A stretch of 64,000 nucleotides of DNA from Bacteroidaceae bacterium. Its GTDB lineage: Bacteria; Bacteroidota; Bacteroidia; Bacteroidales; Bacteroidaceae. Numbering within the stretch: position 1 is the stretch's first letter; the number at the start of each line of letters is the position of its first letter. Below, piece by piece: positions 1 to 64,000 of this stretch. The stretch covers positions 1 through 64,000 of the forward strand of contig JAKSLR010000014.1 of assembly GCA_024401095.1 (NCBI GenBank), read 5' to 3'. The position numbers were made by a program, and so were the translations under genes. A model generated the notes under the pieces. That model was not told the DNA's origin, ran no database searches, and saw only the letters and a program-made list of their open reading frames with translations.

Positions 1-175
1 ACTGCTTCTTGGAGAAGATGAACTTGAACGCTGTGTCAATCATCAGATCCAGGAAACCTTCGCAGGTTTTCTCTGAATTTGCCTCTCCGGAGCTTTTTGG
101 AGAGGAAGTGGTAGATTCTAATTGATGGTTCTGCACCTGTGCAGTCTTGCCATCGGTATCTTTTTCAAATACCAT
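1..175 (-). CDS. Rpn-type PD-(D/E)XK nuclease/putative transposase, N-terminal part only
   Basis: The reverse strand has an open frame from an ATG at 175 to the window edge, about 58 codons. A polar Ser/Thr-rich leader of about 38 residues is followed by LMIDTAFKFIF. A D-x-AFK-x-IF element near the start is typical of the Rpn/PDDEXK_2 family, common in Bacteroidota, which promotes DNA recombination. The catalytic residues lie outside the window, so activity cannot be judged. The long leader before the motif is unusual. A weak -7 box at 189-197 supports this start. The call rests on one motif. Confidence 0.5.
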   Translation of the reverse strand, partial: MVFEKDTDGKTAQVQNHQLESTTSSPKSSGEANSEKTCEGFLDLMIDTAFKFIFSKKQ

Positions 176-188
176 AATACTTCCACTT

Positions 189-197
189 GCAAAGAAA
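189..197 (-). promoter_or_regulatory. Possible promoter -7 box for the Rpn-type gene
   Basis: On the reverse strand this reads TTTCTTTGC, close to the Bacteroidota -7 consensus TAnnTTTG, 14 bases before the ATG at 175. The first two bases do not match, so it is weak. Confidence 0.35.
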
Positions 198-256
198 AAG
201 ATTTCCTGTGAACTTTCCAAATTTTGTCGGGAAAAAAGAAAAATCAGTACACCTCA

Positions 257-345
257 CCGTATCAGTTACCGTTCATTTACGTATCGTTTGCCGTTCATTC
301 TCCGTTCATCCTCCGTTGTTCCTTCGTTCTACCTTCGTTGATCCT
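257..345. repeat. Degenerate 11-bp tandem array (about 7-8 units)
   Basis: Units start at 269, 280, 291, 302, 313, 324 and 335, exactly 11 bp apart, with a looser copy at 257-268. The clearest copies read CCGTTCATTCT and CCGTTCATCCT. The conserved core is CGTT; the 3' part of the unit drifts. The period is close to one DNA helical turn. No credible protein is encoded here. Confidence 0.8.
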
Positions 346-535
346 CTAGTTTTTTTGCGGAAACCGATAGGAGATGTATCGAAGGAGCGACAAAGGAACA
401 ACAAATGTAGAGCCTTGATCTATAGAAAAATAATTGGACTTCTATGCTATGTGATATGGTGCATGGATTTTTTCACAAAAATATGCCAACACCTCACACA
501 ATCGCTATAACGTGTTGAAAACAAAACAGTTAGCT
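346..535. other. Intergenic spacer with no recognised gene
   Basis: This is the middle of the non-coding gap 176-865. The reading frames that cross it are short, start inside the repeat array and look like chance translations. Isolated AACACC elements appear near 488. I see no promoter or RNA gene here. Confidence 0.5.
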
Positions 536-576
536 GGGTAGGGTGTTTGTCAAACACCCTACCCAACACCCTACCC
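536..576. repeat. 14-bp perfect inverted repeat overlapping a G-quadruplex motif
   Basis: Bases 536-549 and 551-564 are perfect inverted repeats around a single base. The CCCTACCC element then recurs at 569-576. Read on the reverse strand, 557-576 is G3-N2-G3-N4-G3-N2-G3, which fits the standard intramolecular G-quadruplex rule. A second GGGTAGGG lies on the + strand at 536-543. Confidence 0.85.
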
Positions 577-604
577 AACACCTCACATGACTGCTTACTA
601 TCTG

Positions 605-710
605 TGATAGGTGTATGATAGGTGTTGTGATAGGTGTTGGAACAACACCTATCACGTGTAAGTAATTGATATTCTATGAAATAACACCCATCGTGATAGG
701 TGTTAGGTGT
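605..710. repeat. TGATAGGTGTTG tandem copies with hairpins
   Basis: Three near-identical copies of TGATAGGTGTTG lie head to tail at 605-615, 616-627 and 628-639. The last copy is the left arm of a perfect 13-bp hairpin (627-639 with 643-655, loop GAA). A related imperfect hairpin follows at 683-704, and another AGGTGT at 705-710. The GGTGTT core is shared with the 536-576 element, so the cluster looks like one repeat family. Confidence 0.8.
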
Positions 711-737
711 TTTCTTGATAAAAATAGAATAAGTATA

Positions 738-783
738 GACCGACTGGAATCACAGCTTAAGACCAGCGGGAATCATAACTTAA
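738..783. repeat. Two tandem 23-bp repeats
   Basis: Bases 738-760 and 761-783 are two diverged copies of the same 23-mer. Both begin GACC and end CTTAA, and share GGAATCA in the middle. They sit between the GGTGTT repeats and the terminator hairpins. Confidence 0.7.
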
Positions 784-786
784 GAT

Positions 787-853
787 AAAAAAAGTCCGCA
801 AGGGCGGACAAGGCTGTCCGTCCTTACGGACAGACCTGTCCGACCAGACGGAC
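787..853 (-). terminator. Intrinsic terminator of the HAD gene with two extra GTCCG hairpins
   Basis: Three hairpins built on GTCCG/CGGAC lie in a row: 838-842 with 849-853, 814-821 with 826-833, and 794-799 with 804-809. The last is followed on the reverse strand by seven T residues (793-787), which makes it a complete intrinsic terminator for the gene ending at 866. The other two may insulate further or arise from duplication. Confidence 0.75.
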
Positions 854-865
854 TGTTGCTAAGCT

Positions 866-1654
866 CTAATCTAACAATCCAAAGTGACGCAAGGCATGAA
901 GCACGCCATCCTTATCTACATCATCGGTCACGAAATCTGCATGGGCTTTCACAGCATCCGAAGCATTGCCCATTACCACACTGATGGCTGCATGATCTAA
1001 CATAGGAATATCGTTTCCTCCATCGCCAAATGCCATGGTTTCTGAAAGGTCTATGCCATAATGGGCTATCATGGTATCTATTCCTGCGCTTTTGCTCACA
1101 CCCTGTGCCACCAAATCGGCAAAGGATTCATGCCAGCGCATAGGTATACAATGCTTCAGCACATGAGCCTGCAGGTATTTCTCCTCCTCTTCACGGAAGA
1201 AACCGATGAGCTGCAGCAAGTCATCGTCTACAGCCTCTTCCATGGGTAGATAATGCACCTGAGGCACATTCAGAAAAGAGGTAATGTACTTCACGTCCTC
1301 CCGTTCCAGGTTATTGGCATACATCTTGTCCTTGGCTACAGCCATGAAAGGAGTGGAATCTTCCTGACTCTTCAGATAATCAATAAGTGCCACCACGTCT
1401 TCCCTGGGAATAAATCTGCTCCCTATGTTTTTTCCCTGCTCATCGGTACACAATGCGCCGGTCACAGTGACCATGCCATCGTATTCTACCCCTTCCAGGT
1501 TATCAATATACTGCAAGGGACGACCGGTACAGATAAACACTTTTACCCCTTTCTGACGGACATCGTGGATGGCCTTGCGGGTGGATTCGGGTACACCGTG
1601 ACTCTGAAACGGAACCAGCGTTCCATCGACATCAAAAAATATAGCCTTTGTCAT
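866..1654 (-). CDS. HAD-superfamily phosphatase, Cof type
   Basis: The product is 262 residues, a cytoplasmic phosphatase likely acting on small phosphorylated metabolites. Motif I is DVDGTLV with nucleophile D8 and acid/base D10. Motif IV is GDGGNDIPML near the C terminus, followed by the usual GNA segment. The layout with a C2 cap matches the Cof/YbjI group. The frame is open to a TTG at 1675, but the promoter box at 1673-1680 covers that position, so the ATG at 1654 is preferred. It is divergent from topB. The substrate cannot be told from sequence. Confidence 0.88.
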   Translation of the reverse strand: MTKAIFFDVDGTLVPFQSHGVPESTRKAIHDVRQKGVKVFICTGRPLQYIDNLEGVEYDGMVTVTGALCTDEQGKNIGSRFIPREDVVALIDYLKSQEDSTPFMAVAKDKMYANNLEREDVKYITSFLNVPQVHYLPMEEAVDDDLLQLIGFFREEEEKYLQAHVLKHCIPMRWHESFADLVAQGVSKSAGIDTMIAHYGIDLSETMAFGDGGNDIPMLDHAAISVVMGNASDAVKAHADFVTDDVDKDGVLHALRHFGLLD

Positions 1655-1672
1655 CTTTTGTAATTTCTTGTA

Positions 1673-1680
1673 CAAAGATA
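1673..1680 (-). promoter_or_regulatory. Promoter -7 box for the HAD phosphatase
   Basis: The reverse strand reads TATCTTTG, a full match to TAnnTTTG, 19 bases before the ATG at 1654. Confidence 0.75.
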
Positions 1681-1693
1681 CGCTATTTTATCT

Positions 1694-1702
1694 TATCTTT
1701 GC
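1694..1702 (+). promoter_or_regulatory. Promoter -7 box for topB
   Basis: TATCTTTGC matches the Bacteroidota -7 consensus and lies 22 bases before the ATG at 1725. It is back to back with the box of the divergent HAD gene. Confidence 0.78.
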
Positions 1703-1724
1703 ACATCAAAACAAAGAAAAAGAG

Positions 1725-3911
1725 ATGATAGTCTGTATTGCAGAGAAACCAAGTGTAGCAAAAGACATAGCCAATGTACTGGGAGCCAAGGCCTCTCACG
1801 ATGGCTACATGGAAGGGAACGGGTATCAGGTTACCTGGACCTTCGGACACTTGTGCGAACTGAAAGAACCACATGAATACTCGCCTAACTGGAAAGCCTG
1901 GAGCCTTTCTTCACTGCCCATGATTCCAGAACGCTTCGGAATCAAGCTGAAGAACGACAAGGGCATTGAAAAGCAGTTCAAGACCATTCAGGGACTTATG
2001 CAACAGGCAGACATGATCATCAACTGTGGTGATGCCGGCCAGGAAGGAGAACTCATACAGCGCTGGGTCATGCAGAAAGCCGGCGCAAAGTGCCCTGTGA
2101 AACGTCTGTGGATCTCCTCACTGACCGAAGAGGCTATCAGGGAGGGATTCAAGACCCTGAAAGACCAGATAGAATACCAGTCGCTCTACGAAGCTGGCCT
2201 GAGCCGTGCCATTGGAGACTGGACACTGGGCATGAATGCCACGAGACTATACACCTTGAAATATGGACAGAACCGTCAGGTCCTCTCCATAGGCCGTGTA
2301 CAGACTCCTACCCTAGCCCTGATAGTAAACAGACAGAAGGAGATAGAGAACTTTGTTCCCAAGCAGAGCTGGGTGCTCTCTACCCTCTATAGAGACACGA
2401 AGTTTACCGCCATTGTCCACGATGAGGAGGCAGAGGCTGAAGCGGAAGCCGAAATCAAGGAGGCTGCAGCTCAAGGAAAGACCATCAAGCCTAAAGGTCC
2501 TGTGTTCAAGCAACTGGAATACCTGACCGAAGAGGAGGGACTGCAAGTACTGAACTCCATCAAAGAACAGCCTTTTACCGTAACCGATGTACAGAGAAAG
2601 AAAGGTACGGAAGCACCGCCTCGTCTTTACGACTTGACCTCACTTCAGGTGGATTGCAACCGTAAGTTCGGATTCAGCGCAGACATGACGCTTCAGCTTA
2701 TCCAGAGCCTTTACGAGAAGAAGTTTACGACCTACCCTCGTGTGGATACCACTTTCCTTTCGGATGACATCTATCCGAAATGTCCAAGAATCTTAAGCGG
2801 ATTAAGAGGCTATGAAGCCTATACCCAACCGCTGGCAGGAAAGACACTGCCAAAGTCCAAAAAGGTGTTCGACTCATCGAAGGTAACCGACCACCATGCC
2901 ATTATTCCTACCGGCGTTCCTGCACAGAACCTGAATGACATGGAAGCCAAGGTATATGACTTGATTGCACGTTCATTCATTGCCGTATTCTATCCCGACT
3001 GCAAGTTTGAGACTACCACGGTCATGGGTCAGGTTCCTGTGGGAGAAGGCCAAGTCCTGTTCCGTACCAGCGGAAAGACAATCCTGGAAGAAGGCTGGAA
3101 AGTCATCTTCAAGAAGAGAGGAAATGAGACGGATGCGGAAGAAAGAACCGAAGAAGAGCACACGCTGCCTGTCTTCTCAAAGGGGGAGAACGGCCCTCAT
3201 ATTCCAAGCCTGAACGAGAAGTGGACACAGCCGCCAAAACCCTACACAGAGGCTACCCTGCTGCGTGCCATGGAAACTGCAGGAAAGTTTGTGGACAGTG
3301 ATGAGCTTCGCGATGCCTTGAAAGAAAACGGTATAGGACGCCCGTCAACCCGTGCTGCCATTATAGAGACTCTTTTCAAGCGCCATTATATCCGGAAGGA
3401 AAGAAGAACACTCTGGGCTACCCCTACGGGAGTAGAACTGATAGACCTGATTCACGAGGAACTGCTCAAGAGCGCAGAACTGACAGGACGCTGGGAGAAG
3501 AAGCTGCGCCAGATAGAGAGCAAGAGCTACAGTGCCCAGACTTTCATTGTAGAACTGAAAGAAATGGTGACAGATATCATCCGTACCGTGCTGGCAGACA
3601 GCACAAACCGTCGCGTCTCCGTTACAACAGATGATGCCAAGCCGGCCAGAAAAACCAGAAGTTCTGCAGGAACACCCAGAACACGCAAACCTAAGGACAA
3701 GGGAGAGAATGAGGGGACTTCCGTAACACCTACTCGGCCTAAAACTCCTGTGAAACCGGCTGCCGGTACAGCGACCAACCCGGTAGGTCAGACTTGCCCT
3801 GTCTGCGGAAAGGGTGTCATCATAAAAGGCCGGACAGCCTATGGATGTTCCAACTGGAAGGAAGGATGCAATTACAGGATTCCTTTTGAAACCGTAAAGA
3901 CAGAAGGATAA
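1725..3911 (+). CDS. topB: DNA topoisomerase III (type IA)
   Basis: The product is 728 residues. Type IA topoisomerases cut and pass single strands, and the TopB group decatenates DNA during replication and recombination. The Toprim domain starts with IAEKPSVAKDIA, and its metal motif reads DAGQEGE (D103, G105, E107). The usual form is DxDxE, so the middle Asp is Gly. The catalytic Tyr is Y337 in FTTYPRVDTT. An acidic Ala/Glu-rich insertion lies at about 234-250, and a C-terminal Cys4 zinc ribbon (CPVCGKG then CSNWKEGC) ends the protein. The frame is open upstream, but the promoter at 1694-1702 and homology to IAEKPS starts favour 1725. It converges on the next gene with 2 bp between. Confidence 0.93.
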   Translation: MIVCIAEKPSVAKDIANVLGAKASHDGYMEGNGYQVTWTFGHLCELKEPHEYSPNWKAWSLSSLPMIPERFGIKLKNDKGIEKQFKTIQGLMQQADMIINCGDAGQEGELIQRWVMQKAGAKCPVKRLWISSLTEEAIREGFKTLKDQIEYQSLYEAGLSRAIGDWTLGMNATRLYTLKYGQNRQVLSIGRVQTPTLALIVNRQKEIENFVPKQSWVLSTLYRDTKFTAIVHDEEAEAEAEAEIKEAAAQGKTIKPKGPVFKQLEYLTEEEGLQVLNSIKEQPFTVTDVQRKKGTEAPPRLYDLTSLQVDCNRKFGFSADMTLQLIQSLYEKKFTTYPRVDTTFLSDDIYPKCPRILSGLRGYEAYTQPLAGKTLPKSKKVFDSSKVTDHHAIIPTGVPAQNLNDMEAKVYDLIARSFIAVFYPDCKFETTTVMGQVPVGEGQVLFRTSGKTILEEGWKVIFKKRGNETDAEERTEEEHTLPVFSKGENGPHIPSLNEKWTQPPKPYTEATLLRAMETAGKFVDSDELRDALKENGIGRPSTRAAIIETLFKRHYIRKERRTLWATPTGVELIDLIHEELLKSAELTGRWEKKLRQIESKSYSAQTFIVELKEMVTDIIRTVLADSTNRRVSVTTDDAKPARKTRSSAGTPRTRKPKDKGENEGTSVTPTRPKTPVKPAAGTATNPVGQTCPVCGKGVIIKGRTAYGCSNWKEGCNYRIPFETVKTEG

Positions 3912-3913
3912 GC

Positions 3914-5314
3914 TTACAAGACAAGCAGCTCCTCGGGTGTATAGCCAGAACGTATTCTCCACTCCTGAGGATAGAGATTATTGGCTCTGTTGCCAATATT
4001 CTTCACGAAGCCTAACGGCATATTCCGATAGGTAAGCAAGACAAAGCCTCTTGGAGCATCAGAATCCAGCAGAATAGCTTCTTTTCGCAAATACGCAACG
4101 GCCTGCGCGTAAGTCAACTCGCAACGAGGAAATACATCTTCTGCCACCTGGCTCATGGCCAGACTATGATCTGGAATGATATCCTTTCCCTTCAGGGTAG
4201 CCAGAGAGATTCCAGCATGGATGACGTTTACTGCAGAGGAGAGTATTTCCCATTGCTCCTGGAACTGCTTAGGAAAGGCCATCACATGATCTCTATGCCA
4301 CTGATACAAGTAAGCACTGCCCTCTTTCAACCAGGACTTGCACTCCTTTGGGACAGGAGATACCGCTGGCTGCTTCTTGCCCTGCTTGTTTTTCTTGTCC
4401 TTTTTTCTAAGAGGGGCCTCACAAGCTTCATCTCCGTTCTTGCGGAGCACTGCCATGAACAGTCCTTCACCTACTGTCTTATGAGGCAGGAAACGGTAAA
4501 CAGGCATGGATTCTCCGCCTAAAGCTGACGTGATTTTCCATTCCTCCTGGACAGGAACTTCCAGCACCTCTGCTCCCAGTGTCTCCTTTATCCAGCGGAC
4601 ATTCAGCTCGTCTTCCCACAGGTTGAAGGTACAGGTGGAATAGATGAGAAGGCCACCTGGCTTCAAGCTTGGCCAGACATTCTCCACAATCATGCGCTGG
4701 CGCTGCCAGCAAGTATCCACATTCTCCATGCTCCACTCCTTGACAGCCATCTCATCTTTTCGGAACATGCCCTCACCAGAGCAAGGAACATCGGTCAGAA
4801 TCACATCGAAGAAGTGCTTTAAGGAAGTGAATTCTGCAGAATCGCTGTGCGTGACCACTACCCCCGGATGTCCCCATTTCATCAGGTTTTCGGCCAAGAC
4901 CTGGGCACGCTGCGGCATGACCTCATTGGCCACCAGCAGGCTTCCTTCTGGCAAGGAATCGCGCAAGAGCGTGCTTTTACCACCGGGTGCAGCACACATA
5001 TCCAGGGCTATGGAAGGCTCTTTTACGTAGGTCCGGACCACCTGCGAGAGAAACATGGAAGATGCCTCCTGTACATAGTAACATCCGGCATGAAACAAGG
5101 GATCAAAAGTAAAGGTAGGACGTTTAGGCAGATAATAGCCATCAGGACACCAAGGTATCTGTGTCCATTCTTCGGTAGAAATGCCGGCATCCTTCCCCGG
5201 GTTCAGGCGAACACTGACAGGAGTCTCCTTGGCAAGAGCTTCCAGGAACACTTGGGTTTCTGCTTCACCCAATAGTCTTTTCATATTTTCAATGAAGGAT
5301 GCAGGTAATTCCAT
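3914..5314 (-). CDS. NOL1/NOP2/Sun-family RNA m5C methyltransferase (RsmF-like)
   Basis: The 466-residue product should methylate cytosine C5 in RNA, probably 16S rRNA, using S-adenosylmethionine. The SAM loop is MCAAPGGKS at about 106-114. The two catalytic Cys are C178 in [10 protein letters not shown] (motif IV) and C228 in YSTCTFN (motif VI). A C-terminal PUA-like domain follows a Lys-rich linker at about 302-320 ([11 protein letters not shown]), as in RsmF. A promoter box sits at 5331-5339. The exact target base is not certain, so no symbol is given. Confidence 0.9.
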
Positions 5315-5330
5315 ATTATTTCTTTTACGT

Positions 5331-5339
5331 GCAAAGATA
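5331..5339 (-). promoter_or_regulatory. Promoter -7 box for the RsmF-like gene
   Basis: TATCTTTGC on the reverse strand, 16 bases before the ATG at 5314. Confidence 0.75.
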
Positions 5340-5354
5340 ATGGAAAAAATCAGT

Positions 5355-5363
5355 TATCTTTGC
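5355..5363 (+). promoter_or_regulatory. Promoter -7 box for thyA-folA
   Basis: TATCTTTGC, 23 bases before the thyA ATG at 5387. It overlaps the in-frame TTG at 5360 and so rules that start out. Confidence 0.78.
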
Positions 5364-5386
5364 AGAAGAAAGAAAAAAGTAAAGAC

Positions 5387-6184
5387 ATGAAACAATATCT
5401 CGACCTAGTGAACCGAATCCTTACTGAAGGAGTAGTGAAAGAAGACCGCACAGGCACAGGAACCAAGAGTGTCTTTGGCCATCAGATGCGTTTTAACCTG
5501 GAAGACGGATTTCCCCTACTGACCACCAAGAAAGTCTTTCTGAGAGGAATTATAGAGGAGCTACTGTGGTTCATCAGCGGTGATACCAACAAGAAGACCC
5601 TTCAGGCAAAGAATGTACACATCTGGGATGGATGGGGCGATGACGAGACCGGAGAATTAGGTCCTATCTATGGCTACCAGTGGCGTTCATGGCCTGACTA
5701 CAACGGTGGACACATTGACCAGCTGATGCAGGTTATAGAACAGATCAAGAATACCCCTGATTCACGAAGAATGATTGTCTGTTCATGGAATGTGGCACAG
5801 ATTGACCAGATGGGATTGCCACCTTGTCACTGCTTTTTCCAGTTCTATGTAGCCAACGGGAAACTGAGTCTGCAACTTTACCAGCGCTCCGCAGACACCT
5901 TCCTGGGCGTGCCATTCAACATTGCGTCCTACGCCCTACTGGTCATGATGGTGGCTCAGGTAACCGGTCTGAAACCGGGAGAATTCATTCATACCACCGG
6001 TGATACACACATTTACCTGAACCACATGGAACAGGTACAGCTGCAGCTTACCCGTGAGCCACGTGCACTGCCTACCATGAAGATTAATCCTGACGTCAAG
6101 AGCATCCTGGACTTCAAGTACGAGGATTTCACACTAGAAGGTTATGACCCTTGGCCTGCAATCAAGGGAGCTGTTTCCATTTAA
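5387..6184 (+). CDS. thyA: Thymidylate synthase
   Basis: The 265-residue product converts dUMP to dTMP using methylene-tetrahydrofolate, which it oxidises to dihydrofolate. The phosphate loop is [11 protein letters not shown] (21-31). The nucleophile is C147 in [11 protein letters not shown], and the dUMP-binding [17 protein letters not shown] follows. Length matches the E. coli enzyme (264). The start at 5387 is set by the promoter just upstream. It is followed after 9 bp by folA, the reductase that regenerates the cofactor, so the two form a functional operon. Confidence 0.97.
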
Positions 6185-6193
6185 GATTAAGAC

Positions 6194-6688
6194 ATGAGCA
6201 AGATTTCCATCATAGCTGCCGTGGCAGAGAACAATGCCATAGGTTTTGAGAATAAACTTATCTACTGGCTGCCTAATGACCTGAAAAGATTCAAGCAACT
6301 GACTACAGGCCATACCATCATCATGGGCCGCAAGACTTTTGAATCGCTTCCTAAAGGGGCATTGCCTAACAGAAAGAATGTAGTGCTTACCCGCCAGCAG
6401 ATTCAATTTGAGAATACAGAATGCTACCCTTCTCTTCAGGAGGCACTGAAAGCGTGCGAGAACGACGAGCACATCTACATCATAGGTGGCGACAGTGTAT
6501 ACAAGCAAGCCATTGAGTTTGCCGATGAGCTGTGCCTCACCTTGATCAAAGATACACCAGTACAGGCAGACACCTTTTTCCCACCGTTCCAGGATGAGTG
6601 GCAGGAATCGTTCCGTGAGGACCACGGAACCGATGAAAAACATAAATACGAATATAGTTTTGTAGATTATACAAGAAAGGCAGAGTAA
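6194..6688 (+). CDS. folA: Dihydrofolate reductase
   Basis: The 164-residue product reduces dihydrofolate to tetrahydrofolate with NADPH. The acidic active-site residue is D29 in WLPNDLKRFK, the NADPH-binding segment is IIMGRKTFESLP, and IIGGDSVYKQA near 100 is the second cofactor loop. It is translated with thyA, whose product dihydrofolate it recycles. Its stop lies inside the stem of a terminator. Confidence 0.96.
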   Translation: MSKISIIAAVAENNAIGFENKLIYWLPNDLKRFKQLTTGHTIIMGRKTFESLPKGALPNRKNVVLTRQQIQFENTECYPSLQEALKACENDEHIYIIGGDSVYKQAIEFADELCLTLIKDTPVQADTFFPPFQDEWQESFREDHGTDEKHKYEYSFVDYTRKAE

Positions 6689-6704
6689 AAACTCTGCCTT
6701 TTCT
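6677..6704. terminator. Bidirectional terminator between folA and the Lrp gene
   Basis: A 10-bp stem (6677-6686 with 6691-6700) with an AAAA loop is followed by a T-rich tract on the + strand. It contains the folA stop codon. It lies between convergent genes and can also serve the reverse strand, though its T tract there is poor. Confidence 0.8.
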
Positions 6705-6709
6705 TATGC

Positions 6710-7165
6710 TTAAACTGGAAGCTGACGCTTAAATGCCTCATTGAAAGAAATGATGGTCTCTGATCTGGACAATCCCAATGGCTGCAACTTATCATGAATG
6801 ATGCTGAGCAGATGGTGATTGTTGTGTGCGTAGATCTTCAAGAACATATCATAGCTGCCGGTGGTGAAATGGCATTCTACCACTTCTGGAATCTCTTCCA
6901 GAGCCTTGACAACCTCGTCAAACTGACTTACATCCTTCAGATAAAGGCCTACGTAAGCACAAGTTTCGAAGCCTACCAATTCTGGGTCAAGGACAAACTC
7001 TGATCCCTTAATCACCCCCTGGTTCACCAGCTTCTGGATACGCTGATGAACAGCTGCACCGGAAACATTACAGGCTCTGGCAACCTCTAAAAAAGGAATA
7101 CGAGCATTATTGGCAACAAGACTTAAAATCTGCTGATCCAATTCATCTAATTGAAACTTTCCCAT
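6710..7165 (-). CDS. Lrp/AsnC-family transcription regulator
   Basis: The 151-residue DNA-binding protein has an N-terminal winged helix-turn-helix (about 5-60, LDELDQQILSLVANNAR then VSGAAVHQRIQKL) and a C-terminal RAM ligand-binding domain (about 70-145). Members usually sense amino acids and control their metabolism as octamers. The neighbours do not reveal its effector. It is a single-gene unit with its own promoter at 7186-7194. Confidence 0.93.
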   Translation of the reverse strand: MGKFQLDELDQQILSLVANNARIPFLEVARACNVSGAAVHQRIQKLVNQGVIKGSEFVLDPELVGFETCAYVGLYLKDVSQFDEVVKALEEIPEVVECHFTTGSYDMFLKIYAHNNHHLLSIIHDKLQPLGLSRSETIISFNEAFKRQLPV

Positions 7166-7185
7166 AATAATATTTTTTTCTTATG

Positions 7186-7194
7186 GCAAAGTTA
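7186..7194 (-). promoter_or_regulatory. Promoter -7 box for the Lrp/AsnC gene
   Basis: TAACTTTGC on the reverse strand, 20 bases before the ATG at 7165. Confidence 0.7.
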
Positions 7195-7257
7195 CGCAAT
7201 TTATCTTAAGAATGAAAGATTTACACGATAATTATTTACATTTTTGCAAAAAAGCAG

Positions 7258-7265
7258 TAACTTCG
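7258..7265 (+). promoter_or_regulatory. Possible promoter -7 box for the M64 peptidase gene
   Basis: TAACTTCG differs from TAnnTTTG at one position and lies 24 bases before the ATG at 7290. Confidence 0.45.
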
Positions 7266-7289
7266 TGCAGATACAATATTAAATAGAAA

Positions 7290-8579
7290 ATGAATAACCA
7301 AATAATGGCATTCGCTTTTTGCTGCGGATTGACGACCACGGCAAATGCACAGAAATTCGAGGATTTCTTCGAAGACAATACCCTGCGAATCGACTATATC
7401 TTTGCAGGAGACCATGATCATCAGGAAATTTATCTTGATGAATTAAACAAAACACCTCAGTGGGCAGGAAGAAAACATAACCTGGGCAAGCTTCCTTTAG
7501 AAGGAAATGGCCAGATTATAGTAAAGGACAAAAACAGCAGACAGATTATCTACATGCATTCATTCTCTACCCTATTTCAAGAGTGGCTGGTAGAAGAAGA
7601 GGCAACCAAGGTACGCAAGTCCTTTGAAAACGTATTTCAGATTCCGTTCCCAAAGAATAACGTCATTGTGGAAGTAAAACTCATGGATACGCATCGGAAG
7701 ACAATCTGTGAAATGAGTCATGAAATAGATCCCAAAGATCCACTGATCGTAAAAAGAGGATATGCTTACCAGACCCCTACCAGAAATCTGCTTCAGAACG
7801 GTACCTTGGAAGACTGCATAGATGTGGCAATCGTAGCAGAAGGTTATACCAAAGAAGAAATGGAAACCTTCTACAAAGATGCAAATACAGCCATGGAATC
7901 CTTATTCAACCATGAACCCTTCAAGAAAAACAAGGAAAAGTTTAATTTTATAGCTGTAGCTTGCGAATCGAAAGATTCCGGAGTAAGCGTACCTCAGAAA
8001 GGTGAATGGAAAGAAACAGCAATTGCCTCTCATTTTGATACGTTCTATTCGGACAGATACCTGACTACCCTCCAACTCAAAAACCTAAACAACAAACTGG
8101 CGGGAATTCCCTATGAACACATCATTATCCTAGCTAATACCCATGAATACGGTGGTGGAGGAATCTATAACAGCTATACACTCACCACTGCACATCATCC
8201 ATCATTCAAGCCTGTAGTGGTTCATGAATTCGGACACAGTTTCGGAGGATTGGCTGACGAGTATTATTATGACGATGAATTTGAGCCACAATATCCAGCA
8301 GATACAGAACCTTGGGAAAAAAACATAACAACACTGGTAGATTTTGATTCAAAATGGAAAAACCTCATCAAGGAAGGAACACCTATCCCTACCCCTACCA
8401 GCAAGTACCCAAAGGATATATTCACCAAAGTAGGCGTCTATGAAGGAGCAGGATACAGTTCAAAGGGAGTCTATAGAGGAACCCAAGAATGCAGAATGAA
8501 AATCAATGAAGCTCCTGCATTCTGTCCCGTCTGCCAACAAGCGCTGCAAGATCTGATTGATTTCTATGTAAACAAATAA
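7290..8579 (+). CDS. M64-family metallopeptidase (IgA peptidase M64 type)
   Basis: The 429-residue product has a signal peptide (about 1-20, cleaved near TANA/Q) and so is exported. Residues 21-160 form an N-terminal beta domain, and the peptidase domain follows. The zinc site is HEFGHSFGGLADEY at 312-325, with H312, E313, H316 and a downstream D/E as third ligand. The prototype of the family, from Clostridium ramosum, cleaves IgA, but Bacteroidales members are many and their substrates mostly unknown. C-terminal Cys (CRM, CPVCQQA) may form disulfides. It is a single-gene unit with a terminator behind it. Confidence 0.9.
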   Translation: MNNQIMAFAFCCGLTTTANAQKFEDFFEDNTLRIDYIFAGDHDHQEIYLDELNKTPQWAGRKHNLGKLPLEGNGQIIVKDKNSRQIIYMHSFSTLFQEWLVEEEATKVRKSFENVFQIPFPKNNVIVEVKLMDTHRKTICEMSHEIDPKDPLIVKRGYAYQTPTRNLLQNGTLEDCIDVAIVAEGYTKEEMETFYKDANTAMESLFNHEPFKKNKEKFNFIAVACESKDSGVSVPQKGEWKETAIASHFDTFYSDRYLTTLQLKNLNNKLAGIPYEHIIILANTHEYGGGGIYNSYTLTTAHHPSFKPVVVHEFGHSFGGLADEYYYDDEFEPQYPADTEPWEKNITTLVDFDSKWKNLIKEGTPIPTPTSKYPKDIFTKVGVYEGAGYSSKGVYRGTQECRMKINEAPAFCPVCQQALQDLIDFYVNK

Positions 8580-8581
8580 AA

Positions 8582-8611
8582 AAAGGGAGTGAAAAAATCA
8601 CTCCCTTTTTT
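8582..8611. terminator. Bidirectional terminator between M64 peptidase and exbD
   Basis: GGGAGTGA (8585-8592) pairs with TCACTCCC (8598-8605) around AAAAA. A-runs on the left and T-runs on the right fit termination in both directions, for the convergent genes ending at 8579 and 8629. Confidence 0.85.
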
Positions 8612-8628
8612 ATATCTGATTTATTAGA

Positions 8629-9099
8629 TTACTCACCACCAGTAGCAGAGTAGTTAATCTTCAAAGCGTAAGCCTTTCTCAAAGCCTGCTTAACATCAGT
8701 GATGATACCCATCTGAGTATCCTGATCACACTTCAATGAAACCTTCATGAATGGCTGATCAGCCTCACTCATATTCATACGCTCCTGCTGGATATAATCC
8801 TGAACCTCGTCAACTTCAGCGAACTTATCGTTCAACTGAATACGGCTATCAGTACCCATCTTTGCAGCCAAAGCATCTGTTGGAGGGCCAACGTATACGA
8901 AAGATACCAATGACTTCTTCTCCAATTTCTCCAATACTGCATTCTGACCATGAGGCAACTTCATCTTAACCTGAAGAGTAACCTCACGCATGGTAGTTAC
9001 CATCATGAAGAAGAACAAGATGGTGAAAATCAAGTCAGGAAGAGATGAGGTGTTCATCTCTGGCATTTCCTTCTTTCCGTTCTTATTAAATTTTCCCAT
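8629..9099 (-). CDS. exbD: ExbD/TolR-family proton-channel subunit (second copy)
   Basis: This 156-residue inner-membrane protein has one N-terminal TM helix (about 21-38) with the proton-path Asp at D22 in LPDLIFTILFFFM. The rest is a periplasmic domain. With ExbB it turns the proton gradient into force on TonB. It starts 2 bp after the first exbD and is the last gene of the exb operon. The two ExbD proteins differ clearly in length and sequence, so they may form a mixed dimer; that is inference. Confidence 0.92.
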   Translation of the reverse strand: MGKFNKNGKKEMPEMNTSSLPDLIFTILFFFMMVTTMREVTLQVKMKLPHGQNAVLEKLEKKSLVSFVYVGPPTDALAAKMGTDSRIQLNDKFAEVDEVQDYIQQERMNMSEADQPFMKVSLKCDQDTQMGIITDVKQALRKAYALKINYSATGGE

Positions 9100-9101
9100 T
9101 T

Positions 9102-9701
9102 TTATTTTCCTCCATAGTTTTTAGGTTCAGCCTCAGAAATCTTCTGAGGATAGTACTTACGTACTGCATCTGCCTGGTCTTCAGTCAAATCTGCAAAGCT
9201 CTTACCAAACTGCTTCTTAGCAATTTCTTCACGAAGTTCATTGTAAGCTGCAATCAGCTCATGCTGAACAGAGAAGTATACCTTATAAGGAGTACCACGG
9301 TCATTCTGTACAGAAATTACGTGATTCTTGGTAATCATTACCTCACCAAAATAAGGAATTGTTTCAGCGTGAAGCTCTGGCTTATTGTCAGAGTTATTTG
9401 GATTCTGAATAAAGTCCTTCACTATTGCTCGTAAATCATCCAGTTTGATGAACTGCTGACCATCCATGTTTTCGATCATGAGGTTACCAGCAGAGTTCAT
9501 ACGAACATTCATGATATTACGCTCCTTGACTATAATATCCTTCACTTCGGCATTCTCTTCAGGAGGTGGTGGCAACTGACGTGCCAAACCTCTATCGGTG
9601 TCCATTGAAGTTGTAACCAAGAAGAAGATGAGCAACATGAAAGAGATATCAGCGGTAGAACTGGTGTTCAATCCCGGTGCTTTTCTTTTCTTTCTTGCCA
9701 T
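9102..9701 (-). CDS. exbD: ExbD/TolR-family proton-channel subunit (first copy)
   Basis: The 199-residue product has a basic N terminus (MARKKRKAPG), the conserved Asp at D18 in STADISFMLLIFFLVTT, and one TM helix at about 17-32. The periplasmic part is longer than usual, about 165 residues, with a Pro-rich start (RQLPPPPEENAEV). Its Asp is the expected proton relay of the ExbB-ExbD motor. It is third in the exb operon. Confidence 0.92.
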   Translation of the reverse strand: MARKKRKAPGLNTSSTADISFMLLIFFLVTTSMDTDRGLARQLPPPPEENAEVKDIIVKERNIMNVRMNSAGNLMIENMDGQQFIKLDDLRAIVKDFIQNPNNSDNKPELHAETIPYFGEVMITKNHVISVQNDRGTPYKVYFSVQHELIAAYNELREEIAKKQFGKSFADLTEDQADAVRKYYPQKISEAEPKNYGGK

Positions 9702-9722
9702 ACTTTCTTACTTTTTTAGATA

Positions 9723-10190
9723 TTATTTCTTAGCAATACCAGTCAAATTAACTACAACACCAACTGCAGCAACTACAAGAAGGATGTAGATTGAGATGAT
9801 CATTACATCTGACAACAGAGACATAGCGCCTTCTGTTACAGTACCGTCAACAGTAGTTACAGGACCACTTGAACCTAATACTGCACCAAGGACCAAAGAA
9901 CCTACCAAGCAAATCATAGCAGCCCAAGCAACCTTAGTTCCAGGAACACCAGTCTTAGCGTCATCAACACCACTACCTGCTAGTACACTCTTGATCAAGC
10001 TCCATACCATCAAAACGATATTCACTACAACCAAAGCATACATCAGGATGAGCAGAAGCTCAGTCATCTGAGGAGCATTGTATTCTCCTACAGGATTATC
10101 ATAACCGACCAAGTAGAACACTGCAAATACCACTGCAATCAGGGCAAAGCATGCATACAAGGCGTATGATGAAATTTTCTGAATTTTCAT
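9723..10190 (-). CDS. Small four-helix membrane protein of the exb operon
   Basis: The 155-residue protein has four predicted TM helices at about 9-29, 43-66, 88-107 and 124-150, with short loops and GSSGPV near 107-112. I do not recognise a named domain. It sits between exbB and the two exbD genes with gaps of about 21 bp, a position I recall from other Bacteroidales TonB systems. This suggests an accessory subunit of the motor, but no activity can be read from the sequence. Confidence 0.7.
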   Translation of the reverse strand: MKIQKISSYALYACFALIAVVFAVFYLVGYDNPVGEYNAPQMTELLLILMYALVVVNIVLMVWSLIKSVLAGSGVDDAKTGVPGTKVAWAAMICLVGSLVLGAVLGSSGPVTTVDGTVTEGAMSLLSDVMIISIYILLVVAAVGVVVNLTGIAKK

Positions 10191-10212
10191 TTTTGTTCTA
10201 CTTAAAGATTAA

Positions 10213-11031
10213 TTACTTTGCGCTTACCTTAGTAATCATATCCAACAACTGGATAGAAGCATCTTCCATAGTGCTGGTGATAGACTCGATCTTAGCCAAG
10301 ATGAAGTTGTAGAATACCTGCAGAATCAATGCAACAACGATACCGAAGATAGTAGTAATCAACGCAACCTTCATACCACCTGCAACAACTGTTGGAGAGA
10401 TATCACCTGCCTGCTGGATCTTATCGAATGCAGCAACCATACCGATTACAGTACCCAAGAATCCCAAAGATGGAGCCATTGCGATGAACAAGGTAATCCA
10501 AGAGCAGTTCTGCTCCAAGTAACCTGCCTGAACACCACCGTAAGAAGTAACGGTACGCTCAACAGTGTCAAGACCTTCGTCCATGTGCATCAGACCCTGA
10601 TAGCAGATAGAAGCAACAGGACCACGAGTGTTCTTAGCAACCTGCTTTGCACCCTCAACATCCTTAGCAGCCAACTTAGCCTCGATGTCCTTCATCAACT
10701 TCTTAGCGTTAACCTCAGCCAAAGACAAATAAATGATACGCTCGATACAGAATGCAAGACCCAGTACCAATGCGATAGATACCAAAGACATGAAACCAGC
10801 ATCACCTTCGATGAACTTAGTCTTCAACTCCTTGTGAAGAGAAGCGTTCTCTTCCTCTACTACTGGAGCAGCCTCTTCAGCTACTGCCTCCTCCTGTGCA
10901 GGAGCTTCTTCTACCTGTTCTGTAGCGGTTGAATCTGGAGTAGCCTCCTCAGCCTCCTGAGCCACGATGTTCTGGGTCAGACCGAAAGTCATCATACCCA
11001 TAACAGCAACAATTGCAAAAAACTTTTTCAT
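10213..11031 (-). CDS. exbB: ExbB/TolQ/MotA-family proton-channel protein
   Basis: The 272-residue product is the pentameric core of the TonB energising complex. A signal peptide (about 1-24) leads to an acidic Ala/Glu/Pro-rich periplasmic segment (25-65), then TM1 (about 80-100), a cytoplasmic loop, and two C-terminal TM helices. The family signature APSLGFLGTVIGM is present near 186-198. The signal peptide and acidic extension are longer than in E. coli ExbB. It is first in the operon. No -7 box is clear just upstream, and the tRNA-Ser gene precedes it on the same strand. Confidence 0.92.
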   Translation of the reverse strand: MKKFFAIVAVMGMMTFGLTQNIVAQEAEEATPDSTATEQVEEAPAQEEAVAEEAAPVVEEENASLHKELKTKFIEGDAGFMSLVSIALVLGLAFCIERIIYLSLAEVNAKKLMKDIEAKLAAKDVEGAKQVAKNTRGPVASICYQGLMHMDEGLDTVERTVTSYGGVQAGYLEQNCSWITLFIAMAPSLGFLGTVIGMVAAFDKIQQAGDISPTVVAGGMKVALITTIFGIVVALILQVFYNFILAKIESITSTMEDASIQLLDMITKVSAK

Positions 11032-11103
11032 TGTGTGTCTAAAATTTTAAGATTAATTAATTAATTGTTTATAAATTGTTTTTCATTTCTTTTTCTTTTC
11101 ATG

Positions 11104-11191
11104 CGGAGAGAGGGGGATTCGAACCCCCGAAACGCTTTCGGCGTTTACACGCTTTCCAGGCGTGCCTCTTCAACCACTCGAGCATCTCTCC
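11104..11191 (-). tRNA. tRNA-Ser (anticodon GGA)
   Basis: The 88-nt class II tRNA has a 7-bp acceptor stem (GGAGAGA with TCTCTCC), discriminator G, a long variable arm (AACGCCGAAAGCGTT) and the T-loop GGTTCGAATCC. The anticodon loop reads CT-GGA-AA, decoding UCC/UCU. CCA is not encoded. Confidence 0.96.
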
Positions 11192-11254
11192 CTCTAGCAG
11201 TTGATTCAACCCAACAAAATCAACCACAAAAACCTTATTACAGTTTTCAACGCA

Positions 11255-11262
11255 CAAATATA
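11255..11262 (-). promoter_or_regulatory. Promoter -7 box for tRNA-Ser
   Basis: TATATTTG on the reverse strand, about 63 bases before the mature tRNA 5' end. The leader would need processing. Confidence 0.6.
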
Positions 11263-11345
11263 TCCATTTTTTCTCTTTTAGCCCAATAATCTTTCACAAA
11301 AATTTAAGAAGAAACCATTTTTAATAGAGATTTCCTTCATTTTGT

Positions 11346-12131
11346 TCATATTTGAGGGGTAAAAAAGAGCTTTTCGGCATTTTCTGTCGTCACACGCGCA
11401 ACCTCTTCTATCGAAACATTTTTAACATCGGCAAGCTTTACAACGGTATCATAGACAAAACTGCTTTCGTTCCGTTTACCCCTATGTGGAACAGGAGCAA
11501 GATACGGGGAATCTGTCTCTACCACCAATCTTGACAAAGGAACATCGGCCAAAGCCTGAGGCAAAGTTGATTTTTTAAATGTCAAGACTCCACCTATTCC
11601 CAGCAGGAAACCATCGAAACTAAGCAGTTCTTTAGCCTCTTCGGCAGTTCCGCAAAAACAATGGAAAATACCCCTTAGTTTTTCTCCTTTATATTTATAT
11701 AAGGTAGATACAAGTTCCTGATGGGCAGAACGGGTATGAATCACGAGCGGAAGGCCATATTGGATGGCCCACTCTATCTGAGTTTCAAAAGCTTCTATCT
11801 GTTCCTTCCGATAGGTCTGGTCCCAATAAAAATCCAGTCCTACCTCACCGATTCCGATAAAAGGAGAATCTTTTACATTAAGTAAGGCTTTCATCCTGGA
11901 AAGAATCTCGTGATAGTCTTCTTTCACTTCTTCGGGATGCAACCCCAGTAGGGGAAAACAGTAACCAGGGTTTTGGCGGCACATGTTCATGAGCCGATCC
12001 AACGACTGAAGTTCAATGGCAGGCAAGATTATCTTTCCGACATGATTCTGCTTAGCACGTGCCAACACATCGGCGCGATCCTCATCGAATTCCTCCAGAT
12101 AAATATGAGAATGTGTATCTATTATGTTCAT
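11346..12131 (-). CDS. tatD: TatD-family metal-dependent DNase
   Basis: The 261-residue TIM-barrel hydrolase carries the expected metal ligands: DTHSHIY at the start, GEVGLDF near 98, VIHTRSA, FHCFCG and ETDSPYLAP. Relatives act as 3'-5' exonucleases or on D-aminoacyl-tRNA, so the natural substrate is open. Its ATG overlaps the stop of the gene before it in an ATGA, showing translational coupling in the polyprenyl synthase operon. Confidence 0.92.
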   Translation of the reverse strand: MNIIDTHSHIYLEEFDEDRADVLARAKQNHVGKIILPAIELQSLDRLMNMCRQNPGYCFPLLGLHPEEVKEDYHEILSRMKALLNVKDSPFIGIGEVGLDFYWDQTYRKEQIEAFETQIEWAIQYGLPLVIHTRSAHQELVSTLYKYKGEKLRGIFHCFCGTAEEAKELLSFDGFLLGIGGVLTFKKSTLPQALADVPLSRLVVETDSPYLAPVPHRGKRNESSFVYDTVVKLADVKNVSIEEVARVTTENAEKLFFTPQI

Positions 12132-12838
12132 AGAGTCAAGCCTTCAATCGGGTCTTCATGCCTTCTATAGTAATATACAATGCCATAGGACTGGCACTTC
12201 TTATATCTTTCCAGAACAGGCAAGTCTGCAAAGGCTGCTTCCACCTGATTCCAAAGATCAAGTAAAACTTTATCCACCTCTTCGCGCAATGCACCCATGT
12301 CATCACCACTTGAGGATGTAAGTTTCTGAAGACGCTTCTGCTTTTTATAAAGATCCCTGAAGATATCAAAATGTACTGAAACTTTTGCGATAGAAGGATT
12401 ATAGACTGGGACACCTCCCAACTTTAGCCTTTCTTTTTCTCCAGCAATGATATGCTCTCCCCAATACAGTAACTGTTCTGAAGATGTCATATCTGGTACA
12501 GTATAATCTCCTTCACTAAGGCCATAAAGAGACTTATGCTTTTCCTTGATTTCGCCTCGCATCATGCATAAGTTCAAGACTTGAATAAAATGAGAGACAA
12601 ACATACGGGCCTTGCTTTTTGCCTGATCACCGTCACCAGAATGCTTCACCTGGTTGTTCTTGCAACCCCTGTGATACAAATACGCTCCCATGAAGCGATC
12701 ATACACATTCTGTATTTCTGTCAAAGTTTTCCAGGACACGACACGACTACCAGACACAAAAGCATCCTCTTTATTGAGCAAGGTTTTCATGGCTTTTATC
12801 CTTGCAGCATCTGTCTTTGGTAGTCTGCGGTATGGCAT
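12128..12838 (-). CDS. Conserved protein of unknown function between polyprenyl synthase and tatD
   Basis: The 236-residue product begins MPYRRLPKTD, is soluble, and looks mainly helical, with charged segments and no Cys pattern, P-loop or signal peptide. I recall similar proteins with this start in other Bacteroidales, but know no function. It begins 4 bp after polyprenyl synthase and overlaps tatD by 4 bp, so the three are made together. A stretch of basic residues (DLYKKQKRLQKL, about 165-176) could bind nucleic acid; this is only a guess. Confidence 0.75.
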   Translation of the reverse strand: MPYRRLPKTDAARIKAMKTLLNKEDAFVSGSRVVSWKTLTEIQNVYDRFMGAYLYHRGCKNNQVKHSGDGDQAKSKARMFVSHFIQVLNLCMMRGEIKEKHKSLYGLSEGDYTVPDMTSSEQLLYWGEHIIAGEKERLKLGGVPVYNPSIAKVSVHFDIFRDLYKKQKRLQKLTSSSGDDMGALREEVDKVLLDLWNQVEAAFADLPVLERYKKCQSYGIVYYYRRHEDPIEGLTL

Positions 12839-12842
12839 AATA

Positions 12843-13817
12843 TCAAAAATCTCGGTTAATCATGGATGCCACATAATCCCAAAGCACTTGCTTTTTCTCT
12901 TCAGGGAAAGACATTTCATCCAGTAGGGATTTAGCCTCATCGTAATAGTTCATGATCTGATTCTCACAAAGAGCCTTAATATCCAATTCGTTATAAATAG
13001 ATGTCACTGCGGCTATTTTCTCTTGTGGATCAGGATCTTCCGCCGAAATCCAACCTTGAAGCTCAGCCTTCAGGTCACCAGATGCACGTTCCAATGCAGA
13101 CAAGAGCATAAAGGTCTTCTTGTTACACAGAATATCACCTCCAATATTCTTTCCAAAAGTTGCCGTATCACCATATACATCCAGATAATCATCCTGAAGT
13201 TGGAACGCCAAGCCAAACTTTTCGCCAAAAGAATAAATCAGCTCACAATCTTTTTCTGAAGCACCTGCCTGTACAGCACCCAGCTTCAAAGCACAAGCCA
13301 ACAAGACAGAAGTCTTGAGGCGTATCATCTCTATGTATTCAGGGACAGTAACATCGTCACGATCTTCAAATTCAATGTCATACTGCTGTCCTTCACTGAT
13401 CTCTACTGCTGTTTGAGTGAAAATCTTCAGAACCTCATCTCTAGCCTCCGGGCAAGACTGCATCATACCCTCATACGCATGGAGGACCATTATTTCACTA
13501 CAAAGTAGAGCAGAAGTCTGATTCCACTTCACGTGAACAGTAGGCATTCCACGACGCATGTCGGCATTATCCATGATGTCGTCGTGTACCAGTGTATAAT
13601 TGTGATAGGTTTCCAGACCTATAGCAACCGGCAAAATGGACTCTACATTTTCACGAAGCATGTGATATGCCATGAGCATCAAGACAGGTCGGATTCGTTT
13701 CCCCCCAAGTCCCAATTCATACTGAACGGGTTCGTAAAGCTTCTTTGGCTCCCGCAAATAAGGCTTATTTGCCAGGAACTCATTGACAAGAGATTGATAT
13801 TGAATAGGTGAATACAT
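12843..13817 (-). CDS. Short-chain polyprenyl diphosphate synthase
   Basis: The 324-residue enzyme condenses isopentenyl diphosphate with allylic diphosphates. The two Asp-rich motifs are DDIMD (79-83) and DDYLD (209-213), with GGKRIRP at 38-44. An aromatic residue (Y74) five positions before the first motif favours a short product of C15-C20, and the motif lacks the two-residue insertion of classical bacterial farnesyl synthases. The frame is open to an ATG at 13847, but that codon is in the loop of the tonB terminator, so the ATG at 13817 is chosen. It heads an operon with the unknown gene and tatD. Confidence 0.88.
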   Translation of the reverse strand: MYSPIQYQSLVNEFLANKPYLREPKKLYEPVQYELGLGGKRIRPVLMLMAYHMLRENVESILPVAIGLETYHNYTLVHDDIMDNADMRRGMPTVHVKWNQTSALLCSEIMVLHAYEGMMQSCPEARDEVLKIFTQTAVEISEGQQYDIEFEDRDDVTVPEYIEMIRLKTSVLLACALKLGAVQAGASEKDCELIYSFGEKFGLAFQLQDDYLDVYGDTATFGKNIGGDILCNKKTFMLLSALERASGDLKAELQGWISAEDPDPQEKIAAVTSIYNELDIKALCENQIMNYYDEAKSLLDEMSFPEEKKQVLWDYVASMINRDF

Positions 13818-13830
13818 AGTATCTATAGGG

Positions 13831-13858
13831 AACAAAAGAGGCTGCATAAAGCAGCCTC
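13831..13858 (-). terminator. Intrinsic terminator of tonB
   Basis: GAGGCTGC and GCAGCCTC (13838-13845 with 13851-13858) form an 8-bp stem with a five-base loop, followed on the reverse strand by TTTTGTT. It decides against the upstream start of polyprenyl synthase. Confidence 0.85.
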
Positions 13859-13880
13859 TCTATAATGAATTTCTAAGAAA

Positions 13881-14618
13881 TTACTGAAGTTTAAATGCAA
13901 CAGGCAATGTGTAGCGTACACGTACTGGTTTACCACGCTGCATACCTGGCTTCCACTTAGGCATTGAAGAAACCACGCGGATTGCTTCCTTGTCCAAATA
14001 TGGGTCTACAGAACGAGCAACAACTGGGTCTACGATAGAACCGTCCTTGTTAACGACGAACTGAACAATTACACGACCCTGAACACCATTCTCCTGAGAG
14101 ATAGTAGGGTACTTAATGTTCTTGCTCAAGTACTGCATCAGAGCACTAGCACCGCCTGGGAACTCAGGCTGATTTTCTACAACCTGGAAAATCTGCTGCT
14201 CATCCTCAGCCTCTTCTTCCTCTACCTTTGGCTCTTCCTTCTTTACAGTTACAGGTGGAACCTCAACTGCCTGGTTAGTTTCCTCAGTAGACTGGATTGA
14301 AGACTCTTCCATCTGAGTGTCGTTATCAACGACCTTGATTTCCTCTACTACAGATGGTGCCTCTGGTGGTGGAGGTGGCAATTTCTCCTCCTGCTGTGTA
14401 ATAGGCACGATTTCCTCCTCGACTACGATATCCACAACGGCATCGCTCAAGTCGATCTTCTTGTCACGCTCTGTCCACTCAAAGCAGACAAACATAGCTG
14501 CCAAAACCAAGACATAACCAATAAGAAGAGAAGTACCCTTCTTGTTCTCCAAATCTGCAGATTTAGATTTCTTGACTTCAAGCAAGCCTCCCTGCTGTTC
14601 TGACTTGTTTTCTTCCAT
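13881..14618 (-). CDS. tonB: TonB-family energy transducer
   Basis: The 245-residue protein has one TM helix (about 29-46) behind a 28-residue cytoplasmic tail, a periplasmic spacer rich in Pro, Glu and Val (about 55-145, including LPPPPPEAP), and a C-terminal TonB domain (about 155-245) with GRVIVQFVVNKDGSI and KWKPGMQRGKPV. It carries force from ExbB-ExbD to outer-membrane receptors such as the one at 49532-52546. It is about 3 kb from exbB and separately transcribed. Confidence 0.93.
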   Translation of the reverse strand: MEENKSEQQGGLLEVKKSKSADLENKKGTSLLIGYVLVLAAMFVCFEWTERDKKIDLSDAVVDIVVEEEIVPITQQEEKLPPPPPEAPSVVEEIKVVDNDTQMEESSIQSTEETNQAVEVPPVTVKKEEPKVEEEEAEDEQQIFQVVENQPEFPGGASALMQYLSKNIKYPTISQENGVQGRVIVQFVVNKDGSIVDPVVARSVDPYLDKEAIRVVSSMPKWKPGMQRGKPVRVRYTLPVAFKLQ

Positions 14619-14656
14619 AATTATACTTTATTTTTATATGTTCTTCATTGGTACGG

Positions 14657-14665
14657 GCAAATGTA
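14657..14665 (-). promoter_or_regulatory. Promoter -7 box for tonB
   Basis: TACATTTGC on the reverse strand, 38 bases before the ATG at 14618. Confidence 0.65.
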
Positions 14666-14792
14666 GCACTTTTTTTTCTTTCAATGATTGTTTTGAACAG
14701 TTTTTTTTTGATTGAGGCCTACTTTTTTTACTTTTTATTCCAAACAACTATCTAATTTGAGTCAAAATGGGCCAAAAATTCAAAATAAGATG

Positions 14793-14800
14793 TAACTTTG
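14793..14800 (+). promoter_or_regulatory. Promoter -7 box for cmk-ispH
   Basis: TAACTTTG, 61 bases before the cmk ATG, giving a leader of about 55 nt. Confidence 0.6.
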
Positions 14801-14861
14801 AACCGAGAAACAAACATTCATTTTCTTAAAGTATTTTGACACCTTTATTTATTATTACGAT

Positions 14862-15551
14862 ATGAAAAAAATAACAATCGCCATTGACGGTTTCTCCTCT
14901 TGCGGGAAAAGTACCATGGCAAAAAGTTTGGCTAAAGAAATAGGATATATCTACGTTGACAGTGGGGCAATGTACCGTGCGATTACACTCTTCGCACTTC
15001 GAAATGGCATTTTCAATGGAGAAGAAATAAACGAAAGTCTATTACAAGAGTTGTTACCTAATATTAATATTTCATTTATTCTGGATCCGGCTTCCGGAAA
15101 GCCCAATACATGTCTGAACGGGGAAAATGTAGAGGGAGAAATACGTAACATGGAAGTATCCAGTCACGTTAGTCCAATAGCGGCATTGGGCTTTGTACGC
15201 GAAGCAATGGTCAAATTACAGCAAGCCATGGGACAACAGAAAGGAATTGTCATGGATGGACGAGACATTGGCACAACAGTTTTCCCCGATGCAGAACTCA
15301 AGATTTACGTAACGGCTTCTGCTGAAGTCAGAGCTCAGCGAAGATTCGACGAATTAAAAGCAAAGGGAGAAGAGACCAATTTTGAAGAGATTCTCAAGAA
15401 CGTCATTGAGCGTGATTATATTGACATGCACCGCGAGGTCAGTCCACTCAAGCAAGCAGAAGATGCCATTTTACTGGACAACAGCAATATGACTATACCA
15501 GAACAGCAAGCCTGGCTTCTGGAACAATTCAACAGAGTTATTGAAGCATGA
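14862..15551 (+). CDS. cmk: Cytidylate kinase
   Basis: The 229-residue NMP kinase phosphorylates CMP and dCMP. The P-loop is GFSSCGKST (10-18), the CMP-binding segment [11 protein letters not shown] follows, and [22 protein letters not shown] lies in the second half, as in Cmk. Its stop overlaps the ispH start (ATGA), so the two are coupled. Confidence 0.95.
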
Positions 15552-16423
15552 TTGACATAGAAATAGACAACGGGTCCGGATTCTGCTTTGGAGTCACTAC
15601 AGCCATAAAAAAAGCAGAAGAAGAGCTAGAAAAAGGAGGTACACTCTATTGCTTAGGAGATATCGTACACAACGGTCGTGAATGCGATAGGCTTAAGCAA
15701 CTGGGGCTTATCACCATCAATAGAGAAGAATTCTTAAAGCTAAGAGATGCCAAGGTTCTTCTAAGAGCACATGGAGAGCCGCCAAGCACCTATGAAACCG
15801 CTCAAAAAAACAACATTGAAATCATTGATGCGACCTGCCCTGTTGTCCTACGTCTTCAGCAACGAATCAAGCAAGAATTTGACAAGAACGATAACATCAA
15901 CAAACAAATTGTCATTTTCGGGAAAAATGGTCATGCAGAAGTTTTAGGATTAGTAGGCCAGACACAAGGCAATGCCATTGTGATAGAATCTCCGGAAGAA
16001 GTTTCTAAGTTAGATTTTGCAAAAGACATACGTCTATACTCACAAACGACCAAATCCCTGGATGGTTTCCGCAAGATTGTGGAATACATCCAAGAACACA
16101 TCAGCAAAAGTGCAACTTTCGAGTATTATGACACAATCTGCAGACAAGTTGCCAACCGCATGCCAAACATCCAAAGTTTTGCAAGCAAGCACGACATGAT
16201 TCTCTTTGTGTGCGGAAAGAAAAGTTCAAACGGGAAAGTGCTCTACAATGAGTGCAAAAGAGTCAATGAAAATTCACACCTCATTGATGATGCCAGTGAA
16301 ATAGACCTGGAACTGATCAAGAAAGCAAAATCTATTGGCATCTGTGGTGCCACATCGACCCCCAAATGGCTGATGGAAGAATGCAGAGATGCGATTACAA
16401 GTAATTTGGATGGGGAAAACTGA
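15548..16423 (+). CDS. ispH: 4-hydroxy-3-methylbut-2-enyl diphosphate reductase
   Basis: The 291-residue 4Fe-4S enzyme does the last step of the MEP isoprenoid pathway, yielding IPP and DMAPP, which feed the polyprenyl synthase at 12843. The three cluster ligands are C13 (GFCFGV), C97 (DATCPVV) and C198 (DTICRQ). H41 in DIVHNGREC and H75 in RAHGEPP match diphosphate-binding His residues. It overlaps cmk by 4 bp. Confidence 0.95.
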
Positions 16424-16466
16424 TAAAATAACAAAAGAAAAAGCAAGTTGTAAGAAGATTTTTCTA

Positions 16467-16475
16467 TATATTTGC
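16467..16475 (+). promoter_or_regulatory. Promoter -7 box for pfkA-like gene
   Basis: TATATTTGC, 28 bases before the ATG at 16504, in the 80-bp gap after ispH. Confidence 0.72.
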
Positions 16476-16503
16476 AGTCGGAACAAAGAAAAACATTGAT
16501 AAT

Positions 16504-17484
16504 ATGGCAATAAAATGTATCGGTCTTATTACTGCAGGAAGTGACGCCCCTGGCATGAACTGTGTTGTTCGTGCAGTAACACGAGCTGCTATTTATAATG
16601 GTTTAAAGGTAAAGGCAGTTTATCGTGGCTTTAAAGGATTGTACACTGGAGAGATTGTAGATTTTCGCACACAGAATGTCAGCAACATTATCCATCAAGG
16701 TGGTACCATCCTAAGAACTTCACCATGTCCTGAATTCAAGACACCAGAAGGAAGAGAGCAGGCTTACAAGAACATGAGTGAAGCTGGCATTGATGCTCTT
16801 GTCGTTGTAGGTGGTGACGGTACAATGACCGGTATCAGAATCTTCGCTCAAGAGTTTGATATACCTTGTATCGGTATTCCTGCAACCATTGACAACGATA
16901 TCTTCGGTACAGATACAACAGTAGGATACGACACAGCCTTGAACACCATCATTGATGCTGTGGACAAGATCCGTGACACTGCAACTTCTCACCAGCGCTT
17001 GTTCTTCGTAGAAGTTCGTGGTGGTAGTGCAGCAGGTTTCTTAGCACTGAACGGTGCCATTGCATCTGGTTGTGAAGAAGCAATCATTCCACAACTTGCA
17101 TCTGAAACAGACCAAGTTGGCCAGTACGTTCAGAATGGCTTCAAGAAGTCTAAGAACAGTAGTATCGTATTGGTTGCTGAAACAGAAGAAACTGGTGGTG
17201 CCTTGAAGTATGCAGAGCAAGTTAAGCGCGAATACCCTGGCATTGACGTACGTGTATCTATCCTCCGTCACCTGTTGAGAGGTGGTTCTCCATCAGCACT
17301 TGACAGAATCATTGCATGTAGAATGGGCGTTGCAAGTATTGATGCTTTAATGGAAGGCCAGCGTAATGTAATGATAGGTTTGGTCAACGATGAAATTGTA
17401 TATGTTCCATTCTCAAAGGTTATCAAGAATGTCAAGCCTATTGATGAAGACTTGATGAACCTTCTTCACAATCTGTCAATCTAA
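16504..17484 (+). CDS. 6-phosphofructokinase family protein with altered active-site loops
   Basis: The 326-residue protein has PfkA length and fold markers: GGDGT at 103-107 (ATP-type Gly after the Asp), TIDND at 128-132 with catalytic D130, and [10 protein letters not shown] at 259-268. However several residues normally fixed in PfkA differ: the ATP loop GGDAPG reads GSDAPG (S13), PGTIDND reads PATIDND (A127), the substrate MGR motif reads RGGS (172-175, one residue longer), and LGHxQRGG reads LRHLLRGG (R255, L258). It may be a weak, regulated or repurposed paralog. No symbol is given because function is in doubt. It has its own promoter and terminator. Confidence 0.85.
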
Positions 17485-17502
17485 CAAACTAAATATCAAA
17501 AC

Positions 17503-17545
17503 GAAAAAGAAAGGGGTGCTTTTTTCAAGCGCCCCTTTCTTTTTA
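17503..17545. terminator. Bidirectional terminator between pfkA-like gene and meaB
   Basis: A long stem (about 17504-17519 with 17529-17544) around a T-rich loop has A-runs on one side and T-runs on the other. It serves both convergent genes. Confidence 0.88.
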
Positions 17546-18652
17546 TTTTGTTCCAAGAACTTCACTATAATAAATATCAAGCAGCTCTTTAGCAGCCACA
17601 AACGATGTCTGTTGTCCTTCCAGAATCTGTTTCTCCTTAATTTCCAGCAATTTACTTATCGTATCATTCTGGTAGAAACTGTTTCTTAAATGCTCATTAA
17701 TACTTTCATACATCCAGTATTTGTTCTGCTCATTTCTTCGGTACTGGAAATAGCCATTAGCCTTGACAAAATCCATGTACTGATAAATCATGTCCCAGAT
17801 TTCCTTTATGCCTAATCCATAAAAACCAGAATACGTCAATACCTTTGGAGTCCATCCACTGTCAGGAACAGGGAAAAGATGGAGAGCATTCCGGAAATGA
17901 CCTGCTGCCAAATTGGAACGTTCTACGTTGTCTCCATCGCACTTGTTGATGACAATACCATCAGCCATCTCCATAATGCCACGTTTAATTCCTTGAAGTT
18001 CATCGCCAGTGCCAGCCACCTGCAAGAGGAGGAAGAAATCCACCATGGAATGAACTGCGGTCTCACTCTGGCCTACGCCTACAGTTTCAACAAAGATCTT
18101 GTCATATCCTGCAGCTTCGCACAAAACAATTGTTTCACGAGTCTTTCTTGCGACACCACCTAAAGAACCTGCAGACGGACTAGGGCGTATGAATGATTTT
18201 GGATGAAGGGTAAGCTTTTCCATTCGTGTCTTATCGCCCAGAATACTACCCTTGGTCTTTTCACTACTAGGATCTATGGCAAGAACAGCCAGTTTTCCAC
18301 CCTTTTCTTCAAGTACATGCATACCAAAGACATCGATAGATGTACTTTTACCAGCTCCAGGTACACCACTGATTCCTACACGCACAGAATTTCCCGAATA
18401 TGGCAAGCATTTTTCTATCACCTCCTGAGCTAAGGCATGATGCTGAGGTAAAACACTTTCAACCAGAGTAACTGCACGACTAAGAATCGTCACATCACCC
18501 TTTAGGATTCCTTCAACGTAATCATTTGCCGTCAGTTCACGGCGTCGGAACTGGGTTCTGGCTCTTAAATAGGGATTAACAATAGATGGTTGCTCTATAC
18601 CTGCATTTACAACCAACCCCTTATATGCTTCATCGTTTTCTGGATGTTCCAT
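17543..18652 (-). CDS. meaB: MeaB/ArgK-family GTPase, methylmalonyl-CoA mutase chaperone
   Basis: The 369-residue G3E GTPase has Walker A GVPGAGKST (96-104), IDPSS (switch), ETVGVGQSE and the base-specificity NKCD motif. It loads and protects adenosylcobalamin-dependent methylmalonyl-CoA mutase, which points to the succinate-propionate route typical of Bacteroidales, although the mutase is not in this window. It begins 2 bp after the DUF1573 gene, so it is probably cotranscribed. Confidence 0.92.
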   Translation of the reverse strand: MEHPENDEAYKGLVVNAGIEQPSIVNPYLRARTQFRRRELTANDYVEGILKGDVTILSRAVTLVESVLPQHHALAQEVIEKCLPYSGNSVRVGISGVPGAGKSTSIDVFGMHVLEEKGGKLAVLAIDPSSEKTKGSILGDKTRMEKLTLHPKSFIRPSPSAGSLGGVARKTRETIVLCEAAGYDKIFVETVGVGQSETAVHSMVDFFLLLQVAGTGDELQGIKRGIMEMADGIVINKCDGDNVERSNLAAGHFRNALHLFPVPDSGWTPKVLTYSGFYGLGIKEIWDMIYQYMDFVKANGYFQYRRNEQNKYWMYESINEHLRNSFYQNDTISKLLEIKEKQILEGQQTSFVAAKELLDIYYSEVLGTK

Positions 18653-18654
18653 AA

Positions 18655-19719
18655 TTAATCTGTAGTAATATGAATTATCTGTTCTGCATGCTCTGGATCA
18701 TTCGTAATCATTAGGATGGCAGGTCTACGGTTCTTCTTGACCATGGAAGAATCATAGGTAACCTTCATATTTATAGACTCACCTGGAGCAACAGACTTCT
18801 TTGGAATAGTAACACCGACAGCATTACTTAATACCTGTAGACGACTAATCTGCAAAGCAGACTTTCCTGTATTGGTAACTGTCACAACACCCTTTCCTTT
18901 TTTCTTGCCTTTCAAGTAGATTTTCAAATCAGACACAGAAAGCTGCATCTTCGGAGCATTAGCCAGAGAGGCAGACGACAAGTCTGAGAAATCTGGCAGC
19001 AAAATGGCAGAAACAGGAATTTCATTGTCACTGCCCACCTTATCTCCGAAACTACGAGTAAAGTAAACCGATGTCTGAGTCAAGCCCATGTCACGTAACT
19101 TGTCTGTAAGCAACTTTATTCTAATCCTACCGGTTCTACCGGCAGGAATGCGCTCTGGATAGCAAGAAACCTCCAAGTATTCTGGAACATGCATAAGAAT
19201 AGGTTCGAAAGAAGCGCGAGATGTATTTAAAACCAGCAATTCCTCCACAGGATCAGTTCCCTTTGACACCTGATCAAACTCAATGGCATCCTTATTGATA
19301 CGGACATCTCCCATGACAATGTCATAGCCTTCCGTATTTGTAACATCCTCTGCATTTGCAACTACACGTCCTGTGAACTGAAGATAAACAGGATCAGAAG
19401 AAGCGTTGCTTTTTATTTCCACCTCTTTGTAAAAGGTTCCCAATGCCTTGGCATCAAACACAGCCTTGATTGATGCCGTCTCTCCCGGCTCTAATCCCTT
19501 TTCTGGCCATTCAACAGTAGTACATGCACATGATGCATCTACACTGTTCATTACTAAAAGAGAATTTCCTGTATTTGTAACCTTGAACTCCGCAGTAGTC
19601 GGGTTTGCCCAAAGTATCGTTCCCACGTCCATTGACTCCCTGTCGAACCTCATCTGAGGCTGAGCGAATACATCTAAAGAAACGAATATCAAGCAAATAA
19701 GTATATATAGATTCTTCAT
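18655..19719 (-). CDS. Secreted DUF1573 protein
   Basis: The 354-residue product has a signal peptide (about 1-20, MKNLYILICLIFVSLDVFAQ). An N-terminal DUF1573/ASPM-SPD-2-type Ig-like domain spans about 22-120, with FKVTNTGNSLLV and CACTTVEWP. A second similar domain lies near the C terminus (VTVTNTGKSALQISRLQV). Such domains are beta sandwiches of unknown role. The frame extends to 19761, but the promoter at 19758-19766 covers that start, so the ATG at 19719 is used. Confidence 0.85.
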   Translation of the reverse strand: MKNLYILICLIFVSLDVFAQPQMRFDRESMDVGTILWANPTTAEFKVTNTGNSLLVMNSVDASCACTTVEWPEKGLEPGETASIKAVFDAKALGTFYKEVEIKSNASSDPVYLQFTGRVVANAEDVTNTEGYDIVMGDVRINKDAIEFDQVSKGTDPVEELLVLNTSRASFEPILMHVPEYLEVSCYPERIPAGRTGRIRIKLLTDKLRDMGLTQTSVYFTRSFGDKVGSDNEIPVSAILLPDFSDLSSASLANAPKMQLSVSDLKIYLKGKKKGKGVVTVTNTGKSALQISRLQVLSNAVGVTIPKKSVAPGESINMKVTYDSSMVKKNRRPAILMITNDPEHAEQIIHITTD

Positions 19720-19757
19720 GAACTTTTTTATTTCTGCACAAAATAATTTCTTACCAT

Positions 19758-19766
19758 GCAAAGATA
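19758..19766 (-). promoter_or_regulatory. Promoter -7 box for DUF1573-meaB
   Basis: TATCTTTGC on the reverse strand, 38 bases before the ATG at 19719. Confidence 0.75.
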
Positions 19767-19831
19767 ACTTTTTTTCCTAAATAGACATAGAACAAAACGT
19801 TAATAAATACTCCACGGAATTATTTACCCCA

Positions 19832-22800
19832 TCATTGTACCTTCATAACGACTGCAGTTCCATGCGCAGAGAATTCTGGAGCATAAGTACACTGAGCAGT
19901 AGGAATACCAGAATTATAGGTACCTTCAAGCCCGACGAAAAAGTCCTCAGTAATCTCATAGCTGCCTTTTGGCAAACGATCCATACAAAAACGACTTTCT
20001 GTATCTTTAACCATATAATAATAGCCTAAACCATTTCCCCACCGATAACCGGAAAGAGAGGCTGCAGGACTAAGACAAGCTGCACGTGGAAGATTAACCT
20101 CAACAAAGTCCATGTCTCTATCTGTCTTTAAGCGAATGAGTACACGAACTTTGTCGCCCACTTTCAATGTATTCAGTGCAACTGTTTCGTACTGCGATTT
20201 ATTATTCTTCACGACCTCACGCTGATACTCTACTTGCAATTTCAAGCCAGTATGCGGTTCTTCTTCGACCACGTCCTCTTGCTTAACCAACGATTTCACT
20301 GCAATGCTGGCCCATGCTACAGGAGAATCAGTAGCATCTTTCTTGAGATTCCAAGTCTTTGGCAATGAAGAGAAATCATCATAATTATAGGTCTGATGTA
20401 CAGTCTTATCCGTAGCCATGCTCAATGTCTCCTGTCCCGGATTCACGTTCAGAATGGCATACAAAGCATCTAAGGTTGCAGCTGAATTGTCCCATGCCTG
20501 TGTTCTTTTCTGATTCAGTATCCAGCGAATGTAATCGCTAAGTAACAACGACTTACGCAAAGGATCAGATTCTGTAGAAACTTGCAAGGAGGCTGGAGCA
20601 ACCTTGGCCAATCCTTCCACTACCATCGTTTGAGTTGGAATGCGATAATTTCTCCAGGAATACATAGCTTTAGGCGTATCATAATAACGTCCCAACTCCT
20701 CGGTATAAACAGAATAGCCCACTACTGAACGAATGAATTTCAACGCATCTTCTTCCTTCTTGTTCGCCTGAAGGACAATAGCTGCCATGGCTTTCTGATA
20801 AATGCTCAATGAAGAGATTTCTTTTGGCAAGGCATTCATAAAATACCTGCATACCTCTGCTACCTCCTTAGACCGTTCTTGTCCCCTCAAAGCATGCAAA
20901 TACAGGTAATGCAGCACATCGGTATTCAAGCCAGAATAATCCTTCTGCTTCTTTACAGATTTGTAATAAGACAACATATCTGTATCTAAATACTGCATGG
21001 AACGAGACACAATGCCATCGAAACGTTCTCTCTCAGGAACATGAATTCCAAGAGAAGCCAGACGTACAAAAGACTCCGTGAGCAATCGGGTAATGTAAGT
21101 AGAGGAACCCATGCCACAGAACCAAGCAAAGCCTCCATCTTCCTGTTGCAATTTACTCAATTGCTCTAAATATGATTTACATGTCAGAGAATCTGTAACC
21201 AACATGCCATTGTTTTCAAGTAAAGGCTGCTGGCTGACAATAGCCATAGAAAGGCACTTCGCATAGAACGACAAGGCCAGATCCACAGCATTCATATTTG
21301 ACTTCTGCTCTTTCGAGTTTGACAGATCTTTTACGACTTCCCAGATAGGGTTATTCACCACACTGACGGACAAGGAAGAAGTCTTATTCCATAACTTGCC
21401 ATTACCCATCATATTCTCCAAAGAAACCACTTGCTCTGGATGATTCAAGTAATAGGCACGAGTCTCTTCCAGCCAAATTTCATCGGAGAGCACAGGTAAT
21501 TCATGCTGTTCACCATCGGAATAATCTGAAGCGCTGGCATATACCTGGCAGATTGTTCCTCCTTCATAATCGGGAGCAGTAAATGGAACCAGAAACGTTT
21601 CGCTCTCCTTTACCTTGAACGGCATTTCCTTACGAACCAAGTCTTTTGTCAAGGTACTATCTTTGAGTACAAAAGTAAGCTTTCCAACCTGAGTAGAACC
21701 CGAAAAATTACGGATAGTAACAGGAAGGTTTACTTTATCACCCTTACGGATGAAACGCGGCATATTAGGGTGAACCTCAAAAGGTTGAATGATCTTCAAG
21801 TGTCTGTCTATGTCTGAGGAATAATCCATATCCTTAGTGTGTGCAAAGCCCATCAAGTGCCACTCGGTAATGCTTTGAGGCAACGTAAAATCCAGGGAGA
21901 CAACACCGCTTTCATCGGTACGCAACATCGGATAGAAGAAGGCTGTTTCCTGGAATTCTGTACGAAGGTTGACTGGTTCTGCTGATTCTTCAATTCTTCC
22001 TGTAGAAATCTGATACACTTCACCCTCAGCAGCATCATTCATCACCATAGGAGCAGCATTCTTTGAGACTCTGGCAGACAACATTTTCACTTCTTGGCGC
22101 ATGATGTTTGCCGTGAACAACGAGTTGTCAAATCTATCAAACAGACGTTCCAGATATTTGTAATGAGCCAATGCAGGAAATTCCATGTAACGAAATACTC
22201 TAGTATTACCGAATGATATGGCAGGAACATGGAAATTTCCGAACTGTCTCTGTATATAATTCCAATGATGACTGTAGATTCTATCCAGCGATGCATCATA
22301 CAGCACAGCCATGAGGTTAGCATCTGCAGGGAAACCTGAAGGAAGAGTAAGCTTCAACTTCCATTCCTCTTTCATTCCAGGCTGGGAAAAATCACGCACT
22401 GAAATCCATTCAGCTTTCAACTTTTTGTCAGGCTTAGGTACACTAAAGAACTTGTTCGCCGTATACACTTTTCCCTCTTGAGCCAGCAACAAAGAAACAG
22501 AAACTCCATCTTTGTAATTTTCCTTATATGGTATGTGCAACAAGGCCAGAGAATCACTCAACACGTAAGAGCCTCTCTCTACTCTACCCTTGGCATCATA
22601 GATATAATACTGTATGTAAGCATCTGACAGAGAGGATCCCAGTTGCAAGACTGCCTCATGATTACGGTCTATTTTGTCAGATTCTGCAAAGGTCCAAAGG
22701 TTGCTCCCTGGCAATGGAGTGCGATCTTCCATAGAAACCAAGGCAAACTCTTTGTCAAGTTTTAATGAATCGTATGCCACTTCCAACACATATCTGCCAG

Positions 22801-25228
22801 AGGCGAATGTCGCCAAAAAACTTGGAGTGTAAGGTGAACCAGAGGTTATAGTTCCTTCCCACACCTGTTTTTTCTCTCCCACAGTAAGTAATCTGGCACA
22901 GACTTCTAGCTTCTGATCCTCCCGTTCCAAATTGGTAAGGTGAATTGTCCAAGGCTGAATATTCTTCTTATTCATTTGGTTTTCAGCATCTATCCAGAAC
23001 AGATAAGGATTGTCAGCAATGGACAAATTAGTCACAGCCACATGCGTTTCCCCATCTTTCGACGTCACTGTCATCTCTACAGCAAAATCATAAAACAAAG
23101 AGTTTTTTTCAAGATTGGCAAAATGCTCAGGAAGGTTCAAAGTTACGGCATAATCTATTTCCCCCTTATCATCTGTATAAAGGGTATCTTGAGAGATGAC
23201 ATGCGAGTTACGATTTCTCCATAGCCACTTCTCAAAACAGGTAGTTTTTAAGACAACCTTAGCTCTCTGTACAGGTGCATCAGTAAAAGTCAGGGCCTTT
23301 CCTTTCAAGGTAACAACATCTCCCTTTTTATAGGACACCGTCACAGGCTCCCATCTCACATCATAGGTAGGACGTTTATACTCTTCAACCTTGAAACTGA
23401 TAGACTTTCCTTCATTTGTCCACAGTTGATATGTTCCTGGTTCACAATCACTTGGTAAGGTAAATTTACCACAAGCCACACCGTAATCATCGGTTTTAAG
23501 AGAATCTTTCTTCAAATCCTTCCTGCGACGCATCTCCCTCAAGGAAATTATTACTTCATGCTGAGGTACTACTTTTGAGAAATCTCTGTCGCTCTCACTA
23601 ACCAAAAGTGAATATTCCACTACTTGACCCGGACGATAGATAGAACGATCTGTAAAAAACTGCACAGACTGTTGCTTTACATTATTAATATCAGAGAAAA
23701 ATGACTCATTTAGTCTGATTATGCTACTTTTATCACCGTCTTTCTCTACAGCCCAATACTGCTGGAACCTTTTTTCTGGTATCTCATTCAAGAAAATACC
23801 TTGTTCATCGGTCTTGAAAGTAGCAATTTTCACATAAGAGTCCCTATTGTTCTTCAATTCATACCGGTGTACTTGAGCAAAGGCAACCGGCTTACCTGTC
23901 CAAGAGTCTAAAATCAGAATTTCATTTTTCTTATTGGCAACAGGTATATTTGTAACCATCCATTTAGATACCACTACAGGTAAATAGGCCTTCTTTGCTT
24001 TGGCTGCAGGATATTCCGAACAAGCCAACGGAGCTATCTCCACTAGATACACACCCGGAACTGTTGGAGCAACTACAGAGAAAGAGGAGTCTTGACGATC
24101 AAAAGCCTTATCGGATATTTTACATGTCAGTTTGTTGACAACTGAAGCTGATTCTTTAATGAGCTTTGCCAAATAAACATCTTCCTGAAAGGACTGCTCA
24201 TAAAATTTACGCTCCAGATAATGCGCATCGTCTACTTTTCGCCAACTCACCTGCACGGAAGATACATTGAATACAGAGTAGCTTACAGAGAATGATTTGC
24301 CCGGATAAGCCGTGGCAGATGCATGAAAGCTAGCATTTGGGCACACCAACCCCTCCAAAGAAGATTTCAACTCATCAATTCTTTCATACTTCGGATACTT
24401 AGCGATGGCATTCTTCAATCTAGCCATGGCTTCCAGCAAAGGTTCTTCAGAAGCCAGTCGATTCTCCACCTCCGCGCACAAAGGGAGGTCATTATATTCT
24501 TCTACCAAAGCATTTAAGAACTGCTTCCTAAAGGTAGGCAAAGAAAATACGAAACGCTGCTCATCCCATTCCAAAGCTACAGACAATGCTGCTTGTCTGT
24601 TTTTCTGAGCTTTATAAAGAGCCATATCACGCACCAGCACGTCTTTTATCCAAGAATAATCACGATATTTCCAAGCATTTGACTCCAATGTGGTACGAAA
24701 TAACGATAGCAAATCATGATTATACACCCTGCTCGCATTACCCGGAAGAACAAGAGGTTTGTAATTCAATGCAGAAGTAGAAGACAACTGCTGCAACAAA
24801 GTCTCGTCTTTTTCCTCCAGAGCAAAAGCTTTCTTCAGATAAAGCTCCGCATCTGTATCTGTTACCAAGCCATACAGGAAATAAATGACCGAGCGATCTA
24901 CCTTATTTTGGCTTGTTTCTGCCATTTCCAGCAGTTCTTTTTTATCTGCAACAAGACTATCGGGGCTGACATTCTTTCTCCAAGCCATGCGAGTAAGGTA
25001 TGCCCGAAGCATTTCTGGCACATGCTTTTGCTTTTTGGCCAGTTCATACAACTTGCCAGATTGGAGAATAACTTCCTGCGGATTATCTTCTTGCACCGCA
25101 CGCTCCACCTTTTTCCACAAGAAATCCAGCGATTGGCCAGACACTGTGACATCGACCAATAATGACATCATCAATAAAAACAGTTTCAATAAGTAGTTAA
25201 AGTTTCCGTTATGTTTCATACCTTTCAT
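19832..25228 (-). CDS. Alpha-2-macroglobulin-family protein without thioester Cys
   Basis: The product is very large (1798 residues) and exported, with a signal peptide in about 1-33 and no lipobox Cys. The middle holds macroglobulin domains (VQFFTDRSIYRPGQVVEYS is the MG2 signature), then an A2M domain with TEWHLMGFAHTKD, and a C-terminal helical thioester-like domain (LQQEDGGFAWFCGM). Where bait-and-trap members carry Cys-x-Glu-Gln, this protein appears to read SKEQ (S1305-Q1308), so it likely cannot bond covalently to its target. Such proteins are thought to trap proteases at the surface. An in-frame ATG at 25219 is an alternative start. Confidence 0.88.
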   Translation of the reverse strand: MKGMKHNGNFNYLLKLFLLMMSLLVDVTVSGQSLDFLWKKVERAVQEDNPQEVILQSGKLYELAKKQKHVPEMLRAYLTRMAWRKNVSPDSLVADKKELLEMAETSQNKVDRSVIYFLYGLVTDTDAELYLKKAFALEEKDETLLQQLSSTSALNYKPLVLPGNASRVYNHDLLSLFRTTLESNAWKYRDYSWIKDVLVRDMALYKAQKNRQAALSVALEWDEQRFVFSLPTFRKQFLNALVEEYNDLPLCAEVENRLASEEPLLEAMARLKNAIAKYPKYERIDELKSSLEGLVCPNASFHASATAYPGKSFSVSYSVFNVSSVQVSWRKVDDAHYLERKFYEQSFQEDVYLAKLIKESASVVNKLTCKISDKAFDRQDSSFSVVAPTVPGVYLVEIAPLACSEYPAAKAKKAYLPVVVSKWMVTNIPVANKKNEILILDSWTGKPVAFAQVHRYELKNNRDSYVKIATFKTDEQGIFLNEIPEKRFQQYWAVEKDGDKSSIIRLNESFFSDINNVKQQSVQFFTDRSIYRPGQVVEYSLLVSESDRDFSKVVPQHEVIISLREMRRRKDLKKDSLKTDDYGVACGKFTLPSDCEPGTYQLWTNEGKSISFKVEEYKRPTYDVRWEPVTVSYKKGDVVTLKGKALTFTDAPVQRAKVVLKTTCFEKWLWRNRNSHVISQDTLYTDDKGEIDYAVTLNLPEHFANLEKNSLFYDFAVEMTVTSKDGETHVAVTNLSIADNPYLFWIDAENQMNKKNIQPWTIHLTNLEREDQKLEVCARLLTVGEKKQVWEGTITSGSPYTPSFLATFASGRYVLEVAYDSLKLDKEFALVSMEDRTPLPGSNLWTFAESDKIDRNHEAVLQLGSSLSDAYIQYYIYDAKGRVERGSYVLSDSLALLHIPYKENYKDGVSVSLLLAQEGKVYTANKFFSVPKPDKKLKAEWISVRDFSQPGMKEEWKLKLTLPSGFPADANLMAVLYDASLDRIYSHHWNYIQRQFGNFHVPAISFGNTRVFRYMEFPALAHYKYLERLFDRFDNSLFTANIMRQEVKMLSARVSKNAAPMVMNDAAEGEVYQISTGRIEESAEPVNLRTEFQETAFFYPMLRTDESGVVSLDFTLPQSITEWHLMGFAHTKDMDYSSDIDRHLKIIQPFEVHPNMPRFIRKGDKVNLPVTIRNFSGSTQVGKLTFVLKDSTLTKDLVRKEMPFKVKESETFLVPFTAPDYEGGTICQVYASASDYSDGEQHELPVLSDEIWLEETRAYYLNHPEQVVSLENMMGNGKLWNKTSSLSVSVVNNPIWEVVKDLSNSKEQKSNMNAVDLALSFYAKCLSMAIVSQQPLLENNGMLVTDSLTCKSYLEQLSKLQQEDGGFAWFCGMGSSTYITRLLTESFVRLASLGIHVPERERFDGIVSRSMQYLDTDMLSYYKSVKKQKDYSGLNTDVLHYLYLHALRGQERSKEVAEVCRYFMNALPKEISSLSIYQKAMAAIVLQANKKEEDALKFIRSVVGYSVYTEELGRYYDTPKAMYSWRNYRIPTQTMVVEGLAKVAPASLQVSTESDPLRKSLLLSDYIRWILNQKRTQAWDNSAATLDALYAILNVNPGQETLSMATDKTVHQTYNYDDFSSLPKTWNLKKDATDSPVAWASIAVKSLVKQEDVVEEEPHTGLKLQVEYQREVVKNNKSQYETVALNTLKVGDKVRVLIRLKTDRDMDFVEVNLPRAACLSPAASLSGYRWGNGLGYYYMVKDTESRFCMDRLPKGSYEITEDFFVGLEGTYNSGIPTAQCTYAPEFSAHGTAVVMKVQ

Positions 25229-25240
25229 GTATTTACGTAT

Positions 25241-25249
25241 GCAAAGATA
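25241..25249 (-). promoter_or_regulatory. Promoter -7 box for the A2M-like gene
   Basis: TATCTTTGC on the reverse strand, 12 bases before the ATG at 25228 and 21 before that at 25219. The short distance slightly favours the second. Confidence 0.72.
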
Positions 25250-25363
25250 GAAGAAAAGTGTTTGAATGAAGATGAAAAGCGTTCACTTTTAGTTCACAAT
25301 TAACGTCCATTGACTATCAATAACTTTAAATAATAGTTTACAAAAGATTCACACGATACAAAT

Positions 25364-25396
25364 AAAAAAACATCCCCCACTTCACAGCGAAGGATG
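25364..25396 (-). terminator. Intrinsic terminator of the candidate small RNA
   Basis: CATCC-TTC pairs with GAA-(five-base bulge)-GGATG on the reverse strand around GCTGT, followed directly by seven T residues. Confidence 0.7.
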
Positions 25397-25476
25397 CCCA
25401 CCAATAAAAGGAAACTAACTCTCTCTTGAAACTTATTCTAAGTTTTTGATATACATGTCATACTGACACCATATCA
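25364..25476 (-). ncRNA. Candidate free-standing small RNA, about 113 nt
   Basis: A strong promoter (CTTG at -33, 20-bp spacer, TATCTTTG at 25482-25489) points into a gap without an open frame. The predicted RNA begins with a hairpin at 25476-25447 (TGATAT and TGTCA arms with a small internal loop), has a second at 25445-25429 (AAACTTA with TAAGTTT, GAA loop), and ends in a stem CATCC/GGATG with inner TTC/GAA (25396-25371) followed by seven T residues (25370-25364). So promoter, structured body and intrinsic terminator are all present. I cannot assign it to a known RNA family. Confidence 0.65.
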
Positions 25477-25481
25477 TGTGA

Positions 25482-25512
25482 CAAAGATATAATGTTTTCT
25501 TTTCCGATACAA
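25482..25512 (-). promoter_or_regulatory. Promoter of the candidate small RNA
   Basis: Reverse strand: TTG at 25512-25510, 20-base spacer, TATCTTTG at 25489-25482. Spacing and both boxes fit the Bacteroidota housekeeping consensus. Confidence 0.7.
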
Positions 25513-25564
25513 GAAAAAAGAACAAAAATAAACGTTCTTTAACATTATAATGACGTTCTCAAAT

Positions 25565-25615
25565 AAAAAACTTATTCCCCAGTTAGAGGAAAAAATCTCA
25601 CTAACCGGGGAATAA
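25565..25615 (-). terminator. Intrinsic terminator of pepD
   Basis: A 9-bp arm (25572-25580 with 25607-25615), one A/C mismatch and a further 5-bp arm (25582-25586 with 25601-25605) form a long stem. A T-rich tract follows on the reverse strand. Confidence 0.8.
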
Positions 25616-25635
25616 ATAGTTCTAAGTATTAGGTC

Positions 25636-27096
25636 TTATTTTTCTGGGATCTGCTCCAAGGTAGCAGTGAGCAACTTCCAGTACTTCTCAACAGAAGGGA
25701 TAAAGCAACGCTCCTGTGGGGTGTGAGGACTACGCAATGTAGGACCGAATGACACCATATCAAGGCCAGGCATTACTGCACCAATGATACCACACTCCAA
25801 ACCTGCATGTACCACAACAATCTTGCAAGGAGTGCCAAACAACTGTTCATAGCTGTCTGCCATAGCCTTTACGATTGGAGATTTTGTATCTGGCTGCCAA
25901 CCACTGTATGAGCCGCTCATTGTCACCTTCATGCCAGCCATATTGAAACAGCATTCCAAAGATGTAGCCAAATACTCCTTCATGCTTTCACTTGAACTTC
26001 TTGCCAGAATCTGGATAGAAGCCTCACCACCCTCAATATTGATAATAGCCAAATTGCTAGATGTTTCAACGATATTTGGAATAGTAGGGATATAGCGGCA
26101 CACACCATTCTGGCATGCAAAAATTGCGTTTACAAGATTGTCTGCAATCTCCTGTGGTACTTCTTTCTCTGGGAGTGCACATTCTTCTGCAAACATCTCA
26201 AATTCAGAAGTCTCAATATCCTTGTATTCTTCCTTGAATTCATTGTAGCAATAAGAAACCAAATCCATCAGATCTGTCTTATTCTCTGCAGGAATAGTTA
26301 AGACTACAGCGCACTCACGAGGAATGGCATTACGCATATTTCCACCATGCCAGCTTGCCAGACATGCATCATCATCTGTGATGGCAGCGCGTACAACACG
26401 TGCCATAAGCTTATTGGCATTTGCACGACCACAGCTGATTTCCAAACCAGAGTGACCACCAAGCAAACCACGGATTACAATCTTTACTGCAACATCTTCC
26501 TTATCTGTATCGACTTCCTTGTATCCCAAAGATGCAGAAATATCAATACCACCAGCACAACCAATGGTAAGTTCACCTTCGTCTTCTGTATCCAAATTCA
26601 ACAAGATAGAACCACTCAGTTCTCCTGCCTTTAAGCCAAAAGCACCATACATACCGGTTTCTTCATCCGCAGTAATCAAAGCCTCCAATGGACCGTGTTT
26701 CAAATCTTTTGATTCCATGATAGCCATGATAGATGCAACACCGATACCATCATCAGCACCCAATGTTGTGCCTTCTGCTTTCAGCCAATCTCCATCAACA
26801 TAAGTCTTTATTGGATCATTTTCAAAATCATGACCACGGCCTTCTACCTGCTGAGGAACCATATCCATGTGAGCCTGAAGAATAGCAGTCTGCTTGTTCT
26901 CCATGCCTGGAGTTGCAGGCTTACGCATGATGATATTACCACTTTCATCCATTTCTGCATCGACACCAGCATCTTTTGCCCATTTCAGCAATGCTGCCTG
27001 AACTTTTTCGAGATGACCTGACGGACGAGGTATCTCTGTCAGAAACTCAAAATTCTTGAAAATTACTCTTGGAGATAAATCTTTAATTGTAGCCAT
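25636..27096 (-). CDS. pepD: Aminoacyl-histidine dipeptidase (M20 family)
   Basis: The 486-residue cytosolic dizinc enzyme cleaves Xaa-His dipeptides and others. Metal and catalytic motifs are QAHMDMVPQ, TLGADDGIG, ADEETGMYGA and VHAGLECGIIG. The insertion of a dimerisation lid domain (about 210-390) is standard for PepD. Its ATG lies 12 bp after the flippase-like gene, so they share a transcript. Confidence 0.94.
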   Translation of the reverse strand: MATIKDLSPRVIFKNFEFLTEIPRPSGHLEKVQAALLKWAKDAGVDAEMDESGNIIMRKPATPGMENKQTAILQAHMDMVPQQVEGRGHDFENDPIKTYVDGDWLKAEGTTLGADDGIGVASIMAIMESKDLKHGPLEALITADEETGMYGAFGLKAGELSGSILLNLDTEDEGELTIGCAGGIDISASLGYKEVDTDKEDVAVKIVIRGLLGGHSGLEISCGRANANKLMARVVRAAITDDDACLASWHGGNMRNAIPRECAVVLTIPAENKTDLMDLVSYCYNEFKEEYKDIETSEFEMFAEECALPEKEVPQEIADNLVNAIFACQNGVCRYIPTIPNIVETSSNLAIINIEGGEASIQILARSSSESMKEYLATSLECCFNMAGMKVTMSGSYSGWQPDTKSPIVKAMADSYEQLFGTPCKIVVVHAGLECGIIGAVMPGLDMVSFGPTLRSPHTPQERCFIPSVEKYWKLLTATLEQIPEK

Positions 27097-27108
27097 TTTT
27101 ATACTAAT

Positions 27109-28095
27109 TTATTCTATTTTATTTTTATCTAAAGATAATGCGATAAGTCCCCATACTCCCAATACAATAATAAGCAAGGTCTGAATAGAATGTACTAAAA
27201 GAGCAAAAATTCCAGCCTCTTCCTCACCTACTCCATATAAAGTCAGCATAGTAATAACCGCAAAGTGCCATGGTCCAGCTCCATTTGGGGTAGGAACAAC
27301 TACAGCAATGCTACCTACAGCAAACATTACCAGACTTGCAATAAAGCCCAAACCTGACGTAAATTCAAAAGCATATAATGTTAAAGAAAAGTGCAATATA
27401 TAGCTTACCCAAATAGCCAATGTGTAAAACACAAAAAGAGGCTTGTTCCTGACACTACGCAAAGAAAAAATACCTTCACATAAATTCTGGTACTTTTCTT
27501 TGACCATTGCAAAAAAAGACAGTTTCTTAAGCAAATAGACAAAAAGAACTAAGATTGCCAATGCACTAATACCTAATATTATATAGTGAACCGGGTTAAA
27601 CTTATCCATGATAGAATTCAAATCGGTCCCTGTCTCCTTGAAAAATACATGGAATACACCCATTTGAGATAACAAGGTAATACCCGTTATGACAAGAATA
27701 CAGAGCGAATCAATGATTCGTTCTGTCACCACAGTTCCAAGAGACTTTGTGAAAGAAACGCCGTCATATCTTTTTAAAATACCACAACGAGAAATCTCGC
27801 CTACTCTTGGTACTAACAGATTGGCAGCATAGGACACAAAAATAGAATTTACACAATGACGAACCTTTGGCTTTTCTCCCATTGGCTCCAAAGTCTGTTT
27901 CCAACGCCATCCTCTAAACATCTGTGCCAAAACGCCAAATGGAAGAGAAAGTAGCATCCATTTCCAATCCATTTCATGCCAAAAGACACCATTAACTTTA
28001 GACCAATCGAATTCACGATAGGTCCAAGACAAAATTACGGCACCTAAAAGCACCGACAACACCACTTTTACAATGTCCTTTAAAAGCGTTTTCAA
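27109..28095 (-). CDS. Lysylphosphatidylglycerol synthase/flippase-like membrane protein (UPF0104, YbhN type)
   Basis: The 328-residue protein has about eight TM helices and the family signatures FVSYAANLLVPRVGEISR and VPTPNGAGPWHFAV. Relatives move or modify phospholipids; the one without a transferase domain is presumed a lipid flippase. No ATG fits: the promoter at 28117-28125 leaves only the TTG at 28095, giving a start MKTLLKDIVKVV, the form expected for this family. Longer readings run into rsmA on the other strand. Confidence 0.82.
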   Translation of the reverse strand: MKTLLKDIVKVVLSVLLGAVILSWTYREFDWSKVNGVFWHEMDWKWMLLSLPFGVLAQMFRGWRWKQTLEPMGEKPKVRHCVNSIFVSYAANLLVPRVGEISRCGILKRYDGVSFTKSLGTVVTERIIDSLCILVITGITLLSQMGVFHVFFKETGTDLNSIMDKFNPVHYIILGISALAILVLFVYLLKKLSFFAMVKEKYQNLCEGIFSLRSVRNKPLFVFYTLAIWVSYILHFSLTLYAFEFTSGLGFIASLVMFAVGSIAVVVPTPNGAGPWHFAVITMLTLYGVGEEEAGIFALLVHSIQTLLIIVLGVWGLIALSLDKNKIE

Positions 28096-28104
28096 TTTTT
28101 TTCG

Positions 28105-28113
28105 TACCTTTGC
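28105..28113 (+). promoter_or_regulatory. Promoter -7 box for rsmA
   Basis: TACCTTTGC, 29 bases before the rsmA ATG. It forms one arm of the palindrome CTTTGC-GAA-GCAAAG with the box of the opposing gene. Confidence 0.7.
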
Positions 28114-28116
28114 GAA

Positions 28117-28125
28117 GCAAAGATA
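28117..28125 (-). promoter_or_regulatory. Promoter -7 box for the flippase-pepD operon
   Basis: TATCTTTGC on the reverse strand, 21 bases before the TTG start at 28095. It faces the rsmA box only 3 bp away. Confidence 0.72.
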
Positions 28126-28142
28126 ATTAAAAATAACGAACC

Positions 28143-28925
28143 ATGCAGTCAGTAAAGCCGAAAAAGTTTCTTGGGCAACACTTTTTGAAAGATTTGGGAA
28201 TAGCAAAAGCTATTGCTGATACAGTGGATTCTGTGCCAGGTTTACCCGTCCTAGAAGTAGGTCCAGGCATGGGTGTCTTGACACAATTCCTTATTCCAAA
28301 AGAAAGGAAACTCAAAGTCGTTGAACTTGATTTCGAATCTGTAGAATACCTCAGAAAGAACTATCCTCAATTAGAAGATGACATCATTGAGGATGATTTT
28401 TTAAAAATGCATCTGGAAAACCTCTTTGAAGGACAGCCTTTTGTCTTGACTGGCAACTACCCATACAATATTTCCAGCCAGATTTTCTTTAAAATGCTGG
28501 AGCACAAAGATCAGATTCCATGCTGTACTGGCATGATCCAAAAAGAAGTTGCAGAAAGACTTGCAGCAAAACCTGGCAACAAGACCTATGGCATTCTCAG
28601 CATCTTAATCCAAGCCTGGTACGATGTAGAATACCTTTTTACTGTCCATGAAAATGTCTTTAATCCCCCACCTAAGGTAAAAAGTGCCGTCATCCGTATG
28701 AAAAGAAACCAGACTACTGATCTAGGATGCGATGAAGCTTTATTTAAACAAGTGGTAAAGACAACCTTTAACCAACGAAGAAAAACATTAAGAAATTCCA
28801 TAAAACCTATAATCGGGAAAGACAGTCCTCTCCTGACTTTGGATATCATGAATAAACGTCCGGAGCAGCTATCAGTCCAAGAATTCATAGAGCTTACAAA
28901 CCAAGTTGCAGAAACTTTATCCTAA
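28143..28925 (+). CDS. rsmA: 16S rRNA dimethyladenosine transferase (KsgA)
   Basis: The 260-residue SAM enzyme dimethylates two adjacent adenines in helix 45 of 16S rRNA and checks late 30S assembly. It has KKFLGQHFL at 7-15, the SAM loop VLEVGPGMGVLT, and NYPYNISS as catalytic motif IV (NLPYN in most). The C-terminal helical domain (about 190-255) contains FNQRRKTLRNS. Confidence 0.95.
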   Translation: MQSVKPKKFLGQHFLKDLGIAKAIADTVDSVPGLPVLEVGPGMGVLTQFLIPKERKLKVVELDFESVEYLRKNYPQLEDDIIEDDFLKMHLENLFEGQPFVLTGNYPYNISSQIFFKMLEHKDQIPCCTGMIQKEVAERLAAKPGNKTYGILSILIQAWYDVEYLFTVHENVFNPPPKVKSAVIRMKRNQTTDLGCDEALFKQVVKTTFNQRRKTLRNSIKPIIGKDSPLLTLDIMNKRPEQLSVQEFIELTNQVAETLS

Positions 28926-28966
28926 CATTTTCTACCTGAGAATTAGGATAATCCGACAAAATGATA

Positions 28967-28974
28967 TACCTTTG
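28967..28974 (+). promoter_or_regulatory. Promoter -7 box for the DUF349 gene
   Basis: TACCTTTG, 46 bases before the ATG at 29021. Confidence 0.6.
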
Positions 28975-29020
28975 TCAAGTTAAATAATATTTGGGGACTT
29001 TATCCAATTAAAAATATACC

Positions 29021-30790
29021 ATGATGAACTCTACAGAAAACAATGAGTTGACCCAGCAGGAGCCTACAAAGCCTGTTTACAGCACTAAAGCTGCTGTCAT
29101 TGAGCGTTTGAAGGAAATCGTCCAGGAAGTCGAAGGGGTTAGCAAATCCGAGCTAGACTCTTTGAAACAAATCTTTTACAAGCTTCATGTCGCAGAGCAG
29201 GAGAAGTTACACAAGGAGTTTCTTGAGCAAGGAGGTGACCCTGCAGCTTATGTTCCAGCTATCGATGAAAGCGAAGTTACTTTCAAGGCAGAAATGAACC
29301 TGATCAAGGAAAAACGCAATGCTTATTTGCAAGAGCAAGAACAGTTGAAAGTCGAAAATCTTCAGAAAAAGCAAGCAATCATTGACCGGATCAAAGGCCT
29401 TGCAGAAAACCCTGATGAAGCAAATCAAGCTTATGAAGAGGTAAAGAATCTCCAAACAGAATGGAAAAACATTGGAGTTGTTCCTCCAGAGAATTCCACA
29501 GAACTTTGGAAAACCTATCAGCTATATATAGAAAAATACTACGACACCCTAAAAATCAGCAACGAGTTCAGAGAATATGATTTCAAGAAAAACCTTGAAA
29601 CCAAAGTGGCTCTTTGTGAAGCTGCTGAAAAACTGGCAGAAGAAGAGGATGTCATAGCCGCATTCCACAAACTACAGTCTCTACATCAGGAATTCAGAGA
29701 TTGCGGACCTGTGGCAAAAGAGCAAAGAGAAGAAATCTGGAAGCGTTTCAAAGATGCCTCAACCACTGTAAACCGTCGTCATCAGCAGCATTTCGAAAAC
29801 ATCAAGAATGAAGAGAGCAAGAATCTAGAAAAGAAAACTGCTATATGCGAAACCATTGAAGGAATTGATGTAGAAAACATTACAAGCGCACCTGTCTGGA
29901 ACGAGATGACCCAGAAAGTAATTGAGTTACAGACAGAATGGAAGAAGATAGGGTTTGCACCTCAAAAGATGAACGTCAAGATCTTTGAAAGATTCCGCGC
30001 TGCTTGTGACAAATTCTTCACAGCAAAAAGTGAGTTCTTCAAAGGATTAAAAGACAATCTTGCTCAAAACCTGGAATTAAAGACTGCCCTGTGCGAAAAA
30101 GCAGAGCAGCTTAAAGATAGCACAGACTGGAAAAAAACATCTGATGCGCTCATTCGTCTTCAGAAAGAATGGAAAACCATCGGTCCTGTTGCAAAAAAAG
30201 AATCTGATGCTGTTTGGAAACGCTTTGTGGCAGCCTGTGATTATTTCTTTGAGCAGAAAGAGAAGGTTGTATCAACCCTTCACAATGAGGAACACGAAAA
30301 CCTGAAAAAGAAACAAGAAATCATAGAGAAGCTGAAGACACTTGCCACTGAAAAAGTTGAAAGTTCACGCGAAACTCTTCAGGCATTGACAAAAGAATGG
30401 AATGAAGTTGGACACGTACCATTCAAAGAAAAGGATAAGTTGTACGAAGAGTACAAGAATATCCTTGATAACGTTTACAAGCAATTGAACGCAAAGAATG
30501 GTAAAAAGCGCTTGAACAAATTCAAAGATTCTATCAAAGAACGTATCCAAGATGGCAACAACCTTCTAAGAGAACGTGATAGACTCTTCAGAATCTATGA
30601 AAACATGAAGTCTGAAATCAAGACCTATGAGAACAATCTAGGTTTCTTGAACTCATCTTCAAAATCAGGTAATGGCCTTCTTGCAGAAATCAAACGTAAA
30701 GTTGAAAAGCTGAAAGACGATTTAGAGCTGCAGAAGCAAAAGATTCAAACATTAGATGAAGAAATAAACAAAAGTAAAAAAAGTGAATAA
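29021..30790 (+). CDS. DUF349 repeat protein
   Basis: The 589-residue acidic/basic helical protein has five DUF349 repeats, each seen as LQxEWKxIG then a Trp/Phe-rich helix: near 146, 224, 307, 387 and 461. The rest is coiled coil, ending in a Lys-rich tail. No signal peptide or TM helix. DUF349 proteins are poorly known; some link to RNA or division processes. ATGs at 29021 and 29024 are both possible. It is a single-gene unit with terminator. Confidence 0.88.
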   Translation: MMNSTENNELTQQEPTKPVYSTKAAVIERLKEIVQEVEGVSKSELDSLKQIFYKLHVAEQEKLHKEFLEQGGDPAAYVPAIDESEVTFKAEMNLIKEKRNAYLQEQEQLKVENLQKKQAIIDRIKGLAENPDEANQAYEEVKNLQTEWKNIGVVPPENSTELWKTYQLYIEKYYDTLKISNEFREYDFKKNLETKVALCEAAEKLAEEEDVIAAFHKLQSLHQEFRDCGPVAKEQREEIWKRFKDASTTVNRRHQQHFENIKNEESKNLEKKTAICETIEGIDVENITSAPVWNEMTQKVIELQTEWKKIGFAPQKMNVKIFERFRAACDKFFTAKSEFFKGLKDNLAQNLELKTALCEKAEQLKDSTDWKKTSDALIRLQKEWKTIGPVAKKESDAVWKRFVAACDYFFEQKEKVVSTLHNEEHENLKKKQEIIEKLKTLATEKVESSRETLQALTKEWNEVGHVPFKEKDKLYEEYKNILDNVYKQLNAKNGKKRLNKFKDSIKERIQDGNNLLRERDRLFRIYENMKSEIKTYENNLGFLNSSSKSGNGLLAEIKRKVEKLKDDLELQKQKIQTLDEEINKSKKSE

Positions 30791-30796
30791 AACAGA

Positions 30797-30828
30797 GAAA
30801 GGAGAGCCTTAAAGCTCTCCTTTCTTCT
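30797..30828 (+). terminator. Terminator of the DUF349 gene
   Basis: A 10-bp stem (30797-30806 with 30813-30822) with loop CTTAAA and a T-rich tail TTTCTTCTT. Confidence 0.85.
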
Positions 30829-30847
30829 TACATATTAATTTATATTC

Positions 30848-30876
30848 AAAAAAAGAGTTTCACAAAAGTGAAACTC
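30848..30876 (-). terminator. Terminator of tRNA-Gln
   Basis: GAGTTTCAC (30855-30863) pairs with GTGAAACTC (30868-30876) around AAAA. Seven T residues follow on the reverse strand, right after the tRNA. Confidence 0.85.
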
Positions 30877-30880
30877 TCTG

Positions 30881-30951
30881 TTGGGATACCAGGATTCGAA
30901 CCTGGAATGACAGGACCAGAATCTGTAGTGTTACCATTACACCATATCCCA
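30881..30951 (-). tRNA. tRNA-Gln (anticodon CTG)
   Basis: The 71-nt tRNA has a 7-bp acceptor stem (TGGGATA with TATCCCA), D-loop TGTAATGGTAAC, T-loop GGTTCGAATCC and discriminator A. The anticodon loop is TT-CTG-GT. The last pair of the anticodon stem is A:C. CCA is not encoded. Confidence 0.93.
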
Positions 30952-30981
30952 ATGTCATTCGCTTTATTTTTTAAAAGCGAT

Positions 30982-31013
30982 GCAAAGGTAAGGCTTTTTT
31001 GTAAACATGCAAA
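30982..31013 (-). promoter_or_regulatory. Promoter of tRNA-Gln
   Basis: Reverse strand: TTTG at 31013-31010, 19-base spacer, TACCTTTGC at 30990-30982. A full match to both promoter boxes, 31 bases before the tRNA. Confidence 0.8.
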
Positions 31014-31126
31014 ACTTTTTACCTATTTTTTTGCTTAGTAGCGTATTTTTTTGCTTTTCCACACATTAAAATCTAAAAAATCATGAAAACAAGGGAAAAT
31101 ATGAGGTCTTAATGAGAAAAAGAAAG

Positions 31127-31135
31127 TATCTTTGC
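31127..31135 (+). promoter_or_regulatory. Promoter -7 box for rsfS-ftsH-cdsA
   Basis: TATCTTTGC, 24 bases before the ATG at 31160. It rules out starts at 31112. Confidence 0.75.
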
Positions 31136-31159
31136 AAAAATATGTACCAAAAAGAAGGA

Positions 31160-31519
31160 ATGACAAAGACTAAAGAACTGGTAAATAAAATAATTGAAGG
31201 AATTCAAGAAAAAAAAGGCACAGAAATTGTAGTAGCAGATTTGACAGAGATAGGAGACACAATCTGTGATTATCTGGTAATCTGTCAGGGAAACTCTCCC
31301 ACTCAGTTGGATGCTATTATAAGATCTATTGCCGAGGTTACCGAAAGAGATCTTAACGAACGGCCTATCGGATTAGATGGCTACAGAAACGCAGAATGGG
31401 TTGCCATGGATTACGTTGATGTTGTTGTCCATGTTTTTTTACCTGATTTCAGAGCTTTCTACCAACTTGAGAACCTTTGGGCAGATGCAAAATTAGACAG
31501 AATTCCAAATTTGGATTAA
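31160..31519 (+). CDS. rsfS: Ribosomal silencing factor RsfS
   Basis: The 119-residue protein binds uL14 on the 50S subunit and blocks joining with 30S in starvation. The core CDYLVICQGNSPTQLDAI and the C-terminal GYRNAEWVAMDYVDVVVHVFLP are typical. ATGs at 31142 and 31160 are in frame; the second gives the family-length N terminus (MTKTKELVNKI). It leads the operon with ftsH (2 bp gap). Confidence 0.94.
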   Translation: MTKTKELVNKIIEGIQEKKGTEIVVADLTEIGDTICDYLVICQGNSPTQLDAIIRSIAEVTERDLNERPIGLDGYRNAEWVAMDYVDVVVHVFLPDFRAFYQLENLWADAKLDRIPNLD

Positions 31520-31521
31520 AT

Positions 31522-33489
31522 ATGAATGAGAATAACAGAGAAAAAGGAAAAAACGGAATGCCAAGTTTTAACTTAACCTGGCTGTATATAATAATACTCA
31601 TTATTTTGGGCATTTTCTGGTTTGCTGGTTCTGATGACAGTGCCAGCAAAAGTGCGACCTACACAGAATTCAAGAGCTATGTAGAAAAAGGATATGCAAA
31701 TAAGATTGTAGCCAATAAAGACGAAGGCATGCTGAAAATGTATGTTACGACCGAGCATATACGTGACGTATTCAAGACAGATGCCAAAAACACGGGCTTA
31801 CAGCCATACATCACAGTCCAATTTGGTTCAATAGACAAACTCGAAGAATTCTTGGATGCCCAAGAAGAAGCCGGCCATTTAAAAGGTGGAATCAGCTATG
31901 AAAGAGCTAGTGGCATTTGGCAGTCAATTCTTTTCAATTTAGGACCATTGATTCTTTTTCTTTTCCTAATGTCATTTATGTTCCGCAGAATGGGAAGTGG
32001 CATGGGAGGTTCTGCAGGCATTTTCAACGTTGGACGCTCAAAGGCTAAATTAGTTGACAAAGACGACAAGAACAAGATCACATTTAAGGATGTGGCTGGT
32101 CAAGAAGGTGCAAAAGAGGAAGTTCAGGAAATTGTCGATTTCTTGAAAAATCCAGAGAAATATACTGAACTTGGTGGTAAGATCCCAAAGGGAGCATTAC
32201 TTGTTGGCCCTCCGGGAACAGGTAAGACCCTGTTGGCAAAGGCCGTTGCCGGTGAAGCTGATGTACCGTTCTTTTCTCTATCAGGTTCTGATTTTGTGGA
32301 AATGTTTGTCGGTGTAGGAGCCTCTCGCGTACGCGACCTATTCCGCCAAGCAAAGGAAAAATCCCCATGTATCATTTTTATTGACGAGATTGATGCCATT
32401 GGCCGTGCCCGCAGCAAAAACACCCAGATGGGTGGAAATGATGAAAGGGAAAGCACCCTGAACCAGCTGCTTACTGAGATGGATGGATTCGGGACAAACA
32501 GTGGTGTCATCATTATGGCAGCAACCAACCGAGTAGATATCTTGGACAAAGCATTGCTACGTGCTGGCAGATTTGACCGTCAAATTCATGTCGATTTACC
32601 TGATTTAAATGAAAGAAAGGATATATTTGGTGTACACCTACGTCCAATAAAGCTAGACAATACCGTTGATGTGGAGATGCTAGCTCGCCAGACCCCAGGA
32701 TTCTCTGGAGCAGACATAGCAAACGTTTGCAACGAGGCAGCACTGATAGCTGCACGTCATGGAAAATCTTATGTCGGCAAGCAAGATTTCCTGGATGCCG
32801 TTGATAGAATCATCGGAGGACTTGAGAAAAAGACCAAGGTTCTGACTACCGAGGAGAAAAAGTCCATTGCACTTCATGAAGCTGGACATGCTACCATCTC
32901 CTGGTTTTTGGAATATGCAAATCCATTGGTAAAGGTAACCATTGTACCTCGAGGCAGAGCTCTGGGTGCTGCCTGGTATATGCCAGAAGAAAGACAGATT
33001 ACCACAAAAGAGCAGATGCTGGATGAAATGTGTGCAACCTTAGGTGGTAGAGCCGCAGAAGAGTTATTCATTGGACGCATATCTACAGGCGCAATGAACG
33101 ATTTGGAACGCGTCACAAAGCAAGCTTACGGAATGATTGCCTATGCTGGTATGAGTGAGCGTCTGCCAAATCTCTGTTATTACAACAATGAAGAGTATTC
33201 TTTCAGTAAGCCATACAGCGAAGCTACAGCTCAGCTAATTGACGAAGAGGTCAAGAAAATGATCGCAGGTCAGTATGAAAGAGCAAAAGAGCTACTTGAA
33301 GAGCATAAAGAAGGTCATGCAGCACTCGCCCAATTACTAATTGAAAGAGAAGTTATTTACGCTGAAGACGTTGAAAACATATTCGGAAAACGTCTATGGG
33401 CCTCACGTTCAGAAGAAATTCTAGACAAAGATGTACAAGAAAGCCCAACAAGTGAATTAAAGAATATTGAAGATAAGTCTAAAGAATAA
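31522..33489 (+). CDS. ftsH: ATP-dependent zinc metalloprotease FtsH
   Basis: The 655-residue membrane AAA+ protease removes misfolded and regulatory membrane proteins. Two TM helices (about 20-35, 135-153) flank the periplasmic domain. Walker A is GPPGTGKT (229-236), Walker B IIFIDEID, the second region of homology includes [19 protein letters not shown], and the zinc motif is HEAGH (452-456). A Glu-rich C-terminal tail follows. The open frame begins upstream inside rsfS; the ATG at 31522 fits. Confidence 0.97.
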
Positions 33490-33490
33490 C

Positions 33491-34324
33491 ATGAAGAATT
33501 TTATTGTACGCGCCTTGACTGGTGTTGTTTTTGTAGCGGTCATTCTTGCTGCAATTCTCTGGAATCCTGTACTATTTGCTATTGTATTTGGAGGTATATC
33601 AGCATTAGCAATCTGGGAGTTCACTTCCTTAGTAAACCAAAGAGATGATGTACACGTCAACCGTTTCATCTGCACTGTTGGTGGGCTATACCTATTCTTT
33701 GCTTTCTTTGGTTATTCCATTAATTACCAGGGTGCAAGTATTTTTATACCCTACCTGATCATCTTACTCTATCTTTTGATCAGTGAACTGTATTTCAAGC
33801 ACGAGAATCCAATGAATAATTGGGCATTTGCTATGCTGTCACAACTATATGTTGCACTACCATTTGCCCTGTTGAATACACTAGCATTCCAGTTCTCTAT
33901 GACCAATGCAGCAGTAACATTCACTCCACTGTATCCTTTGTCACTCTTCATTTTCCTTTGGGCTAATGACACAGGAGCTTACTGCTGTGGAATGTTGTTA
34001 GGAAAACACAGACTATTCCCTCGCATCTCCCCAAAAAAATCTTGGGAAGGATCAATTGGAGGAGGAATACTGGCAATTCTTGTCAGTGCAGTTATCTGTT
34101 ATTTTGTAAAAACCAACTATTTGGAATGGGCAGGTTATGCTTTGATTGTTGTAGTATTTGGAACCTGGGGAGACCTTGTAGAATCATTACTGAAACGCCA
34201 ACTCGGCATTAAAGACTCCGGAAATATTCTCCCAGGCCATGGAGGAATTCTAGACAGAATGGATAGTTCTCTATTAGCTATTCCTGCAGCAGTAATCTAT
34301 TTATTTACGCTTTCTATTCTGTAA
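33491..34324 (+). CDS. cdsA: Phosphatidate cytidylyltransferase
   Basis: The 277-residue integral membrane enzyme makes CDP-diacylglycerol from phosphatidate and CTP, the precursor used by the pssA gene at 59150. About seven TM helices are seen. The signature PKKSWEGSIGG lies near 187-197 and GDLVESLLKRQLGIKDSG near 229-246, ending LPGHGGILDRMDS. It begins 1 bp after ftsH. Its last 24 bp overlap lpxB from the other strand. Confidence 0.95.
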   Translation: MKNFIVRALTGVVFVAVILAAILWNPVLFAIVFGGISALAIWEFTSLVNQRDDVHVNRFICTVGGLYLFFAFFGYSINYQGASIFIPYLIILLYLLISELYFKHENPMNNWAFAMLSQLYVALPFALLNTLAFQFSMTNAAVTFTPLYPLSLFIFLWANDTGAYCCGMLLGKHRLFPRISPKKSWEGSIGGGILAILVSAVICYFVKTNYLEWAGYALIVVVFGTWGDLVESLLKRQLGIKDSGNILPGHGGILDRMDSSLLAIPAAVIYLFTLSIL

Positions 34325-35446
34325 ACATTTGATCATTGCTTCAGCCGCATGATCAGAAGCACCAGGAGAGCCAAGGATTTCAATCATGCGCTGATAACCA
34401 TCCAGCATAAACTGGCGTTTATCTCCCCCCGGGAGAATAGATGCCAGTTCTTTTTTTATTAAAGTTACGCGCATATCGTTTGCCACAAGTTCCTTTACAA
34501 CCTCTTCATTAGAAATCAAATTTACCAAAGAAATGTATTTAACCTTCAACAGGAACTTACGCAAAAAAGACATGAGTCGGCTCAAAGCCATATCATAACA
34601 CACAACTTGTGGAACTTTAAACAACGCAGTCTCCAAAGTTGCCGTCCCCGAAGTCACCAATGCAGCAGTTGCATGAGACAACAAGTCAAAGGTCTGTCGA
34701 TAAACAATACTGACGTTCTTATCCTTTAGATACTTCGCATAATAGTCCGAATGAATAGAAGGTGCTCCAGCAACAACCAACTGATAATTGGAAAATCCCG
34801 AGGCAGCTTCTATCATCTTTGGAAGATTATCAGCAATTTCCTGCTTACGACTACCTGCCAGCAAAGCAATGATAGGCTTATCCTCTAACTTATTTTTACT
34901 CAGGAAAGCTGTTCTTGTATCAGAATATTTTTTTTGGAAAGCATCTACCGCATCTACAGAAGGATTACCCACATAGTGAATTGGATAATTATGTTTCTTG
35001 AAGAAATCTATTTCAAATGGTAATATTGAAAACATTTCATCAACATCTCTTTTGATATTCTTGATGCGATACTCTTTCCACGCCCATATTTTAGGAGAAA
35101 TATAATAAAAAACAGGTATTGTTGTATTCTTCCTCAAATATGCCGCAATATCAAGATTAAAACCTGGATAATCAACAAGAATGACAACATCTGGATGCCA
35201 AGAGACAATGTCTTGCTTGCATAATTTCATATTTCTCAAAATAGTACGAATATGAAAAAGCACAGGGACAAAACCCATATAAGCAAGTTCTTTATAGTGT
35301 TTTACACAAGTTCCTCCAACACTCTTCATTAAATCGCCACCGAAAAAGCGAAATTCTGCAGTGTTGTCTTGTGCTTGCAACGACTTCATCAAATTAGATG
35401 CATGTAAATCTGCCGAAGCCTCTCCAACTATCAAATAATACCTCAT
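34301..35446 (-). CDS. lpxB: Lipid-A-disaccharide synthase
   Basis: The 381-residue GT19 glycosyltransferase joins UDP-2,3-diacylglucosamine to lipid X to form the lipid A disaccharide, at the inner membrane. It has the N-terminal GEASADLHASNLMKSL, ISPKIWAWKEYR and VTSGTATLETALFKVPQVV. It overlaps surE by 4 bp (ATGA), and its 3' end overlaps cdsA. Confidence 0.95.
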   Translation of the reverse strand: MRYYLIVGEASADLHASNLMKSLQAQDNTAEFRFFGGDLMKSVGGTCVKHYKELAYMGFVPVLFHIRTILRNMKLCKQDIVSWHPDVVILVDYPGFNLDIAAYLRKNTTIPVFYYISPKIWAWKEYRIKNIKRDVDEMFSILPFEIDFFKKHNYPIHYVGNPSVDAVDAFQKKYSDTRTAFLSKNKLEDKPIIALLAGSRKQEIADNLPKMIEAASGFSNYQLVVAGAPSIHSDYYAKYLKDKNVSIVYRQTFDLLSHATAALVTSGTATLETALFKVPQVVCYDMALSRLMSFLRKFLLKVKYISLVNLISNEEVVKELVANDMRVTLIKKELASILPGGDKRQFMLDGYQRMIEILGSPGASDHAAEAMIKCLQNRKRK

Positions 35447-36213
35447 TTTTCTATCCAGTTCCTTAAATCATCCATGAAATGATAAGCCGTAACATCTACT
35501 GTGACTGGAGTAATTGCGACATAACCATGTTCCAGTGCCCAACGGTCTGAATCCTCATTTTCTGGTTCATTTGATTCATAATATCCTGAAAGCCAGAAAT
35601 ATTGAGAGCCGTCCCTACGAGAACAACGCTCCCATTCTTGGTGCCAATTTCCCCAATCCTGCTTGCAAACCTTTACCTGCGAAGAAGGCGACAAAGGGAA
35701 ATTAACATTCAAGCATACATCCTTTGGTAGCCCTTTTTCTAACACGATTGAACAAAGGTTACAAACCAATGACTCATAACATGAGAAATCTGCATTCTTA
35801 TCCACATTGCAAGAAGAAAAACCTATAGATGGGACAGCTTTCAAACAACCCTCGATTACTACTGCCATCGTACCAGAATAATGAACATTGGAAGATGCGT
35901 TATCCCCATGATTAATACCCGAAAGCACCAGATCCGGCTTCACATCCTGAAATAAAGCATGAAAAGCCAACTTCACACAATCAACTGGAGTACCTGAACA
36001 AGAATAGACCTCCACATCCTCTTCTTTTCTAACTAATTTATACGTAACAGGCCTATCAGAAGTCATAGCCATAGAGTAACCAGAACGAGCAGAATCTGGT
36101 GCCAGGACAACAAGTCGTCCAATAGGACGAAGCATTTCTATCAGCTGATTCAACCCTTTAGCCTGGTAACCATCATCGTTAGAAATAAATATGAGTGGAC
36201 GGTCTTTTTTCAT
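35443..36213 (-). CDS. surE: 5'/3'-nucleotidase SurE
   Basis: The 256-residue metal-dependent phosphatase hydrolyses nucleoside monophosphates. Metal ligands are in ISNDDGYQAKGL, SARSGYSMA is the anion loop, and SGINHGDNASSNVHYSGTMA carries the rest of the active site. It is coupled to lpxB, a pairing I recall in other Bacteroidales. Confidence 0.95.
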   Translation of the reverse strand: MKKDRPLIFISNDDGYQAKGLNQLIEMLRPIGRLVVLAPDSARSGYSMAMTSDRPVTYKLVRKEEDVEVYSCSGTPVDCVKLAFHALFQDVKPDLVLSGINHGDNASSNVHYSGTMAVVIEGCLKAVPSIGFSSCNVDKNADFSCYESLVCNLCSIVLEKGLPKDVCLNVNFPLSPSSQVKVCKQDWGNWHQEWERCSRRDGSQYFWLSGYYESNEPENEDSDRWALEHGYVAITPVTVDVTAYHFMDDLRNWIEK

Positions 36214-36232
36214 ATCTTTTTGTTATAGTAGT

Positions 36233-36241
36233 GCAAAAGTA
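36233..36241 (-). promoter_or_regulatory. Promoter -7 box for surE-lpxB
   Basis: TACTTTTGC on the reverse strand, 19 bases before the ATG at 36213. Confidence 0.68.
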
Positions 36242-36285
36242 TATAAAAATATGGATTTTAGTCTGTTTTTCTTGCATAAAATGAG

Positions 36286-36294
36286 TATCTTTGC
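36286..36294 (+). promoter_or_regulatory. Promoter -7 box for the parAB operon
   Basis: TATCTTTGC, giving a leader of about 118 nt before parA. The leader has two TTTTCAACA 9-mers at 36313-36321 and 36333-36341, 20 bp apart, and a weaker second box TTTCTTTGC at 36391-36399. Confidence 0.68.
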
Positions 36295-36418
36295 CCCAAT
36301 TTAGATAGTGTGTTTTCAACATTACTGCTCATTTTTCAACAGTTTTGATGATTAACCACTAAATAATAGCAAAAAGTGTGAATTTAGGCGTTTCTTTGCA
36401 ACCAAAACATTTTTGATT

Positions 36419-37183
36419 ATGGGAAAAATTATAGCTTTAGCAAACCAGAAAGGTGGTGTAGGAAAAACCACTACATCTATGAATTTGGCTGCTTCACTAG
36501 CTACATTTGAGAAGAAAGTTTTGCTGATAGACGCAGATCCACAAGCAAACGCTTCTTCTGGACTTGGTGTTAATATTCAAGAAGTAGATTGTTCTATTTA
36601 TGAATGCCTGATTAACCACACAGATATTAAGGAAGCTATTTATACAACAGACATTGAAGGTCTTGATATTGTTCCATCACATATTGATTTAGTGGGTGCT
36701 GAGATTGAAATGCTTAATCTGGACAACCGTGAGAAAGTATTAAAAAACGTATTAGAAACAGTTAACGACGAATACGACTATATACTCATAGACTGTTCAC
36801 CTTCTCTAGGGCTCATAACCGTCAATGCCTTAACAGCAGCAAATTCTGTAATCATACCTGTACAATGTGAATATTTTGCACTGGAAGGAATCAGCAAGTT
36901 GCTCAATACTATCCGAATCATTAAGTCAAAACTTAATCCTTCCCTTGAAATAGAAGGATTCCTTTTGACTATGTATGACTCACGTTTAAGACTTGCGAAC
37001 CAAATTTATGATGAAGTAAAACGCCACTTCCAGGAATTAGTTTTCAAGACAGTAATTAAGCGAAACGTGAAATTAAGTGAGGCGCCAAGCCATGGTCTAC
37101 CTGTTATTCTATACGATGCAGACTCTGCTGGTGCAAAAGATCATCTGGCATTAGCCCAAGAAATCATCAAGAAAAACAAATAA
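36419..37183 (+). CDS. parA: Chromosome-partition ATPase ParA (Soj)
   Basis: The 254-residue deviant-Walker ATPase has KGGVGKTT at 11-18, DADPQANAS, and DCSPSLGLITVNAL. It forms the nucleoid-bound gradient that moves ParB-parS complexes. The start is the ATG at 36419; the open frame begins slightly upstream at a TTG. parB follows after 4 bp. Chromosomal parAB is usually near the origin, but no origin features are obvious here. Confidence 0.95.
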   Translation: MGKIIALANQKGGVGKTTTSMNLAASLATFEKKVLLIDADPQANASSGLGVNIQEVDCSIYECLINHTDIKEAIYTTDIEGLDIVPSHIDLVGAEIEMLNLDNREKVLKNVLETVNDEYDYILIDCSPSLGLITVNALTAANSVIIPVQCEYFALEGISKLLNTIRIIKSKLNPSLEIEGFLLTMYDSRLRLANQIYDEVKRHFQELVFKTVIKRNVKLSEAPSHGLPVILYDADSAGAKDHLALAQEIIKKNK

Positions 37184-37187
37184 AAGC

Positions 37188-38111
37188 ATGGCTGTACACA
37201 AGAAATACTCCGCTTTAGGTCGAGGACTGGACACTCTGGATGCAGGAAAAGGTCTTGATGCTTTGATTTCTACAACAGAAGTTCATACCAATGGATCTTC
37301 ATCTATCCATGAGATTGAATTAGAGAAGATTATTGTTAACCCCAACCAGCCACGTCATGAATTTGAGCCAGAAGCACTTCAGGAATTAGCTGCTTCCATA
37401 GCAGAAATAGGTATAATCCAACCTATTACACTGCGAAAGATGGATGATGGTACCTATCAGATTATTGCGGGAGAAAGACGCTATCGTGCTTCCCAGATTG
37501 CAGGTCTGCAGAAAGTTCCAGCTTATATCCGAACTGTTGATGACGAGAACATGATGGAGATGGCATTGATTGAGAATATTCAGCGAGAAGACCTGAATTC
37601 ACTTGAAATTGCCCTCGCTTATCAGAATCTTCTGGAGCAATATAACATGACACAGGAGCAACTCAGCACAAGAGTTGGAAAGAAACGTGCAACCATTGCA
37701 AATTATCTAAGATTGCTTCATCTTCCAGCTCCTATCCAGATGGCGCTACAGAACAAGGAGATAGATATGGGACATGCACGTGCACTTCTGTCCCTGACCA
37801 ATCCGAAAGATATGATGAAAATCTTCCAAGAAATCATCAAGAACGGCTATTCTGTACGCAAAGTTGAGGAATTGGTAAAAGAGCTGAATGCAGGTAATAC
37901 AGCCTCTAGCGATAATAAAAAGATTAAGACCAAGACTGCAAGATTACCTGAAGAATATAATGCCTTGAGAATTCATCTTTCGGAGCTTTTCAAGACAAAA
38001 GTAGAGATGACCTACTCTTCAAAGGGAAAGGGAAAGATTATACTCCCATTCGAGAATGAAGAAGAATTAGAAAAAGTCATCGATTTATTAGATCAAATAA
38101 AAAAGAACTGA
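37188..38111 (+). CDS. parB: Chromosome-partition protein ParB (Spo0J)
   Basis: The 307-residue protein has the N-terminal GRGLDTLDAGKGLDALI (likely ParA contact), the CTP-binding ParB box with GERRYRA (95-101) and ENIQREDLN (129-137), a helix-turn-helix (about 155-178) that reads parS, and a C-terminal dimer domain. No classical parS is seen nearby. It is followed by the DUF5683 gene. Confidence 0.95.
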   Translation: MAVHKKYSALGRGLDTLDAGKGLDALISTTEVHTNGSSSIHEIELEKIIVNPNQPRHEFEPEALQELAASIAEIGIIQPITLRKMDDGTYQIIAGERRYRASQIAGLQKVPAYIRTVDDENMMEMALIENIQREDLNSLEIALAYQNLLEQYNMTQEQLSTRVGKKRATIANYLRLLHLPAPIQMALQNKEIDMGHARALLSLTNPKDMMKIFQEIIKNGYSVRKVEELVKELNAGNTASSDNKKIKTKTARLPEEYNALRIHLSELFKTKVEMTYSSKGKGKIILPFENEEELEKVIDLLDQIKKN

Positions 38112-38112
38112 T

Positions 38113-38793
38113 TTGGGAAAGACGACATTAGTTTTCAGAATACTACTTTTTATGCTTGCCGGTTTCATGCTAGCAAGCATAACGCCTATCTATGCCCAAG
38201 AAATCATTAGTGCAGACACAACACATATCGTTCTTTCTGATTCCATCAAAACTAAGAATACATCTATTCCACACCAAAAGTGGATGCCAGATCCAAACAG
38301 AGCATTGTGGCTCGCTCTTGTCATACCAGGAGGAGGACAGATTTACAACAGGAAATACTGGAAACTGCCAATTGTATATGGAGGTTTCGTAGGATGTGCC
38401 TATGCACTTTCATGGAACAACATGATGTTCAAGGATTACTCTCAAGCCTATCTGGACATTATGGATAATGATGAAAACACCAAAAGCTATGAGAATTTCC
38501 TCCCCTATGGAACCAAAATAACGGAAGCAAACAAAAACCGATACCAAACTATTTTAAAGAAAAAGAAAGATTATTTCAGAAAATACCGTGACATGAGTGT
38601 TTTCGCATTTGGAGCAGTATACTTGCTTTCAGTCATAGACGCTTATGTAGATGCAAATCTCTCTTCTTTTGAAATAAATGACGATTTAAGTTTAAGAATA
38701 GAACCTGCTGTTTTAACCAATTTGCCGGAAAAGCATTGCTATTTAAACAAAGCAGCTTCTGCCTATGGTCTTCAATGTAGTATAAAATTCTAA
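38113..38793 (+). CDS. DUF5683-family membrane protein
   Basis: The 226-residue product has an N-terminal signal-like helix and the family block NRALWLALVIPGGGQIYNRK followed by a hydrophobic helix (about 70-100), and another helix near 165-185. The function is unknown; the block suggests an inner-membrane or envelope protein. The start is a TTG one base after the parB stop; the first in-frame ATG (38152) would remove the positive part of the signal peptide. It sits in the conserved parA-parB-mltD-rel operon. Confidence 0.8.
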   Translation: MGKTTLVFRILLFMLAGFMLASITPIYAQEIISADTTHIVLSDSIKTKNTSIPHQKWMPDPNRALWLALVIPGGGQIYNRKYWKLPIVYGGFVGCAYALSWNNMMFKDYSQAYLDIMDNDENTKSYENFLPYGTKITEANKNRYQTILKKKKDYFRKYRDMSVFAFGAVYLLSVIDAYVDANLSSFEINDDLSLRIEPAVLTNLPEKHCYLNKAASAYGLQCSIKF

Positions 38794-38800
38794 TTGTAAC

Positions 38801-40114
38801 ATGAAAGATATAAGAAAAGGACTCATCCTCACCTGCTTGTCTTTATTTTGTTTCCTCGGCACAAAAGCTCAGGACACAATTACCATCATCAACAATAACG
38901 GAGAGAATGATGTTATTGAAATTCCTGAAAATATGACTCAGGATGTGGACAACCTCCTTTCTGAATGGTTTTCCAAGACATATCTTGATAAAGACGAGGA
39001 TTGTCAAATGAAGGATGAAAATCCAATCTTTGACACTGAGACATACATCAATCGTTTGCAAAGAATGCCAACAGTTATTGAGATGCCTCATAATGAAATC
39101 GTACAGAAGTTTATTGACATGTACAGTGGACGTTTACGTCGTTCTGTTTCTTATATGCTGGCCGCATCCAACTTCTATATGCCAATTTTTGAAGAAGCAT
39201 TGGAATCATGCGGAGTACCACTGGAATTAAAGTATTTGCCAGTCATTGAATCTGCATTAAATCCTAATGCTGTTTCCAGAGCCGGTGCTGTGGGATTGTG
39301 GCAGTTTATGCTAACTACAGGTAAAGGCTATGATCTTCAAGTGAATAGTTTGATTGATGACCGTAGAGATCCTATAAAGGCTTCCTATGCAGCAGCAAGA
39401 TACCTAAAAGACCTATATAATATCTTTGGTGACTGGACATTGGTTATTGCAGCCTACAATTGTGGTCCAGGAAACATCAACAAAGCCATCCACCGAGCTG
39501 GTGAAGTTAAGGACTATTGGAAGATTTATAATTATCTTCCTAAGGAGACAAAAGGTTATGTCCCATCCTTTATTGCTGCAAATTATATTATGAATTACTA
39601 TTGCGACCATAATATTTGTCCTCTAGAGTCAAGATTACCGGCTCAGACTGATACAATTATGGTAAGCAAAGATCTTTATCTAGAACAGATTTCAGAACTT
39701 TGCGACCTAAGCATCAGTGAATTGGAAGCACTTAATCCACAATATAGAACTCATCTTATTCCTGGTAACAGTGGCTTATGTACCCTTAGATTGCCTTCCA
39801 CCCATATGGGGGCATTCATTAGCAAACAGGATACAATTTATAACCACAGACTGGATGAATTACAAAGCAAACGACGTGTAGTTGCAGTTGAGACAACAGT
39901 TGCGCAAGGTCGTCAAACTGGGCAAAGCAGCAAGAAAACAAGAAATAAACGAGGTACTTCAAATAGTGGAGGTGGTGCTACCCACAAGATTCAAAAAGGT
40001 GAAACCCTTTCCACTATTGCGAAGAGAAATGGCACAACTGTCAAGAAACTACAACAGCTGAACGGTATTAAAGGTACTAGCATTAGAGCAGGACAGTCCA
40101 TTAGGGTAAAATAA
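38801..40114 (+). CDS. MltD-like lytic transglycosylase with LysM domain
   Basis: The 437-residue exported enzyme cuts peptidoglycan strands, making anhydro-muramyl ends. After a signal peptide (1-23) comes the GH23 domain with catalytic E150 in PVIESALNPN and AAYNCGPGNINKAI. A weak LysM-like region at about 295-345 and a clear C-terminal LysM (about 393-436, KIQKGETLSTIAKRNGTTV) bind the wall. A Ser/Arg-rich linker joins them. It is fourth in the parA operon. Confidence 0.92.
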   Translation: MKDIRKGLILTCLSLFCFLGTKAQDTITIINNNGENDVIEIPENMTQDVDNLLSEWFSKTYLDKDEDCQMKDENPIFDTETYINRLQRMPTVIEMPHNEIVQKFIDMYSGRLRRSVSYMLAASNFYMPIFEEALESCGVPLELKYLPVIESALNPNAVSRAGAVGLWQFMLTTGKGYDLQVNSLIDDRRDPIKASYAAARYLKDLYNIFGDWTLVIAAYNCGPGNINKAIHRAGEVKDYWKIYNYLPKETKGYVPSFIAANYIMNYYCDHNICPLESRLPAQTDTIMVSKDLYLEQISELCDLSISELEALNPQYRTHLIPGNSGLCTLRLPSTHMGAFISKQDTIYNHRLDELQSKRRVVAVETTVAQGRQTGQSSKKTRNKRGTSNSGGGATHKIQKGETLSTIAKRNGTTVKKLQQLNGIKGTSIRAGQSIRVK

Positions 40115-40128
40115 TAAAAAGCATAATT

Positions 40129-42378
40129 ATGGACGATCAGATTTCTGACAAGGAACTTCTTGAGAGTCAAGAGGTAGAAGAAGCCTACCAACGACTGATA
40201 GATACATATCTGAGCACAAAGCACAGAAAGAAAATTGACCTAATCAATAAGGCTTTCAACTTTGCCAGACAAGCTCACAAAGGTATCCGACGTCGTTCCG
40301 GAGAGCCATATATCATGCATCCAATTGCTGTTGCACAGATTTCTTGTGAAGAAATAGGACTTGGGTCAACATCTATCTGTGCAGCCCTTCTTCACGATGT
40401 TGTAGAAGACACAGACTATACCGTAGAAGACATTCGCAATATCTTCGGCGACAAGATTGCATTGATTGTCGATGGCCTTACAAAGATCTCAGGAGGAATC
40501 TTTGGTGACCATGCTTCCGCCCAGGCGGAAAACTTCAAAAAGCTTTTGCTCACCATGAGTGAAGATATACGCGTCATTCTCATCAAGATAGCCGACCGTC
40601 TTCACAATATGCGCACGCTAGGCTCTATGATTCCTAGCAAGCAATATAAAATTGCAGGAGAAACTCTCTATATATATGCTCCACTGGCCCATCGATTGGG
40701 ACTGAATAAAATAAAGACAGAACTAGAGGACCTGAGTTTTAAACACGAACACCCAGAAGAATACAGAGAAATACAAGCAAAAATAGAGCGTACTCAAGCA
40801 GAACGTGACCTTGTATTCGATGAATTTACTGCACCTATTCGTGAGAGACTAGACAAACTAGGTTTCCAATACGAAATAAAAGAACGTGTAAAGTCACCGT
40901 ATTCCATTTGGAATAAAATGCAGACTAAGCACGTTTCTTTTGAGGAGATTTATGATATTCTGGCCGTACGAATTATTTTTTCGCCAAAAGAGCCAGACAC
41001 GGAATTGACAGACTGTTTTAACATTTACGTTCAGCTTTCTCAAATCTACAAGGCACATCCAGAACGTCTCCGAGATTGGCTTAACCATCCAAAAGCTAAT
41101 GGATATCAAGCACTTCATGTAACCCTCATGAGTCATAAAGGCGAATGGATTGAAGTTCAGATCCGCAGCCAGCGTATGCATGAAATTGCAGAGCAAGGTT
41201 TTGCCGCTCATTGGAAATACAAAGAAAAAACAGGCCACGAAGATGATGGAGAAAGAGAATTGGAAAAATGGATGAGAACCATTAAGGAGATTCTTGATGA
41301 TCCACAGCCAAATGCATTGGACTTTCTGGAAACCATTAAGTTGAATCTCTATGCTCAAGAGATATTCGTCTTCACCCCAAAAGGCGAGCTCAAAACCATG
41401 CCTCAAAATTGTACGGCACTGGATTTTGCCTTTTCCATCCATACATTCCTCGGCAGCCACTGCATTGGAGCTAAAGTAAACCATAAACTAGTTCCTATAA
41501 GCCACAAATTACAGAGCGGCGACCAGATTGAAATACTGACATCTAAATCACAACATGTTCAACCTAATTGGATTGAATTTGCTGCCACAGCTAAGGCAAA
41601 AGGGAAAATTATGGCCATTCTTCGCCGAGAACAGCGTGAACAGCAGAAAGTTGGAGAAGATATCTTAGCTCAATTCTTTACATCTCATGAACTTGATTAC
41701 GATCTTGTCTACCTTGACAAATTAGTAGAATACCATCAACTCAATACAAGAGAAGATCTCTTACAAAGTATCGGGAAAAAAGAAATTGAGCTCTCCGATA
41801 ACGACTACAATGTCATTCGAGGGAAAAACCCAGGGAAATGGCGTAGAATGTTTTCTTTTGGAAAGAAAAACAAGGATAAAAAAGTAGAAGAGGAAGGAAA
41901 TACTGGAAGCAATGAAATAATAGATTTCAAGAAAACCATTCAGTTGAATGAAGAAACCCTTAGAAATCATTATACCATTGCTGATTGCTGCTGTCCAATT
42001 CCTGGCGACGACGTACTTGGATACTTAGACAGCAACAATAAAGTCATCATCCACAAACGCCAGTGCCCGGTTGCAAACAAACTGAAAGCAAGCTTTGGCC
42101 CAAGAATTCTATCAGCACAGTGGGACACACATAAGCAACTATACTTCCTAGCCAATATTAATATTAAAGGTATAGACAGAATTGGGTTGTTGAATGAAGT
42201 AACAGAAATCCTTTCAAGGAAACTAGATGTGAACATCCACAAACTTACAATAGAAGTCAACGATGGAATTTTTGAAGGACAAATCCAACTCTACGTGCAT
42301 GACGTTGAAGACGTCCAGACGATTATCAGCAACCTGAAAAATGTAAAGAATATAAAATCTGTAAACAGAATCAATTAA
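40129..42378 (+). CDS. Bifunctional (p)ppGpp synthetase/hydrolase, Rel/SpoT type
   Basis: The 749-residue protein makes and degrades the stringent alarmone. The HD hydrolase domain has IMHPIAVAQ and LLHDVVEDTDY; the synthetase domain has the RxKD-like loop as RLRDWLNHPKANGYQALH, the form of bifunctional enzymes rather than RelA EPDD. TGS (about 405-465) and a C-terminal ACT domain (about 675-745) follow. It ends the parA operon in front of a terminator. Confidence 0.94.
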   Translation: MDDQISDKELLESQEVEEAYQRLIDTYLSTKHRKKIDLINKAFNFARQAHKGIRRRSGEPYIMHPIAVAQISCEEIGLGSTSICAALLHDVVEDTDYTVEDIRNIFGDKIALIVDGLTKISGGIFGDHASAQAENFKKLLLTMSEDIRVILIKIADRLHNMRTLGSMIPSKQYKIAGETLYIYAPLAHRLGLNKIKTELEDLSFKHEHPEEYREIQAKIERTQAERDLVFDEFTAPIRERLDKLGFQYEIKERVKSPYSIWNKMQTKHVSFEEIYDILAVRIIFSPKEPDTELTDCFNIYVQLSQIYKAHPERLRDWLNHPKANGYQALHVTLMSHKGEWIEVQIRSQRMHEIAEQGFAAHWKYKEKTGHEDDGERELEKWMRTIKEILDDPQPNALDFLETIKLNLYAQEIFVFTPKGELKTMPQNCTALDFAFSIHTFLGSHCIGAKVNHKLVPISHKLQSGDQIEILTSKSQHVQPNWIEFAATAKAKGKIMAILRREQREQQKVGEDILAQFFTSHELDYDLVYLDKLVEYHQLNTREDLLQSIGKKEIELSDNDYNVIRGKNPGKWRRMFSFGKKNKDKKVEEEGNTGSNEIIDFKKTIQLNEETLRNHYTIADCCCPIPGDDVLGYLDSNNKVIIHKRQCPVANKLKASFGPRILSAQWDTHKQLYFLANINIKGIDRIGLLNEVTEILSRKLDVNIHKLTIEVNDGIFEGQIQLYVHDVEDVQTIISNLKNVKNIKSVNRIN

Positions 42379-42387
42379 TAAACAGGA

Positions 42388-42418
42388 GAGTTAGACCATA
42401 AAGTCTAACTCTTTTTTT
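42388..42418. terminator. Terminator after the rel gene, overlapping the merR 3' end
   Basis: GAGTTAGAC (42388-42396) pairs with GTCTAACTC (42403-42411), then seven T residues. The merR stop at 42391 lies in its stem. Confidence 0.88.
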
Positions 42419-42738
42419 ATAGCAACTAATTCGGATCGAATCTGTTTTAAACGGTCTGACACCTCAGAAATCTTAGAGGTTCCATCCTTACTAGCCTTGA
42501 GAACCCTTCGAGCTCCTTCTAGAGTCATTCCTTTTTCTTTAACTAAATGATAGACACTACGAACTTCCTCTATATCCTCTTTTGTATATTGGCGTATGTT
42601 TCTATTCGCCTTCTTAGGATGAATATTCTTAAATTCTTTTTCCCAATAACGCAGCAAAGTCTCAGTTACACCAAACATTTCAGCAACTTCGCTAATTGAA
42701 TAATACAACTTTAACTCTTTGTCGGGATTATATGCCAT
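42391..42738 (-). CDS. MerR-family transcription regulator
   Basis: The 115-residue protein has a winged helix-turn-helix (about 13-55, ISEVAEMFGVTETLLRYWEKEF) and a helical dimerisation arm, with no sensor domain. A small MerR protein of this form next to alaS is familiar from Bacteroidales, but its targets are not known. It has its own promoter facing away from alaS. Confidence 0.88.
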   Translation of the reverse strand: MAYNPDKELKLYYSISEVAEMFGVTETLLRYWEKEFKNIHPKKANRNIRQYTKEDIEEVRSVYHLVKEKGMTLEGARRVLKASKDGTSKISEVSDRLKQIRSELVAIKKELDFMV

Positions 42739-42777
42739 AACTTTCTTTTTTACGAAATATTTTTATCACTTAATGGG

Positions 42778-42786
42778 GCAAAAGTA
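42778..42786 (-). promoter_or_regulatory. Promoter -7 box for merR
   Basis: TACTTTTGC on the reverse strand, 39 bases before the ATG. It is 12 bp from the alaS box. Confidence 0.68.
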
Positions 42787-42798
42787 ATGAAAACTCAG

Positions 42799-42807
42799 TA
42801 TCTTTGC
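42799..42807 (+). promoter_or_regulatory. Promoter -7 box for alaS
   Basis: TATCTTTGC, 40 bases before the ATG at 42848. Confidence 0.75.
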
Positions 42808-42847
42808 AAAGTTTTTTGCTGAATATTAACTCATAACATAAAAATTC

Positions 42848-45469
42848 ATGATGACTGCAAAGGAAATCAGAGACTCTTACAAGAGTTTTTTTGCATCTAA
42901 GGGACACCTTATTGTGCCATCAGCTCCAATGGTGGTAAAAGATGACCCTACCTTGATGTTTACCAATGCTGGTATGAACCAGTTCAAGGACATCATCTTG
43001 GGTAACCGACCTGCTCAAAGCAAACGTGTTGCAGACTCACAGAAATGTCTTCGTGTCAGCGGTAAGCACAATGACTTGGAAGAAGTTGGTCACGATACTT
43101 ATCACCACACCATGTTTGAAATGCTTGGAAACTGGTCTTTCGGTGACTATTTCAAGAAAGAAGCTATCAGCTGGGCATGGGAATATCTGGTAGACGTGTT
43201 AAAACTAGACCCAAAAGATTTGTATGCTACTGTATTTGAAGGATCTGCAGAAGAAGGATTGGAACGCGACAATGAAGCAGCTTCTATTTGGGAGCAGTTC
43301 CTTCCAAAAGATCATATCATAAATGGTAACAAGCATGACAACTTCTGGGAAATGGGTGATACAGGACCATGTGGACCTTGTTCTGAGATTCACGTAGACT
43401 CTCGAAGTGCAGAAGAAAAGGCACAGATTCCTGGTGCACAACTAGTAAACAAGGATCACCCTCAGGTAATTGAAATCTGGAACCTGGTGTTCATGCAGTA
43501 TAACCGTAAAGCAGACCACAGCTTGGAATCACTTCCTGCAAAGGTAATTGATACAGGTATGGGCTTCGAGCGTTTGGTTCGTACACTCCAGGGCAAAACA
43601 TCAAATTATGACACAGACGTATTCCAGCCACTGTTGACCACTATCGGTCAGTTAGCAGGTACTCAGTATGGCAAGGATGAAAAAGCAGATATCGCTATGC
43701 GTGTAATTGCAGACCACGTCCGCACCATTGCTTTCGCCATTACCGATGGTCAGTTACCAAGCAATGCAAAGGCTGGTTATGTGATCCGTCGTATTCTTCG
43801 CCGTGCCGTTCGCTACGGCTATACTTTCCTGGGACAGAAGAGCGCATTTATGTACAAATTGCTGCCTACTCTGATTGCCAGCATGGGCGATGCTTATCCT
43901 GAGCTGGAGGCACAGAAAGAGCTCATTACCAAGGTAATGAAGGAAGAAGAGGAGTCTTTCCTGCGCACTCTAGAGACAGGTATCCGTTTGCTGGACAAGG
44001 TTATTGCCGACACAAAGGCTGCCGGAAAGGAAGAGATTTCTGGTGTTGATGCATTTACATTGTATGACACCTACGGATTCCCTCTGGACCTGACAGAGCT
44101 GATCTGTAGAGAAAATGGTTTGAATGTCAACGAGAAGGACTTTGATGTAGAAATGCAGAAGCAGAAGGCTCGCGCCCGCAACGCAGCAGCAGTAGAAACT
44201 GGCGACTGGGTAGTACTGAATGAAGGAGAGACTCAGTTCGTAGGCTACGACTACACCGAATACACCACTCACATTCTTCGCTATCGTCAAGTTACTCAGA
44301 AGAACAAGACCATGTACCAGATTGTACTTGATGTAACTCCTTTCTATGCAGAAAGTGGTGGTCAGGTAGGTGATAGCGGTGTAATATGCAGTGAGTTTGA
44401 AACTATTGACATCATCGACACTAAGAAGGAGAACAACCTCCCTATCCACATTGCTAAGAAGTTGCCAGAACATCCAGAAGCAGAGTTCATGGCTTGTGTA
44501 GATGTTGATCGTCGTCGCGCAAGCGAGTGCAACCACTCTTGTACTCACTTGTTGGATCAGGCTTTGCGTGCAGTCTTAGGTAGCCACGTAGAACAGAAGG
44601 GTTCTCTTGTCACTCCAGATAGCCTGCGTTTCGACTTCTCTCACTTCCAGAAGGTTACCGATGAAGAAATTCGTCAGGTAGAACACTACGTAAATGAAAA
44701 GATTCGCGAGAACATTCCTTTGACGGAGTACCGTGACTACCCTATCGAGAAGGCCAAAGAACTTGGAGCCATTGCTCTTTTCGGTGAGAAATATGGTGAC
44801 AAGGTACGTGTCGTTCAATTCGGCGATTCTGTTGAGTTCTGCGGTGGCTGTCATACTTCACGCACAGGTAATATTGGTATGGTACGCATCATCTCTGAAA
44901 GTTCTGTAGCTGCAGGTGTTCGTCGTATAGAAGCTGTTACTGGCACAGAAATGGAAAACATGGTAGATCTTATGCAGGATACTATCCGTGAAATATCTGC
45001 ATTCTTCAATAATGCACCAGACTTAAAAGCTGCAATCCGCAAAGCTATAGAAGAGAACAACGATTTGAAAAAGAAAGTTGAAGATGCTGCAAAGGAAAAA
45101 ACCATACAGCTGAAGCAGTCTTTAGCAAGTCAGGCTAAGGAGACTAACGGTGTAAAGGTAATTTCTGGCGTATTCCAAGTTCCTGCCGGCATAATGAAAG
45201 ACATTGCCTTCCAATTACGTGGAGAGATTGGTGAAAACCTTGTTTTTGCATGTGGTAGTGTTGAAAACAACAAGCCAACCCTAACCGTTATGTTGAGTGA
45301 AAATTTGGTAAAAGAAAAGGGATTAAATGCAGGGCAAATGATTCGCGAAGCAGCCAAGTTCATTCAAGGTGGTGGTGGCGGACAGCCTCATTTTGCTACA
45401 GCAGGTGGTAAAAATCCAGATGGTGTGAACGATGCTGTTAATAAGCTTATTGAATTAGCAAACCTTTAA
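42848..45469 (+). CDS. alaS: Alanyl-tRNA synthetase
   Basis: The 873-residue class II enzyme charges tRNA-Ala. The catalytic domain starts [15 protein letters not shown] and has [22 protein letters not shown] in the first 100 residues. The editing domain zinc ligands are HxxxH in NHSCTHLL and CxxxH in FCGGCHTS. The C-Ala domain ends [18 protein letters not shown] second in-frame ATG at 42851 is possible. Confidence 0.97.
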
Positions 45470-45481
45470 TACATAATTCTC

Positions 45482-45784
45482 ATGGAAACAACAATAACCA
45501 AAATTGAAGGCAAAACCGTTGTTGCAATAGAAGGACGTGTTGATACAGCGACTTCAAATGAACTAAATGAAGTATTAGCACCACTAGCACAGGAGAGGAA
45601 TACCAATCTTGTACTGGATTGCGAAGAAATGGAATACATCAGCAGTTCTGGATTACGCGTAATTTTAGGTATCCAGAAAACTATTGACGCAAACGCTGGC
45701 ACATTAGAATTAATTAATGTTCAAGAGGCTGTTAAGTCTGTATTTAACATAACAGGCTTTAGTAATTTTCTTGACATCAAATAA
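45482..45784 (+). CDS. STAS-domain protein (anti-anti-sigma factor type)
   Basis: The 100-residue single-domain protein matches SpoIIAA/RsbV. The phospho-site region is YISSSGLRVILG, with S55 matching the phosphorylated Ser. Such proteins release a sigma factor by binding its anti-sigma kinase, but no kinase or sigma gene is nearby. It is 12 bp after alaS and likely cotranscribed. Confidence 0.9.
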   Translation: METTITKIEGKTVVAIEGRVDTATSNELNEVLAPLAQERNTNLVLDCEEMEYISSSGLRVILGIQKTIDANAGTLELINVQEAVKSVFNITGFSNFLDIK

Positions 45785-45805
45785 AAAATTATCCTTTCAT
45801 TATAT

Positions 45806-45838
45806 AAAAGAGGCCTACCATATGGTAGACCTCTTTTT
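45806..45838. terminator. Bidirectional terminator between STAS gene and helicase
   Basis: A long stem with one C/A mismatch, arms 45806-45820 and 45823-45837, loop TA. A-run and T-run flanks serve both convergent genes. Confidence 0.85.
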
Positions 45839-47249
45839 ATTTTAATTGATTTTGTGGCCAATTTACAAGAAATAACTTTTCTGTTGCACGGGTAAATGCA
45901 GTGTAAAGCCAATGTAAATATTCTATGGTTATATTTTCCGCTGGCATATAACCTTGATCCAAATAAACATGAGACCATTGACCTCCCTGAGATTTATGAC
46001 AAGTTACTGCATAAGCATATTTAATCTGCAATGCATTAAAATACTCATTTGATTTCAGCAGTTTATATCTTTCTTTCTGAGGCTCATCCAGAAAATCCTC
46101 CACTATGTTTGAATAAAGCATCTCCTGCTGCTCTCGTGTCAAAGAAGAAGATTCACTGCGCAAAGTATCAAGAAGGACTGTTGCATCAAGTTCAAAATCA
46201 TCATAATCCGGAAATTGTAAGGTTACATCTGCAAATTGGAAACCATACATTTCTCTTTGCCTTCGAACTTTTCTTACTATTGCGATATCACCATTGGCTA
46301 TAAAATCTATTTCCTTAATCTTCTCAGTCCAGAAATAATTATTCTTGGCTATCATGATACGGTCTCCGGATGTCAGTTCATCCTCCCTTCCTAAAGCCAT
46401 ATTACGAATTCCATTATTATAGATATTGGCACGCTTGTTAGAACGGCAAATGACCATAGTATCATCTATACCTATACGGCTATAACTGGTATTCAAGGAT
46501 TCAATCAATTCTTCACCAGTAATACGACAGACATCGGAAAACCCTGATATTGTAATTTTAGGTAATTCACCCAATCCACCTCTTATAAAATTTCGCAATT
46601 GAGTAGCATTGAATAAAATACCAGACCCAACTGCCTGACGAACAACCTGAGTAAGCTCTACAGAAACAACTTCTTGACCATATTTTTCCAAAACAGATAA
46701 TGACAAAGCAGGACTATCAATTTCACCAACAGGAGGCAACTGAGCATCATCTCCCAGCAATAATAATCTACAGTTCTGTCCTGAAAAAACAAATTCCATT
46801 AAATCATCAAGCAACCTTCCTGAGCCGAATGTCAATCCTGATAATCCTTCATTCGCTATCATCGAAGCCTCATCCACAATAAACAAGGCACGATTATATT
46901 TATTAAAGCCAAGAGTAAAGCCACTATTCAAATCATTTACCGTATTTTCTCGATAAATCCGTCGATGAATAGTATATGCAGGATGTTCTGCATATTGCGA
47001 AAAAACTTTAGCAGCACGACCTGTAGGCGCCAGAAGAACCACTGGTAACTTTAGTTGATCAAGCGTTTTTACCAATGCTCCAATTAAAGAGGTTTTACCC
47101 GTACCTGCATAGCCCTTTAGTAAGAAAATTCCCCCTTGATTGCCCGAAAACAGATAATTTGATAAACTTTTTATTGCATTTTCTTGCTCGAAAGTTGGAG
47201 GCAAGCAAAAATTTTCTTTAATTTGTAGCTTGAAATAAGAATTTATCAT
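45837..47249 (-). CDS. RecD/Dda-like superfamily I DNA helicase
   Basis: The 470-residue ATPase has Walker A GYAGTGKTS (about 45-53), motif Ia VVLLAPTGRAAKVFS, Walker B LFIVDEASMI, GDDAQLPPVG as motif III, and the C-terminal UvrD-like block TCHKSQGGQWSHVYLDQ and YTAFTRATEKLFLVN. It is too short to be RecD2 and lacks RecBC partners, so it is probably a stand-alone helicase. Its role in repair or transfer is unknown. Confidence 0.9.
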   Translation of the reverse strand: MINSYFKLQIKENFCLPPTFEQENAIKSLSNYLFSGNQGGIFLLKGYAGTGKTSLIGALVKTLDQLKLPVVLLAPTGRAAKVFSQYAEHPAYTIHRRIYRENTVNDLNSGFTLGFNKYNRALFIVDEASMIANEGLSGLTFGSGRLLDDLMEFVFSGQNCRLLLLGDDAQLPPVGEIDSPALSLSVLEKYGQEVVSVELTQVVRQAVGSGILFNATQLRNFIRGGLGELPKITISGFSDVCRITGEELIESLNTSYSRIGIDDTMVICRSNKRANIYNNGIRNMALGREDELTSGDRIMIAKNNYFWTEKIKEIDFIANGDIAIVRKVRRQREMYGFQFADVTLQFPDYDDFELDATVLLDTLRSESSSLTREQQEMLYSNIVEDFLDEPQKERYKLLKSNEYFNALQIKYAYAVTCHKSQGGQWSHVYLDQGYMPAENITIEYLHWLYTAFTRATEKLFLVNWPQNQLK

Positions 47250-47302
47250 AGTAATCGAATAAAAAAATAGACAAAACGTTCGGTTATTCCGTATAATTGT
47301 CT

Positions 47303-47311
47303 TATTTTTGC
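47303..47311 (+). promoter_or_regulatory. Promoter -7 box for the pseudopilin-like gene
   Basis: TATTTTTGC, 36 bases before the ATG at 47348. Confidence 0.65.
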
Positions 47312-47347
47312 GGTACGAATATAAACAAATAAATTTAAAATACTATC

Positions 47348-48022
47348 ATGAAAAAAGTAATTAACGCAATTTTAGTACTTTGCGCACTTGGATTGTTATG
47401 GGTTTGCTACAGCAGCATCATGGGTCCTATCAACTTCGATGCTGAGAAGACAGCAAGAGAGAAGGCAGTTATTGCTAGTCTGATCAACATTCGTAAGGCA
47501 CAGTCTGAGTACCGTACTCAGCATATGGGTAAGTACACAGACAATTTCGATTCATTGATTGATTTCGTTAAGAATGGCAAGCTTCCATTCATCATGAAGG
47601 TAGGTGTTCTTTCTGACGAGCAGCTTGAGAAGGGTATGACTGAGGCTAAGGCAGCAGCTATCGTTCGTAGTGGTGACGCAGCAGCTATCGCAGCAAACGG
47701 TCTTCAGAACTTCCGTCGTGATACTGTATGGGTAAGTGTAATTGATACTATTTTCGGTGGTAATTTCAATGCAGACTCTTTGAAGTACATCCCATTCTCT
47801 GGTGGTAAGATTTTCGAGATGGCAGTACGTAGCGATACTACTGACAAGGGTCAGCCATTGAACCTTTTCGAGGCAAAAGCTTCATACGATACTTATTTGT
47901 CAGATCTTGACAAGCAGGAGTTGATCAACTTGAAGGATACTCAGACTAAGTTGTTCAAGTACTGTGGTTTGAAGGTTGGTGATATCGAATCTCCAAACAA
48001 CAATGCAGGTAACTGGGAGTAA
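47348..48022 (+). CDS. Single-TM protein with pseudopilin-like N-terminal half
   Basis: The 224-residue product has one TM helix (about 5-25), then an amphipathic stretch AREKAVIASLINIRKAQSEY and GKYTDNFDSLIDFVKNG. This order (TM, helix with I/L spacing, RKAQSEY, GxY, L-FV) resembles pseudopilins of type II secretion, but there is no prepilin peptidase site (G/FxxxE). The second half is charged, with no known domain. Codon use is strongly AAG-rich, unlike its neighbours, as in highly expressed genes. The next gene starts inside it. Confidence 0.7.
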   Translation: MKKVINAILVLCALGLLWVCYSSIMGPINFDAEKTAREKAVIASLINIRKAQSEYRTQHMGKYTDNFDSLIDFVKNGKLPFIMKVGVLSDEQLEKGMTEAKAAAIVRSGDAAAIAANGLQNFRRDTVWVSVIDTIFGGNFNADSLKYIPFSGGKIFEMAVRSDTTDKGQPLNLFEAKASYDTYLSDLDKQELINLKDTQTKLFKYCGLKVGDIESPNNNAGNWE

Positions 48023-48812
48023 TCAAAACCTATATAAAAGTCTATCCATCCGTCTTTGTACGGATGGATTTTCTTTTTTTGTATCTTCGCCAGAAGGTAC
48101 AAATACATATATACCTTATTTTATAAACCCTACTATTTCCCTTTCGGCTAACTTAAAAGAAGCAATAGCTCAGCTGCCAGAACTGCAGGAATCCTACAAG
48201 AAAGTTCAAGTCCTGATAACAGGTCCAAGCAGCATGGTGCCATTTGAGCTCTTTGAAGAAGAAAGAATCAACGATTTGTACAATTTCAACTTTCCTCATC
48301 GTAAGGGAGGAACTGTTTTGTACAACATATTACCTAAGAGCAATACAACCATTCTTTTCTCACTGGACAAGAGTGCTTTCCAGTTGATAAATGAAACTTA
48401 CCCTCATGCAAAATATTACTCGGTAGAAAGTCCAGTAATAGAATATCTTACAGAAAAATCCAAGTTGCGGGAAACACAAAAGTTATACGTTTATTTCCAC
48501 GAGCGCACTTTAAACATATACATCTTCAATAATGGCAAATTATATTTTGCCAACAACTTCACTTATACAGAACTTAATGACGCCATATACTTCGTTTTAC
48601 AAATATGGAAGTCACAAGGTCTGAACCAGTTTACAGATGAATTACACCTAATGGGTGTTCTGCCAGACGAAGAAAGCACACGCAAAGAACTTCGACGTTA
48701 CATTAAACAAGTTTACCAGAATAATCCTGTCGCAGAGTTTGGACTGAAAGCAGAAGAAGCACAGTTACAAATCCCCTACGATTTACAGATATTAATACAT
48801 CGCGGCATATAA
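48003..48812 (+). CDS. DUF3822-family protein
   Basis: The 269-residue protein starts at an ATG 20 bp inside the gene before it. The N-terminal beta hairpin LSIRLCTDGFSFFV and the second half KLYVYFHERTLNIYIFNNGK then ELHLMGVLP are laid out like the phosphate-loop strands of actin-like ATPases such as PilM or GspL. I infer a fold only; catalytic residues are not clear. It sits between the pseudopilin-like gene and rsmD. Confidence 0.8.
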   Translation: MQVTGSNQNLYKSLSIRLCTDGFSFFVSSPEGTNTYIPYFINPTISLSANLKEAIAQLPELQESYKKVQVLITGPSSMVPFELFEEERINDLYNFNFPHRKGGTVLYNILPKSNTTILFSLDKSAFQLINETYPHAKYYSVESPVIEYLTEKSKLRETQKLYVYFHERTLNIYIFNNGKLYFANNFTYTELNDAIYFVLQIWKSQGLNQFTDELHLMGVLPDEESTRKELRRYIKQVYQNNPVAEFGLKAEEAQLQIPYDLQILIHRGI

Positions 48813-48832
48813 CGGCGCGAATAATCTAGCCC

Positions 48833-49363
48833 ATGAGAGTAATCAGCGGTATCTACAAACACAGACGTTTCGACGTCCCTAAGAGTTTCAAAGCACGTCC
48901 TACTACCGACTTTGCAAAAGAAAATCTTTTCAATGTCCTATACAATTATCTGGATTTTGAAGGCATTTCTGCATTAGACCTTTTTGCAGGAACAGGAAGC
49001 ATCAGTATTGAACTGGTAAGTAGAGGTTGTGAAAAGGTAATATCTGTAGAAAAAGACCGCCAACACTTTGCCTTTATAAAAAAGGTCATGAGCGAAGTAA
49101 AAACAGAAAAATGTATGCCTGTTTGCGGCGATGTATTTAAGTTCATTAGTCGCAGCACAGAGCATTTCGACTTCATCTTTGCCGACCCCCCTTATGCCTT
49201 AACAGAGCTCGCTAAAATCCCTGATTTGATCTTTGAGCATAATCTACTTAATGAAGATGGATTATTCGTTCTAGAGCACGGAAAAGACTATGATTTCAGT
49301 CAACATGCTCACTTCTTGGAGCATAGAGAATATGGGAGTGTAAACTTCTCCTTCTTCCACTAA
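48833..49363 (+). CDS. rsmD: 16S rRNA (guanine966-N2)-methyltransferase
   Basis: The 176-residue SAM enzyme has LDLFAGTGSISIELVSRG as motif I and the catalytic FADPPYAL as motif IV. The N-terminal MRVISGIYKHRRFDVP matches RsmD. It starts 20 bp after the DUF3822 gene. Confidence 0.94.
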   Translation: MRVISGIYKHRRFDVPKSFKARPTTDFAKENLFNVLYNYLDFEGISALDLFAGTGSISIELVSRGCEKVISVEKDRQHFAFIKKVMSEVKTEKCMPVCGDVFKFISRSTEHFDFIFADPPYALTELAKIPDLIFEHNLLNEDGLFVLEHGKDYDFSQHAHFLEHREYGSVNFSFFH

Positions 49364-49489
49364 TTATTCTGCTTTTCTACTTTGGGAAATTCCCCTTTCA
49401 ACAAATTAAAAGAAGATTTGTTACCTATTGACAGAAGTCTGCCAATAGCATGACAGAGTCTAATTGGTTTATAAATAATAAGTAAAATA

Positions 49490-49525
49490 ACAGGCGGAAA
49501 CACTAAAATGTTTCCGCCTGTTTTT
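49490..49525. terminator. Terminator between rsmD and the beta-barrel gene
   Basis: A perfect 13-bp stem (49490-49502 with 49509-49521) with a 6-nt loop and T-rich tail on the + strand. The reverse strand side is A/T-rich and may stop the opposing gene too. Confidence 0.88.
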
Positions 49526-49531
49526 ATGTTT

Positions 49532-52500
49532 TTATTCTGGACGACCAAATCCACCACGGCCACCGCCGCCGAAGCCTCCTCGGCCACCACCAAAACCACC
49601 CATACCAGGGCCGCCGAAACCACCAGGACCACCCATTCCACGCATTCTATCACGCATATCTTTGCTACCCATGATGTTCAAGCGATAAGTGAACTTCAAC
49701 ATAGCATAACTGTTGATGGCATAATTCTCACTATCTGACTGCATGGCAGCAGTAATGCTACGGCTAATGTTGCTCTGGTTTTGCAAGATATCATAGAACT
49801 GCAGAGTAAGAGTTGCCTTTCTCTTAAAGAGGCTCTGAGCTATCTGAGCATTCCAGATAAGTTCGTTAGTGTTGAATGAAGCATCAGAGTAACCACGACG
49901 ACTACTGTTAGTCAAGTCTGTAGAAATCTGCATATTCCAAGGCAAATTGATATTACCGTTGATACCGTATGAAAAGTTGTAGGTCTTCAGATTTGCAGTT
50001 GGTTGAAGCTTATTCTTTGCATCGCTGAACTGGATACTACCATTCAAACCAATATCAAACAAGTCTGTACGGAAAGCAAAATTCAAACGTTCGCTCAAAC
50101 TTAAGTTCTTGGTCTGGTTCATAATGAAACCACCGTTTTTCTCAAGGTTCTTGAAACTTTTGAAGAACTCATCAAAACCCTTGTCCAAAACAATCTCACC
50201 CTGTACCTTATTATCTTTATCATTATAATAAGAAGACATATTGTTGAAAGAGACATTTGAGAAAGAGCCAATGGTGAAACGCTTATCCTTCAATGCTGTA
50301 TTGAAAACAAACATACCCATGGTATTCCAGTTACCACCATCAATGTTCTTTGGCATAGATACAGAAGCACCAGTTACATTGTCATAAACCACAACATTAC
50401 TTACATTGTTAGAGGTATTACGATAACTCAAATTAGTCATGAAGCTAGTCTGTGTATCAATCAGGAACGTGTTGAACATCAAACTGATATTGTTGCTGTA
50501 TGAAGGTTCCAACTCAGGGTTACCACCAGAAATACTCAGAGGGTTTGAGTTGTTAACAACAGGAATCATATTATTGATACTTGGCTGTGAAGCATTGTTA
50601 CGCCACTGCAAACGCAAACGAGTCTGCTTGTTGAAGTTGTAACGGTAATCAATAGAAGGAGCCAAGTTATAATAATTGTGAGAGAATTCACCCATTGAAC
50701 CATACTGCTCATAAAAGGTCTGAGTATGCTGTGGACGCCAAGTTGCACCTGCATTCAACTGCCACTTAGAGCGATTGACACGCAAGGTCATACCAAGGTT
50801 CTGGTCATCAAACTTGTTTTCAACCATCTTACTTAAGTCACCGTCACGGTAGTGTTCATACCCTACAGGTAATGTTCCAATCACGCTATTCGAACTCAGA
50901 AGATTTGACAAATCATAAATATTCTGGTCATTCTTGCTGTAACGATGATTGAACTGGTAACTAAACTGAAGGAAACCACCAGTAAAGATTGGTTCACTAT
51001 AAGTCAAACGAGTTGAATAATTGTAATTCTTGGTAGGAGTATTTGTATAGCGACGAATCATGTTATCCATATTTGTCTGGAATAACCATTGATCGTTATT
51101 TGTATAGCTATCACTTTCTCCGTGAGTATATCCAGCAGTAGCACGTACAGTCAAGTTACGGCCATTATCACCAAACTTATGGTTGTACTGTAACTCACCA
51201 GATACATTCTTGCTATTGCTTCCAGAAAGAGAAGAAGAATTCTGTGCATTACGTAAAGCCAACTTCTGCGCATCAGACAATGCAGAAAAGACATCAACTT
51301 TAGCGTCCTTCAGGAAACTCTGGATAGAATTCCATAAAGACTGGTCCTCACCTGGGTTTGTAGCAACAGAAGTAGAAAGGCTGGTATTAGAACCTTCACC
51401 CTCACTATAAGAAGCACGAGGACGGAAAATCAAGTTATCATGAGTTGTTGGCTTCCACTCCAAACGATAGTCAAAATTCACGCTCTTGTTCTTATTTTCT
51501 CTTGAAGAGGTGCTATTTCCAAACAAGCCAGACTGGAAATTATGGTTAGAACTCTTACTAGCGCTGAAACTATCAGAATAGCTGTAGCGAATGTTACCAC
51601 CCATCTCAATCTTCTTATTCTCCATAGCAAAGTTAGCACCCAGAGTCTGACGCTTGGTAACACCGTTACCGCCACCCATACGGAAGCCACCGCCACCACC
51701 AGGGAAGCCCATGTCATTCGTGTTATTCAAGTTTGCCATGACAGAATACTGATAAGAATCAGAGAAACGGTTCACATTTCCTTGGCCCTGCCAACGTCCC
51801 TTAGTACCAATTCCACCTGTGATATTTGCAAAAGTACCCTGGTTCTGACCTTTCTTCATTGTCAAGTCAATAACAGCTTCTTCTTCGCCATCATCAATAC
51901 CTGTAACACGAGCTAAGTCACTTTTCTTGTCATAAGCCTTGATCTTGTCAACCATGTCAACAGTTAAGTTTTTCATAGCAACCTGAGTATCTCCAGAGAA
52001 AAACTCCTTACCATTTACAAGAATCTTAGAAATGTCCTTACCATTCAAGGTAATCTTTCCATCCTCACTAACCTCTGCACCAGGAATCTTTTTCACCAGC
52101 TCTTCAAGAGCAGAACCTTCAGGAACACGATAGGCAGAAACATTATACTGTACAGTATCTTCCTTTACCTCTACCTGAGCAGCTTGAGCTGTCACAACAG
52201 CCTCCTTCAACAAGACTGCATCTTCGTCCAACTTAATAGTGCCGACATTTACCTGTGTTTTACTTGTGGTCAGGGTAACAGCCTGTACCTTTGTTCTAAA
52301 ACCCACAAAAGAGAATTTTACTACATACTTACCAGCTTTGACAGCAGGTAAAGTAAAATAACCATTGGGATTTGATACACAACCATTGACATAAGTGCTA
52401 TCTGGCAGCTGAAGAATCTGCACAGTAGCCTGATCAATTGGTTCTCCACTGCTTTCTACAACACGACCTGACACAGTAATTCTCTGAGCTGATGCTGATA

Positions 52501-52546
52501 TTACAGACAAGATCATTAACAGTGAAAATAAAACTCTTTTTACCAT
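49532..52546 (-). CDS. TonB-dependent receptor-like outer-membrane beta-barrel with Gly/Arg-rich tail
   Basis: The 1004-residue protein has a signal peptide (about 1-21), a carboxypeptidase-regulatory-like beta domain (about 22-105, ITVSGRVVESSGEPI), a plug (about 120-215) and a long barrel of the OMP_b-brl_3 type. Two low-complexity parts are odd: a Gly-rich loop near 285-300 and a C-terminal tail of about 40 residues rich in Gly, Arg, Met and Phe. The tail replaces the usual final aromatic strand signal, so the barrel must end earlier. The substrate is unknown. The ATG at 52546 is preferred over 52573. Confidence 0.88.
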   Translation of the reverse strand: MVKRVLFSLLMILSVISASAQRITVSGRVVESSGEPIDQATVQILQLPDSTYVNGCVSNPNGYFTLPAVKAGKYVVKFSFVGFRTKVQAVTLTTSKTQVNVGTIKLDEDAVLLKEAVVTAQAAQVEVKEDTVQYNVSAYRVPEGSALEELVKKIPGAEVSEDGKITLNGKDISKILVNGKEFFSGDTQVAMKNLTVDMVDKIKAYDKKSDLARVTGIDDGEEEAVIDLTMKKGQNQGTFANITGGIGTKGRWQGQGNVNRFSDSYQYSVMANLNNTNDMGFPGGGGGFRMGGGNGVTKRQTLGANFAMENKKIEMGGNIRYSYSDSFSASKSSNHNFQSGLFGNSTSSRENKNKSVNFDYRLEWKPTTHDNLIFRPRASYSEGEGSNTSLSTSVATNPGEDQSLWNSIQSFLKDAKVDVFSALSDAQKLALRNAQNSSSLSGSNSKNVSGELQYNHKFGDNGRNLTVRATAGYTHGESDSYTNNDQWLFQTNMDNMIRRYTNTPTKNYNYSTRLTYSEPIFTGGFLQFSYQFNHRYSKNDQNIYDLSNLLSSNSVIGTLPVGYEHYRDGDLSKMVENKFDDQNLGMTLRVNRSKWQLNAGATWRPQHTQTFYEQYGSMGEFSHNYYNLAPSIDYRYNFNKQTRLRLQWRNNASQPSINNMIPVVNNSNPLSISGGNPELEPSYSNNISLMFNTFLIDTQTSFMTNLSYRNTSNNVSNVVVYDNVTGASVSMPKNIDGGNWNTMGMFVFNTALKDKRFTIGSFSNVSFNNMSSYYNDKDNKVQGEIVLDKGFDEFFKSFKNLEKNGGFIMNQTKNLSLSERLNFAFRTDLFDIGLNGSIQFSDAKNKLQPTANLKTYNFSYGINGNINLPWNMQISTDLTNSSRRGYSDASFNTNELIWNAQIAQSLFKRKATLTLQFYDILQNQSNISRSITAAMQSDSENYAINSYAMLKFTYRLNIMGSKDMRDRMRGMGGPGGFGGPGMGGFGGGRGGFGGGGRGGFGRPE

Positions 52547-52585
52547 ATTTATATTTGCATTTATTGATTTCACTTCAAATTGGAT

Positions 52586-52594
52586 GCAAAATTA
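52586..52594 (-). promoter_or_regulatory. Promoter -7 box for the beta-barrel gene
   Basis: TAATTTTGC on the reverse strand, 39 bases before the ATG at 52546. Confidence 0.65.
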
Positions 52595-52626
52595 CTAAAA
52601 AGGTTTAACCCAGAAAAAAAGACTCA

Positions 52627-52658
52627 TCGATAAAAAGTGGGAGTTTGTCGATAAAGTG
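52627..52658. repeat. Two TCGATAAA..GTG direct repeats upstream of aroB
   Basis: TCGATAAAAAGTG (52627-52639) and TCGATAAAGTG (52648-52658) repeat 21 bp apart, just before the aroB -7 box. They could be a regulator site, or chance. Confidence 0.4.
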
Positions 52659-52659
52659 C

Positions 52660-52668
52660 TATATTTGC
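52660..52668 (+). promoter_or_regulatory. Promoter -7 box for aroB
   Basis: TATATTTGC, 24 bases before the ATG at 52693. Confidence 0.72.
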
Positions 52669-52692
52669 ACTCAAAAGGGGGTAAAAACTGTT

Positions 52693-53745
52693 ATGAAAAA
52701 GCAAAAAATAATCATTTCTGGTGATTTGAAGGTAAGTTTAAAAGAAGCCATTGATGCTTGTCCACACGACAAGATTTTCATTCTTACAGATACCGTAACA
52801 CTTCAATTGTGCAAACCAGTCATTGATTCTTTTGAATTCTTGGAAGACGCATGTTATATAACTATAGGTGCAACAGATGTACATAAGACCATAGAATCTC
52901 TTATCCACGTCTGGACAGAATTAGGAGACAAGGGAGGTTCCCGAAAATCCCTACTTATTAATTTAGGTGGTGGTATGATAACAGATCTAGGTGGCTTTGC
53001 AGCCTCAACATTCAAGCGTGGCATTCAATACATTAATATTCCAACTACCCTTTTATCAATGGTAGATGCTGCCGTTGGAGGAAAGACAGGAATAAACTTC
53101 AACGGTCTAAAAAATGAGATAGGCGTCTTTAACCCTGCTTCTAGTGTACTTCTAGACACTCTGTTTCTTCGCACATTAGATTATGCAAATATCTGCAGTG
53201 GCTATGCAGAAATGCTTAAACATGGACTGATCAGTACGACCGAACATTGGAGTGACTTACTTCAATTTGACCTCAATGAAGTTGACTATGCGCAACTGCA
53301 AGAACTTGTTGCCCATAGTGTTCATATCAAGGAACAAATAGTAGAGCAAGACCCCTACGAACAAAGCATACGTAAAGCCCTGAATCTAGGCCATACCGTC
53401 GGCCATGCTTTTGAAAGTCTTGCACTTGCACAGAATCGTCCTGTACTACATGGCTATGCTGTTGCCTGGGGATGTATCTGCGAATTATACCTCTCTGCCA
53501 CAAAAGTTGGCTTTCCTATGGACAAACTTCGTCAAACCATACAATTTATAAAAGAATCCTACGGCCAGTTCATCATTACCTGTAAGGAATATGACCAATT
53601 GTACGAGTTCATGAAACACGACAAGAAGAATTCTTCTGGCATTATTAATTTCACCCTTTTAGGTGAGATTGGCGACATTCGAATAAACCAGACCGCAACT
53701 AAAGAAGAAATCTTTGAGATGTTTGATTTCTTCCGCGAAGGATAA
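52693..53745 (+). CDS. aroB: 3-dehydroquinate synthase
   Basis: The 350-residue NAD- and metal-dependent enzyme forms dehydroquinate from DAHP in the shikimate pathway. It has GGGMITDLGGFAAST, IPTTLLSMVDAAVGGKTGIN and LNLGHTVGHAFES, with the Zn-binding His/Glu residues in place. The start at 52693 follows the promoter; an in-frame ATG-like start at 52645 lies before it. Confidence 0.95.
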   Translation: MKKQKIIISGDLKVSLKEAIDACPHDKIFILTDTVTLQLCKPVIDSFEFLEDACYITIGATDVHKTIESLIHVWTELGDKGGSRKSLLINLGGGMITDLGGFAASTFKRGIQYINIPTTLLSMVDAAVGGKTGINFNGLKNEIGVFNPASSVLLDTLFLRTLDYANICSGYAEMLKHGLISTTEHWSDLLQFDLNEVDYAQLQELVAHSVHIKEQIVEQDPYEQSIRKALNLGHTVGHAFESLALAQNRPVLHGYAVAWGCICELYLSATKVGFPMDKLRQTIQFIKESYGQFIITCKEYDQLYEFMKHDKKNSSGIINFTLLGEIGDIRINQTATKEEIFEMFDFFREG

Positions 53746-53778
53746 AAAAATCCCCAGAAATTTCTGGGGATTAATTTT
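53745..53778. terminator. Bidirectional terminator between aroB and the acidic gene
   Basis: A perfect 24-bp palindrome (53749-53760 with 53761-53772) is flanked by A-run and T-run. Confidence 0.88.
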
Positions 53779-53794
53779 TTATCTCACAAAAAGG

Positions 53795-54121
53795 CTAATC
53801 TTCATCTTCCAAAGTTTCAGCATACTCCAATTCTCCGAGAACAACCTGCTGAACATCTTCCAATTCGAATTCGCCCATCTTTTCTTTCTTGGCTGTTTTT
53901 ACAACATGTGCGGCAACAGCTTCGGTATCAATTTCAACCTCAGCATCAGTGTCTCCGAAAGTTTCCGCATAATACTCCCAGATAACATCCAAGAAATACT
54001 GAATCAATTCATCATCGAACTTTTCCTTTACATCGGCAGAGATGTAGTTCCGGATAAATTCGATTGTTTTCAAATCATCAATATCTTCCTGCTGGAAAAT
54101 ATCTTCCAAAGACTCACCCAT
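53795..54121 (-). CDS. Small acidic protein encoded after trxA, function unknown
   Basis: The 108-residue product is very acidic and mostly helical by composition, with no Cys, signal peptide or TM segment. It starts 1 bp after trxA and so is made with it. I know no function; a thioredoxin partner or an inhibitor is possible but only by position. Confidence 0.75.
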   Translation of the reverse strand: MGESLEDIFQQEDIDDLKTIEFIRNYISADVKEKFDDELIQYFLDVIWEYYAETFGDTDAEVEIDTEAVAAHVVKTAKKEKMGEFELEDVQQVVLGELEYAETLEDED

Positions 54122-54122
54122 A

Positions 54123-54437
54123 TTAAAGAATTGCTTTCAGTTTATCCTCAAGTACATTCTTGGCAGCAGCTCCAACGTTCTTGTCAACCACCTCACCATT
54201 TTTAATATAAAGCACAGTTGGCACATTTCGAATTCCGAACTTGTCAACTAAATCTTCACACTCCTCAATATCCACCTTACCTACGATAGCCTGACCTTCA
54301 TAAGTCTTGGCAATATCCTCTACGTATGGACCAATCTTTTTGCAAGGACCACACCATGTAGCCCAGAAATCCAACATCATTGGCTTACCCTGTGCAGCCA
54401 ATTCTTCATAATTCTGATCTGTAATCTGTAATGCCAT
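54123..54437 (-). CDS. trxA: Thioredoxin
   Basis: The 104-residue cytosolic disulfide reductase has the active site WATWCGPCKK with C29 and C32, the buried Asp in MMLDFW, and the cis-Pro in VPTVLYIKNG. It has its own promoter at 54467-54475. Confidence 0.96.
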   Translation of the reverse strand: MALQITDQNYEELAAQGKPMMLDFWATWCGPCKKIGPYVEDIAKTYEGQAIVGKVDIEECEDLVDKFGIRNVPTVLYIKNGEVVDKNVGAAAKNVLEDKLKAIL

Positions 54438-54466
54438 AACTTTATGTTTTTAATATTATTACGTTT

Positions 54467-54475
54467 GCAAAGATA
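54467..54475 (-). promoter_or_regulatory. Promoter -7 box for trxA
   Basis: TATCTTTGC on the reverse strand, 29 bases before the ATG. Confidence 0.75.
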
Positions 54476-54485
54476 ATGATTTATT

Positions 54486-57400
54486 TTAATTAATCTTATA
54501 ATCTGCCTCTGGAATAGATCGAATCATCTCAAGAAAATCATGTTTCACACTAATTCGGGAAGAAGATGCCAGTAACACCTGATTTTGAGCAGTGCTATCC
54601 TTAATGCAAAAACAAAGTTCAACATCACCAGGCCGTTCCTGAACTGCAGAAGTCATATCCTCTACCAGTTTGTCATCGATTGACTCTATAGGCAATACAA
54701 CTGTTATTTTTTCAATCAATTTGTCTTTTACATCAGAAAGAAAAGATACATCCGTAACCCTAATGTCAAACAACTTATCATTATATCTTCTTGGTTCACA
54801 ACGAGCTTTTATAAAAACAATATTCTGTAAACGAAGCATTCCGCTTACCCTTGCCCAATCCTCACCAAAGAAAACTAATTCGCCAGCACCTTCGTAGTCC
54901 TCTATTTTGACAATGGCCATCTGATTACCATTTTTTGTGGTTTTTTCTTTTACTTCTGTCACAATACCACCCATTGTCAAATCACGATTTGCCAAAGCAT
55001 CCTTATCATCAATTTCAGACATCTTCACATTACAGATGTCTTTCAAAACGACCTCATATTCATCCAACGGATGTGCAGAAAGATAGACACCAACAAGGTC
55101 TTTTTCACGATTCAATCGGTCTAAATCACTCCAAGACTCACATGGGACAGGCTTTGGATGGGCAATTTCGATCTCGTTCATATCTCCAAACAGAGTCATT
55201 GTATTCTGAGCCTTATCTTGCTGATATCTATTGCCATATCGGACTAACAAATCTAAAAAGACTTCATCTTTTGACACAGAAGCAAGAAACTGCTCACGAG
55301 TAATTTCATCAGAGAATGAATCAAATGCACCACAAAGAGCCAAACATTCCAAACCACTACGTTTAATTGCAGACATTGGAACTCGTTCAACAAAATCGTA
55401 GATACTTTTGAAAGGACCGTTTTTCTCTCGTTCCTCCACAATAGCTTCTCCTGCAGATTCACCAAATCCCTTGATAGCATTCAGCCCGAAACGAATCTGT
55501 TGCTTTGCATTCACACCAAACTCTGCACGCGATTCATTCACATCCGGACCAAGGACTTCAATCTTCAAAGCATGACACTCATCCAGAAGTTTTGTGACTT
55601 CCTTGATATCGTTTCTTCGGCGAGTCAGAAGCGCTGCCATGAATTCTGGCGTATAATGAGCCTTAAGGTAAGCTGTTTGGTAAGCAACCCATGAATAGCA
55701 AGCTGCATGAGACTTATTAAAAGCATAAGATGCAAACTTCTCCCAGTCTCCCCAAATTTTCTCCAAGATTTTTGGATCATGACCATTTTTCACACCACCT
55801 TCAATGAACTTAGGTTTCATCTGGTCAACAATATCCTTCTTCTTCTTACCCATGGCTTTACGTAACGCATCGCTCTCTCCACGAGTAAAATCTGCCAAAA
55901 GACGACTCAAAAGCATCACCTGCTCCTGGTATACAGTAATGCCATAAGTATCTTTCAAGTACTTTTCCATAATAGGAATATCATACTTTATCTCTTCACG
56001 ACCATTCTTTCGGGCAATGAATGAAGGAATATAATCCATAGGACCTGGACGATACAGAGCATTCATGGCAATTAAGTCCTCAAATACTGTTGGATGCAAC
56101 TCTTTCAAATACTTCTGCATACCAGCAGACTCAAATTGGAATGTTCCTACAGTACGTCCATTCTGATAAAGCTGATAAGTCAATTCATCATCTATAGGCA
56201 AAGTATCAAGGTCTATATCTATTCCACGGGTTTCTTTTACAACACGGCAAGCCTCTTTCATCTCCGAAAGCGTCTTCAAACCCAAGAAGTCCATTTTGAT
56301 TAAACCCGTAGATTCTATGACATGGCCATCATACTGTGTTACAGCAGTCTTGACATTAGGGAAATCAGGATCATCTGCTGTTGAAACCGGAACATGATCA
56401 CTAATTGGGTCACGACAGATAATGAAACCACAGGCATGAATACCAGTACCACGAACCGTGCCTTCCAGCATCTTAGCATATTTAATGGTATTAGCCTCAT
56501 GAACATCTGGTGAAGCCTCTGCCTTTTGCAACTCTGGTGTACACTTTAAATAGTTTGCTAATTTAGGCTTCATTCCGTCAGGTAAGCGATCCGGCATGGC
56601 CTTACACCAGGCATTTACAACACTCAATGGTACTTTTTCCACACGGCCAACATCCTTTATGGAGTTTTTGGCAGCCATGGTTCCATAAGTAATAATATGA
56701 GCACAGTTTTCATGTCCATATTTATCCATTACCCAATTCAAGACCTTTCCTCTACCATCATCATCAAAGTCTGTATCAATATCTGGAAGAGAAATACGGT
56801 CAGGGTTCAAGAAACGCTCAAACAGCAAATCATATTTCAACGGATCCAGTTTGGTAATACCTAAACAATAAGCCACAACACTTCCTGCAGCACTTCCACG
56901 TCCAGGGCCAACCCAAACCCCTAATTCATTTCGTGCAGAATTAATAAAATCCTGTACGATAAGGAAATAGCCTGGGAATCCCATGGTCTTCATAATATGA
57001 AGTTCAAAACGGATTCGATCATCAACTTCCTGAGATATTCCATGTGAAGCCGCCCACTCAGACAACTCAAAAGGTTGAAGAGCATGACCTGCTTTTATTT
57101 CCTGATAGCCAGTTCCATAAAGACGACTTGCACCTTCATATGCAAGTTTTCCTAAATAATCAGCCTCAAACTTGATACGATACAATTTATCATACCCACC
57201 AAGCTTGTTTATTTTTTTCTTACCATCTTCTTCTGGAAGTTGGTTCTTGCCATTTTCATCGCTCGTGAACTCCTTATAGAGTGATTCCTCATCAAACAGT
57301 CTACGCCACTCTTCTTCTGTGCCAAAATCCTCTGGAATAGGGAAAAAAGGCATAATAGGATCACTTTCTATATTATAAGTGACAACTTTATCTAAAATCT

Positions 57401-58262
57401 CACAGGTATTAGCCAATGCCTCTGGTATGTCTGCAAAAACTTCATTCATTTCTGCACGAGATTTAAACCATTCCTGCTTCGTATAAAGCATACGAGTAGG
57501 ATCATCCAAATCTTTTCCCGTCGACAAACACAATAAATGGTCATGAGCCTCAGCATTGTCTTCATCCACAAAATGAGCATCATTAGAACACATAAGTTTT
57601 ACGTTATGCTTTCGAGCCAATTCAATCAAAACCGGATTGCATTGTTTCTGTAACTCATAAGTCTCACGATTTGCCCGCTGGGTTGGATTTTTCACCTGAT
57701 GGCGCTGAAGTTCCAGATAATAATCATCTCCCCATATATTCTTAAACCAAAGAATAGCTTCTTCGGCTTCCTTTATATTACCTGCCAGAATCTTCTTCGG
57801 AACCTCTCCACCAATACAGGCAGAACAAATAATCAGTCCTTCATGATAACGCTCCAATTCTGAATGATCTGTACGAGGTCGCATATAATATCCATCCACC
57901 CAAGAGTGGCTGACCAGCTTAATGAGATTTCTGTACCCTACCTCATTTTTTGCCAAGACAATCAAGTGCCAACCACTTTGATCTATCTTACCTTCCTTTA
58001 AGTGCATGTCACCACGACGGGCACAATACATTTCACAACCAAAAATAGGTTTGAATGGCTCTAGTCCCTCTTTCTTACGCCCCTTATTAACCTTATTGCA
58101 ATAGTCAAACAGCTCTTTCACTCCAAACATATTGCCATGGTCTGTGATAGCCATACCACGCATACCATCAGCAATGGCCTTGTCTACGAGCCGGTTGATA
58201 CTAGATTGCCCATCAAGCAAAGAATACTGCGTATGAACATGTAGATGTACAAAATCCTCCAT
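54486..58262 (-). CDS. dnaE: DNA polymerase III alpha subunit
   Basis: The 1258-residue C-family replicative polymerase starts with a PHP domain (HLHVHTQYSLLDG, DHGNMFGVKE). The catalytic Asp are in PDIDTDFDDDGRG, with GRGSAAGSVVAYCLG and LYRPGPMDYIPSF in palm and fingers. A helix-hairpin-helix region and an OB fold (about 1000-1120) end the protein. ATGs at 58262 and 58274 both fit; 58262 gives the usual MEDFVHLHVHT start. The longer reading upstream crosses the promoter at 58289. Confidence 0.96.
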   Translation of the reverse strand: MEDFVHLHVHTQYSLLDGQSSINRLVDKAIADGMRGMAITDHGNMFGVKELFDYCNKVNKGRKKEGLEPFKPIFGCEMYCARRGDMHLKEGKIDQSGWHLIVLAKNEVGYRNLIKLVSHSWVDGYYMRPRTDHSELERYHEGLIICSACIGGEVPKKILAGNIKEAEEAILWFKNIWGDDYYLELQRHQVKNPTQRANRETYELQKQCNPVLIELARKHNVKLMCSNDAHFVDEDNAEAHDHLLCLSTGKDLDDPTRMLYTKQEWFKSRAEMNEVFADIPEALANTCEILDKVVTYNIESDPIMPFFPIPEDFGTEEEWRRLFDEESLYKEFTSDENGKNQLPEEDGKKKINKLGGYDKLYRIKFEADYLGKLAYEGASRLYGTGYQEIKAGHALQPFELSEWAASHGISQEVDDRIRFELHIMKTMGFPGYFLIVQDFINSARNELGVWVGPGRGSAAGSVVAYCLGITKLDPLKYDLLFERFLNPDRISLPDIDTDFDDDGRGKVLNWVMDKYGHENCAHIITYGTMAAKNSIKDVGRVEKVPLSVVNAWCKAMPDRLPDGMKPKLANYLKCTPELQKAEASPDVHEANTIKYAKMLEGTVRGTGIHACGFIICRDPISDHVPVSTADDPDFPNVKTAVTQYDGHVIESTGLIKMDFLGLKTLSEMKEACRVVKETRGIDIDLDTLPIDDELTYQLYQNGRTVGTFQFESAGMQKYLKELHPTVFEDLIAMNALYRPGPMDYIPSFIARKNGREEIKYDIPIMEKYLKDTYGITVYQEQVMLLSRLLADFTRGESDALRKAMGKKKKDIVDQMKPKFIEGGVKNGHDPKILEKIWGDWEKFASYAFNKSHAACYSWVAYQTAYLKAHYTPEFMAALLTRRRNDIKEVTKLLDECHALKIEVLGPDVNESRAEFGVNAKQQIRFGLNAIKGFGESAGEAIVEEREKNGPFKSIYDFVERVPMSAIKRSGLECLALCGAFDSFSDEITREQFLASVSKDEVFLDLLVRYGNRYQQDKAQNTMTLFGDMNEIEIAHPKPVPCESWSDLDRLNREKDLVGVYLSAHPLDEYEVVLKDICNVKMSEIDDKDALANRDLTMGGIVTEVKEKTTKNGNQMAIVKIEDYEGAGELVFFGEDWARVSGMLRLQNIVFIKARCEPRRYNDKLFDIRVTDVSFLSDVKDKLIEKITVVLPIESIDDKLVEDMTSAVQERPGDVELCFCIKDSTAQNQVLLASSSRISVKHDFLEMIRSIPEADYKIN

Positions 58263-58288
58263 GATTTCTGTCATTATAAAATTGACCT

Positions 58289-58296
58289 CAAAGATA
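58289..58296 (-). promoter_or_regulatory. Promoter -7 box for dnaE
   Basis: TATCTTTG on the reverse strand, 26 bases before the ATG at 58262. Confidence 0.7.
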
Positions 58297-58345
58297 CGCC
58301 TCTTCACTGAAAAGTGCAAAAGTTCACGAGAAAAGTTTTCAACAA

Positions 58346-58369
58346 GTTATTGGAATCGTTACCAATAAC
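58346..58369. promoter_or_regulatory. Operator-like dyad between dnaE and psd
   Basis: GTTATTGG (58346-58353) and CCAATAAC (58362-58369) are perfect inverted repeats with an 8-bp spacer that is itself partly symmetric. It lies about 50 bp before the dnaE box and 28 bp before the psd -33 box, where a dimeric regulator could act on either. A TTTTCAACA 9-mer lies next to it at 58336-58344. Confidence 0.5.
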
Positions 58370-58397
58370 CAGAAAGCAGTAAAAGGCTTGTATTTTG

Positions 58398-58430
58398 TTT
58401 GCTTATTATTCAAAATAAGGCTATCTTTGC
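58398..58430 (+). promoter_or_regulatory. Promoter for psd-pssA-DUF4834
   Basis: TTTG at 58398-58401, 20-bp spacer, TATCTTTGC at 58422-58430. Both boxes and spacing match the consensus. The ATG is 19 bases on. Confidence 0.8.
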
Positions 58431-58449
58431 ACCGAAATTATAACCTAAA

Positions 58450-59136
58450 ATGAGTAGACTAAAAAAAATAAAAAAAATAAGAATTCATAGAGAGGGAACC
58501 CATACGTTAATTTTCACGTTCCTCGGAATGGTTGCCTTCTGTCTTCTTATCCACTTTGGCTTACACATTAAGCTAATGACTCAGGTAACCGTTGTTATCT
58601 GTATCATTATATATGCTATCTTATTAAACTTCTTCCAATGTCCGGTTCGACTATATGATGGAGACACAAAGAATGTTGTCATTGCCCCTGCAGATGGACG
58701 AGTTGTCGTTATAGAAGAGGTTGATGAAAATGATTTTTTCCATGACAGACGATTGATGATTTCTATTTTCATGAGTCTCACAAACGTCCATGCAAACTGG
58801 TTTCCTTGTGATGGAATCGTCAAGAAGGTAACCCACGACAATGGACGATTTAAAGCTGCATGGCTACCTAAAGCCAGCACAGAAAATGAGCGCTCAGCAG
58901 TCTTAATAGAAACTCCAAGCGGTGTTCAGGTTTTAGCTCGTCAAATTGCTGGTGCCATGGCACGTCGTATTGTTACTTATGCAAAAGAAGGAGATGATTG
59001 TTTCATCGACGAGCATATGGGCTTCATCAAATTGGGATCACGTGTAGATGTTTATCTGCCAATCGGAACTGAAGTTTGTGTTGAAATGGGACAGAAAACC
59101 ACAGGCAACCAAACCATCATCGCAAAGCTTAAATAA
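58450..59136 (+). CDS. psd: Phosphatidylserine decarboxylase
   Basis: The 228-residue pyruvoyl enzyme forms phosphatidylethanolamine. Two TM helices (about 20-36, 43-62) anchor it. The self-cleavage site is KLGSRVD, between G196 and S197; S197 becomes the pyruvoyl group. This is the short PSD-A type. It precedes pssA by 13 bp. Confidence 0.94.
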
Positions 59137-59149
59137 GTATTAGTAAAAA

Positions 59150-59854
59150 ATGGGAATTACAAAGCATATTCCAAATACCATAACATCATGTAACCTCATC
59201 TGTGGCTGCATTGCAACCGGATGTGCCATGCATGAGCATTACACTTCAGCACTTCTGTTTATTATTTTAGGAGCTATCTTTGATTTCTTCGATGGTATGT
59301 CAGCACGTTTGCTACATGTTTCTTCTGAGATTGGAAAGGAATTAGATTCTTTAGCAGACGATATAACATTTGGTGTAGCTCCTGCTGCCATGGTATATAG
59401 TGTTTGTAAGTCTTGCGTATACCCATCTTTCTTGGGAGGCTTAGCTGCATACTTGCCTTATATTGCCTTTGTAATGGCTGCATTTTCTGCTATTCGCCTG
59501 GCAAAATTCAACCTTGATACTCGTCAGACCACATCTTTCATTGGCTTACCAACTCCAGCAAATGCTCTTTTCTGGGGTGCACTCATTGTTGCTCACCAAC
59601 CAACATTTACTGATGGCTCCAGCGAATGGGTTGGCATTGGACTGATTGTCGGTTCCTTGATTTTTTCATACTTGCTGGTTGCAGAACTTCCAATGTTTGC
59701 ATTAAAATTCAAGAATCTCAGCTGGGCAGATAACAAGATCAAGTACGTATTCGTTCTATCTTCTGTTGTTCTCATCTGCATTCTAGGTATTAGTGGTATA
59801 TCTGCAGTCATTCTTTGGTATATTATTCTGTCTGCATTTACCCAAAATAAATAA
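59150..59854 (+). CDS. pssA: CDP-diacylglycerol-serine O-phosphatidyltransferase
   Basis: The 234-residue membrane enzyme makes phosphatidylserine from CDP-diacylglycerol and serine. The CDP-alcohol phosphotransferase motif is D48-G49...A52-R53...G62...D66...D70. It supplies the substrate for psd. Its stop shares a base with the next ATG (TAATG). Confidence 0.94.
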   Translation: MGITKHIPNTITSCNLICGCIATGCAMHEHYTSALLFIILGAIFDFFDGMSARLLHVSSEIGKELDSLADDITFGVAPAAMVYSVCKSCVYPSFLGGLAAYLPYIAFVMAAFSAIRLAKFNLDTRQTTSFIGLPTPANALFWGALIVAHQPTFTDGSSEWVGIGLIVGSLIFSYLLVAELPMFALKFKNLSWADNKIKYVFVLSSVVLICILGISGISAVILWYIILSAFTQNK

Positions 59855-60141
59855 TGCAAGTACTCGGTTGTCTATTCTTTGTAATACTGGCAGTTGTCCT
59901 TTTTGTCATCTGTGCACTGCTAGTTATCATTCAGCGTATTCTGTCTGTTTTTGGCATTCAAGTACCCTGGTTCAAATTTATAAAGCCAGAAAGTTTTAAC
60001 TATAGCCAGCAAAGACACAATGAACAGATTCAATCTGAGACAACGACGGCCTATTCCACCAATTCTGAACAAACAGAGAAAAAGAAGATTTTCACAGATG
60101 ATGAGGGTGAATACGTAGAATTCGAAGAAGTAAAAGACTAA
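59854..60141 (+). CDS. DUF4834-family small membrane protein
   Basis: The 95-residue protein has one N-terminal TM helix (about 5-30), a cytoplasmic or periplasmic polar linker, and the family tail EGEYVEFEEVKD. Function is unknown. It starts on the last base of the pssA stop, so it belongs with the phospholipid genes. Its last 4 bp overlap tadA from the opposite strand. Confidence 0.82.
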   Translation: MQVLGCLFFVILAVVLFVICALLVIIQRILSVFGIQVPWFKFIKPESFNYSQQRHNEQIQSETTTAYSTNSEQTEKKKIFTDDEGEYVEFEEVKD

Positions 60142-60575
60142 CGCTTATCTTTAAAGAACTCCCTCATGAGTAGGGCAGCCTCATCTGCCAACACACCAGC
60201 TACCACTTGTGTCTTAGGATGAAGGGCATTTGGAGCAAACTTTTGATATCCTCTCTTCTCATCACATGCGCCATAGACCAACTTTCCCAATTGACTCCAT
60301 GCTATGGCACCCGCACACATCACACAAGGCTCTACCGTAACATAAAGAGTACATTCATTCAAATACTTTCCGCCCAACGTATTTGCAGCAGCAGTGATAG
60401 CCTGCATTTCTGCATGTGCAGTCACATCAGTCAATGTTTCTGTAAGATTATAGCAGCGGGCAATGATGCGGTCATGACATACCACAACTGCGCCTATAGG
60501 AATCTCACCTTTCTCATAGGCATGCTTAGCCTCATCTAAGGCCTTACGCATATAGTATTCGTCGGAATTTGCCAT
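60138..60575 (-). CDS. tadA: tRNA adenosine(34) deaminase
   Basis: The 145-residue zinc enzyme deaminates A34 of tRNA-Arg to inosine. H54 and catalytic E56 are in HAEM; C84 and C87 in PCVMCAGA complete the zinc site. It is a single gene with a promoter at 60594-60602. Confidence 0.93.
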   Translation of the reverse strand: MANSDEYYMRKALDEAKHAYEKGEIPIGAVVVCHDRIIARCYNLTETLTDVTAHAEMQAITAAANTLGGKYLNECTLYVTVEPCVMCAGAIAWSQLGKLVYGACDEKRGYQKFAPNALHPKTQVVAGVLADEAALLMREFFKDKR

Positions 60576-60593
60576 TTCATTCGTATTTCAAAG

Positions 60594-60602
60594 GCAAAAT
60601 TA
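60594..60602 (-). promoter_or_regulatory. Promoter -7 box for tadA
   Basis: TAATTTTGC on the reverse strand, 18 bases before the ATG. Confidence 0.65.
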
Positions 60603-60637
60603 GTCAAAGTTTATGCAAGTACAAAAGATAATTGTTG

Positions 60638-60646
60638 TAAATTTGC
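60638..60646 (+). promoter_or_regulatory. Promoter -7 box for yraN-birA
   Basis: TAAATTTGC, 12 bases before the yraN ATG. Confidence 0.65.
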
Positions 60647-60658
60647 AGAAAAAGAAGC

Positions 60659-61018
60659 ATGGCAGCACATAATATTCAAGGGAAAAGCGGAGAAGATAAA
60701 GCAGCCGAGTACCTGATTCAAAACGGATATCAGATTCTGCACCGTAATTGGCGTAGTGGACACAAGGAACTGGATATCGTAGCTGCCAAGGACAACATAG
60801 TGGTTATTTGTGAAGTAAAAACCAGGAAGAACACCCTCTATGGAAATCCGGATGAAGCAATAAATAATAAAAAGATCAGAAGAATTGTTTCTTCAGCAGA
60901 TGCCTATATCCGTTGTTTCAAGCTGGACAATCATGTCCGGTTTGACATTATTAACATTATAACTGATGAAGAACGGATTGAGCATATTGAAGATGCCTTC
61001 TTCCCTCCTATATGGTAA
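60659..61018 (+). CDS. yraN: YraN/UPF0102 family endonuclease-like protein
   Basis: The 119-residue protein has a nuclease fold with the conserved GHKELDIVA and VVICEVKTR, giving a D...ExK metal site. Its role is not settled. It overlaps birA by 7 bp. Confidence 0.9.
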   Translation: MAAHNIQGKSGEDKAAEYLIQNGYQILHRNWRSGHKELDIVAAKDNIVVICEVKTRKNTLYGNPDEAINNKKIRRIVSSADAYIRCFKLDNHVRFDIINIITDEERIEHIEDAFFPPIW

Positions 61019-61785
61019 AAATGAAAGAACAGATTCCCTCATGGTTGGAACTCATCCAATTAGATGAGACAGATTCTACCAGCAACCAGCTGAAGCTGCA
61101 TACTCAAGTAAAGGAGATGACAGTATTAACTGCCGAGTACCAAACTGCAGGCAGAGGACAGCGTGGCAATTCATGGGAATCTGAGCGTGGAGCAAATCTA
61201 GCATTCAGTATTTTAACTGCGCCAAAAGGGGTAAACGCCAGCCACCAGTTCATCTTGTCACAAGCTATTTCTTTAGCTATCTTGGAAACCCTCAAAGACT
61301 ACCATTGTGACTTCCGGATTAAATGGCCTAATGACATTTATTGGCATGACAAGAAAATGGGAGGAATCCTCATAGAAAATGAACTAATGGGTAAGCGAAT
61401 TGACCGTTGTATCATTGGCATTGGCTTAAACATCAATCAAAAAGAATTCATAAGCAATGCACCGAACCCTATCTCTCTTTCACAAATTACTGGAAAGCGA
61501 GAAAACCGGGAACAAATCCTGTTGGCTCTTCTGAATAGGTTCCATGCTTATCTGGAACAGATAGCCCAAGGAATTATCCAGCCTATTATTGAAGACTACC
61601 ATCAAGCACTTTATCGGAATGACGGATTCTACCCATACCGGGACGAAAAGGGGATATTCCTTGCACGCATAGACCATGTAGAGCCCCAGGGAGTCATCTG
61701 CCTAAAAGATGAAAAAGGAGACTTCAGATACTATGCATTCAAGGAAATAAAAACTATTCTGAAAGACATAGAATTACCGAACTGA
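61012..61785 (+). CDS. birA: Biotin-[acetyl-CoA-carboxylase] ligase
   Basis: The 257-residue enzyme joins biotin to carboxylase carrier proteins. GRGQRGNSWES is the biotinyl-AMP loop and KWPNDIYWHDKKMGGILIE the core. There is no N-terminal DNA-binding domain, so it is a ligase only and not a repressor. ATGs at 61012 and 61021 are both in frame. Confidence 0.93.
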   Translation: MVKMKEQIPSWLELIQLDETDSTSNQLKLHTQVKEMTVLTAEYQTAGRGQRGNSWESERGANLAFSILTAPKGVNASHQFILSQAISLAILETLKDYHCDFRIKWPNDIYWHDKKMGGILIENELMGKRIDRCIIGIGLNINQKEFISNAPNPISLSQITGKRENREQILLALLNRFHAYLEQIAQGIIQPIIEDYHQALYRNDGFYPYRDEKGIFLARIDHVEPQGVICLKDEKGDFRYYAFKEIKTILKDIELPN

Positions 61786-61813
61786 CAATTAAACAAATAT
61801 AAAACAAGTAATT

Positions 61814-62524
61814 ATGCCAAAATTCAAGAGAATTCTCCTGAAACTGAGTGGCGAGAGCCTTCAAGGGGAGCAGAAGTACGGTATCGATGTAAACCGTTTG
61901 AACGATTATGCACAACAGATCAAAGAAGTACACGATATGGGTGTACAGATTGGTATTGTCATTGGAGGTGGAAATATCTTCCGTGGCTTGAGTGGTGCTG
62001 GTAAGGGTTTTGATCGTGTAAAAGGTGACCAGATGGGTATGTGTGCAACTGTCATCAACAGTTTGGGATTGAGCAGTGCATTGGGCGCAATTGGTTGTAA
62101 GAGCCGTGTATTAACAGCCATTCGCATGGAACCAATTGGTGAGTTTTACACCAAATGGAAGGCTATAGAGGCCATGGAAAACGGTGAAGTTGTCATCATG
62201 AGTGCAGGTACAGGAAATCCTTATTTTACAACCGACACCGGTTCTTCTCTTCGTGGTATCGAAATTGAAGCAGATGTCATGTTGAAGGGAACACGTGTAG
62301 ATGGAATTTACACTGCAGATCCAGAAAAGGACCCTACCGCAACCAAATTCAGTGAAATTACCTACGATGAAATATACAACAAGGGATTAAAGGTAATGGA
62401 TCTCACAGCCACCACTATGTGTAAGGAGAACAACCTGCCAATCTATGTATTTAACATGGACATCAAGGGTAACCTGAAAAAGGTTATGGATGGAGAGGAC
62501 ATTGGTACCCTAGTACATTTATAA
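61814..62524 (+). CDS. pyrH: UMP kinase
   Basis: The 236-residue amino-acid-kinase-fold enzyme forms UDP. It has KLSGESLQG, VIGGGNIFRG, GTGNPYFTTDTGSSLR and GIYTADPEKDP. A terminator follows directly. frr, usually next to pyrH in many bacteria, is here nearby but in the opposite direction. Confidence 0.95.
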   Translation: MPKFKRILLKLSGESLQGEQKYGIDVNRLNDYAQQIKEVHDMGVQIGIVIGGGNIFRGLSGAGKGFDRVKGDQMGMCATVINSLGLSSALGAIGCKSRVLTAIRMEPIGEFYTKWKAIEAMENGEVVIMSAGTGNPYFTTDTGSSLRGIEIEADVMLKGTRVDGIYTADPEKDPTATKFSEITYDEIYNKGLKVMDLTATTMCKENNLPIYVFNMDIKGNLKKVMDGEDIGTLVHL

Positions 62525-62526
62525 TA

Positions 62527-62570
62527 AAAAAATAAGAGGATGCTTCAAATTGAACATCCTCTTATTTTTT
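62527..62570. terminator. Bidirectional terminator between pyrH and rsgA
   Basis: A 13-bp stem (62530-62542 with 62555-62567) with a small inner hairpin in its loop, flanked by A-run and T-run. The rsgA stop is in the right arm. Confidence 0.85.
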
Positions 62571-63497
62571 TCCATTTCTGTATTTTCCTTCATTATGGTC
62601 ATCCAGCATACTTAAATAGCTTTGATAGCGTGACTCGCTGATGTAATGTTCTTCCACGGCTTTCAAGACAGCACACCCTGGTTCATGAGTATGCGTGCAG
62701 TTCCCGTATTTACACTCTGCAGAAAACTGAAAAATTTCCTTGAAATAATGACCAATTTCTTCCTCTTCCATATCAAAAGTTCCAAATCCTTTGATTCCTG
62801 GAGTATCTATCAAATAGCCACCTTCCGGAAGTTCAAACATCTCGCTGAAAGTAGTTGTATGCATACCCGTTTCATGCATGTCAGATATCTCTGCTGTACG
62901 CAACTTCAACTCTGGCAAGACAGCATTGATAAATGTAGATTTTCCTACACCGGAATTTCCCGAAAGCAATGTAACCTTATCCTTAAGAATTGACTTAACT
63001 TCATCCATACCCTGACCAAACTTCGCAGAAATCTTATGGCAAGAATACCCTATCACTGTATAGAGATTAATTAAGCCATTTAAATAGCGTGTCTCATCCT
63101 CGTCCAGATCGTCTACCTTATTAAATATTATAACAACAGGAACACGATAAGCCTCAGCACTAGCCAGGAAACGATCAATGAAGACGGTAGAAGTCTCCGG
63201 ACGAGCTATAGTCACAACCAAAAGTACCTGGTCTAAATTTGCCGCAATGATGTGGCTCTGTTTACTAAGGTTCGTAGCCTTTCGGATGATATAATTCTTT
63301 CTATCTTCTATCTCTGTAATAAAAGCCGTTCCCTCTGGGTTCATACAGATAAATACGTAGTCACCAACCGCCACTGGGTTGGTGCTACGTATTCCTTTCA
63401 ATCGGAAGTTGCCTTTAATTTTACAATCTACCAGTTTACCTTCTTCGGTCTTAACCTGGTACCAACTTCCTGTATTCTTTATAACTAGTCCTCTCAC
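62562..63497 (-). CDS. rsgA: Ribosome small subunit-dependent GTPase A
   Basis: The 311-residue circularly permuted GTPase matures the 30S subunit. An OB domain (about 1-70) precedes G4 (FNKVDD), then G1 (GNSGVGKST) and G3 (DTPGIKGFG). The C-terminal zinc site reads [14 protein letters not shown]. It begins 5 bp after frr. Confidence 0.95.
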
Positions 63498-63502
63498 GTA
63501 GA

Positions 63503-64000
63503 TTAGACAGTCATGATTTCTTTTTCCTTAGCTGCCATCATGTCTTCCACCTTCTTGATGTACTTGTCATGAACCTTCTGCAGCTTAGCTTCGCCGTCCT
63601 TTTCAGCATCTTCAGGAAGACCATCCTTCTGAGCTTTCTTCAAGTCGTTCAGACCATCGCGACGAGCGTTTCGGATACTAACCTTGGCAGTCTCCATTTC
63701 CTTAGCACACTGCTTAGCCAGTGCCTTACGGCGTTCCTCGGTCAATGGTGGAATACCCAGACGGATAATCTCACCATTATTCTCTGGAGTGATACCTACT
63801 TCACTATCCATGATTGCCTTCTCTATAACCTTGAACATACTCTTGTCCCAAGGCTTGATAGCAATGGTACGAGCATCAGGAGTTGTAACAGATGCTACAT
63901 TGTTCAAAGGCACCTTTTGGCCATAGGAATCTACACGGATACCATCCAGGATACGGACATTGGCCTTACCTGCACGGATGTGAGCAAACTGCTCATCCAA
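63503..64000 (-). CDS. frr: Ribosome recycling factor, N terminus cut by the window edge
   Basis: The last 166 codons are present; full RRF has about 186, so roughly 20 N-terminal residues lie outside. The visible part has [38 protein letters not shown] and the C-terminal helix [21 protein letters not shown] works with EF-G to split post-termination ribosomes. It is cotranscribed with rsgA. Confidence 0.93.

Follow-up and report, generated by a model that had tools for sequence, protein, structure and literature searches.

The question raised by this locus is whether the 407-bp gap that separates pepD from an alpha-2-macroglobulin-family (A2M) gene on the minus strand contains an independent small RNA (sRNA) gene and, if so, on which partner this RNA may act. 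The window, that is the whole stretch of DNA analysed, covers 64,000 nucleotides from a gut Bacteroidaceae bacterium (assembly GCA_024401095.1, contig JAKSLR010000014.1), the genome of which is labelled G000 among the six species of its genus. A sequence-only reading of the window had proposed in this gap a new sRNA with its own promoter and terminator, three hairpins, and a stretch available for pairing with other transcripts. The relevant features are the following.

25364..25477, minus strand: candidate sRNA of about 113 nt (its start deduced from the -7 box and its end from the terminator)
25482..25512, minus strand: promoter of the Bacteroidota sigma-ABfr type, with TTG at 25512-25510, a 20-nt spacer, and TATCTTTG at 25489-25482 (sequence and homologues)
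25449..25476, minus strand: 5' hairpin of variable sequence (GATATGGTGTCA...TGACATGTATATC; fold -7.9 kcal/mol, z -1.9)
25400..25436, minus strand: invariant core AUAAGUUUCAAGAGAGAGUUAGUUUCCUUUUAUUGGU, the proposed pairing region (identity across species)
25403..25425, minus strand: 23-nt portion of the core, a perfect complement of the FopS-bearing transcript in G002 (12-15 nt in G000, G004, and G005)
25364..25401, minus strand: intrinsic terminator, a 14-pair hairpin with a GNRA loop followed by T7 (kept in homologues)
25570..25617, minus strand: separate terminator of pepD (17-bp inverted repeat and T-run)
25636..27096, minus strand: pepD, beta-Ala-His/aminoacyl-histidine dipeptidase, the upstream gene (TIGR01893, 550 bits against a cut-off of 344)
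19832..25228, minus strand: A2M-family gene of 1798 aa, the downstream gene (PF00207, PF17973, PF01835)

The promoter and the coordinates had been called correctly in every element, and the combination of TANNTTTG at -7 with TTG or TTTG at -33 corresponds to the Bacteroidota sigma-ABfr promoter (PMC7366714). For the pattern TTG-N20-TANNTTTG the window yields 5 occurrences where 1.4 would be expected; with so modest an enrichment of the bare pattern, little weight can be given to the promoter match by itself. At the other end of the unit the stem 25399-25368 with its T7 is the strongest terminator-like site between 24000 and 27000 (14 pairs), while folding of 120 nt of the minus strand gives -35.3 kcal/mol (z -3.8), a value equalled by none of 200 shuffles. 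From the upstream side the sRNA is insulated by the terminator of pepD. In agreement with the claim that no open frame of note exists here, no ORF of at least 50 aa was found on either strand of 25229-25635, and the short frames within the sRNA are not conserved among the homologues compared. Frames of 13-14 aa that end at the core in G000, G002, and G005 were considered as a leader peptide and rejected, being absent, by eye, from G004 and G001.

The genus sample includes six Bacteroidaceae species represented by draft assemblies of 72-94% completeness, and a DNA search detected six copies of the sRNA in five of them, the window's own included. In G002, G004, and G005 the sRNA is located downstream of pepD in the same orientation as in the window; the pepD locus of G001 has no copy, and two copies are found in that species at unrelated loci beside unrelated genes. 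No copy was found in G003 by either the DNA search or the covariance model R1, which comprises core and terminator, and a tRNA was read from the sequence after pepD there. In G004 (G004:C180; L141:2102-3431) the A2M gene beside pepD is absent, and the sRNA and the gene that follows are retained.

All six homologues, the two non-syntenic copies included, possess TTG, exactly 20 nt, and TANNTTTG. The 37-nt core is identical to that of the window at 37/37 positions in G002, G004, and G005 and at 36/37 in both G001 copies, to be compared with the neutral value of 45-50% identity at fourfold-degenerate sites of pepD, with 9-12 of 20 positions (about 50%) in the promoter spacer of syntenic copies, and with about 30-40% in the downstream flank. 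According to our own arithmetic the chance of 37/37 at a neutral identity of 48% is about 1e-12 for a single comparison. As judged from these alignments, the core is held invariant in a genus with nearly saturated neutral sites.

The predicted fold is conserved in one part only. Terminator pairs are kept in 6/6 homologues (100% of cells paired), with 2 pairs changed on both sides; 56% of cells are paired in hairpin 1, and 71% in hairpin 2, which overlaps the invariant core and shows zero compensatory changes. Different 5' hairpins are formed in G000, G004, and, less clearly, G002, and G005 barely folds one. Thus, of the three hairpins described earlier the last one stood as a conserved intrinsic terminator with T7, while hairpins 1 and 2 did not hold across species, and the compensatory change that was to be sought in related genomes is seen in the terminator hairpin only.

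The unit possesses the features by which bacterial intergenic sRNAs are generally recognised, namely its own promoter and terminator and conservation between species without a conserved ORF. Since each of the six copies, including the two at unrelated loci, combines promoter, core, and terminator, an autonomous sRNA gene is indicated, and 25364-25477 on the minus strand is regarded as an independent gene for a predicted sRNA of about 113 nt, as had been proposed. The explanation that no independent sRNA exists and that the element is a terminator or attenuator remnant or the leader of the A2M gene would draw on the modest enrichment of the promoter motif; however, it is hardly credible given that the sRNA terminates 136 nt ahead of the A2M start codon, is kept in G004 although the A2M gene is absent, adjoins unrelated genes in two G001 copies, and carries an invariant core.

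Outside the genus only weak matches were obtained. When the R1 model was run on 399 family genomes it scored 102-110 bits within the genus, and no match in the other genomes exceeded 45 bits; the weaker matches in other genera were rejected, as mainly the terminator was aligned in the ten inspected, and some are FopS RNAs with a similar terminator. The FopS seeds of genus g10 (L118:1501-1578, L123:1501-1573) have terminators similar enough to that of the sRNA to be matched by this model, and terminator loops of the type CU-GNGA-AG recur across the family. In a collection of 84,980 species, which may omit the window's own genome, the exact 20-nt core was present in the MAGs RUG207, UBA4293, S28M_St_metabat_119, and Candidatus Minthousia equi and nowhere else; it occurs twice in UBA4293, one occurrence being the antisense partner site, and twice in Candidatus Minthousia equi. 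Searches of plasmid and viral contigs gave no match.

It had also been considered that the RNA could belong to a known family. At gathering score the Rfam search returned two tRNAs in the window and nothing else, which does not bear out such membership and is consistent, together with the six conserved copies, with a new sRNA. Permissive matches to DUF3800-I, PyrR, ctRNA, and mir-2300 were rejected as chance or as the terminator of pepD. The DUF3800-I RNA (RF02969) gave a full-length but weak match with the window copy (28.6 bits, cut-off 44.2), and because the homologues L009-L013 give none at the thresholds used this match is ascribed to chance.

More attention is deserved by MasB (BTnc201; RF04177), an sRNA of Bacteroides of about 100 nt with BT_1675 mRNA as reported target (PMC10994844), which shares with the present sRNA its approximate length and the same order of 5' hairpin, U-rich unpaired linker, and terminator. 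With the MasB model, matches to the sRNA locus or to homologous loci were obtained in four species (22.5-31 bits, E 0.0015-0.17), so that a strongly diverged member of the MasB family could be suspected. Yet the gathering score of 105 is far above the 22.5 bits of the window and the 31 bits reached at best by the homologues, and strong MasB matches within the family of Bacteroidaceae fall in a different genus. The MasB linker GUGUUUGUUUUGUUUGUGUGU, which holds one mapped target-pairing site (PMC10994844), is absent from the sRNA copies aligned, where the linker is GAGAGAGUUAGUUUCCUUUUAUUGG, and it is terminator and composition that carry the alignment. Membership in the MasB family is therefore considered very improbable. 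In another genus an unannotated sRNA-like unit was observed (G097:C7:190905-190980, minus strand; L044:1501-1576) that scores 30.4 bits with MasB and includes a TANNTTTG promoter, a U/G-rich linker, and a terminator GATACTCC...GGGAGTATC with a T-run.

The FopS family (RF04319; PMC11697453) and GibS resemble the sRNA as RNAs of Bacteroidota that have an intrinsic terminator and a single-stranded region for pairing, and the TANNTTTG promoter is also present in FopS sRNAs. The difference is that the sRNA does not possess their seed GUGUUUUUCAU; its complementarity is to sequence that precedes this seed in FopS-bearing transcripts. The R1 seed, GUGUUUUUCAUNGUAUUA, by which FopS is recognised at its 5' end, was not found in the sRNA or elsewhere in the window at up to 2 mismatches, and the sole match with 3 mismatches is located outside the sRNA and is at chance level. 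On this sequence evidence the sRNA represents an uncatalogued family of ordinary kind with an unusually specific candidate partner.

This partner emerged from the search of G002, where one extra core match, 23/23 nt at G002:C18, has the opposite sense relative to the promoter there. Its interpretation as a second sRNA copy was rejected, as promoter and terminator are on the opposite strand. Alignment of G002:C18 with G005:C10 revealed a conserved second transcript, which consists in order of a promoter with GGGAAATTCCCC-type repeats, the core complement, an AU-rich stretch, GUUUGUGUGUUUUUCAUGGUAUUAUUUU, and a terminator. Used as a query, it identified its 3' element in G000:C42 and G004:C13, as well as in relatives without the site. 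The G000 and G004 loci resemble each other in their neighbouring genes and lack synteny with the G002/G005 locus; both were located via the FopS element and not via the pairing site, and both then turned out to carry core complements.

The exact 18-nt FopS seed is present in G000:C42, G002:C18, G004:C13, G005:C10, and G003:C79. The Rfam FopS model gave 49.6, 46.5, and 43.4 bits for the partners in G005, G002, and G004, respectively (E 8e-5 to 1e-3), and no match to the G000 transcript; because these values are below the gathering score of 56 the partners are FopS-like by seed and are not formal members of the family. The sole passing copy, with 68.9 bits, belongs to G003, starts at the seed, and has no pairing site, and a second FopS-like transcript of G005 (G005:C14) is also without the site. 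In B. thetaiotaomicron 14 FopS sRNAs of about 65-70 nt are described, one derived from a 3' UTR; they pair near start codons and repress SusC-type transporters, and are antagonised by the RbpB protein (PMC11697453). The partners in G002, G004, and G005 are longer, with a 5' extension, and that in G000 has an upstream ORF of a small lipoprotein. As an observation in its own right, the FopS-like sRNAs at G000:C42:5180-5650 (L087:1241-1700), L093, L084, and L083, with exact seed, scores below the Rfam cut-off, and either a 5' extension or fusion to the mRNA of a 63-aa histidine-rich lipoprotein (MKKILFALACVGLSLSLSSCFGPELWDD...), may represent a new FopS subtype.

In each of the four species in which both RNAs were found, the core and the FopS-bearing transcript share 12-23 contiguous Watson-Crick pairs, so that complementarity to an sRNA transcript is extended and kept across species, as is looked for in a sponge. 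Pairing covers 23/23 nt in G002 and has 1 mismatch in G005; the 12-mer ATAAAAGGAAAC occurs exactly twice per genome in G000 and G004, once antisense to the sRNA and once in the FopS-bearing transcript. In G000 two blocks pair separately, one of 12 nt with Watson-Crick pairs throughout and one of 14 nt that includes one G-U, and the site there forms part of the small lipoprotein mRNA's 3' UTR. The site is upstream of the FopS seed and not inside it. The stretch 25397-25428, put forward earlier for pairing, proved to be mostly within the invariant core and to contain the complementary sequence.

The predicted duplexes reach -32.8 (G000), -36.9 (G002), -32.4 (G005), and -31.1 kcal/mol (G004) by RNAduplex, which ignores accessibility, this entering the co-fold runs only. 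None of 500 dinucleotide shuffles was equal in any of the four species, at most 2 of 847 window segments reach such energies, and elsewhere in the window neither strand offers 12 or more consecutive Watson-Crick pairs with the core. In co-folds of the full RNAs the complex is preferred by 19-27 kcal/mol, while with shuffled partners the mean gain is 6-8 kcal/mol. The species G003 has a FopS without the site and no sRNA copy; in G001 (84% complete assembly), with its two sRNA copies, no FopS partner was found.

On the basis of this complementarity we consider it fairly probable that the sRNA acts in trans on FopS-bearing precursors, either sponging them or guiding their processing; its transcription, its pairing in the cell, and the consequence and direction of its regulation are what we infer. 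In transcripts ending in a FopS-type sRNA (seed GUGUUUUUCAUGGUAUUA), the core would pair with what lies upstream, either a 5' extension or a 3' UTR, and the precursor would then be cleaved in RNase III fashion within the long duplex, or sequestered or destabilised. A duplex of 15-25 bp is a natural substrate of RNase III. Cleavage could strip the extension, releasing or destroying the FopS part, or the duplex could tie FopS up, and the supply of FopS sRNAs, which repress SusC-type glycan transporters, would change as a result. More tentatively, the sRNA may be a dedicated anti-FopS RNA conserved in the genus and maintained by selection for pairing with FopS precursors, whether 5'-extended or in a 3' UTR, and for control of FopS output.

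A trans-acting sRNA with mainly mRNA targets, comparable to MasB, GibS, and BatR, for which the FopS transcripts are titrating decoys or one target among others, seems less likely, though several facts speak in its favour: a single partner would not call for a core so invariant, G001 retains two copies without a detected FopS partner, and the lipoprotein mRNA (63 aa) whose 3' UTR holds the G000 site has a promoter of its own that looks regulated. Against it, no near-full core complement other than the FopS-bearing transcripts was found in the six genomes, and the pairing region is not enriched for start-codon targeting, binding at the start codons of window genes with -9.5 kcal/mol versus -10.1 at random places. 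The excess invariance of the core nevertheless implies that additional targets of the sRNA probably exist beside the favoured FopS precursors.

Enterobacterial sRNA sponges or anti-sRNAs, such as SroC, pair with another sRNA or its precursor. The proposed RNA-RNA pairing is of the same kind, while the present sRNA is unrelated in sequence, has its site upstream of the FopS seed, and is known from sequence alone. No sRNA sponge acting on FopS was described in the literature searched, and the word "sponge" does not occur in PMC11697453. The locus thus adds to Bacteroidales an uncatalogued sRNA family, found from sequence and backed by very strong conservation, and supplies for it a specific candidate partner, the FopS-bearing transcripts. 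If the proposal is true, the sRNA would be a second FopS antagonist beside RbpB, or a maturation factor, and as a regulator of regulators would place polysaccharide utilisation under a further, RNA-on-RNA level of control; pairing with FopS precursors makes the control of FopS supply a directly testable question.

Two further observations concern the surroundings of FopS-like RNAs. Repeats of the GGGAAATTCCCC/TTTTCCCTTGC type directly upstream of TANNTTTG mark a promoter region that recurs at several loci in each of most genomes of the genus (L053:7471-7545, and about 1501-1590 in L056, L057, L058, L060, L062, and L066), where it precedes FopS-like RNAs and genes of small secreted proteins, and these loci look like the regulon of one putative transcription factor. 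At G000:C3:67384-67423 (minus strand; L079) a promoter is followed by a long leader with AGGTTTTTCATATAGGTTTTTGTTTAGG/GGTTAATAAAAGATTG repeats resembling the sequence downstream of FopS, which is possibly a leader or a repeat-bearing RNA.
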